Shown here: piece by piece, positions 1 through 27,431 of the stretch | How the letters are laid out: every line of letters starts with the position of its first letter | Numbering within the stretch: position 1 is the stretch's first letter | Virus record (IMG/VR): IMGVR_UViG_3300022907_000076 | Span: 1-27,431 of that record | Source of the DNA: a virus | Reading direction: 5' to 3' (one strand) | Length of the DNA: 27,431 nucleotides | Translations under genes and position numbers: made by a program | Notes under the pieces: model-generated | What the model saw: the letters and a program-made list of their open reading frames with translations, nothing else | The model's database searches: none | Told to the model about the DNA's origin: nothing

Positions 1-16
1 GAATGAGGAAAATAGA

Positions 17-1801
17 ATGGCACTCTCTACACCGTCCGAATCACCTGCGGTTGTTGTCAAAGAAATAGACCTGACTGGTGGCGTGCCTAATGTCCAGTCA
101 ACTACAGGCGCAACTGTAATAAATTCACTATGGGGTCCAGTTGAACAAAGAGTTAAGATTAGTTCAGAACAAGAATTAGTTGATACCTTTGGCGCACCAG
201 ATTCCGCAACAACGTTTTCATTTCATAGAGCTAATTTCTTTTTAAAATACTCTAACTCACTTCAAACTGTAAGAGTAATTGATTCTGTTGCTAAAAATGC
301 AGTGTCAACTACAGGTCAAACAGCTGCAGCTACAGCTGCTGGATTACCAACAGAAGTTGTGAAAAATGAAGCAGATTTTAATTCACAGCTATCAGGCTTA
401 GACGCCGATCTGCACACCTTTGTAGCAAAATATCCTGGAACACTAGGTAATAGTTTACAGGTGTCAATATGCCCATACTCAGAAGGAGATTCAGCCTTTG
501 GTACTTGGTCATATAAAAATGAATTCGATGCTGCACCTGGAACATCTACATTTGCTAGTAATAATAATGCAAGTAATGATGAAGTTCATGTTGCTATCAT
601 CGACAAAGGAGGCAAATTTACAGGTACTCAAGGCACAATACTTGAAAGATATGCTTTCGCTTCATTAGGATCTAATGCTAAAAATACAGATGGTACTACT
701 AATTATATTAAAGACATAATTAACAATACATCTCAATATGTATGGCATGTAGATTTTGATTCAGATTTTCAAAATACGTTAGGTTCTCAAGCTGCTGCTG
801 GTACAGCAATAGACAGTGGAGACAACTTCGCAAAAGTAACTGGTACTCTTAATACAGATATTGATTATGATTTTGGCGGAGGTGTTGATGTTGATACATT
901 TACAACTTCTGATATTTTATCAGGCTACGATCTTTTTGAAGACAAGGACCAAGTTGAAATAGATTTTATATTTTGTCCTGGTATGACTTCTAGAACAGAT
1001 CAAACTACAGTAGTAAATGATTTAGTAGCTACTGCTCAATCATTAAGAAAAGACTGTGTAGTTGTTGCTTCACCAGCAAGAAACGATGTTCTTAATATAA
1101 ATAGTGCTAGTGATATAATTACAAATATTGTAGCAACTGGAGATACTTTTACGAAATCTTCATACTTAATTATGGATGGAAATTATCTTAAAGTGTATGA
1201 TAAATTTAATGATCAATACATAGAGATACCTGCTAGTTCATCAACTGCTGGAATAATGGCAGCTACTGATTTAAATAGAGCACCTTGGTTTTCACCAGCT
1301 GGTTCGCGAAGAGGACAGTATTTAGGAATAACTTCAATTGCTTTTTCACCAACAAAGCCTCAAAGAGATACTCTTTATAAAGCCGGTGTAAATCCAATAG
1401 CAAATATTCCAGGAGCTGGTGTAATATTGTTTGGCGATAAAACAAAACTTGCAAGACCTTCTGCATTTGATAGAATCAATGTAAGAAGATTGTTTTTAGT
1501 TCTTGAAAGAGCAATTTCTAGAGCAGCAGAACAAGTACTCTTTGAATTCAACGATGAATTTACAAGAGCCGAGTTTGTTAACATCGTCGAGCCAGTATTA
1601 CGTGAAGTAAAAGGTAGACGAGGTATCACAGACTTTAGAGTTGTAGCAGATGAAACTAATAATACACCTGCAGTGATCGATAGAAATGAGTTTATCGCAA
1701 GTATCTTCATTAAGCCGGCTAGATCTATCAACTATGTTACACTTAACTTTGTAGCTGTTAGAACTGGTGTCGACTTTGAAGAAGTCGTTGGCACAGTTTA
1801 G
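17..1801 (+). CDS. gp18: Tail sheath protein gp18
   Basis: This is the contractile sheath subunit, which polymerises around the tail tube and shortens on infection. The 594-residue product (T4 gp18 has about 660) opens with a sheath-type N-terminus containing SPAVVVKEIDLTGGVPN. It closes with the conserved C-terminal sheath domain: RRLFLVLERAISRAAEQVLF, then an FNDEFTRAEFVNIVEPVLREV stretch. The variable middle (about residues 90-330) is Thr/Ser/Asp rich, as expected for the surface-exposed protrusion domain. A GAGGAAA ribosome-binding site precedes the ATG. The tube gene follows after 10 nt, the standard T4 order 18-19-20. Identification rests on recognising the family and on synteny, and is secure. 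Confidence 0.95.
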   Translation: MALSTPSESPAVVVKEIDLTGGVPNVQSTTGATVINSLWGPVEQRVKISSEQELVDTFGAPDSATTFSFHRANFFLKYSNSLQTVRVIDSVAKNAVSTTGQTAAATAAGLPTEVVKNEADFNSQLSGLDADLHTFVAKYPGTLGNSLQVSICPYSEGDSAFGTWSYKNEFDAAPGTSTFASNNNASNDEVHVAIIDKGGKFTGTQGTILERYAFASLGSNAKNTDGTTNYIKDIINNTSQYVWHVDFDSDFQNTLGSQAAAGTAIDSGDNFAKVTGTLNTDIDYDFGGGVDVDTFTTSDILSGYDLFEDKDQVEIDFIFCPGMTSRTDQTTVVNDLVATAQSLRKDCVVVASPARNDVLNINSASDIITNIVATGDTFTKSSYLIMDGNYLKVYDKFNDQYIEIPASSSTAGIMAATDLNRAPWFSPAGSRRGQYLGITSIAFSPTKPQRDTLYKAGVNPIANIPGAGVILFGDKTKLARPSAFDRINVRRLFLVLERAISRAAEQVLFEFNDEFTRAEFVNIVEPVLREVKGRRGITDFRVVADETNNTPAVIDRNEFIASIFIKPARSINYVTLNFVAVRTGVDFEEVVGTV

Positions 1802-1811
1802 GAGGTAGAAA

Positions 1812-2339
1812 ATGGCAGTATTAGGCGTAGATGATTTTAAATCAAAGCTTAGAGGCGGTGGGGCTCGTCCTAACCTCTTCAAAGCTACAATAAACTTTCC
1901 TGGCTATGCTAATGGAGATGCAGAACTGACATCGTTTCTTTGTGAAACCGCTCAGCTACCTGGATCTACATTAGGTCAAATTCTCGTACCATTTCGTGGT
2001 CGACAATTAAAAATGGCCGGAGATAGAACTTTCGATGTGTGGACAGTCACAATTATCAATGATACTGATTTTGCTATCAGAAATGCAATGGAAAGATGGA
2101 TGAACGGTATGAATGCACATAGTGCAAATACTGGTCTTACAACTCCAGTTGCATACGAAGCAGATCTTTTCGTTGAGCAATTAGACAGGTCAGGCGATAC
2201 ACTTAAGAAGTACACCTTTAGGGGGTCATATCCACAAGATTTGTCACCTATAGATCTCAATTATGGAACTAATGATGAGATTGAAAGGTTTACTGTAACG
2301 TTTGCGTATCAATATTACGATACAGATACCACTAGTTAA
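1812..2339 (+). CDS. gp19: Tail tube protein gp19
   Basis: This is the major tail tube subunit, which stacks as hexameric rings to form the DNA conduit inside the sheath. The 175-residue product (T4 gp19 has 163) carries the family signatures GARPNLFKATINFPGY near the start, an AGDRTFDVWTVTIIND segment in the middle that closely parallels T4 gp19, and ERFTVTFAYQYY at the end. It has a GGAGG ribosome-binding site overlapping the end of gp18 and lies directly between sheath and portal genes. It is probably co-transcribed with gp18. Confidence 0.95.
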   Translation: MAVLGVDDFKSKLRGGGARPNLFKATINFPGYANGDAELTSFLCETAQLPGSTLGQILVPFRGRQLKMAGDRTFDVWTVTIINDTDFAIRNAMERWMNGMNAHSANTGLTTPVAYEADLFVEQLDRSGDTLKKYTFRGSYPQDLSPIDLNYGTNDEIERFTVTFAYQYYDTDTTS

Positions 2340-2344
2340 GGCAA

Positions 2345-2352
2345 TATAAATA
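2345..2352 (+). promoter_or_regulatory. T4-type late promoter upstream of gp20
   Basis: An exact TATAAATA, the T4 late -10 element read by gp55-containing RNA polymerase, lies in the intergenic gap 42 nt before the gp20 ATG. By the T4 spacing, transcription would begin around 2358, so the hairpin at 2352-2378 would be truncated at the 5' end of the new transcript. The exact match and intergenic position support it. Confidence 0.7.
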
Positions 2353-2378
2353 GTAGGAGGGCTACAGTCCTCCTTACT
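2352..2378 (+). other. Stem-loop between gp19 and gp20
   Basis: AGGAGG (2355-2360) pairs with CCTCCT (2369-2374). Three further outer pairs form across a bulged T, and an inner G-U and C-G pair close a TACA tetraloop. There is no T-run after it, so it is not a classical intrinsic terminator. It could be an RNA-processing site, a 3' stabiliser for the sheath/tube mRNA, or a weak terminator. The 5' arm itself resembles a Shine-Dalgarno sequence, but the gp20 start uses the later AAAGGA at 2381-2386. Confidence 0.55.
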
Positions 2379-2393
2379 ATAAAGGAATTCTAA

Positions 2394-3893
2394 ATGGCAG
2401 AAAATTCAATTAAATTATTTGGTTTTGAAATAACAAGAGCAAAGGATAAAAAATCACTTGCTTCACCCGTTCCGCCAAGAGACGACGATGGTGCTGGATA
2501 TGTCACTGCAACAGCCGGTGGTGCGCACTACGGTCATTATATTAATATGGATGGAGATGATTCTAAAGATAATGCTCAGCTTATATTAAAGTACAGAGGG
2601 AGTGCTATGCACCCGGAAGCTGATGCAGCTATTGAAGATATTGTAAATGAATCCATAACAGCAAATGAATTAAAACCAGCAGTTGCTATAAACTTAGATA
2701 ATGTACCGCTTAGTGATTCAATTAAAAAACAAATGAATGAAGAGTTTGAAAAAATTTATAACATGTTAAATTTTAAAGAACTTGGTCATGATATATTTAG
2801 AAGATGGTATATTGATGGAAGATTATACCACCATTTAGTGGTTGACGAATCTAATTTAGCAGCAGGTATACAAGAAATAAGATATATTGATGCTGCAAAA
2901 ATGAGGAAAGTAAAACAAGTTAAAACTAAAAAAGATCCATTGACTGGAGCAAAACTTGTTGAAAAGGTTGATGAATTTTATATATTTCAAGAGAAACCAG
3001 GAGCACAAAATGCTGGCGTAAAAATGACTCTTGATTCAGTAAGTTATATTACTTCTGGACTTTTAGACGAAACTAGAAAGAAAGTTATTTCTTATTTACA
3101 TAAAGCTCTTAAGCCTATAACACAATTAAGAATGATGGAAGATTCTCTTGTAATTTATAGATTAGCAAGAGCTCCTGAAAGAAGAATGTTTTATATTGAT
3201 GTAGGTAACTTACCAAGAGGTAAAGCCGAGCAATATATGAAAGATATCATGTCAAAGTATCGTAATAAATTAGTGTATGATGCTAAAACTGGTGAAATAA
3301 GAGATGACAGAAAACATATGTCAATGCTCGAAGATTTTTGGTTACCAAGAAGAGAAGGTGGCCGAGGTACTGAAATTTCAACTTTACCTGGTGGAGAAAA
3401 CTTAGGACAGATTGATGATATTATATATTTTCAAAAGAGATTATATAGATCACTTAACGTTCCTATGAACAGACTTGAACAAGAACAACAGTTTTCTTTA
3501 GGAAGAGCTACTGAAATAAGTAGAGATGAATTAAAGTTTCAAAAGTTTATCGATCGTTTAAGAAATAGATTTGCAAATTTATTTTATGATATCTTAAGAA
3601 AACAATTAATAATGAAAAATATTATAACTGAAGATGATTGGAATACTTGGAAAAATAAATTGACAATTGATTATTCTCGAGACAATCATTTTTCTGAACT
3701 AAAAGAAGCAGAGTTATTAAGAGAAAAAATACAAAGTTTAGATCAAGTTTCACAATATGTTGGAGAATATTTTTCTAAAGAATGGGTACAAAGGAATATT
3801 CTACTAATGGACGATGATCAAATTAAGAATATGGAAAAAGAAATTGCAGCCTCACAGGCGCAAGAACCAGACGATGACCAAGGAGCAGTATAA
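2394..3893 (+). CDS. gp20: Portal vertex protein gp20
   Basis: This is the dodecameric portal, through which DNA is packaged and which nucleates prohead assembly. The 499-residue product (T4 gp20 has 524) shows typical portal features: an N-terminal AEADAAIEDIVNESI-like region, RRWYIDGRLYHHLVVD, and the strongly conserved block RLARAPERRMFYIDVGNLPR followed by GEIRDDRKHMSMLEDFWLPR. It then carries LNVPMNRLEQEQQFSLGRA, a hallmark region used for marine gp20 surveys. The C-terminus is acidic and probably flexible. The ATG has an AAAGGA site and its own late promoter and leader. Its stop codon overlaps the start of the gp67-like gene (TAATG). Confidence 0.97.
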   Translation: MAENSIKLFGFEITRAKDKKSLASPVPPRDDDGAGYVTATAGGAHYGHYINMDGDDSKDNAQLILKYRGSAMHPEADAAIEDIVNESITANELKPAVAINLDNVPLSDSIKKQMNEEFEKIYNMLNFKELGHDIFRRWYIDGRLYHHLVVDESNLAAGIQEIRYIDAAKMRKVKQVKTKKDPLTGAKLVEKVDEFYIFQEKPGAQNAGVKMTLDSVSYITSGLLDETRKKVISYLHKALKPITQLRMMEDSLVIYRLARAPERRMFYIDVGNLPRGKAEQYMKDIMSKYRNKLVYDAKTGEIRDDRKHMSMLEDFWLPRREGGRGTEISTLPGGENLGQIDDIIYFQKRLYRSLNVPMNRLEQEQQFSLGRATEISRDELKFQKFIDRLRNRFANLFYDILRKQLIMKNIITEDDWNTWKNKLTIDYSRDNHFSELKEAELLREKIQSLDQVSQYVGEYFSKEWVQRNILLMDDDQIKNMEKEIAASQAQEPDDDQGAV

Positions 3894-4186
3894 TGGATAA
3901 TGTCGAAAATATTGAAAACACAGAGCAAGAAACAAATCCAATTCAGGATTTAATTAAAGCTTCTCTAGATAAAGACTATAATAATGCAAATAAGATATTC
4001 GGTGAAGTTATGACAATAAAAATGTCAGATCTTCTTGATCAAGAAAAAGTCAGAATGGCTGATCAAGTATACAATGGAGCTGAAGAAGAACCAGAAGAAG
4101 ATCCGGATTTAAATGATGAAAAAGAACATGAAGAAGATTTAGAATCTGAAGAAACTGATGAAGAGCCTGAAGACGAAGAAGTGTAA
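3893..4186 (+). CDS. gp67: Prohead core protein gp67-like
   Basis: This is a small acidic component of the prohead scaffolding core, cleaved by the gp21 protease in T4. The 97-residue product has the gp67 architecture. A helical N-terminal half (IQDLIKASLDKDYNNANKIF, then MSDLLDQEKVRMADQVYNG) parallels T4 gp67 (its LIEAIKSNDLVAARKLF region), and the C-terminal tail is almost entirely Glu/Asp. It starts on the last base of the gp20 stop codon, implying translational coupling. Its position between 20 and 21 fits T4 gene order. Confidence 0.85.
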   Translation: MDNVENIENTEQETNPIQDLIKASLDKDYNNANKIFGEVMTIKMSDLLDQEKVRMADQVYNGAEEEPEEDPDLNDEKEHEEDLESEETDEEPEDEEV

Positions 4187-4197
4187 ATCATAAAAAG

Positions 4198-4205
4198 TAT
4201 AAATA
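4198..4205 (+). promoter_or_regulatory. T4-type late promoter before the gp68-position gene
   Basis: An exact TATAAATA lies in the 27-nt gap after the gp67-like gene. The following ATG is at 4214, so by T4 late-promoter geometry the transcript would start only about 2-4 nt before the start codon. There is no Shine-Dalgarno sequence in the gap. Confidence 0.65.
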
Positions 4206-4213
4206 TAACTAAC

Positions 4214-4426
4214 ATGAAAACTTTTTTACAACTAAGAGAATTAACAGGAAGAAAGCCTATAGGTAAACCGGTATTTGATAAAAAGATTAATCGTGTTCCT
4301 GTTAAGATTCATAATGAAAAAAATAAATTTGTTGTTTATATTGATGGCGATAGATTGGATGCTTACAACTCTCAAAGAGAAGCTGAGAAAGCTGCAATTG
4401 AATTTATGAAACAATATAGAGGTTAA
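4214..4426 (+). CDS. Small prohead-core-position protein (gp68 slot)
   Basis: This 70-residue basic protein occupies the slot of T4 gene 68 (prohead core) between gp67 and the gp21 protease. I do not see direct sequence identity to gp68, which is about twice as long. The N-terminus MKTFLQLRELTG resembles the T4 capsid-targeting peptide MKTYQEFIAE. It places a gp21-type cleavage site (Leu-X-Glu, residues 7-9) at the expected distance. The remainder (VPVKIHNEKNKFVVYIDGDR and an AEKAAIEF helix) looks like a small beta-beta-alpha fold. No ribosome-binding site is visible. It may be read leaderless from the adjacent late promoter or by coupling from upstream. Confidence 0.7.
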   Translation: MKTFLQLRELTGRKPIGKPVFDKKINRVPVKIHNEKNKFVVYIDGDRLDAYNSQREAEKAAIEFMKQYRG

Positions 4427-4427
4427 T

Positions 4428-5087
4428 ATGAAACTAATATCAGAATTTGTAGAAAACGATATTGAGTTCTTAATTACCGAAGATAAAAAAACTGGTAAAA
4501 AGAATTATGGTATTCAAGGAATCTTTGCACAAGCAGAGACTAAGAATCGAAACGGTCGTATATATCCAATGCCAGTAATGGAAAAGGCACTAGGTAAATA
4601 TAATAATGACCAAGTGTCAAAAGGAAGAGCAGTTGGAGAACTGAATCATCCTGAAGGTCCGACCGTTAATTTAGATAAAGTTTCTCACAAGATTAATGAA
4701 CTCAAATTTGAGGGAAATAATATTGTGGGCAAAGCATCGATACTGAACACCCCTATGGGAGAAGTTGTTAAAGGCTTACTCGATGGCGGAGTTACTTTCG
4801 GTGTATCGACTCGTGGTATGGGAAGTTTGAGCCAGCGTAATAACGCAATGGTCGTCAACGACGATTATATTCTTAACGCGGTAGACATCGTGCAAGATCC
4901 ATCCGCACCTAGCGCTTTTGTTAATGGGATAATGGAAGGTGTTGAATGGGTTTGGAATAACGGTATTATAGAAGCACAAACAATTGAAAGAATGGAGACT
5001 GAAATTAAAAAGGCTCCACGCGCTGATCTCTATGAGACACAAGTTCGTGAGTTCAAAAATTTCCTCTCGTTATTAAAATCAAAATAA
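4428..5087 (+). CDS. gp21: Prohead maturation protease gp21
   Basis: This serine protease degrades the scaffold and trims capsid proteins at Leu/Ile-X-Glu sites before DNA packaging. The 219-residue product (T4 gp21 has 212) contains the family blocks GIFAQAETKNRNGRIYP, GELNHPEG with the catalytic His at about residue 74, and FGVSTRGMGSL with the catalytic Ser at about residue 127. These are followed by DIVQDPSAPSAFV, matching the T4 DAVWGPSAPDAWV region. It begins 1 nt after the preceding small gene ends and precedes its substrates gp22 and gp23. Confidence 0.95.
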   Translation: MKLISEFVENDIEFLITEDKKTGKKNYGIQGIFAQAETKNRNGRIYPMPVMEKALGKYNNDQVSKGRAVGELNHPEGPTVNLDKVSHKINELKFEGNNIVGKASILNTPMGEVVKGLLDGGVTFGVSTRGMGSLSQRNNAMVVNDDYILNAVDIVQDPSAPSAFVNGIMEGVEWVWNNGIIEAQTIERMETEIKKAPRADLYETQVREFKNFLSLLKSK

Positions 5088-5097
5088 GGAGTCTAAT

Positions 5098-6156
5098 ATG
5101 ACTGATAAAGAAATAGTCGAAGATCAGGACGTGGAACTCCAAGAAGACGATGAGGAAATCTTGGAAATGAAACACGATCCTAAGAATGCTGAAGCTCAGT
5201 CAGTTGCTTCTATTGACAAAGCAGGTGATGCTACTGGAACCGCTCCAAAGCGTAAAGGTGACAACACTAAGAAAGATCCAATGCCAAAAACTAAAGCAGG
5301 CATGATTGCTTCTCTAGTTGGAAAAATGCAAGGCATGAAAAAAGAAGCTTTAATGGCTATGTACAATAGTACAGATCCTGAAGCCTTTGACGGCGAAGCG
5401 ATCGCTGAAGAAGAAATTAAAGATCAAGTTCAAATTGAAGTTGACTTTAAAGATGATCTTAAAGCACTTGTTAATGAAGAAGCTACACTGTCTGATGAAT
5501 TCAAGCAGAAAGCAGAAACTATCTTTGAAGCTGCAATCAATACAAAAATAAATGCAGAGATTGACAGATTAGAAGAGAAGTATAATGAGGAGCTTTCAGA
5601 AGAAATCGAAAGCACCAAAAAGGACCTTGTGGAAAAAGTAGACAGCTACCTAAACTACGTAGTTGAGGGCTGGATGGAAGACAACAAGTTAGCAATCCAA
5701 AATGGTTTAAGAACTGAAATTGCTGAAGATTTTATGAATAAGTTAAAAGACTTATTTGTTGAGTCTCACATTGAAGTGCCAGAAGATAAAGTTGATCTTG
5801 TTGACGAACTCGCAGACAACGTTGAAGAACTTGAGGCTAAACTCAATGAATCAACTGAAAGGTCAATTCAAATGGCTGAAGAGTTAGAGACATATAAGAG
5901 GGAGTCTGTCATTAGAGAGGCAACCAAAGATTTGGCTGAAACTCAAGTCGAAAAGCTAAAGTCATTAGCAGAAAACGTAGATTTTGATGACGAAGAAACT
6001 TTTGCACAAAAAGTTGCTCAGTTAAAAGAATCATATTTCTCTAAGACTGCAAAAACCCAGGAAGATATCGTTGAAGATGATGATTCACCAGTAGTTGAGT
6101 CAACAGGTTCAATGGAGTCTTACCTTAAAGCAATCAAAAAAACTGCAAATAAATAG
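5098..6156 (+). CDS. gp22: Prohead scaffolding core protein gp22
   Basis: This is the major internal scaffold of the prohead, removed by gp21 proteolysis during maturation. The 352-residue product is longer than T4 gp22 (about 270). It is highly charged and predicted to be mostly coiled coil from about residue 105 to 310 (repeated Glu/Lys heptad-like segments such as LVDELADNVEELEAKLNEST). The C-terminal MESYLKAIKKTANK motif is typical of the region that contacts the major capsid protein. It has an AAGGAG ribosome-binding site. Assignment comes from position between 21 and 23 plus composition and coiled coil. Confidence 0.92.
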   Translation: MTDKEIVEDQDVELQEDDEEILEMKHDPKNAEAQSVASIDKAGDATGTAPKRKGDNTKKDPMPKTKAGMIASLVGKMQGMKKEALMAMYNSTDPEAFDGEAIAEEEIKDQVQIEVDFKDDLKALVNEEATLSDEFKQKAETIFEAAINTKINAEIDRLEEKYNEELSEEIESTKKDLVEKVDSYLNYVVEGWMEDNKLAIQNGLRTEIAEDFMNKLKDLFVESHIEVPEDKVDLVDELADNVEELEAKLNESTERSIQMAEELETYKRESVIREATKDLAETQVEKLKSLAENVDFDDEETFAQKVAQLKESYFSKTAKTQEDIVEDDDSPVVESTGSMESYLKAIKKTANK

Positions 6157-6169
6157 GGAGTCCTAAAAA

Positions 6170-7489
6170 ATGACAGTATCATACGATAGATTGATCGAAA
6201 AGTGGGCACCAGTACTGAACGAAGAGTCAGCTGGTACCATTACAGATCACCATAAGAAAGCTGTGACTGCTGCAGTACTTGAGAATCAGGAAATCGCTCT
6301 TAGAGAAGAAGGATTGATCTCAGAAGCAGCTCCAGCAAATGCAACAACATCTGTAGCAAACTGGAATCCAGTATTAATCGCACTTGTAAGACGTGCAATG
6401 CCAAACCTAATGGCATATGACGTTTGTGGTGTTCAGCCTATGTCCGGACCAACTGGCTTAATTTTTGCCATGAAGTCAAGATATGGTGGTGGAGACACAG
6501 CAAATAGAGAAGCACTATTCAACGAAGCTGAGACTCAGTTTTCTGGTGACAGTGCTGGTACTCACGATTCTGATAACGCATCAGGTCTTAACGGTATTAG
6601 TGATACCGATGCTGATAGCACAATTGATGATCAGCGTCTTACATCTCTTGCAGCTGGTGGTATGACAACAGGCGAAGCTGAAAAGTTAGGTTCAACTGGA
6701 GAGTCTTCATTCAGAGAGATGGGATTCACTATTGAAAAAGCAACTGTGACTGCTAAGTCAAGAGCTCTAAAAGCTGAATACAGCTTAGAATTAGCTCAAG
6801 ACCTTAAAGCAATTCACGGTCTTGACGCTGAGACAGAATTGGCAAACATCTTGTCAACAGAAATCTTAGCTGAAATCAATAGAGAAGTTATCAGAACTAT
6901 TAACTCTCAAGCTAAAACTGGTGCTCTACAATCAAACACTGCAATTAATGGTATCTTTAACGTACAGACAGATGCAGATGGCAGATGGTCAGTAGAAAAG
7001 TTTAAAGGACTAATATTACAGATCGAAAGAGAATGTAATCAGATTGCAATCGAGACACGTAGAGGTAAAGGAAACTTTCTCATATGTTCATCTGATGTAG
7101 CATCTGCATTAGCTGCAGCTGGTATGTTAGACTATACACCTGCATTATCAACAAACTTAAATGTTGATGACACAGGTAATACTTTTGCTGGTGTTTTAAA
7201 CGGTAGAACAAGAGTATACATTGACCCGTATGCAAGTGCAAACTATGTAACAGTTGGTTATAAGGGAACTAATCCATATGACGCTGGTATATTCTATTGC
7301 CCATACGTTCCATTAACAATGGTACGTGCTGTTGGTGAGGATACATTCCAGCCAAAAATTGGTTTTAAAACCAGATATGGAATGGTATCAAATCCATTTG
7401 TAGGCGCAACACCTGCTAATGGCCTAGCCGCTGTTAAGACTAACCAGTACTACAGAATATTCAGAGTTGACAATATTCTAGGTGCTTAA
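6170..7489 (+). CDS. gp23: Major capsid protein gp23
   Basis: This HK97-fold capsid shell subunit has 439 residues (T4 gp23 has 521). Diagnostic segments are LVRRAMPNLMAYDVCGVQPM, SGPTGLIFAMKSRY, GFTIEKATVTAKSRALKAEY and SLELAQDLKAIHGLDAETEL, as in marine T4-like g23 surveys. A likely gp21 cleavage lies at Ile50-Ser51-Glu52 before Ala53, just ahead of the conserved core, equivalent to T4 Glu65/Ala66. It has a GGGAG ribosome-binding site. A strong intrinsic terminator follows 21 nt after the stop, isolating this abundant transcript. Confidence 0.98.
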   Translation: MTVSYDRLIEKWAPVLNEESAGTITDHHKKAVTAAVLENQEIALREEGLISEAAPANATTSVANWNPVLIALVRRAMPNLMAYDVCGVQPMSGPTGLIFAMKSRYGGGDTANREALFNEAETQFSGDSAGTHDSDNASGLNGISDTDADSTIDDQRLTSLAAGGMTTGEAEKLGSTGESSFREMGFTIEKATVTAKSRALKAEYSLELAQDLKAIHGLDAETELANILSTEILAEINREVIRTINSQAKTGALQSNTAINGIFNVQTDADGRWSVEKFKGLILQIERECNQIAIETRRGKGNFLICSSDVASALAAAGMLDYTPALSTNLNVDDTGNTFAGVLNGRTRVYIDPYASANYVTVGYKGTNPYDAGIFYCPYVPLTMVRAVGEDTFQPKIGFKTRYGMVSNPFVGATPANGLAAVKTNQYYRIFRVDNILGA

Positions 7490-7510
7490 GTCTTAGTACT
7501 ATAATATCAA

Positions 7511-7538
7511 AAGAGGGGCGCAAGTCCCTCTTTTTTTT
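7511..7538 (+). terminator. Intrinsic terminator after gp23
   Basis: AAGAGGG (7511-7517) pairs with CCCTCTT (7526-7532). The stem is extended by a G-U and a C-G pair closing a GCAA (GNRA) tetraloop at 7520-7523, and an uninterrupted T-run follows to 7538. This is a textbook Rho-independent terminator for the capsid operon, and the next late promoter begins 2 nt after it. Confidence 0.93.
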
Positions 7539-7539
7539 A

Positions 7540-7547
7540 TATAAATA
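7540..7547 (+). promoter_or_regulatory. T4-type late promoter after gp23 terminator
   Basis: An exact TATAAATA lies immediately downstream of the gp23 terminator T-run, a terminator-promoter punctuation also seen at 19928-19962. The predicted start (about 6 nt after the last A) falls at about 7553, the A of the ATG of the NqrM-like ORF. Confidence 0.7.
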
Positions 7548-7552
7548 GTATT

Positions 7553-7693
7553 ATGGAAATATTTTTAGTAACATTATTTGTATTCATGTCATTCATAGCT
7601 TCAAGCTTGTCACTAGCATCTATGCTTAAGAGACCAATAAAAGGAAGTTGTGGTGGAATAAACTGTAGGTGTAAAGATGGCACTAACCACTAA
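7553..7693 (+). CDS. nqrM: NqrM-like (DUF539) small membrane protein
   Basis: This 46-codon ORF fills most of the gap between the gp23 terminator and the next tail gene. It encodes one N-terminal hydrophobic helix (about residues 3-24), then KRPIKGSCGGINCRCKDG. The helix plus KGSCGG motif plus nearby cysteine pair (Cys33, Cys38, Cys40) is the pattern of NqrM, the bacterial maturation factor thought to help install iron in the Na+-translocating NADH:quinone reductase. Bacterial NqrM is somewhat longer. There is no Shine-Dalgarno sequence; the ATG sits at the predicted late transcription start. Its 3' end overlaps the next gene by 17 nt and contains that gene's ribosome-binding region, suggesting coupling. 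Motif recognition is fairly strong, but activity on a host NQR is inference. Confidence 0.68.
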   Translation: MEIFLVTLFVFMSFIASSLSLASMLKRPIKGSCGGINCRCKDGTNH

Positions 7694-8246
7694 CTTCAAT
7701 TATCTACAACCTACTGGGTTTAAGCTAGTTATAGATAGAAAAAATTATCCGAATTTAGAATTCTTTTGTCAAGATTTTACTCATGCTGGTGTTATTATGA
7801 ATAGCGCAGATATTGGATATAAGAAAATTGCAGCTATACCATTTATAGGTGATAAGTTAACTTACAATGAAATGCTAGCAAATATTATTTTAGATGAAGA
7901 TATGAAGTCTTATATTGAAATGCATAATTGGATGAGAAGAATACTCGATCAAGATAATGTAACACCTTTAGACAGATTTAAAAATGCTACGCAGCGTCCA
8001 CCTTCACAATCAGATATTACGTTATCAATATTAAATAGTGCAAACAACGCTGTAGCACAAATAACATATAGAGATAGTATACCAGTAGCATTGACTGATA
8101 TACAGTTTCAAGCAACAAGCGGAGCTGAATCGTTCTTAACATTTGGTGCGTCTTTTAGATTTACGTATTTTGATATTAAAATATTTAATTCAACAACAGG
8201 TGCAATTACAGATTCATTTGATGTAACTGGTAGCGTAACTGGTTAA
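7677..8246 (+). CDS. Tail tube-like structural protein, gp3 position
   Basis: This 189-residue virion protein begins with FNYLQPTGFKLVIDRKNYPN, a start typical of a family of small T4-like phage tail proteins. It contains IPFIGDKLTYNEMLANIILDEDM and IEMHNWMRRILD, then alternating beta strands ending in ASFRFTYFDIKIFN. The beta-rich pattern and HNWM helix suggest a gp19-like tail-tube fold. In marine T4-like genomes the gene between 23 and uvsY is usually labelled gp3 (tail completion and sheath stabiliser), so this is the best positional candidate. I could not confirm gp3 homology by eye. A baseplate or tube-capping protein is the alternative. Confidence 0.7.
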   Translation: MALTTNFNYLQPTGFKLVIDRKNYPNLEFFCQDFTHAGVIMNSADIGYKKIAAIPFIGDKLTYNEMLANIILDEDMKSYIEMHNWMRRILDQDNVTPLDRFKNATQRPPSQSDITLSILNSANNAVAQITYRDSIPVALTDIQFQATSGAESFLTFGASFRFTYFDIKIFNSTTGAITDSFDVTGSVTG

Positions 8247-8266
8247 TATATATTATTGGAGACATA

Positions 8267-8713
8267 ATGATTGATTTGAAAAAAGTCCACGAAATGTGGC
8301 AAACAGACTGTATTATTAATAATAATCAACTCGACGATACTTCTCGTCAAACCCCAATATTACATGCAAAATATATACAAATGTGGTCAACAGCTAAATT
8401 AGAATTAAGACGGGCTGAATACGATCAAAAGCGTTTATTAAAAGATAAATGGTTATATTATAATGGAAAGATGGATCAAGAAACTTTAAAAGAAAAAGGC
8501 TGGGATCCGGATCCATTTGATGGTCTTAAAATATTAAAAGGTGAAATGGAATATTATTATGATAGTGATCCGGAAATACAAAAATCAGAAGAAAAAATAC
8601 AATATTGGAAAACAGTAATAGAAACATTAACAGAAATTATTGAAAACTTAAAATGGCGTCATCAAACGATATCAAATATAATTAAATGGAAACAATTCGA
8701 GTCAGGAAATTAA
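8267..8713 (+). CDS. uvsY: Recombination mediator UvsY
   Basis: This protein loads UvsX recombinase onto gp32-coated single-stranded DNA in recombination-dependent replication. The 148-residue product (T4 UvsY has 137) is mostly helical and begins MIDLKKVHEMWQTDC, matching the UvsY start. It also has the characteristic LLKDKWLYYNGKM segment, the YYYDSDPEIQ loop, and the C-terminal LKWRHQTISNIIKWKQFESG helix. It has a TTGGAG ribosome-binding site. Its 3' end overlaps uvsW by 28 nt, and the uvsY-uvsW adjacency is conserved in T4-like phages. Confidence 0.93.
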   Translation: MIDLKKVHEMWQTDCIINNNQLDDTSRQTPILHAKYIQMWSTAKLELRRAEYDQKRLLKDKWLYYNGKMDQETLKEKGWDPDPFDGLKILKGEMEYYYDSDPEIQKSEEKIQYWKTVIETLTEIIENLKWRHQTISNIIKWKQFESGN

Positions 8714-10158
8714 ATCATTCAATCCTAAAGGTTGACTGCGATAGAGGCGTAGGAGCAGAACTTAGAGAATTCTTTTCTTTCTATGTGCCTGGTTATAAGT
8801 TTATGCCGGCATATCGCAATAGGTTGTGGGACGGTAAAATAAGATTATATAATCAAATTACTGGTGAAATATCTGCAGGACTATTTCCACAAATACTTTC
8901 CTTTGCTGAAAGCAGAGAATACGAAATTGATATAGAAGAATCAGAATACGGTAGTCCTAATGAAGGTAATAAAATTAATCCGGATTTTATGATGAAATTT
9001 ATTGATGCGTTAAATTTACCTTTTAAAATAAGAGATTATCAATTTGATGCAGTATGCACAGGAATACAAAGAAAGAATGCTATTCTTTTATCACCAACAG
9101 GTTCTGGCAAATCATTAATAATATATGTTCTTATGAGATACTTACTATCATCTTTCGAAAAAGATGTTCTTATAATAGTACCAACTACTTCTTTAGTTGA
9201 ACAAATGTATAATGATTTTAAAACTTATGGTTATGATGTAGAAAAAAATTGTCATAGAATATATTCAGGTAAAGATAAAAATACAACTAAGAGAGTTATT
9301 ATTAGCACATGGCAATCTATATACAGATTTCAGCACGATTGGTTTCATCGGTTTGGTAACGTGTTTGGAGATGAGTGTCATGGATTTAAATCAAAATCAT
9401 TAACAACGATAATGAATAAATGTACTGAAGCTGAATATAGATTTGGCACAACAGGAACGTTAGATGGTGCACTTACACACGAGTTAGTATTACAAGGATT
9501 GTTTGGAAAAGTTTATAGAGTTACAAGCACAAGAGCTTTACAAGATAACGATACTCTTGCAAAATTAGCAATTAAAAGAATCATATTAAATTATAGTGAA
9601 CAAGTTAAAAAAGATTTTGGTAAAAAAACATATCAAGAAGAATTAGAATTTATAGTTACAAACAGTAAGCGCAATTCATTTATAAAAAACTTAACACTTG
9701 ACCTTAAAGGTAATACATTGCTTTTATATAACTACGTAGAAAAGCACGGTAAACCTCTTTACAAGTTAATAAAAGATGAAGTAGATGAAACACGCAAAGT
9801 TTTTTTTGTATCTGGCGAAACTGCTGCTACAGATAGAGAAGCTATAAGAGCGATAGTAGAAAAACAGAAAGATTCGATTACGGTGGCATCTCTAGGTACA
9901 TTTAGTACGGGTATAAATATTAGGAATCTACATAATATTGTCTTTGCATCACCGTCTAAATCTCAGATAAGAGTATTGCAAAGCATAGGAAGAGGTTTAA
10001 GAAAAACAGATGATGGCAAAAGTACAGCACTTTATGATATCATTGATGATATAACTTGGAAGTCTAAAAAGAATTTTGGCATATTACATGCTGATGAAAG
10101 ACTTAGAATATACGGAAGAGAAAAATTTAATCATAAAACTTATAGAGTAGATCTATGA
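8686..10158 (+). CDS. uvsW: DNA helicase UvsW
   Basis: This superfamily 2 helicase unwinds branched DNA and R-loops, helping shift replication from origins to recombination intermediates. The 490-residue product is close to T4 UvsW (about 500). An N-terminal DNA-binding region with NRLWDGKIRLYN is followed by Walker A SPTGSGKS (about 136-143), the DECH box (229-232), TGTLDG motif III, and motif VI QSIGRGLRKTDDG. The start at 8686 lies inside uvsY, and this start preserves the conserved VRKLNHSILKVDCD N-terminus. Its stop overlaps the next ATG (ATGA). Confidence 0.96.
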   Translation: METIRVRKLNHSILKVDCDRGVGAELREFFSFYVPGYKFMPAYRNRLWDGKIRLYNQITGEISAGLFPQILSFAESREYEIDIEESEYGSPNEGNKINPDFMMKFIDALNLPFKIRDYQFDAVCTGIQRKNAILLSPTGSGKSLIIYVLMRYLLSSFEKDVLIIVPTTSLVEQMYNDFKTYGYDVEKNCHRIYSGKDKNTTKRVIISTWQSIYRFQHDWFHRFGNVFGDECHGFKSKSLTTIMNKCTEAEYRFGTTGTLDGALTHELVLQGLFGKVYRVTSTRALQDNDTLAKLAIKRIILNYSEQVKKDFGKKTYQEELEFIVTNSKRNSFIKNLTLDLKGNTLLLYNYVEKHGKPLYKLIKDEVDETRKVFFVSGETAATDREAIRAIVEKQKDSITVASLGTFSTGINIRNLHNIVFASPSKSQIRVLQSIGRGLRKTDDGKSTALYDIIDDITWKSKKNFGILHADERLRIYGREKFNHKTYRVDL

Positions 10159-10643
10159 CTATAAAACAATTTAAACTTACTAATAATGATGAAATAATAT
10201 GTGAAGTTGTTGAATGGGATACCGGTGATGAATCCGGCGACGTTCTTATAAAAAAGGCTTTAAAGGTTGTTTCAGTTGAAGACTATCAAAGAGGTTGGAG
10301 ATTCTTTGCTTTTAGACCATGGATGTCATTTCAAGATGATCCGGAATCTATGCAAGCTTTAAATTCTTCTCATATAATTGTAACTACGATTCCATCTAAA
10401 AATATATTAAAACATTATAAAAGATGTTTAAATAGTATAACTAAGGAATCTAAAAACAGTGGTATGGGAAAAAAAATATATGCTAATTTAGATGAAATAC
10501 AAAATGAATTAAGAGATTTGACAGACGATGAGATGGATGACTTTTTAATTAGAAAATACGGTGCAGTTGAAGAAGATTATGTTTCAGATTCTGATGATAG
10601 TAATAAAATAATTAAATTTAAACCTAAAAGTACTTTCCATTAA
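10155..10643 (+). CDS. Conserved hypothetical protein downstream of uvsW
   Basis: This 162-residue protein is translationally coupled to uvsW through an ATGA overlap. The N-terminal half (IKQFKLTNNDEIICEVVEWD, then VLIKKALKVVSVE) has the short-strand pattern of an Sm/LSm-like barrel. This is suggestive only. The middle WRFFAFRPWMSFQDDPESM segment is aromatic rich, and the C-terminus is acidic then basic (IIKFKPKSTFH). Similar genes sit between uvsW and gene 55 in marine T4-like phages. I cannot assign a function. Placement suggests a role with replication/recombination or mRNA. Confidence 0.85.
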   Translation: MTIKQFKLTNNDEIICEVVEWDTGDESGDVLIKKALKVVSVEDYQRGWRFFAFRPWMSFQDDPESMQALNSSHIIVTTIPSKNILKHYKRCLNSITKESKNSGMGKKIYANLDEIQNELRDLTDDEMDDFLIRKYGAVEEDYVSDSDDSNKIIKFKPKSTFH

Positions 10644-10741
10644 TAGGGTATATCCCCTCTTCCTCAGATATACTATCTTATTTTACCACACTTTTCACCA
10701 TTTGTACACTACTATTTTTAACACTAAGAGAAATAAAATAT

Positions 10742-11245
10742 ATGAAAATAGATATGAAAATTTTTAAACATAGAATGGATAATTTTTTTAAATGGGTTAA
10801 AGGAACTGAATTAGTTGAACTTGATTATATTGACGTTACAGAAGATCCTGTAAGACCAGAACTTGATGTAGAATTTAGATTAAATTATAATCGTAAAATT
10901 TTTGGTTTAAAATATCAAGATAATATTGAAGGTATTATTTGTGTTGCTTATACAAATGATGTACCACATAATATTAAAGAATTAGATCTCATGAGCCAGA
11001 ATGCATATTATAAAAAAGATCCTAACACAGCGGTAGCTTATACGGTCTGGTCACGTAAAAGGGGTGCTGGTAAAGAAATCGTAAGAAAGTTATCAGAACA
11101 TTGTAAAAAGTTTTCTTATATAGAAAAATTAGTTACGCTTTCACCATTAACACCTATGGCTACGCATTTTCATATTAGTAATGGTGCAAAATTAATAAGC
11201 ATTAATCACACATCACAAAACTTTGAATACAAATTATTATCTTAA
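10742..11245 (+). CDS. Probable GNAT-type acetyltransferase
   Basis: This 167-residue protein has an arrangement resembling GNAT N-acetyltransferases. A central beta strand (NIEGIICVAYTND) is followed by TAVAYTVWSRKRGAGKEIVRKL. There, the basic RKRGAGKE stretch at about residues 105-111 is a candidate acetyl-CoA pyrophosphate-binding loop before a helix. The C-terminal HFHISNGAKLISINHTSQNFEYKL resembles the usual GNAT end strands. The substrate is unknown. The 98-nt gap upstream holds a small GGG/CCC hairpin near 10646 but no clear promoter. Family assignment is moderate, by pattern only. Confidence 0.65.
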   Translation: MKIDMKIFKHRMDNFFKWVKGTELVELDYIDVTEDPVRPELDVEFRLNYNRKIFGLKYQDNIEGIICVAYTNDVPHNIKELDLMSQNAYYKKDPNTAVAYTVWSRKRGAGKEIVRKLSEHCKKFSYIEKLVTLSPLTPMATHFHISNGAKLISINHTSQNFEYKLLS

Positions 11246-11260
11246 AAGAAAAAAAATTAT

Positions 11261-11289
11261 TGTACTTTTAGTAAAAACTAGTGTATAAT
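11261..11289 (+). promoter_or_regulatory. Early-type promoter for gp55 operon
   Basis: TGTACT (11261-11266), a 17-nt spacer, and TATAAT (11284-11289). It belongs to the same family as five other promoters in this window, and the -35 plus following T-rich bases resemble the T4 early consensus GTTTAC-TTT. It leaves a leader of about 20 nt with an AAAGG site before gp55. Confidence 0.85.
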
Positions 11290-11315
11290 AATACTATAAA
11301 ATAAAGGTTTAAACA

Positions 11316-11897
11316 ATGACACGTAAAAAAAGTATACATTATGTCAATAATTCTGAATTCTCCACTGCTGTAGTTGAATATGTTAAGAAAGCAAATGAAG
11401 CCAGAGAAAATGACAAAAAGATTCCTACAGTACCAGATTATATAGCTCAATGTTTTCTTAGAATAGCAGAAGGTTTATCACACAAAGCAAACTTTATAAG
11501 ATATACGTATAGAGAAGAAATGGTAATGGATGCAGTTGAAAATTGTTTAAAGGCAATTGGAAACTATAATTTAGAAGCAGCAACAAGAACTGGTAAACCA
11601 AATGCTTTTGCATATTTTACACAAATTACTTGGTACGCATTCTTAAGAAGAATAACAAAAGAAAAAAAACAACAAGAAATAAAAATGAAGTACTTAACTA
11701 AATCTGGTATTGATAGCTTTATTGATGTAGGAACAGAAGGAGTAGCTACTGATACAGCTACACATTTTGTAGATACATTAAGGGACAGAATTCAAAGAGT
11801 GCGAAGTACAGATGAAGAGATAAAAGAAATAGTTAAAAAAGAAAAAAAGAAACGTAAAGTTAAAATAGCGGATTCAGATTTAAGCGAGTTTATGTAA
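11316..11897 (+). CDS. gp55: Late-transcription sigma factor gp55
   Basis: This divergent sigma factor directs host RNA polymerase to TATAAATA late promoters, coupled to the gp45 clamp in T4. The 193-residue product (T4 gp55 has 185) includes VPDYIAQCFLRIAEGLSHKA, MVMDAVENCLKAIGNYN (sigma region 2-like core contact), and PNAFAYFTQITWYAFLRRIT, which corresponds to the -10-recognising region. A basic C-terminal tail (KKEKKKRKVK) precedes a short end segment, LSEFM; in T4 the end of gp55 contacts the sliding clamp. It is driven by its own early-type promoter. The stop overlaps gp47 (TAATG). Four TATAAATA sites here are its predicted targets. Confidence 0.94.
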   Translation: MTRKKSIHYVNNSEFSTAVVEYVKKANEARENDKKIPTVPDYIAQCFLRIAEGLSHKANFIRYTYREEMVMDAVENCLKAIGNYNLEAATRTGKPNAFAYFTQITWYAFLRRITKEKKQQEIKMKYLTKSGIDSFIDVGTEGVATDTATHFVDTLRDRIQRVRSTDEEIKEIVKKEKKKRKVKIADSDLSEFM

Positions 11898-12955
11898 TGA
11901 AAATAGCTATATTGACTGATACACATTGCGGTATTAGAAATTCATCTGAAGTTTTTTTAGATAATGCTGAAGATTTTTATACAAATATATTTTTTCCAGA
12001 GTGTGAAAAGCGTGGTATAAAACAAATAGTACATCTAGGTGATTATTATGATCATCGTAAGTTTGTAAATTTTAAAGCTCTTAATCAGAATAGAAGAGTG
12101 TTCTTAGATCAATTAAGAAAACATAATATGACGATGGATATTATACCAGGGAATCACGATACTTATTATAAAAATACAAATGAACTTAATGCATTAAAAG
12201 AATGTCTAGGACATTATATGAATGAAATCCATATTGTTATGGAGCCAACTGTTATGCAATACGGATCATTGAGTATGGGTCTTCTTCCGTGGATATGCGC
12301 AGATAACTATGAACAATCTATGAACTTTATAAGAGACTGCAAAGCTGATTGGTTAGGTGCACACCTTGAATTGGCTAACTTTGAAATGGGAAGAGGCATT
12401 ATGGCTCATAGTGGTATGGATCCTAAGTTGTTTAAAAAATTCGAACAAGTATTATCAGGACATTATCATACAGCATCTAAAAAAGACAATATATGGTACC
12501 TTGGTAACCCTATGGAATTTTATTGGTCAGATGCACATGATCCAAAATATTTTCATATACTTGATACTGAAACGAGACAAATAGAAAAAATAAGAAATAA
12601 TTACACTTTATTTGAAAAAATTGTGTACAATGACAAAGAAATAGATTATAATAACTATAGTAAAAACTTATCTAAAAAGTTTGTTAAAGTTGTAGTTGCA
12701 GAAAAATCTGATCCATTTACATTTGACAGATTTATTGATAACATTCAAAATCAAGATATTTATGAATTAAAGATTGCAGAAAACTTTAATGAGTTTATGG
12801 GTGAGAATGTTGAAGACGAAGACATGAGTTTTGAAGATACAGTTGAAATAGTTGATACTTATATTGAAGCAGTAGATACTGATTTGGATAAAGACAAAAT
12901 TAAAGTTCAAATGAGAGAATTAATGACTGAAGCACAGGCACTTGAAATAGCATGA
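11897..12955 (+). CDS. gp47: Recombination endonuclease subunit gp47 (Mre11/SbcD-like)
   Basis: This metallophosphoesterase nuclease partners with gp46 to process DNA ends for recombination-dependent replication and host DNA breakdown. The 352-residue product (T4 has 339) shows all phosphoesterase motifs in order: DTHCG (residues 8-12), LGDYYDHRK (about 48-55), GNHDTYY (85-91), and SGHYHTA (187-193). The C-terminal cap region is acidic. It is coupled at both ends, to gp55 by TAATG and to gp46 by ATGA, as expected for a stoichiometric 47-46 complex. Confidence 0.97.
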   Translation: MKIAILTDTHCGIRNSSEVFLDNAEDFYTNIFFPECEKRGIKQIVHLGDYYDHRKFVNFKALNQNRRVFLDQLRKHNMTMDIIPGNHDTYYKNTNELNALKECLGHYMNEIHIVMEPTVMQYGSLSMGLLPWICADNYEQSMNFIRDCKADWLGAHLELANFEMGRGIMAHSGMDPKLFKKFEQVLSGHYHTASKKDNIWYLGNPMEFYWSDAHDPKYFHILDTETRQIEKIRNNYTLFEKIVYNDKEIDYNNYSKNLSKKFVKVVVAEKSDPFTFDRFIDNIQNQDIYELKIAENFNEFMGENVEDEDMSFEDTVEIVDTYIEAVDTDLDKDKIKVQMRELMTEAQALEIA

Positions 12956-14652
12956 TAATTTTTAAATCTATTAAGTATAAAAACTTTTTATCTTCTGGTA
13001 ATTATTTTACTGAAATACCACTAGATAAACATAAATCAACTCTTATAGTTGGTCATAATGGTGCAGGTAAATCAACAATACTTGATGCCATATCATTTGC
13101 ATTGTTTGGCAAACCTCATCGTAAGATAAGTAAGAGCCAACTTGTAAATTCTATAAATCAAAAACAAGCAGTTGTTGAAGTTGAGTTTACTATAGGCAAA
13201 GCTCAATTTAAAATTGTAAGAGGCATAAGGCCTAATATTTTTGAAATATGGAAAGATGGAAGCATGATTAATCAATCATCGCATTCTTTAGAATACCAGA
13301 AGATCCTTGAACAAAATATTTTAAAACTTAATCATAAAAGTTTTCATCAAGTGGTAGTATTAGGTTCGTCATCTTTTATCCCTTTTATGCAGCTTAATGC
13401 TGGCCACCGTAGAAATGTTATCGAGGATCTTCTGGATATTAATATATTTTCAAAAATGAATATCATATTAAGAGAAAGAAATTCTATACTTAAAGAAAAT
13501 ATTAATAAAATAAACAATGATACTAATATTGTTAAAAGTAAAATAGAACAACAAACAAAATATATACGTGATATTGCAGCAGTTACTCAAGAAAACAGAA
13601 GTAAATATGAAAAGCAAATTAAAAAAGCTCAAGAAAAAATAAACATCTTACAAAATGAAAATAGTGAACTAAGTAAAGAACTTGAGTCAAACACTGCTAG
13701 CGATGAATTAAAGAAACTACAAACAGAAAAAAATAAAATTATAAGTGATGTTGCTACTATAAAGCAGGAAATGAAAACCATAGCAAAACGTGGTATGTTC
13801 TTAGAGAAAAATGATGAATGTCCTACGTGTGAACAACCTATTCAGAATAAAGACAAACTTATAACTGAAACAAAGAATGAAGCTTATCAAGTTCAAACTT
13901 CTTTAAGTGGAGTAGAAAATAGTGGGGCATTAATTGATGCTAAGATTTCTTCATTGGAAGACGTAATTGCTAGCATAAGAAAAAAGACTGATACTATCAA
14001 TGTAAACAATAGAGAAATTGTATCTTTAAATCAAAGCAATCAAGATTTACAAAAATATTTAGAAAGCGAAGTTGCGGCTGACTTAACTGGTGCTAAAAAA
14101 GATTTAGAAAAAATGAATAGCGATAAAGAAAGTTTATTCGAAGAAAAATTAAGACTTAATGAGCAGTTTGGATATAATGGTGTTATAGCCGAGATGCTAA
14201 GAGATACTGGTATTAAAACAAAAATAATAAAACAATACTTACCAGTAATTAATAAACTTGTTAATCAATATCTACAAACACTAGATTTCTTTGTTCATTT
14301 TAATTTAGATGAAAACTTTAATGAAACTATAAGATCTAGACATAGAGACGATTTTACATATGATTCATTTAGCGAAGGCGAAAAACAAAGAATTGATTTA
14401 TCTTTGCTATTTACGTGGAGACAAATAGCAAAGATGAAAAACTCAGTAGCTACTAACCTACTGGTACTCGACGAAACATTCGATTCTTCTCTTGACCATG
14501 ATGGAATCGAAAATCTACTTAAGATATTATATACTCTTGATGAAGGTAGTAATACTTTTATTATATCTCATAAGGGTGATATACTTGATGGAAAATTTGA
14601 GTCGAAAATTGAATTTGTAAAAGATAGAAATTTCTCTAAGATTAAAAATTAA
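12952..14652 (+). CDS. gp46: Recombination endonuclease subunit gp46 (Rad50/SbcC-like)
   Basis: This SMC-like ATPase is the partner of gp47. The 566-residue product (T4 has 560) has Walker A GHNGAGKST (34-42). Long coiled-coil arms flank a zinc hook CPTC at about residues 290-293. The ABC signature FSEGEKQRIDLS (about 473-484) and Walker B LLVLDETFD (Asp507/Glu508) follow. It ends the 55-47-46 transcription unit, since the next gene has its own promoter 4 nt downstream. Confidence 0.97.
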   Translation: MIIFKSIKYKNFLSSGNYFTEIPLDKHKSTLIVGHNGAGKSTILDAISFALFGKPHRKISKSQLVNSINQKQAVVEVEFTIGKAQFKIVRGIRPNIFEIWKDGSMINQSSHSLEYQKILEQNILKLNHKSFHQVVVLGSSSFIPFMQLNAGHRRNVIEDLLDINIFSKMNIILRERNSILKENINKINNDTNIVKSKIEQQTKYIRDIAAVTQENRSKYEKQIKKAQEKINILQNENSELSKELESNTASDELKKLQTEKNKIISDVATIKQEMKTIAKRGMFLEKNDECPTCEQPIQNKDKLITETKNEAYQVQTSLSGVENSGALIDAKISSLEDVIASIRKKTDTINVNNREIVSLNQSNQDLQKYLESEVAADLTGAKKDLEKMNSDKESLFEEKLRLNEQFGYNGVIAEMLRDTGIKTKIIKQYLPVINKLVNQYLQTLDFFVHFNLDENFNETIRSRHRDDFTYDSFSEGEKQRIDLSLLFTWRQIAKMKNSVATNLLVLDETFDSSLDHDGIENLLKILYTLDEGSNTFIISHKGDILDGKFESKIEFVKDRNFSKIKN

Positions 14653-14655
14653 ATG

Positions 14656-14684
14656 TTTACTTTTACTAAAAAATGGTGTATAAT
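14656..14684 (+). promoter_or_regulatory. Early-type promoter for the clamp/clamp-loader operon
   Basis: TTTACT (14656-14661), a 17-nt spacer, and TATAAT (14679-14684), starting 4 nt after the gp46 stop. It probably drives the oxygenase-45-44-62-regA run, in which almost all genes overlap or abut. Confidence 0.87.
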
Positions 14685-14716
14685 ATATTATAAAATTAAA
14701 AAGGACTCTTTACATA

Positions 14717-15304
14717 ATGCAAGAAATGTATCAATTAAATCCGCGTGAAACATATCTTCAACCATTTTTAAAGTTACAAGAATGGGGACTTACTCAACAA
14801 ATGATTGACACTATTAAAAATTCAATGAAAGTTAGTCCTGCAGGATTTTATGGAAGTGATAATAAAGATAGTAACTTAATTCGCAGCACAGATGTTGATT
14901 GGATTGATTTTTATATGCATCAAGAATTTTATTCAGCGCTTAATAATGTTATTCATCGTGCAAATAATGAATTATTTAAATATGCAATTACACACTTAGA
15001 ACCTTGTCAATATGGTGTTTATGCTGCTGACAAAAGTGGACATTATGACACGCACACAGACGGTGATTTTAAAGGACAATTTGGATATGTTAGAAAAATA
15101 TCATTTAGCATTCTTATTAGTGATCCAAAAGATTTTGAAGGTGGTGAATTGTTGTTATTACCACACTTTGAAGGAATAAAAACAAATTTACAAAAAAATG
15201 AAATTTGTTTTTTTCCAAGCTGGTTACCACATAAAGTAACTCCTGTTACTAAAGGTAGCCGTACAAGTATTGTAGGCTGGATACAAGGTCCAGATTTTGT
15301 ATAA
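14717..15304 (+). CDS. 2-oxoglutarate/Fe(II)-dependent oxygenase
   Basis: This 195-residue protein is of the prolyl-hydroxylase (PKHD-like) type, which uses Fe(II) and 2-oxoglutarate to hydroxylate a protein or small molecule. Visible iron ligands are the His113-X-Asp115 pair in YDTHTDGDF and distal His172 in WLPHKVTPV. Arg182 in GSRTSIVGW is the expected 2-oxoglutarate anchor. EGGELLLLP is also a family motif. Such genes are common in marine T4-like phages, and the substrate is unknown. Being first in the clamp operon, it would be made early. AAAGGACTCT upstream is a plausible ribosome-binding site. Confidence 0.88.
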   Translation: MQEMYQLNPRETYLQPFLKLQEWGLTQQMIDTIKNSMKVSPAGFYGSDNKDSNLIRSTDVDWIDFYMHQEFYSALNNVIHRANNELFKYAITHLEPCQYGVYAADKSGHYDTHTDGDFKGQFGYVRKISFSILISDPKDFEGGELLLLPHFEGIKTNLQKNEICFFPSWLPHKVTPVTKGSRTSIVGWIQGPDFV

Positions 15305-15325
15305 AATTAAAAAGGAAGGTTTATT

Positions 15326-16003
15326 ATGGAATTAAGTGAAAACACTTTACAAATCTTAAGAAATTTTTCAGGCATTAATCAAAATTTATTGATTAAATCT
15401 GGATCGAATATTAAGACTATTAGCGAAGCACGAAATGTGGTAGCAACTGCCGATGTTACCGAAAACTTCGAAAAAGATTTCGGCATTTACGATTTAAGTG
15501 AATTCATTGGAGTAATGGGATTAGTCGATACTCCAACACTAAAATTTGAAGATGACTTTGTTACTGTTTCTGATTCATCAGGTAGATCTAAAGTAAAATA
15601 TTTCTATGCTGCAGAAGAAACGCTAACGTCACCTGCAAAAGATGTGACCATGCCAGATGGTGATGTTAAGTTTACATTAGATAATGAAACTCTTAACAAG
15701 TTAAAAAAAGCTGCATCAACACTTGGTCATAGCGAAGTATCAATAAAAGCAAATAACGGTGTATTAAGTCTTTCTATTGTTGAAAGTCAAAATGTAACAT
15801 CAAATGCTTTTTCAATTGATATTGATGGTGATTTTAAACAGGACGCTGTATTTAATTTCATCATAAGTATTTCTAATCTTAAAATTCTTCCAGGCGATTA
15901 TGATGTAGAAATATCTTCTAAATTAATAACGCAATTCAAACATAAAGAATTACCTTTAAAGTATTGGATTGCACTTGAAAAAACCTCAACATACGGAGCA
16001 TAA
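15326..16003 (+). CDS. gp45: Sliding clamp gp45
   Basis: This trimeric processivity clamp serves the replicative polymerase and also acts as a mobile activator of gp55-dependent late transcription. The 225-residue product (T4 has 228) begins MELSENTLQILRNFSGINQN. This closely follows T4 gp45 (LSKDTTALLKNFATINSG pattern) and continues with ISEARNVVATADV and YDLSEFIGVMGL. It has an AAGGAAGG ribosome-binding site. The clamp, clamp loader and regA genes are contiguous as in T4. Confidence 0.95.
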   Translation: MELSENTLQILRNFSGINQNLLIKSGSNIKTISEARNVVATADVTENFEKDFGIYDLSEFIGVMGLVDTPTLKFEDDFVTVSDSSGRSKVKYFYAAEETLTSPAKDVTMPDGDVKFTLDNETLNKLKKAASTLGHSEVSIKANNGVLSLSIVESQNVTSNAFSIDIDGDFKQDAVFNFIISISNLKILPGDYDVEISSKLITQFKHKELPLKYWIALEKTSTYGA

Positions 16004-16007
16004 TGAC

Positions 16008-16238
16008 ATGTCAGATAATTTAACTCAACTTAAAGATCTTGCTAATAAAGCAAGTAGAAGTACAGTAGCTGTAATAGATGCTGTAACTCAAAGAGGTGGA
16101 TTTAAAGGTGAAGAACTTTCCACTATTGGTAGCTTAAGAGACCAGTGTATTCAAATCATTCAAATTAGTGAAGCACTTCAACAAGAAGATGCTATGAATG
16201 ATACAAGTGCTCAACCTGAAGTAAAAGATAAGAAATGA
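16008..16238 (+). CDS. Small hypothetical protein between gp45 and gp44
   Basis: This 76-residue, largely helical acidic protein begins MSDNLTQLKDLANKASRSTV. I prefer the ATG at 16008 over an in-frame ATG 39 nt upstream, because GGAG at 15995-15998 is correctly spaced for it and the upstream start would lie well inside gp45. Its stop overlaps gp44 (ATGA), so its translation would be coupled to the clamp loader. No domain is recognised. The position suggests an accessory role in replication, without direct evidence. Confidence 0.8.
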   Translation: MSDNLTQLKDLANKASRSTVAVIDAVTQRGGFKGEELSTIGSLRDQCIQIIQISEALQQEDAMNDTSAQPEVKDKK

Positions 16239-17173
16239 GTGTAGACTTTCTATGGGTTGAAAAATATAGACCTAAGTCTATATCAGATGTAGTCTTACCT
16301 CAAACTTTAAAACAAACCTTCCAAAAAATAGTTGACAGTAAAGAACTCCCTAATATGCTTTTTACTGGCACAGCTGGTTTAGGTAAGACTACAGTCGCAC
16401 GAGCTCTATGCAATGAGCTCGGTTGCGATTATATTCTTATTAATGGTTCTGAGGAAGGTAATATTGATACGTTAAGAACCAAGATAAAACAATTTGCATC
16501 ATCAGTTTCACTTCAAGGTGGCTACAAAGTTGTGATACTCGATGAAGCTGACTATTTAAATCCACAATCAACACAACCAGCATTACGTGGATTTATAGAA
16601 GAATTTTCAAAAAACTGTAGATTTATTCTTACATGTAATTTTAAGAATAGAATAATTGAACCACTTCATTCAAGATGTGGTGTATATGAATTCAATACAT
16701 CTAAAAAATCTATGATTGAATTATGTGAATCATTCATGGATAGATGTAAGACAATATTAGATAATGAACAAGTTAAATATGATACTAAACCGGTTGCAGA
16801 ACTAATAATAAAGTTTGCACCAGATTGGCGTAGAGTATTAAATGAATTACAAAGATACTCTGTTAATGGAAAAATTGATTCAGGAATTGTTTCAAATTTG
16901 CAAGATAAAAACTTTGATGATTTATTCTCTCATTTAAAAAATAAAAATTTTAAAAGTATGCGTTCTTGGGTTGTTAACAATATAGATACAGATGCAAGCG
17001 CTATTTTTAGAGCTATATACGATAGGATGACAGATAAAGTTGCACCACAATCAATACCACAACTTGTACTTTTGCTTGCAGATTATCAATATAAAAATGC
17101 ATTTGTAGCTGATCACGAACTTAATGTAGTAGCATGTTTAACGGAGGTAATGTCAGATGTCCAGTTCAATTAA
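16235..17173 (+). CDS. gp44: Clamp loader ATPase subunit gp44
   Basis: This AAA+ ATPase forms the motor of the gp44/62 complex that opens and loads the gp45 clamp. The 312-residue product (T4 has 319) begins with the RFC-like WVEKYRPKSISDVVLP. It carries Walker A GTAGLGKTT (45-53), Walker B with DEAD (103-106), and the arginine-finger SRC motif at 146-148. The C-terminal helical domain forms the collar in the complex. The gene overlaps glutaredoxin by 17 nt. Confidence 0.97.
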   Translation: MSVDFLWVEKYRPKSISDVVLPQTLKQTFQKIVDSKELPNMLFTGTAGLGKTTVARALCNELGCDYILINGSEEGNIDTLRTKIKQFASSVSLQGGYKVVILDEADYLNPQSTQPALRGFIEEFSKNCRFILTCNFKNRIIEPLHSRCGVYEFNTSKKSMIELCESFMDRCKTILDNEQVKYDTKPVAELIIKFAPDWRRVLNELQRYSVNGKIDSGIVSNLQDKNFDDLFSHLKNKNFKSMRSWVVNNIDTDASAIFRAIYDRMTDKVAPQSIPQLVLLLADYQYKNAFVADHELNVVACLTEVMSDVQFN

Positions 17174-17459
17174 ATTAACTTTGTATACTCAAGATGATTG
17201 TCAATACTGTAATGTATTGAAAAGAAAACTTTTAGAGTGGAATTATTCATATAGAGAAGTTAACGTAAGCTACGACTTATTTGCTAAAGATTTTTTAAAA
17301 AATGAAGGACATCGAACAGTTCCTCAACTTTACTGGAATAATTTGCACTTAAATAAAATGCCAACCCTAGAACTTCAAAAAAGAGATATTGAAGCTGAAA
17401 TAAATTATGAAGACTATATTGGTGGAGTCGAAAATTGGGGAATACAAAAAAGAGCATAA
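17157..17459 (+). CDS. Glutaredoxin
   Basis: This 100-residue thioredoxin-fold protein starts with a beta strand leading into DDCQYCNVLKRKL, a CXXC (Cys-Gln-Tyr-Cys) dithiol site. The conserved cis-Pro loop HRTVPQLYWNN follows at about residues 52-62. Likely roles are reducing ribonucleotide reductase or other phage/host disulfides, or Fe-S handling. GGAGG at 17143-17147 lies 9 nt upstream of this ATG within gp44, supporting the start. A glutaredoxin inserted inside the clamp-loader operon implies early co-expression with replication. Confidence 0.9.
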   Translation: MSSSIKLTLYTQDDCQYCNVLKRKLLEWNYSYREVNVSYDLFAKDFLKNEGHRTVPQLYWNNLHLNKMPTLELQKRDIEAEINYEDYIGGVENWGIQKRA

Positions 17460-17638
17460 AAACATTATGGCATTATTGGTGTAAGGCTATGGGTAGTCAT
17501 GCATACGATAATAATAAGAAAGACGACTATGTTCATAATTCTATTAGATCGTTATGGGTGTTACTTCATATAGTTACTTGCTTTGCAATTATATTAAATG
17601 CTATAGCTAATCATGGTTGGAGTTTAATAGGATTATGA
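17435..17638 (+). CDS. Small membrane protein, TTG start
   Basis: This 67-residue protein has a basic N-terminal half containing WHYWCKAMGSHAYDNNKKDD and one strong transmembrane helix (about residues 40-60, LWVLLHIVTCFAIILNAIA). The start is TTG at 17435 with GGTGGAG at 17421-17427 as ribosome-binding site. No upstream ATG is available without deep overlap. It overlaps glutaredoxin by 25 nt and the next small gene by 4 nt. I recall related small proteins in other marine T4-like phages but cannot verify this here. Function is unknown. Confidence 0.75.
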   Translation: MGNTKKSIKTLWHYWCKAMGSHAYDNNKKDDYVHNSIRSLWVLLHIVTCFAIILNAIANHGWSLIGL

Positions 17639-17793
17639 TATTAGAAGCACTATCAATAATAGTTTCTCTCGGTATCTTGTATATTGTGTGGGATAGCTTA
17701 TACACGCGCTATAAAGAAAAAGAGTGGAGACGTAACAATCCAGATGAATACACATGGTTAGAGCAACCAGTAAAAAAGGATAAAGGATTATGA
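17635..17793 (+). CDS. 52-residue single-pass membrane protein
   Basis: This ORF is coupled on both sides by ATGA overlaps: its ATG overlaps the upstream TGA and its TGA overlaps the gp62 ATG. It begins MILEALSIIVSLGILYIVWD, a transmembrane helix, followed by a charged cytoplasmic-type tail (TRYKEKEWRRNNPDEYTW). An uninterrupted frame exactly bridging two genes is strong evidence that it is translated. Function is unknown. With the preceding gene it forms a pair of tiny membrane proteins inside the clamp-loader operon. Confidence 0.78.
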   Translation: MILEALSIIVSLGILYIVWDSLYTRYKEKEWRRNNPDEYTWLEQPVKKDKGL

Positions 17794-18167
17794 ATCCCTT
17801 TGAATATTGTAATGCTATAAATTACACTAAGAAAAATATTATGATAGATGATATCACAGAAAAAGCATACTCATCTTACATGGTAAATCGACAGTTGTCT
17901 TACTTTCCAGATACTGTTTTAGCTGCAAATGAAATGAACCGTAATCATCATATTGATAACCGCCTTCAATTTGATTTTTTTATAAATATAATTAGAAAGC
18001 GTAAAAGGTTTTCTAAATGGTTCAAACCTGAACAAATTAGTGATTTGGATGTAGTTAAACAGTATTATGGCTATAGTAATGAAAAAGCCCGCCAAGTTTT
18101 AACACTCCTATCCACTGATAATATAAACGAATTGAAAAACAAGGTGGCTAAAGGTGGAAGAAAATAA
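17790..18167 (+). CDS. gp62: Clamp loader small subunit gp62
   Basis: This is the non-ATPase subunit of the gp44/62 clamp loader. At 125 residues it is clearly shorter than T4 gp62 (187), as in other marine T4-like phages. Recognisable features are NPFEYCNAINYTKKNIM near the start, a YMVNRQLSYFPDTVLAANEM segment and an RKRKRFSKWFKPE basic patch. The C-terminal helix YYGYSNEKARQVLTLLSTD then follows. It is coupled upstream by ATGA and overlaps regA by 14 nt at its 3' end. Confidence 0.92.
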   Translation: MNPFEYCNAINYTKKNIMIDDITEKAYSSYMVNRQLSYFPDTVLAANEMNRNHHIDNRLQFDFFINIIRKRKRFSKWFKPEQISDLDVVKQYYGYSNEKARQVLTLLSTDNINELKNKVAKGGRK

Positions 18168-18576
18168 TATCGTAGAATGGAACCCAGCAAATATGCTAGA
18201 GGTTACACTTAATGAGCCGGACGATTTTCTTAAGATCAAAGAAACACTTACTCGTATAGGTGTGGCATCACGTAAAGATAATAAGTTATATCAATCATGC
18301 CATATACTACACAAACAAGGAAGATATTTTATTGTACATTTTAAAGAACTCTTTTTATTAGATGGTAAAAAATCTAATCTTGAAGAGAATGATGTGGGGC
18401 GTAGAAACACTATAGCAACACTTATGAGCGATTGGGGATTATTAACAGTAGAAAATAAAGAACAACTACAACCAATAGCACCTTTAAGACAAATTAAAAT
18501 AATTTCTTTTAAGGATAAAGATCAATGGGAATTATGTCCGAAATACAATATTGGTAATGGAACAAAACAAAATTAA
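18154..18576 (+). CDS. regA: Translational repressor RegA
   Basis: This RNA-binding protein represses translation of early phage mRNAs, in T4 including its own and clamp/clamp-loader messages, by occupying start regions. The family core is obvious: EPDDFLKIKETLTRIGVASR, LYQSCHILHKQGRYFIVHFK and GRRNTIATLMSDWGLL. The chosen start is GTG at 18154 with AAGGTGG at 18141-18147. The in-frame ATG at 18193 (MLEVTL) corresponds better to the T4 N-terminus but lacks a ribosome-binding site. At 140 residues from the GTG, it exceeds T4 (122). Confidence 0.94.
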   Translation: MEENNIVEWNPANMLEVTLNEPDDFLKIKETLTRIGVASRKDNKLYQSCHILHKQGRYFIVHFKELFLLDGKKSNLEENDVGRRNTIATLMSDWGLLTVENKEQLQPIAPLRQIKIISFKDKDQWELCPKYNIGNGTKQN

Positions 18577-18739
18577 AGAAGCTTATAGAATGTTCTTTTT
18601 TATTAAAGGACATATTAATTGTAGTCAAAAAACAGCACTTGATTGTTATGATAACTATTTTAAGCGCTGTTGGTACAACCAAGAGATGTGGATAAGAGAA
18701 GAAGCATTTGAAGAAGCTTATGAAAAAAAAATCAGCTGA
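18557..18739 (+). CDS. Small hypothetical protein downstream of regA
   Basis: This 60-residue protein (from ATG 18557) overlaps the end of regA by 20 nt. It begins MEQNKIKEAYRMFFFIKGH and is helical, charged and aromatic rich, with two cysteines in NCSQKTALDCYDNYF and a Trp-rich CWYNQEMWIREEAF segment. An in-frame TTG 6 nt upstream is an alternative start. No good ribosome-binding site is present, so translation is likely coupled to regA. Function is unknown. Confidence 0.68.
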   Translation: MEQNKIKEAYRMFFFIKGHINCSQKTALDCYDNYFKRCWYNQEMWIREEAFEEAYEKKIS

Positions 18740-18779
18740 AGCTATGTACTTTTGAAAAAAAAGTATTATATATATTATA

Positions 18780-18835
18780 GGATGCCGAATGGTTCGGGTC
18801 CGTACAACAACCTTGCTTAACAGGAGGATACTATG
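18780..18835 (+). promoter_or_regulatory. ROSE-like RNA thermometer in the hsp20 leader
   Basis: The leader can fold into two hairpins. Hairpin I spans 18780-18801: GGAT pairs with GTCC around CCGAA/TTCGG with a TGG loop and one bulged G. Hairpin II spans 18812-18827 and pairs CTTGCT-type bases with the Shine-Dalgarno AGGAGG (18822-18827). In it U17-A22, C16-G23, G15 opposite G24, U14-A25, U13-G26 and C12-G27 enclose a UAAC loop (last two digits of 188xx). The anti-SD strand UUGCU with a G opposite a G matches the U(U/C)GCU signature of ROSE thermometers, which control small heat-shock genes. Folding is by hand only. Confidence 0.62.
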
Positions 18836-19243
18836 ACTGGAAACTTTGTTTTCCCAAGGAACGCTTTTTTAGGTTTTGATCACATTTTCGATGCATTGCA
18901 AGATATACATACGCATGCAAACGATGGATACCCACCACACAATGTCGTAAGAGAAGAAGATAACAAATATGTTATTGAAATGGCTGTAGCCGGCTTCAAG
19001 AAAAAAGACATTGAAATTAAGGTGAAGGAACATATCCTTACCATCGAAGGAAATAGAGATAAACGTAGAGAAGCAGATGCTTATGTACACAAAGGAATAA
19101 GTGCACGTAAGTTTAACAAATCATTCAGACTGTCGGAATATACCGAAGTAACTGGTGCAGATCTAACGGATGGAATACTAACTGTCAATTTAGAAGTGGT
19201 TCTACCGAAAGAAAAGCAGCCTCGTACAATTAACATAACGTAA
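18833..19243 (+). CDS. hsp20: Small heat shock protein Hsp20 (alpha-crystallin domain)
   Basis: This ATP-independent holdase chaperone binds unfolding proteins in the cytoplasm. The 136-residue product has a short N-terminal arm, then an alpha-crystallin domain from about residue 42. Hallmarks are YVIEMAVAGFKKKDIEIKV, ILTIEGNRD, the SFRLSEYTEV segment and GILTVNLEVVLP. It ends with an Ile-Asn-Ile (I-X-I) anchor motif used in oligomerisation. The start has a strong AGGAGG that is predicted to be masked by the upstream RNA hairpin. Hsp20 genes occur in many marine T4-like phages and may support capsid assembly or host proteostasis. Confidence 0.95.
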   Translation: MTGNFVFPRNAFLGFDHIFDALQDIHTHANDGYPPHNVVREEDNKYVIEMAVAGFKKKDIEIKVKEHILTIEGNRDKRREADAYVHKGISARKFNKSFRLSEYTEVTGADLTDGILTVNLEVVLPKEKQPRTINIT

Positions 19244-19262
19244 ATTAAACGAGGAGTCAATA

Positions 19263-19487
19263 ATGACAACTATGGAAATCACTGCATACGCATGCAGTTT
19301 TTGTGACGCAGTGTCGTCTTTCTTTAAAAAATCACTTAAGAAAATTCAATTCGGATTGCAAATGTCTGCTAATAAAAGAGTTGCACAAGAATTGTGTTCT
19401 TTAGGTTTTTATCAGGATAAAGAATTTAAACAAATTCTACAAAATATGAATGATAAAGCTGTAGAAGAATATTACGGTAAAAAGTAA
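19263..19487 (+). CDS. Small hypothetical protein downstream of hsp20
   Basis: This 74-residue protein has a well-spaced GAGGAG site (19251-19256). The N-terminal part contains YACSFCDAVSSFFKKSLKK, a CXXC pair followed by a basic amphipathic helix. The rest, ANKRVAQELCSLGFYQDKEF, then KQILQNMNDKAVEEYYGKK, is helical and vaguely resembles DUF1127-type short proteins. I do not claim membership. It is co-directional with hsp20 and 19 nt from it, so probably in the same transcript. Its stop overlaps a micro-ORF start. Confidence 0.75.
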   Translation: MTTMEITAYACSFCDAVSSFFKKSLKKIQFGLQMSANKRVAQELCSLGFYQDKEFKQILQNMNDKAVEEYYGKK

Positions 19488-19528
19488 TGTGGCCCTACAC
19501 TGAAGAAGAAAACGACTACTTATCTTAA
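19487..19528 (+). CDS. Candidate 13-residue micro-ORF
   Basis: The sequence TAATG joins the preceding stop to an ATG that opens a short frame encoding MWPYTEEENDYLS before TAA. The arrangement is the same stop-start overlap used by many real genes here. The composition (Trp-Pro-Tyr then acidic) does not look like random AT-rich translation. No independent ribosome-binding site exists. It is a speculative micro-protein and could equally be non-coding. Confidence 0.38.
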   Translation: MWPYTEEENDYLS

Positions 19529-19559
19529 AAATAAATGCTAACTAATAAGGAAAGTAAAG

Positions 19560-19907
19560 ATGAAAACTTTAATCTTAGCTGGCGTAATTAGCGTCATAGC
19601 TTCTGCTGGTTTTGCAGAAGTAAATAAGCCTGCTTCAACATTCACACCTTACTTTGGTGTTGAGCGTGAAACTGAGGCAAAGATCAATAACACTTTTATT
19701 GGAACCACTACAAAATTTGGTGACTTAAGTGTTACTGGTCAAATTAACTGGAACAGTACAACAAATGATCTCAATATGAATCACGAAGGTGCTGATCTAG
19801 ATATTTCTTATGGTGTAGCTGACACTGTTAGTTTATACCTAAAGAACGATTTCGACACTGATTTTGTACGTACAGAATCAACTGTTGGTGCTAAGATTAC
19901 TTTCTAA
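19560..19907 (+). CDS. Secreted outer-membrane beta-barrel-like protein
   Basis: This 115-residue protein begins with a Sec signal peptide (MKTLILAGVISVIASAGFA, predicted cleavage after Ala19). The mature part of about 96 residues consists of short amphipathic strands rich in Thr, Asn and Asp. It ends in VGAKITF with a C-terminal Phe, the recognition signal for BAM-mediated outer-membrane insertion. It resembles the end portion of a bacterial porin-like barrel, and six or so strands could form only a small barrel. It may alter the host surface, for example receptor masking. It has an AAGGAAAG ribosome-binding site and is followed by a strong terminator. Confidence 0.78.
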   Translation: MKTLILAGVISVIASAGFAEVNKPASTFTPYFGVERETEAKINNTFIGTTTKFGDLSVTGQINWNSTTNDLNMNHEGADLDISYGVADTVSLYLKNDFDTDFVRTESTVGAKITF

Positions 19908-19927
19908 TTAAGTGTTAAAGCATAAAG

Positions 19928-19952
19928 AGGCGGGCCAGTTCCCGCCTTTTTT
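19928..19952 (+). terminator. Intrinsic terminator before the lysozyme gene
   Basis: AGGCGGG (19928-19934) pairs perfectly with CCCGCCT (19941-19947) around a 6-nt loop, followed by a T-run to 19952. It ends the hsp20/outer-membrane-like gene cluster, and a late promoter starts 3 nt later. Confidence 0.93.
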
Positions 19953-19954
19953 AT

Positions 19955-19962
19955 TATAAATA
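19955..19962 (+). promoter_or_regulatory. T4-type late promoter for lysozyme
   Basis: An exact TATAAATA immediately follows a terminator. The predicted transcript has about 16 nt of leader including TAGGAGG before the lysozyme ATG at 19985. Late timing is appropriate for a lysis gene. Confidence 0.78.
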
Positions 19963-19984
19963 GAAATTTATAGGAGGATACAAG

Positions 19985-20428
19985 ATGAATATAGATCAAT
20001 TAAGAAAAGAACTTGAAGTTGATGAAGGAGTAAAGTATGAAATATATAATGATCATCTCGGCTATCCTACTTTTGGGATTGGCCATCTGGTTATCGATAC
20101 TGATCCAGAATATGGAGAAGAGGTTGGAACACCTGTCTCAGAAGATAGAGTTGCAGAGGCATTTGATAACGACGTTGAAACAGTCATCGACGACTGCAAA
20201 AAATTATACCCCGACTTTGATGAACTCCCAGAAGAATGCCAATTAATCATTGCGAACATGATGTTTAATATGGGTAGACCAAGGCTTAGTAAGTTCAAAG
20301 GTATGAAAGCCGGTGTAGATTCTCGAGATTGGAATAAAGCTGCAGATGAAATGATTGATTCTGCATGGTATAGACAAGTTCCAAATAGAGCTGGTAGATT
20401 AGTTAAAAGAATGAGAGCACTAGCCTAA
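19985..20428 (+). CDS. T4-type lysozyme (endolysin, GH24)
   Basis: This muramidase cleaves peptidoglycan for lysis. The 147-residue product (T4 lysozyme has 164) retains the complete active site: Glu14 in VDEGVKYEIY, Asp23 in YNDHLGYPTFGIGH and Thr29, equivalent to T4 Glu11, Asp20 and Thr26. The later NMMFNMGRPRLSKF segment and the SAWYRQVPNRAGRL block also match T4 lysozyme. There is no signal peptide, so a holin elsewhere is expected. A gp5-type baseplate lysozyme would be part of a larger protein; this stand-alone form with a late promoter favours endolysin. Confidence 0.93.
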   Translation: MNIDQLRKELEVDEGVKYEIYNDHLGYPTFGIGHLVIDTDPEYGEEVGTPVSEDRVAEAFDNDVETVIDDCKKLYPDFDELPEECQLIIANMMFNMGRPRLSKFKGMKAGVDSRDWNKAADEMIDSAWYRQVPNRAGRLVKRMRALA

Positions 20429-20694
20429 TGACAGACGATTTAGATTTTGACTTTGGTTTTACTGCTGTAGATGAAAACGAACTTGAAGCTGTTCAAAAAG
20501 CAGCAACACAGGCGGAAACTCTTGGAGCATCTGCGCTTAATACTCAAGAAAAAATAGATAAGTTGTACAATGCAATCATTCCATTATTAACAAATTTAAA
20601 AAAGAATCCAGAGAAAGAATATATTCTCTGGCCAAATCGATTAGAAAAAGTAGAACAGTTCGAGGATTATATTCAAAAAATTTATCGAAATTAA
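20428..20694 (+). CDS. Small acidic helical protein after lysozyme
   Basis: This 88-residue protein is coupled to lysozyme by a TAATG overlap. The acidic N-terminus MTDDLDFDFGFTAVDENELE precedes a helical region. The C-terminal block KNPEKEYILWPNRLEKVEQF resembles small proteins I associate with marine T4-like phages, of unknown function. An early-type promoter begins 3 nt after its stop. No lysis function (no membrane segment) can be assigned. Confidence 0.8.
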   Translation: MTDDLDFDFGFTAVDENELEAVQKAATQAETLGASALNTQEKIDKLYNAIIPLLTNLKKNPEKEYILWPNRLEKVEQFEDYIQKIYRN

Positions 20695-20697
20695 TCC

Positions 20698-20726
20698 TTT
20701 ACTTTTAAAGAAAACTGTGGTATAAT
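20698..20726 (+). promoter_or_regulatory. Early-type promoter for HAD phosphatase/IscA genes
   Basis: TTTACT (20698-20703), exactly 17 nt, TATAAT (20721-20726). The next ATG is at 20734, which is where transcription is expected to start, so the message would be leaderless or nearly so. It shares a 16-nt block (TTAATCCTTTACTTTT) with the promoter at 25924. Confidence 0.88.
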
Positions 20727-20733
20727 AACTATA

Positions 20734-21339
20734 ATGAAAAATTTTAAAACATTTTTACTTGAAGCTGAAGGAAAAGGATTAACAATCTTCGATATTGACG
20801 AAACCATGTTCATCACTAAAGCTCAAGTAAAAGTTGTTAAAGATGGAAAAGTTGTTAAAAAACTGAATAACCAAGAATTTAATACATATAAGAAAAAATC
20901 TGGTGAAGAATATGACTTCGGCGAATTTAAAAACGCCGAAGTATTTAACAAGACGTCAACACCAATCGCGAGAATGATTAATAAAGTTAAAGCGATTTTA
21001 AAAAACGCAACAAGAAAAGGTTCAAAGGTTATCATTGTAACTGCAAGACCTAACTTTGATAATAAAAAATTATTTCTAGATACATTTAGAAAACAAGGAA
21101 TTGACATAGATAAAATCTATGTTGAAAGAGCTGGAAATCTTGGTGCAGGTCCAGCTGCAAAAAATAAAGAAATTATCTTTAAAAAATACTTAGATCAAAA
21201 AATATACAAACGTATAAGATTATTTGATGATGCTATGTCAAACTTAAAGGTATTTTTATCATTACAAAAAGATTATCCAGATGTAAGTTTTGAAGCACTA
21301 TTAGCAAAACCAAATGGCTCAGTATCAAGAGTAAGATGA
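20734..21339 (+). CDS. HAD-superfamily phosphatase with capsid-targeting-like N-terminus
   Basis: This 201-residue hydrolase has HAD motifs in order: Asp20-X-Asp22-X-Thr24 (FDIDET), Thr103 in IIVTARPN, a Lys at about 143-145, and Asp165/Asp166 in LFDDAMSN. It resembles the 3'-phosphatase domain of polynucleotide kinases. No kinase domain is present. The extension MKNFKTFLLEAEGK is like the T4 capsid-targeting peptide MKTYQEFIAEA, with a gp21 site Leu-Leu-Glu before Ala11. This suggests the enzyme may be packaged and trimmed inside the head. No ribosome-binding site is seen. It overlaps the IscA-like gene by 4 nt. Confidence 0.87.
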   Translation: MKNFKTFLLEAEGKGLTIFDIDETMFITKAQVKVVKDGKVVKKLNNQEFNTYKKKSGEEYDFGEFKNAEVFNKTSTPIARMINKVKAILKNATRKGSKVIIVTARPNFDNKKLFLDTFRKQGIDIDKIYVERAGNLGAGPAAKNKEIIFKKYLDQKIYKRIRLFDDAMSNLKVFLSLQKDYPDVSFEALLAKPNGSVSRVR

Positions 21340-21641
21340 TAACCATAACCGAAAAAGCAAAGGACTATTTAACAGAAATGACATGGGCTAAAGATAAGAA
21401 GTATGCATTTCTTTCTGTTAATGGTGGTGGCTGTTCTGGATTTCAATATAAATGGGATATGTTAGATAATCCAGTAGATGGCCATTTAGTAGAAGATATC
21501 TTGTACATAGATAGAATTGCAGAAATGTTTGTTATAGGTTGTACAATAGATTATGTTACAGAGTTTGGAGGATCTTATCTTAAGGTCATTAATCCTAACG
21601 CAGTCGCTTCTTGTGGTTGCGGTGAAAGCTTTGCTGTGTGA
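21336..21641 (+). CDS. A-type iron-sulfur carrier (IscA/HesB-like)
   Basis: This 101-residue protein of the IscA/ErpA family binds iron or [2Fe-2S] clusters and passes them to target proteins. The three defining cysteines are present: Cys33 in VNGGGCSGFQY, and Cys93 and Cys95 in ASCGCGESF. The FGGSYLKVINPNA segment also matches. A further Cys lies in VIGCTIDYV. It is coupled to the HAD phosphatase by ATGA. It probably supports Fe-S or iron enzymes during infection. Similar genes are known from marine T4-like phages. Confidence 0.93.
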   Translation: MITITEKAKDYLTEMTWAKDKKYAFLSVNGGGCSGFQYKWDMLDNPVDGHLVEDILYIDRIAEMFVIGCTIDYVTEFGGSYLKVINPNAVASCGCGESFAV

Positions 21642-21742
21642 ATAGAAAAAAACGTAAAGACGACGATATTGAAATAATGATATTTGCGTTTGTATTCATT
21701 ATGCTTCAAATTCTTGGTGTATATTTAATTTTTTCAACTTAG
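21638..21742 (+). CDS. 34-residue single-pass membrane protein, GTG start
   Basis: GTG at 21638 overlaps the IscA-like TGA (GTGA), the mirror of the ATGA junctions used elsewhere. The product has a very basic then acidic N-terminus (NRKKRKDDDIEI) and one hydrophobic helix (about residues 14-32, MIFAFVFIMLQILGVYLIF). The charge-then-helix design and exact overlap argue for a real gene, but small size keeps this tentative. Confidence 0.55.
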   Translation: MNRKKRKDDDIEIMIFAFVFIMLQILGVYLIFST

Positions 21743-21790
21743 ATGCATTTTTCCTTTTCGAACTATCATTATACAAACTCGAAAACGGTC

Positions 21791-21820
21791 GTGATTTTTA
21801 TCTATAAAATCACATTTTTT
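21791..21820 (+). terminator. Intrinsic terminator before the gp43 operon
   Basis: GTGATTTT (21791-21798) pairs with AAAATCAC (21806-21813) around a 7-nt loop, followed by A and six T. A second inverted repeat, TTTTCGA (21755-21761) with TCGAAAA (21779-21785), lies just upstream. The T-run ends 2 nt before the -35 of the next promoter. Confidence 0.8.
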
Positions 21821-21822
21821 CC

Positions 21823-21851
21823 TTTACATTTACAAAAAACTATTGTATAAT
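21823..21851 (+). promoter_or_regulatory. Early-type promoter for the gp43 operon
   Basis: TTTACA (21823-21828), 17-nt spacer, TATAAT (21846-21851). Together with the preceding T-run, a 40-nt stretch (21813-21852) is repeated exactly at 26945-26984. Confidence 0.92.
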
Positions 21852-21875
21852 AGATCTATAATTGAAGGAGAGCTT

Positions 21876-22067
21876 ATGACTACATTACAACAACATTATA
21901 TTAAATTTCAATCACTACCAACAATTCCACATAAAATTCAATATTTACAACAAAACCAAAACGAATTATCACACTATAATATCAACATACCAAACCTCAT
22001 CAACGCCTGGTCTACTAATAATTGGCCTTGGCTTCGTCCAAAATCAACTAACCACCCAGGATTCTAA
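21876..22067 (+). CDS. Small hypothetical protein preceding gp43
   Basis: This 63-residue protein begins MTTLQQHYIKFQSLPTIPHK and is rich in Gln, Asn, His and Ile, with WPWLRPKSTNHPGF at the end. I chose the ATG at 21876 because GAAGGAGAG sits just upstream; an in-frame ATG at 21843 lies inside the promoter and could not be on the transcript. The stop overlaps the gp43 ATG (TAATG), so it may serve as a leader cistron that sets polymerase translation. Function is unknown. Confidence 0.75.
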   Translation: MTTLQQHYIKFQSLPTIPHKIQYLQQNQNELSHYNINIPNLINAWSTNNWPWLRPKSTNHPGF

Positions 22068-24589
22068 TGGCATTTTACACAAACTTATATCGATACAAAA
22101 ATAATATCTTCTATCGTGGTTATTCAAATAACGGCGATAGAGTTATTAAAAAAGAACATTACAAACCAAAATTCTACGTCACATCAAATACTAAAACAAA
22201 TTTTAAAAGTTTAGATGGACAATATGTTGGACCTGTAGAGTTTAACAGTATGTATGAAGCTGGTCAATGGTTCAAAGATAATATTGAAGTATCAGGTAGA
22301 AGTATATATGGTAATAAAAGATTTACTACGCAATATGTAATGGATAAGTTTCCACAAGATATTCAATTTGATCGTAATATGATTAATGTTGGTACATTCG
22401 ATATTGAAACAGATTATGATGATGGCTTTCCATATCCAGACCAAGCTGCTCATACTATATTATCAATATCATATAAGTCAAGTAAATTTTCAACATATCA
22501 TGTGTGGGGTTATGGCGATTTTAAAACCGAAGACTCTCTTATAAAAGATGTTAAGTATGTTCAATGTAACAGTGAAGAAGAACTTCTTACTAAGTTTATA
22601 GAATTCTGGTCTCACCCAGATATTACACCTGATGTTATAACTGGTTGGAATACAAGATTTTTTGATATACCATATATTATTAATCGTGTTTCTAAAGTCT
22701 TAGGCATTGAATGGTTATCAAGGTTTTCTCCTTATGGATTACAAATACCACCTCCAAGAATGGTGCCAAGTCGTGGTAAAGAAAATATGGTTTATGAAAT
22801 TCCTGGAATACAAACACTTGATTACATGGAATTGTTTCAAAAGTTTGGTTATACATATGGTCCACAAGAATCATACGCATTGAATCATATTGCTTATGTT
22901 GTACTTGGTGAAAAGAAACTTTCATATGAAGAATCAGGTTCACTTAAAAATCTTTATAAAGATGATTATCAAAAGTACATTGATTATAATATGAAAGATG
23001 TTCAACTGGTTGATAGGCTTGAAGAAAAACTTGGATTGATTACTTTAGCTATTACTGTAGCTTATAAAGGTGGTGTTAATTATCAAGACACATTTGGTGT
23101 TACGGCCATATGGGAATCAATTATCTGTAGAAAATTAAATCAACACAATATTATAACTCCTCTTACTCAACAGTTTGACGATTATCAAATTATTGGTGCA
23201 ACTGACACATCTAAAAAGAATCCGTCACCAGCTTTTCGTGAACAAGGTAAAACACATAACATAGCTGGTGGTTATGTAAAAGATCCAATCCCTAAAAAAT
23301 ATCAATGGGTAGTATCATTTGATTTGAATTCTCTATATCCTAATATCATTGTTCAAAACAATATGTCACCAGAAACAATAGTAAGTCATATTGATGATCC
23401 TGATAAATACGTTAGAGCTGCTAATGAAACATATTATCGTAAAGATTTTCAAGGTGTACTTCCACAAATCATTGAAGAATATTATGATGAACGTGTATCA
23501 GTAAAGAAGATGATGTTGGCTGCTAAATCTCAAATACAAAAAGGTTATACAGTTCAGCTTGATAAAGAAATAAACACTCTTGAAAATCGTCAAGTAGCTA
23601 TTAAAATCTTGCTTAATAGTTTATATGGTGCACTTGCTAACAAACACTTTTTATATTTCAGACCAGCACTTGCTGAAGGTGTAACTCTTACTGGTCAAAA
23701 AGCAATTAAGTGGGCTGAACAAACTATGAATAAAGAATTAAACAAGTTACTTAAGACTGATAAAGATTATGTCATTGCTATTGATACGGATTCTTTATAC
23801 GTTAACTTTGGACCACTTGTGGAGAAATTCACACCAAAGAATCCCGTTTTATTCTTAGATGAAATTTGCAAGAAACATTTTGAACCTGCTATAGAAAAAG
23901 CTTATCATGAATTTTACATTATGCACAATGCATATAAGAATAGAATGGTCATGGCAAGAGAAGCAATATCAGATGTTGGTATCTGGACTGCAAAGAAAAG
24001 ATATATTCTCAATGTACATAATAATGAAGGTGTTCAATATTCAGAACCAAAACTTAAGATTATGGGTATTGAAGCAATTAAATCATCAACACCTGAAATA
24101 GTTCGTAATAAATTTAAAGAAGCATTCAAATTAATAATATCTGGTACCGAAGATGAAACACAAAAATTTATTGCTAACTTTAAAGCAGAATTTAAAAGTT
24201 TACAACCAGAAGAAATAGCCTTTCCTCGTAGAGTTACAAACATTACAGATTGGCATGATAGAAAAACAATATTTAAAAAGAGTTGTCCAATACACGTTAG
24301 AGGTTCTCTATTACATAATTATTATCTTAAAGAAAATAAACTAAATAACAAATATGAACTTATAACAAATGGTGATAGAATTAAGTTTGTATATTTAAAA
24401 TTACCAAACTCAATAAGACAAAACGTGGTATCATTTAAAGATGTGTTACCAAAAGAATTAAAACTACATAACTATATTAACTATGATTTACAGTTCGAAA
24501 AAACATTTATCGAACCATTAAATTTAATACTCAACCCAATCGGCTGGTCTGCCGAAGAACAAGCAACCTTGGAGGATTTTTTCGTATGA
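22067..24589 (+). CDS. gp43: DNA polymerase gp43 (family B)
   Basis: This is the replicative polymerase with 3'-5' proofreading. The 840-residue product (T4 has 898) has an exonuclease motif FDIETD (Asp112, Glu114) and TGWNTRFFDIPYI (Exo II). Polymerase motif A DLNSLYPNI starts at about Asp419, and motif B RQVAIKILLNSLYGA begins near Arg508. Motif C is IDTDS (Asp573, Asp575), where many relatives have YGDTDS. There is no sign of the split or intein seen in some T4-like polymerases. The last 4 nt overlap the MazG-like gene. Confidence 0.98.
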   Translation: MAFYTNLYRYKNNIFYRGYSNNGDRVIKKEHYKPKFYVTSNTKTNFKSLDGQYVGPVEFNSMYEAGQWFKDNIEVSGRSIYGNKRFTTQYVMDKFPQDIQFDRNMINVGTFDIETDYDDGFPYPDQAAHTILSISYKSSKFSTYHVWGYGDFKTEDSLIKDVKYVQCNSEEELLTKFIEFWSHPDITPDVITGWNTRFFDIPYIINRVSKVLGIEWLSRFSPYGLQIPPPRMVPSRGKENMVYEIPGIQTLDYMELFQKFGYTYGPQESYALNHIAYVVLGEKKLSYEESGSLKNLYKDDYQKYIDYNMKDVQLVDRLEEKLGLITLAITVAYKGGVNYQDTFGVTAIWESIICRKLNQHNIITPLTQQFDDYQIIGATDTSKKNPSPAFREQGKTHNIAGGYVKDPIPKKYQWVVSFDLNSLYPNIIVQNNMSPETIVSHIDDPDKYVRAANETYYRKDFQGVLPQIIEEYYDERVSVKKMMLAAKSQIQKGYTVQLDKEINTLENRQVAIKILLNSLYGALANKHFLYFRPALAEGVTLTGQKAIKWAEQTMNKELNKLLKTDKDYVIAIDTDSLYVNFGPLVEKFTPKNPVLFLDEICKKHFEPAIEKAYHEFYIMHNAYKNRMVMAREAISDVGIWTAKKRYILNVHNNEGVQYSEPKLKIMGIEAIKSSTPEIVRNKFKEAFKLIISGTEDETQKFIANFKAEFKSLQPEEIAFPRRVTNITDWHDRKTIFKKSCPIHVRGSLLHNYYLKENKLNNKYELITNGDRIKFVYLKLPNSIRQNVVSFKDVLPKELKLHNYINYDLQFEKTFIEPLNLILNPIGWSAEEQATLEDFFV

Positions 24590-25005
24590 GTACAAACTGG
24601 TTTAAAGATATGCAAGACATGCATAAGAAATATGGTGTCGACAAATGGATGAATGAAGAAAAGAAATCCGATTGGTCAAGACTAAATAAGTACATGGATT
24701 TTAGAATTAAAATGATGCAAGAAGAACTTGATGAAACAAAGCAAGCATTTAAAGATAATAATCCAGAAGAAATAGTTGATGGTATTATAGACCTATGTGT
24801 TTTTGCTATCGGCACACTTGAAGTATTTGGTGTTGATGCTAACAAAGCATGGGATCAAGTATATAAAGCTAATATGTCAAAAGAAGTTGGCATTAAAGAA
24901 GGCAGACCTAATCCTCTTGGATTACCAGATTTAGTAAAGCCTGAAGGATGGGAAGGTCCAACGCATAAGGGAAATCATGGAAATATCACTGACTCTTTTC
25001 AATAG
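24586..25005 (+). CDS. MazG-like NTP pyrophosphohydrolase
   Basis: This 139-residue all-alpha nucleotide pyrophosphohydrolase-type protein has metal-binding motifs Glu46-Glu47-X-X-Glu50 (MQEELDETKQAF) and Glu62-X-X-Asp65 with Asp69 (EEIVDGIIDL). It likely hydrolyses a nucleoside triphosphate (dUTP, dCTP, ppGpp or a damaged NTP), and the exact substrate cannot be read from sequence. The C-terminal tail (NPLGLPDLVKPEGWEGPTHK) is a common ending of phage MazG/HisE-like proteins. It is coupled to gp43 by ATGA and overlaps the next gene by 29 nt. Confidence 0.85.
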   Translation: MSTNWFKDMQDMHKKYGVDKWMNEEKKSDWSRLNKYMDFRIKMMQEELDETKQAFKDNNPEEIVDGIIDLCVFAIGTLEVFGVDANKAWDQVYKANMSKEVGIKEGRPNPLGLPDLVKPEGWEGPTHKGNHGNITDSFQ

Positions 25006-25903
25006 TATATTTGATAATAAGACTGAGAAAAAGTTAAAGTTTGAAAACTTTGATGCTTTCGAAAAAGCATTGTATGGTCTATCAAATCGAGTTATAAAAA
25101 CTAAGAAAGATGCACCACTTATGTCGCCGGCACAGTATAAACCTAATACTACTCGTGCGAATGATAATGTTACAATATGGGCTGGCTGGTGCGCAGTCGA
25201 TGTTGATGATTTTAAATATGAAGGAGATTTATATGACAATCTTCGTGCTAAGTTTGGTAGTTATAAGTTTGTCTGCTATTCTACTGCTAGCAGTACACAA
25301 TCTTTACCAAAGTTTCGTATTGTCTTTCCACTTACAAAAAATGTTCAAGCTGAAAAGATTCGACACTTTTGGTTTGCTCTCCAAACGATACTCGGCGAAG
25401 TTGGAGATAAACAAACCAAAGATCTATCTCGCATGTATTATATTCCAGCAAAATATGATAATGCTTTTAATTTTATCTTTAGTAATGATGGCGTTGCTAT
25501 CGATCCTGATGTGGTAATGAACAAAGTTCCATACAGAGAAAAGTCCGGAAGTAATTTTTTCGATAGACTACCAGAAGATATGCAAAAAGAAATTATAGAA
25601 CATCGTAAATCTAAACTTGATAACACAAATGTAAATTGGTCATCATATAAGAATTGTCCTTTCTTTCCAAAACAATTAGAAAAAGAATATCGAATGATAA
25701 GTAGCAGTGGTTGGTATCATAAGATGTATCAGATCATGGTTGCTACAGCTGGTAATGCAGTTAAAAACAAATATCCAATTACAGCTCAAGAAATTACAGC
25801 ATTATGTAGAGAACTTGATACTGAAACTGGTAATTGGTATAAGTCACGTCCATTAGAAAAAGAAGCCGATAGAGCTCTTGAATACGTCTACAAAAATATT
25901 TAG
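24977..25903 (+). CDS. Archaeo-eukaryotic primase (AEP)-like protein
   Basis: This 308-residue protein appears to have an AEP/PrimPol-type catalytic core. A hydrophobic strand leads to AVDVDDF (Asp75-X-Asp77, metal-binding motif I). YSTASSTQSLPKFRIVFPLT (about 101-120) follows, then DLSRMYYIPA (Asp149, Arg152), which is like the D-X-X-R-X-X-X-X-P motif of viral and plasmid AEPs. The C-terminal half (SGWYHKMYQIMVATAGNA, LEKEADRALEYVYKN) resembles a PriCT-like helical module. T4 uses a DnaG-type gp61, so this would be a different primase-like enzyme. It has an AAGGG ribosome-binding site and is co-transcribed with gp43. Confidence 0.65.
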   Translation: MEISLTLFNSIFDNKTEKKLKFENFDAFEKALYGLSNRVIKTKKDAPLMSPAQYKPNTTRANDNVTIWAGWCAVDVDDFKYEGDLYDNLRAKFGSYKFVCYSTASSTQSLPKFRIVFPLTKNVQAEKIRHFWFALQTILGEVGDKQTKDLSRMYYIPAKYDNAFNFIFSNDGVAIDPDVVMNKVPYREKSGSNFFDRLPEDMQKEIIEHRKSKLDNTNVNWSSYKNCPFFPKQLEKEYRMISSSGWYHKMYQIMVATAGNAVKNKYPITAQEITALCRELDTETGNWYKSRPLEKEADRALEYVYKNI

Positions 25904-25907
25904 CTAA

Positions 25908-25922
25908 GATTAAAGTTTAATC
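25908..25922 (+). terminator. Weak hairpin after the AEP-like gene
   Basis: GATTAAA (25908-25914) and TTTAATC (25916-25922) form a perfect inverted repeat immediately after the stop and just before an early-type promoter, the position where the other junctions carry terminators. It is AT-only in the inner pairs and followed by a mixed T-rich run, so termination would be weak. Confidence 0.35.
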
Positions 25923-25923
25923 C

Positions 25924-25952
25924 TTTACTTTTCTACTTTTTTATGGTAGAAT
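25924..25952 (+). promoter_or_regulatory. Early-type promoter for the ParB-like gene
   Basis: TTTACT (25924-25929), 17-nt spacer, TAGAAT (25947-25952), one base off TATAAT. It gives a leader of about 60 nt containing a CTTTGCAAAG palindrome that touches the AAAGGAG ribosome-binding site. Confidence 0.82.
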
Positions 25953-26019
25953 AGATATATAAAATAGAGAAAATAGGAATAACCCGAAATCTCATTCAAA
26001 TCTTTGCAAAGGAGCAAGT

Positions 26020-26907
26020 ATGTTTGATAACTATAAAGCGCTAATCGCTGCGATCAAAAAAGCGAAAAAAGAACCAAAACAACTACCATTAGAAGAAATA
26101 TCAAAACTTAATCATTTTCAAGTTAGAAATGTCGCGTCTAATAGTGTGCACATTGATACTATAGCTGAACGTATTAACGATAAGTTATGTACCACCGAAG
26201 GTATGGAGCCTATAATAATTTTACGAAATTATAAAGGTGCAGATTCAATGTTAGATGGTAATCATAGATACAGAGCAGCACTTAAATCTTGTGCTACTAA
26301 ATATCCTGTGATTTATGTAGAAAAAGAAATACATGACGAGTATTCAGATTTACAACTTAGAGAATACGCCTTGATTTTAAATAAAATCGATGAAGAACCT
26401 AGTCTTCAAATTAATAAAGAAGACGTTAGAAAATTTTTAAATGCTTATTGGAATGAACACAAAAATTTTGATAACGTAAAAGTTTCATTAAGAAGAATGG
26501 GTTTAACTGATTCTATGGCTAACACTAGAATAAGAGAAACTAAAAGATTAATAGATCAAAATGCAATTTTGCAGTCTTATGGACCAGATACAGTTTGGAA
26601 TAACTGGAGTGATCCAGCTATGCTTGAAAGAAAAAATCAAGAGATAGAAAAATATAAAAATCAAGTCGATAAAGTATTCGTAGTATCATCTGCTAACTTT
26701 ACTTACGATCATATATTACCTATGTTGCTTGATCAAATGCCTAAAAGTCTTTTAATATTATTACATCATCCAAATGCATATGCAGAACAACAATGGAAAG
26801 CAAAGTGGAGAGAAAAGCATGAATTGTATATGGATAAGCTATGCGAAATGCTAAACATAACAAAATCTTGGGAAACACTACCTAAACATTCAATAAGCAA
26901 ACTATAA
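26020..26907 (+). CDS. ParB/sulfiredoxin-fold domain protein
   Basis: This 295-residue protein has an N-terminal ParB-like nuclease/CTPase fold. LPLEEISKLNHFQVR is followed by PIIILRNYKGADSMLDGNHR, where Asp79-Gly-Asn-His-Arg83 is the DGXHR-type signature. A middle helical part (about 125-185) could be a DNA-binding helix-turn-helix region (VSLRRMGLTDSMANTRIRE). The C-terminal domain (KVFVVSSANFTYDHILPML, then LLILLHHPNAYA) is not recognised. Such phage proteins may modify or bind DNA, and a partition role is unlikely for a lytic phage. It is monocistronic: own promoter, strong ribosome-binding site, terminator. Confidence 0.75.
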   Translation: MFDNYKALIAAIKKAKKEPKQLPLEEISKLNHFQVRNVASNSVHIDTIAERINDKLCTTEGMEPIIILRNYKGADSMLDGNHRYRAALKSCATKYPVIYVEKEIHDEYSDLQLREYALILNKIDEEPSLQINKEDVRKFLNAYWNEHKNFDNVKVSLRRMGLTDSMANTRIRETKRLIDQNAILQSYGPDTVWNNWSDPAMLERKNQEIEKYKNQVDKVFVVSSANFTYDHILPMLLDQMPKSLLILLHHPNAYAEQQWKAKWREKHELYMDKLCEMLNITKSWETLPKHSISKL

Positions 26908-26918
26908 TCTTAAAAAAT

Positions 26919-26952
26919 AAAATGCACTTTTTTTCATTTAAGTGCATTTTTT
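26919..26952 (+). terminator. Intrinsic terminator after the ParB-like gene
   Basis: An 11-bp perfect stem, AAAATGCACTT (26919-26929) with AAGTGCATTTT (26940-26950), has a T-rich 10-nt loop and a T-run to 26952. The U-run is shared with the 40-nt repeat that contains the next promoter. Confidence 0.87.
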
Positions 26953-26954
26953 CC

Positions 26955-26983
26955 TTTACATTTACAAAAAACTATTGTATAAT
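26955..26983 (+). promoter_or_regulatory. Early-type promoter for the last genes of the window
   Basis: TTTACA (26955-26960), 17-nt spacer, TATAAT (26978-26983). It is identical across 40 nt to the gp43 operon promoter region. Confidence 0.92.
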
Positions 26984-27017
26984 ATATCTATAAAATGAAA
27001 AAAGCGGAGAATAAAAT

Positions 27018-27368
27018 ATGTACAAAGGTTTTCAATTCGAATTATTTCAACCATCATGGGGTGTAAATCCTGGGTTTAAGAATTTAGCTGATAAGCTAAA
27101 CGAGCTCTTACCTTTACAAGGTAAAGTCCAATTTTCAAGATCTAAAAATAAAAATCTTGAATTATTTAGAAAAGCACAAAATGCTGTTTATGATCTTTTT
27201 AATAATGGTCTTTGTAATAGAAGATCCGAGTTTGTAAGTCTTTTTGGTTTCTCACCGTCATCTTCAAAATATTGGACTGATGTTAGTCTTAATGATATTG
27301 AAAACACAGTTGAAAAAAGATTTACACGAATTATTTTATCAGCAGCTAAAGAACAGGGAGTTCAATAA
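27018..27368 (+). CDS. Hypothetical early protein
   Basis: This 116-residue basic protein begins MYKGFQFELFQPSWGVNPGF and has a GCGGAG ribosome-binding site 9 nt upstream. It is predicted helical with a KVQFSRSKNKNLELFRKAQ segment and an RRSEFVSLFGFSPSSSKYW motif. No family is recognised. Its promoter is nearly identical to that of the polymerase operon, so it is probably expressed at the same early stage. Confidence 0.78.
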   Translation: MYKGFQFELFQPSWGVNPGFKNLADKLNELLPLQGKVQFSRSKNKNLELFRKAQNAVYDLFNNGLCNRRSEFVSLFGFSPSSSKYWTDVSLNDIENTVEKRFTRIILSAAKEQGVQ

Positions 27369-27431
27369 TGTATTACGTTGATGCTTTTAAAAGTGATGTT
27401 ATAATTGATATGAAGACTGGTATGGAAGTAC
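27368..27431 (+). CDS. Partial gene running off the window end
   Basis: An ATG overlapping the preceding stop (TAATG) opens a frame with no stop before the window ends. The visible part begins MYYVDAFKSDVIIDMKTGME. The overlap style matches other coupled genes here. Too little sequence is available for identification. Confidence 0.6.
   Translation, partial: MYYVDAFKSDVIIDMKTGMEV

Follow-up and report, generated by a model that had tools for sequence, protein, structure and literature searches.

NqrM of V. harveyi, a maturation factor of the sodium-pumping respiratory complex Na+-NQR, reportedly has one helix and four conserved cysteines. The Cys33Ser exchange is reported to abolish maturation, the exchange of any other cysteine to do no more than reduce the yield, and delivery of iron to the NqrD/NqrE centre has been proposed as its role. 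Iron delivery to NqrD/NqrE has been predicted for NqrM (PMC6209661), and the protein is required for the intramembrane cluster (PMC12174285). The bacterial proteins (PF04400) are 66-82 aa long; in them the GSCGG[LIM]N stretch is followed by a linker, then by another cluster of cysteines and finally by a charged tail, and their genes lie beside nqr or apbE.

We analysed a stretch of 27,431 nucleotides (the window; IMG/VR record IMGVR_UViG_3300022907_000076) from a T4-like, Kyanoviridae-type virus. It has 32% GC and no tRNA genes. The named viruses closest to it are Kyanoviridae and include, besides Phage C48C1, Pelagibacter phage HTVC008M and cyanophages. The gene for the major head protein gp23 (6170-7489, plus strand; phrog_138, E 3.9e-164) is followed by that for a gp3-like tail completion/tail tube protein (7677-8246, plus strand; phrog_45), a product named "tail tube" in PHROGs, whereas annotated relatives most often call it "tail completion and sheath stabilizer" (gp3). 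Between them lies a small gene, here called mini-NqrM, at 7553-7693 (plus strand), the 3' end of which is overlapped by the tail gene start (7677) by 17 bases. Elsewhere the window encodes a glutaredoxin (17157-17459), an Hsp20 (18833-19243) and an A-type iron-sulfur carrier (21336-21641; PF01521), two overlapping small probable membrane proteins of 67 and 58 aa (17435-17793; the first is phrog_1679) and a 167-aa protein (10742-11245) that matches PF05292, the C-terminal domain of malonyl-CoA decarboxylase, with 28.8 bits and may represent an acetyltransferase-like fold within the recombination gene cluster.

Kinship of the mini-NqrM protein with bacterial NqrM

The translation of 7553-7693 is MEIFLVTLFVFMSFIASSLSLASMLKRPIKGSCGGINCRCKDGTNH, followed by a stop, which confirms the frame of 46 codons with one helix, KGSCGG and two close cysteines that an earlier note had read from this DNA. 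The length of the ORF alone is not significant, a frame of 48 codons being present on the opposite strand, and we count it as a gene because many independent contigs share its frame, its start and its motif. AlphaFold gives a single high-confidence helix at residues 2-25 (7556-7627, plus strand) and an unstructured tail beyond it. The helix is predicted to span the membrane, its hydrophobic stretch is conserved in the family, and by alignment and shuffle control it corresponds to the N-terminal single membrane helix of NqrM. It is followed by KGSCGGINCRC, comprising the KGSCGG motif at residues 30-35 (7640-7657, plus strand) and the Cys38-Arg39-Cys40 codons TGT AGG TGT (7664-7672, plus strand). 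The GSCGG cysteine is invariant and is residue 33 both in the window protein and in bacterial NqrM, where the two align exactly; we take it to be the essential Cys33 of V. harveyi NqrM.

Searches of single sequences against Pfam, PHROGs and NCBIfam became informative only once relatives were added. NqrM (DUF539, PF04400; gathering cut-off 22 bits) is the sole Pfam match of the window protein, over residues 26-37 and at 15.8 bits below the cut-off, and all eleven members of set A1 behave alike. The low score is due to the absence of most of the modelled part, as the model begins at the end of the helix and runs into a C-terminus that the phage proteins lack. For comparison, the true NqrM of Ruegeria pomeroyi reaches only 26.1 bits, and two phage relatives (L276 and L289) pass the cut-off with 23.9 and 22.9 bits. 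Thus the profile search proposed in the earlier note failed for the window protein taken alone and succeeded for these relatives.

For profile comparisons, the bacterial reference set consisted of nqrM genes taken from plasmid records, where they lie in nqr/apbE loci, and of one unannotated stretch that matched; the bait was an approximate consensus, and only retrieved sequences were used afterwards. Alignment of the phage and bacterial profiles with hhalign gave a probability of 98.6 over residues 1-37, membrane helix included, with the shared pattern M.tF..t......gMslG...(k)kpiKGSCGGlN. The phage profile scored 27.8-43.4 bits on bacterial NqrM, and the bacterial profile matched every phage member with 24-52 bits. 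That the similarity might consist of GSCGG and a greasy helix only was addressed by shuffling the helix residues with the motif kept (200 shuffles for each of 14 members), which lowered the score in nearly all trials and led us to reject this explanation for most members: the true sequence scored above all 200 shuffles for 10 of the 14, with the best bridge (L276) at 52.2 bits vs a shuffle maximum of 31.9, and the window gene, also among the ten, at the edge with 29.5 vs 29.4 for its best shuffle. FeoB-associated and other small cysteine-rich membrane proteins likewise combine one helix with clustered cysteines, but the family has no Pfam match to them, NqrM being the only one shared. We therefore hold it very likely, from these comparisons, that the phage family is homologous to bacterial NqrM over residues 1-37, and the relationship proposed in the earlier note stands: a profile match exists and the cysteines and the frame are conserved, so that neither finding it had named as speaking against the relationship was made.

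The likeness covers the N-terminal single helix, the position and sequence of K.IKGSCGG[LIM]N and Cys33. Unlike the bacterial proteins, the phage members are only 42-46 aa long; about 8-10 linker residues are missing after GSCGG[LIM]N, as is all that follows the second cysteine cluster in NqrM, so that CRC comes at once and the proteins end within 2-8 residues. Of the three downstream cysteines of NqrM the phage members have two (C38 and C40), the last one being absent in all, and four conserved cysteines with a normally placed C-terminal cluster are thus not found. Because of the score below the Pfam cut-off, the lack of the four-cysteine C-terminus and a location away from nqr/apbE, we class mini-NqrM, as judged from its alignment, as a shortened phage variant by descent from NqrM and not as a standard NqrM.

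Distribution and conservation among marine phages

The gene was found on over 80 marine IMG/VR contigs, with family-based scans confirming 58 and 92 contigs in two partly overlapping sets, and 58 distinct phage ORFs were compared. They include the same ORF beside gene 23 in marine phage relatives, where the earlier note had suggested looking for it, with cysteines and frame conserved. The median dN/dS was about 0.22 among copies in the gp23-gp3 neighbourhood of the window and 0.40 over a broader family sample, and the variable sites of the motif codons fell 4, 3 and 11 times on codon positions 1, 2 and 3, favouring the third; the selection indicated by these patterns is purifying. No NqrM-like protein was present among 50,697 annotated phage records, and tblastn against annotated phages gave chance matches only. 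In viral contigs, a pattern scan for full-length NqrM returned unrelated frames only, and the bacterial NqrM alignment found no full-length NqrM. The one match among genome contigs (L218, Sulfurimonas) proved to be part of a histidine kinase and was discarded as a false positive. HTVC008M, too, encodes a small protein (85 aa) after gp23 and before the next tail gene, but this protein has no relationship to NqrM.

Within the clade of the window, the interval from gp23 to the gp3-like tail gene shows clean presence or clean absence of the ORF. IMG/VR relatives of the tail gene without the ORF have 62-100 bases between the two genes, and relatives with the ORF have 180-187 bases, or 497 where an extra 97-aa ORF is added. 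This extra ORF (MPVTVVTTFYKTD...), with a weak DUF4447 match, stands between gp23 and mini-NqrM in L020-L023 and L025. On the gp3 tree, presence and absence require 5 changes vs a shuffled mean of 17.6, which indicates that the pattern is for the most part inherited, apart from some events of loss or gain. The gene is missing from many close relatives and is therefore dispensable. In three contigs (L011, L013 and L030) promoter and start are kept and a remnant of 12 codons, MNITCRCTNGIN, stands directly before gp3, apparently the result of an in-frame deletion of mini-NqrM that spared the CRC/ribosome-binding part.

The family occurs in five gene neighbourhoods. As in the window, it lies between gp23 and gp3, with a TATAAATA box at 5-nt spacing, and the same box and spacing accompany copies between the gp4 head closure gene and a gene for a gp2-like DNA end protector. 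It further occurs between a gp4-like gene and a FeS_assembly_P gene with TATAAATA upstream (L217/L239), between a phrog_455 gene and a further ORF without the box (L247, L248 and L273), and, in a different phage type, before the terminase small subunit, also without the box (L250). The context is phage-type in every case and, unlike in the bacterial controls, without nqr or apbE neighbours. L217 and L239 are one contig of a T4-like marine phage, and there (L217 2992-3436) the 3' part of mini-NqrM runs into the start of the FeS_assembly_P (PF01883) gene, the product of which has only distant matches among annotated phages. A small, late, one-helix protein encoded next to structural genes might also serve lysis, superinfection or the virion and resemble NqrM by descent only. 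We regard this as very improbable, since the core GSCGG.NCRC, almost invariant and better conserved than the rest of the protein, has the pattern of a cysteine metal site, unexpected in holins or spanins.

A putative late promoter and the CRC codons

A TATAAATA box resembling a T4-type late promoter lies at 7540-7547 (plus strand), 5 nt before the ATG of mini-NqrM, and most copies of the gene have the late promoter 5 bases upstream of their ATG; by chance, about 3.7 such boxes are expected per strand. Upstream of it, at 7514-7539 (plus strand), a terminator-like hairpin with a T run (GAGGGGCGCAAGTCCCTC then T8) was read from the sequence after gp23 and is found in relatives with and without the ORF. 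Hairpin and box together separate mini-NqrM from gp23. As the box ends 5 bases before the ATG, reasoning from T4 late promoters predicts that the late transcript is almost leaderless.

The arginine codon of CRC is AGG in all 58 distinct phage ORFs, a codon otherwise rare in phage core genes (15 of 237 arginine codons). The next ATG follows the CxC codons after 4 bases in 53 cases, 5 in two and 7 in one, two contigs ending before it, and this spacing of 4-7 nt holds across five different downstream genes. The 58 ORFs are related by descent and do not represent 58 independent events, but the AGG pattern spans all five of these genes. Since AGG is invariant and the next start lies 4-7 bases on, the tail appears to encode a Shine-Dalgarno sequence; TGTAGGTG-N-ATG is a good arrangement of this kind, and the CRC codons probably double as a metal site and as the Shine-Dalgarno sequence (AGGTG) of the next gene, in the window the tail gene. 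In phages without the ORF (L036, L042, L045, L047, L051 and others), gp3 starts 5 bases after TATAAATA, and its mRNA is predicted to be nearly leaderless for a structural gene.

The same observations could mean that the ORF serves mainly as a leader whose translation and AGGTG tail set the expression of the next structural gene, the peptide being a by-product. The fixed AGG and spacing in every context, the lack of room for a Shine-Dalgarno sequence where gp3 directly follows the promoter and the retained 12-codon remnant all agree with such a leader. However, the helix and KGSCGG lie outside the ribosome-binding site, and their conservation is that of a protein sequence with homology to NqrM; moreover, phages that lack the ORF manage well with the promoter immediately in front of gp3, which makes this explanation unlikely.

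Possible target, host and meaning

The reading we prefer, of which we are only about half convinced, is that of a host-derived late mini-NqrM which would deliver iron to Na+-NQR or a close relative; its function, target and host we infer as follows. A bacterial NqrM gene would have been captured by a phage and shortened, and the adjacent upstream TATAAATA box would drive its late transcription. The protein would be inserted in the host membrane and docked there through its one N-terminal helix, and C33, C38 and C40 just after the helix could take up iron and hand it on to the centre (iron or [2Fe-2S]) that lies between the membrane subunits NqrD and NqrE of Na+-NQR, the first candidate target, the homologous RNF-type complex being the second. 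Sodium-coupled respiration would thereby be kept supplied late in infection, to the presumed benefit of the phage, and the 3' end of the gene would supply the ribosome-binding site of the next gene and couple the two. For this reading we counted the homology described above, the largely inherited pattern of presence and absence and, by association, the FeS_assembly_P overlap in L217 and the A-type Fe-S protein, glutaredoxin and Hsp20 of the window. Against it we counted the Pfam score of the window protein, the missing C-terminal half of NqrM, the absence of nqr/apbE nearby, the many close relatives without the gene and the lack of Na+-NQR in two marine bacteria considered below.

The effect on the target complex may be in either direction, help or block. 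In the latter case the docking parts of NqrM (the helix and the Cys33 motif) would occupy the assembly site or strip iron, so that new Na+-NQR would be blocked or iron diverted to the phage. Deletion of the C-terminal half and the remaining cysteines with the helix and GSCGG kept is the usual dominant-negative shape, and late timing fits host shutdown. Yet the CRC, invariant apart from its role in ribosome binding, leaves a tail that still looks functional, and a short version could still work, since NqrM reportedly depends less on its other cysteines than on Cys33; such a decoy we consider improbable.

The choice of target depends on the host. SAR11 HTCC1062 and SAR116 IMCC1322, members of two groups that might be hosts, have only NDH-1 and no Na+-NQR (PMC11813361). 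This leaves two possibilities, a host among other marine bacteria or a target other than Na+-NQR. The earlier note's view of a host with Na+-NQR is plausible though unproven, and its exclusion of a cyanobacterium is not proven because cyanophages are among the nearest named relatives. A search of Campylobacterota genomes gave no NqrM match, the positive control being likewise silent. Delivery of iron or Fe-S clusters to another membrane target, such as RNF or a host or phage protein, within a phage Fe-S toolkit would suit the two possible host groups without Na+-NQR, the FeS_assembly_P gene overlapped by the L217 homologue and the IscA-like and glutaredoxin proteins of the window. To our knowledge, however, NqrM is known only with Na+-NQR, and T4-like marine phages commonly carry Fe-S carriers and glutaredoxins anyway; we give this alternative a limited chance.

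No paper on nqrM in phages was found in full-text literature searches. With cyanophage psbA, mini-NqrM shares a host origin and a patchy occurrence in T4-like marine phages and, if our preferred reading is right, an aim at membrane energy metabolism; unlike psbA, it is a drastically shortened assembly factor and not a working subunit, and it stands behind a late promoter among structural genes. As a wider proposal, in which our confidence falls somewhat short of even, T4-like marine phages, as well as at least one further type of phage, would carry a streamlined mini-NqrM that acts late on Na+-NQR or RNF and manipulates the sodium-motive respiratory chain of their hosts via an assembly factor. 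The gene would form an overlapping module, its metal-binding CRC tail doubling as ribosome-binding site for whichever gene comes next. This double use of the CRC codons, as protein and as ribosome-binding site, would clearly illustrate how information overlaps in a compact genome. If the proposal is true, the helix, GSCGG and one CxC would be suggested as the minimal functional core of NqrM. Moreover, phages would supply an assembly factor and thereby interfere with respiration at its sodium-pumping entry point, a target that lists of phage metabolic genes do not usually include.

Follow-up and report, generated by a model that had tools for sequence, protein, structure and literature searches.

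The hsp20 gene in a 27,431-base IMG/VR virus record, analyzed here in full and called the window below, is preceded by a short ROSE-type RNA leader. We give a probability of roughly 0.8 to the reading that this leader hides the Shine-Dalgarno (SD) sequence of hsp20 and opens with warming and/or folding stress; the response to temperature is the part that we infer. We are close to certain that the leader is a ROSE-type element occluding the SD, and we consider it somewhat better than an even bet that temperature is its main physiological signal. The leader sits in the 5′ UTR of a small heat shock gene, identified as Hsp20 by Pfam and PHROGs, whose ATG (18833-18835) follows the SD at a spacing of 5 nt (Table 1). 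It has two hairpins, and the anti-SD sequence UUGCU lies in the 3′-most of them, facing the SD. The first-pass annotation had placed hairpin 1 at 18780-18801 and had set UUGCU (18813-18817) opposite AGGAGG (18822-18827) across a 4-nt loop, and we found both in the sequence exactly there. Its reading of the leader as ROSE-type is supported as well, by a subthreshold ROSE_3 match and by abundant compensatory changes in related phages.

Table 1. Features of the window that bear on the hsp20 leader
Feature	Position	Strand	Basis or remark
Phage late sigma factor, gp55-like	11316..11897	+	PHROG 234, E 3.2e-52
regA translational repressor	18154..18576	+	Pfam PF01818, E 2.9e-44; PHROG 242
-35-like hexamer TGTACT	18745..18750	+	16 nt ahead of next box; consensus resemblance only
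Promoter-like box TATATATA, sigma70 -10-like or T4-late-like	18767..18774	+	Ends 5 nt ahead of hairpin 1; consensus resemblance
Hairpin 1, GGATGCCGAATGGTTCGGGTCC	18780..18801	+	GGAU-G-CCGAA / UGG loop / UUCGG-GUCC; conserved bulged G at 18784
Anti-SD arm of hairpin 2, CCUUGCU	18811..18817	+	ROSE signature UUGCU at 18813-18817; bulged G at 18815
Hairpin 2 loop UAAC, 4 nt	18818..18821	+	Sequence and folds
SD AGGAGG, 3′ arm of hairpin 2	18822..18827	+	Sequence
hsp20, IbpA-type small heat shock protein, 136 aa	18833..19243	+	Pfam PF00011, E 1.1e-21; PHROG 432, E 1.1e-37

Among the 4,227 families in Rfam, ROSE_3 (RF02523) ranked first at 18776-18838, matching over its full model length with 27.2 bits and an E value of 9e-4; its gathering score is 43. 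The search with Rfam ROSE models that the first-pass annotation had proposed thus gave a divided answer: ROSE_3 is the best family at the exact site, but its score lies below the cut-off. No family reached the gathering score anywhere in the window. Other phages also gave subthreshold ROSE_3 matches, including Melnitz-3 (34.1 bits), S-N03 (31.5 bits), MED4-213 (29.2 bits), C48C1, and loci L064 and L077, and none of the phage leaders tested reached the gathering score. ROSE_2 found a single weak match among the phage leaders, that of S-N03. The Rfam ROSE cut-offs are narrow, since a bacterial hsp20 leader from the gammaproteobacterium Pantoea also falls below the one for ROSE_2 (45.5 versus 65).

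We gathered 80 related viral loci for comparison and followed covariation in 32 related phage leaders, the window included, aligned from sequence only. Paired cells made up 93.9% (shuffled, 77.8 ± 1.1), 63 cells were changed on both sides (shuffled, 17.4), and covariation was 0.459 (shuffled, 0.171; 0/500). When the partner was slid by one column in this alignment, pairing fell to 57% or less. The first-pass annotation had pointed to covariation in related phages as a check, and compensatory changes are indeed abundant there, far above both the shuffled and the slid controls. The stems of related leaders vary on both sides, and the loop-proximal core is constant. Most pairs of hairpin 1 show compensatory changes, and all four Watson-Crick combinations occur at outer pairs 3 and 4; among 77 distinct hairpins, pair 3 is GC in 31, AU in 15, UA in 13, and CG in 11. 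We also compared hairpin 1 with chimeras whose 5′ and 3′ halves come from different leaders (77 distinct arm pairs). At least four contiguous outer pairs form in 90% of the real hairpins and in 24% of the chimeras. The closing pair of hairpin 2 switches from U-A to A-U where the SD changes from AGGAGG to UGGAGG (L060, L064-L067, and L077-L080). A model-guided alignment of 74 matches, of a kind that leans towards its own structure, gave the same covariation picture. Judged by this comparison, compensatory change has preserved both helices, which indicates that the structure is under selection.

The first-pass annotation had also described a G opposite a G in hairpin 2. That UUGCU faces the SD holds, but the data favor a bulged G at 18815 over a G-G opposition. 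In the bulged-G register, C-U-Y-[G]-C-U against A-G-G-A-G, the Y of UYGCU pairs with the third SD base, a G, in 104 of 104 distinct hairpin-2 sequences; the G-opposite-G register pairs the Y position in just 51 of them. Since the bulged-G register sets Y opposite an SD G, Y may be U or C. In the window, the predicted pairs in this register are C18811-G18827, C18812-G18826, U18813-A18825, U18814-G18824, C18816-G18823, and U18817-A18822, with G18815 bulged. When the window sequence is considered by itself, the energy gap between the two registers is under 0.5 kcal/mol (ViennaRNA). The corresponding G makes a G-G contact in solved bacterial ROSE hairpins. Given this contact and the small energy gap, the two descriptions are not strictly exclusive. 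Both hairpins share a local motif, consisting of Y, a bulged G (18784 and 18815), and C opposite purine-G, which is possibly a paired recognition site; the G of hairpin 1 is invariant.

The leader is widespread among phages. The upstream region was usable at 346 viral hsp20 loci, which reduced to 228 distinct leaders, and U(U/C)GC(U/A) precedes the SD (GGA) in 222 of these. The remaining six are Vibrio phage IBT_VpB-34 and five leaders of one group with UGUCU. In this deep-branching group (L111-L118), UGUCU replaces U(U/C)GCU, hairpin 1 and the overall form are kept, and members still match the phage covariance model. By eye, we recognized the leader form in C48C1, Pelagibacter phages HTVC115P, HTVC103P, HTVC008M, and Mosig, Methylophilales phage Melnitz-3, Sinorhizobium phage Phosso, Agrobacterium phage Atu_ph07, Prochlorococcus phage P-SSM3, Synechococcus phage S-PM2, ten more cyanophages, and, with UUGCG, the Pseudomonas jumbo phage Callisto. 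Each of 16 complete phage genomes has the motif T[TC]GCT-N2-10-AGGAG where hsp20 starts, and about 82 further places in those genomes (approximately 2.7 Mb, both strands) carry it. The leader evidence touches annotation too: in S-CAM3 (L129), the annotated hsp20 start at 376 lies 75 nt inside the frame, and the leader points to 301.

A first covariance model (R1), built from 32 related leaders with the window's among them, scored the hsp20 leader at 57.9 bits in the window; the runner-up, at 10153-10201 with 13.3 bits, was taken as chance. Across 97 loci, 72 of 74 R1 matches end at the hsp20 start. With a second model (R2), the hsp20 leader was the top match in each of 15 complete phage genomes, of which about 10 lay outside its training set, and there were three weaker extra matches. 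These genomes were mostly of cyanophages, plus phages of Pelagibacter. One extra match, in phage Mosig, adjoins tail-sheath and terminase genes. The Callisto leader, absent from R2 training, matched with 34.8 bits and an E value of 3e-6. Callisto (L139) is a jumbo phage of another family and has clpS beside hsp20. Both models also detect bacterial ROSE leaders of hsp20, including a P. putida leader that Rfam recognizes as ROSE_3. Because ROSE_3 matches phages and our models match bacteria, phage and bacterial elements recognize each other both ways. A ROSE leader on hsp20 appears to be the rule in related marine phages.

Most phage leaders carry a promoter-like box upstream of hairpin 1 (TATAAATA, NTAAATA, TATAAT, or TATATATA), usually ending 2 to 6 nt before it. 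In part of the window clade, one of the hexamers TGTACT, TTTACA/TTTACT, or TTGACT also lies 16 nt ahead of the box, as in the window, and other members lack these hexamers. From a box ending this close upstream, transcription would probably begin at hairpin 1, at about 18779-18782 in the window, and the leader would then consist of the two hairpins alone.

The capsid protein of the window most resembles those of T4-like marine phages, namely C48C1 (67%), Melnitz (62%), and HTVC008M (62%); these nearest named phages are classified in Kyanoviridae. The gene order is regA, a small ORF, and hsp20; regA neighbors hsp20 in several cyanophages too and lies near it in C48C1. Elsewhere, the window carries a gene with an iron-sulfur cluster biosynthesis domain (PF01521, 21336-21641) and a 2OG-Fe(II) oxygenase gene (14717-15304). 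The top bacterial match to the window Hsp20 is only about 43% identical. Hsp20 proteins that are 65 to 66% identical, with a matching leader, occur on short contigs (L140 and L141) from Bacteroidetes and Neomarinimicrobiota metagenome-assembled genomes (MAGs), probably phage DNA binned into MAGs. We dropped host assignment by Hsp20 likeness, given this low bacterial best match and the phage-like look of those contigs. The description of a "host-type" riboregulator in the first-pass annotation is not supported. Since the element spans a whole phage group, it seems to be a cassette that phages have carried for long, not one borrowed recently.

How would such a leader act? Thermometer action has been proven for short bacterial ROSE elements built from two hairpins; in Pseudomonas, translation is inhibited when cool, and warming opens hairpin 2 as hairpin 1 stays folded (PMC3669281). 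Comparison across phages shows the SD enclosed by hairpin 2, an imperfect helix interrupted by a bulged G, and hsp20 accompanied by the element in many of them. The phage leader has the parts for the same action, by which repression and its relief through warming would follow the Pseudomonas pattern. A phage-late or sigma70-like promoter would start the transcript at hairpin 1 or slightly upstream of it. As long as the temperature is normal, hairpin 2 would deny ribosomes access, and little Hsp20 would be produced. Upon warming or proteotoxic stress, hairpin 2 would open, with hairpin 1 remaining folded as a scaffold, and the phage chaperone would be produced on demand.

Folding predictions neither support nor exclude thermometer action. 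Predicted SD unpairing in the window leader rises gradually, from a mean of 0.15 to 0.33 across 5 to 45°C (ViennaRNA), and the opening predicted for an Rfam-recognized bacterial ROSE_3 leader and for E. coli ibpA is likewise gradual. Opening energies are comparable or higher at some other genes in the window, so that the hsp20 leader does not stand out by thermodynamics alone. We dropped temperature folding as a test, since the model predicts much the same response for ordinary leaders as for the bacterial ROSE leader. When 30 nt of coding sequence are added, CCUUG is predicted to pair with CAAGG in a competing fold, which only 13 of 52 related leaders could form.

The best-surviving alternative is autorepression, a real possibility to which we give clearly less weight: phage Hsp20 would bind its own leader, misfolded protein in infection would titrate it off, and temperature would be secondary. 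In E. coli, IbpA acts on its own 5′ UTR to repress its translation, and this requires Arg93, for which Lys is no substitute (PMC10474464). Heat leaves hairpin 1 unaffected in Pseudomonas (PMC3669281), yet this hairpin is strictly conserved, which suggests a binding partner. The equivalent Arg is present in the window Hsp20 (GISARKF) and in 216 of 233 distinct Hsp20 proteins that go with a ROSE signature, and the protein of the ROSE-less Vibrio phage IBT_VpB-34 lacks it. However, this Arg is common in this class of bacterial small heat shock proteins anyway. Moreover, 17 ROSE-bearing phage proteins have Lys there, which fails in E. coli (PMC10474464). Loci with Lys-type Hsp20 and a retained ROSE leader are L061, L062, L068-L070, L072, L074, L076, L083, and several Melnitz-type loci. 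We consider it doubtful that marine-phage ROSE is mainly a folding-load sensor of infection, with oligomeric Hsp20 sitting on the motif shared by both hairpins until aggregates titrate it.

It is unlikely that the hairpins are a fixed attenuator that merely sets a low translation rate or protects the mRNA 5′ end, with no sensing. Hairpin 1 does lie at the likely 5′ end, where stabilizing hairpins often sit, and the predicted thermal response is shallow. But such a device has no need for the exact U(U/C)GCU and bulged G that are kept in 222 of 228 leaders while hairpin-1 stems drift. We regard a binding site for another phage protein, such as RegA, as very improbable: regA is a near neighbor of hsp20 in the window and several cyanophages, but the element is retained where hsp20 lies elsewhere (HTVC115P, HTVC008M, and Melnitz) and in jumbo phages, and it resembles bacterial ROSE. 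Chance likeness around a strong SD is already refuted by the covariation, universality, and hsp20 association, even though the SD-complement motif by itself turns up by chance in phage genomes at a rate of about one per 66 kb of strand.

The closest known relative of the phage leaders is the Pseudomonas ibpA short ROSE (RF02523; PMC3669281), which likewise has only two hairpins, U(U/C)GCU against the SD, a bulged G and an AUGCC/GGGU core in hairpin 1, and a gene for a small heat shock protein directly downstream. The phage leaders differ in their putative phage-late or sigma70-like boxes in place of sigma32, in their scores of 27 to 34 bits, under the cut-off of 43, and in a wider range of sequence that includes UUGCA/UGGAGG and UGUCU. 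ROSE_2 (RF01832, enterobacterial ibpA/ibpB) and rhizobial ROSE (RF00435) share the anti-SD signature and gene class, but they usually have more hairpins and a longer leader than the approximately 55 nt of the phage leaders. E. coli IbpA autoregulation (PMC10474464) also combines a small heat shock protein having a critical Arg with an SD-occluding 5′ UTR, whereas Lys takes the place of this Arg in some ROSE-bearing phages. In cyanobacteria, the phylum that most cyanophages infect, the Synechocystis hsp17 thermometer (PMC4477652) also blocks translation of a small heat shock gene, but it is a single hairpin with a 1x3 bulge, unlike the two-hairpin, ROSE-type cyanophage leaders; a ROSE-like case is known in Anabaena (PMC4166951). 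RNA thermometers occur in phages as well, namely, lambda cIII, the SPbeta blyA fourU, and a sigma70 thermometer in one gut Caudoviricetes phage (PMC11182007 and PMC10586365). These are single cases from other RNA classes and genes, none ROSE-type or chaperone linked, and blyA was counted as only the second phage thermometer (PMC11182007). In the literature that we searched on phage and cyanophage hsp20 and RNA thermometers, we found no report of ROSE in phages. ROSE is already known as a kind of system; its phage-wide occurrence appears to be new.

T4-like cyanomyophages are considered to have hsp20 among their core genes (PMC9004378). Nearly every hsp20 copy examined carries a conserved, covarying ROSE leader, which suggests on-demand production of the protein and offers a handle on its timing. 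The phage leaders also form a large natural alignment of ROSE RNAs. If our reading is true, hundreds of phages, of which many infect cyanobacteria and some infect Pelagibacter, would add to the few known phage thermometers, and phage performance would be tied, testably, to ocean warming or stress.
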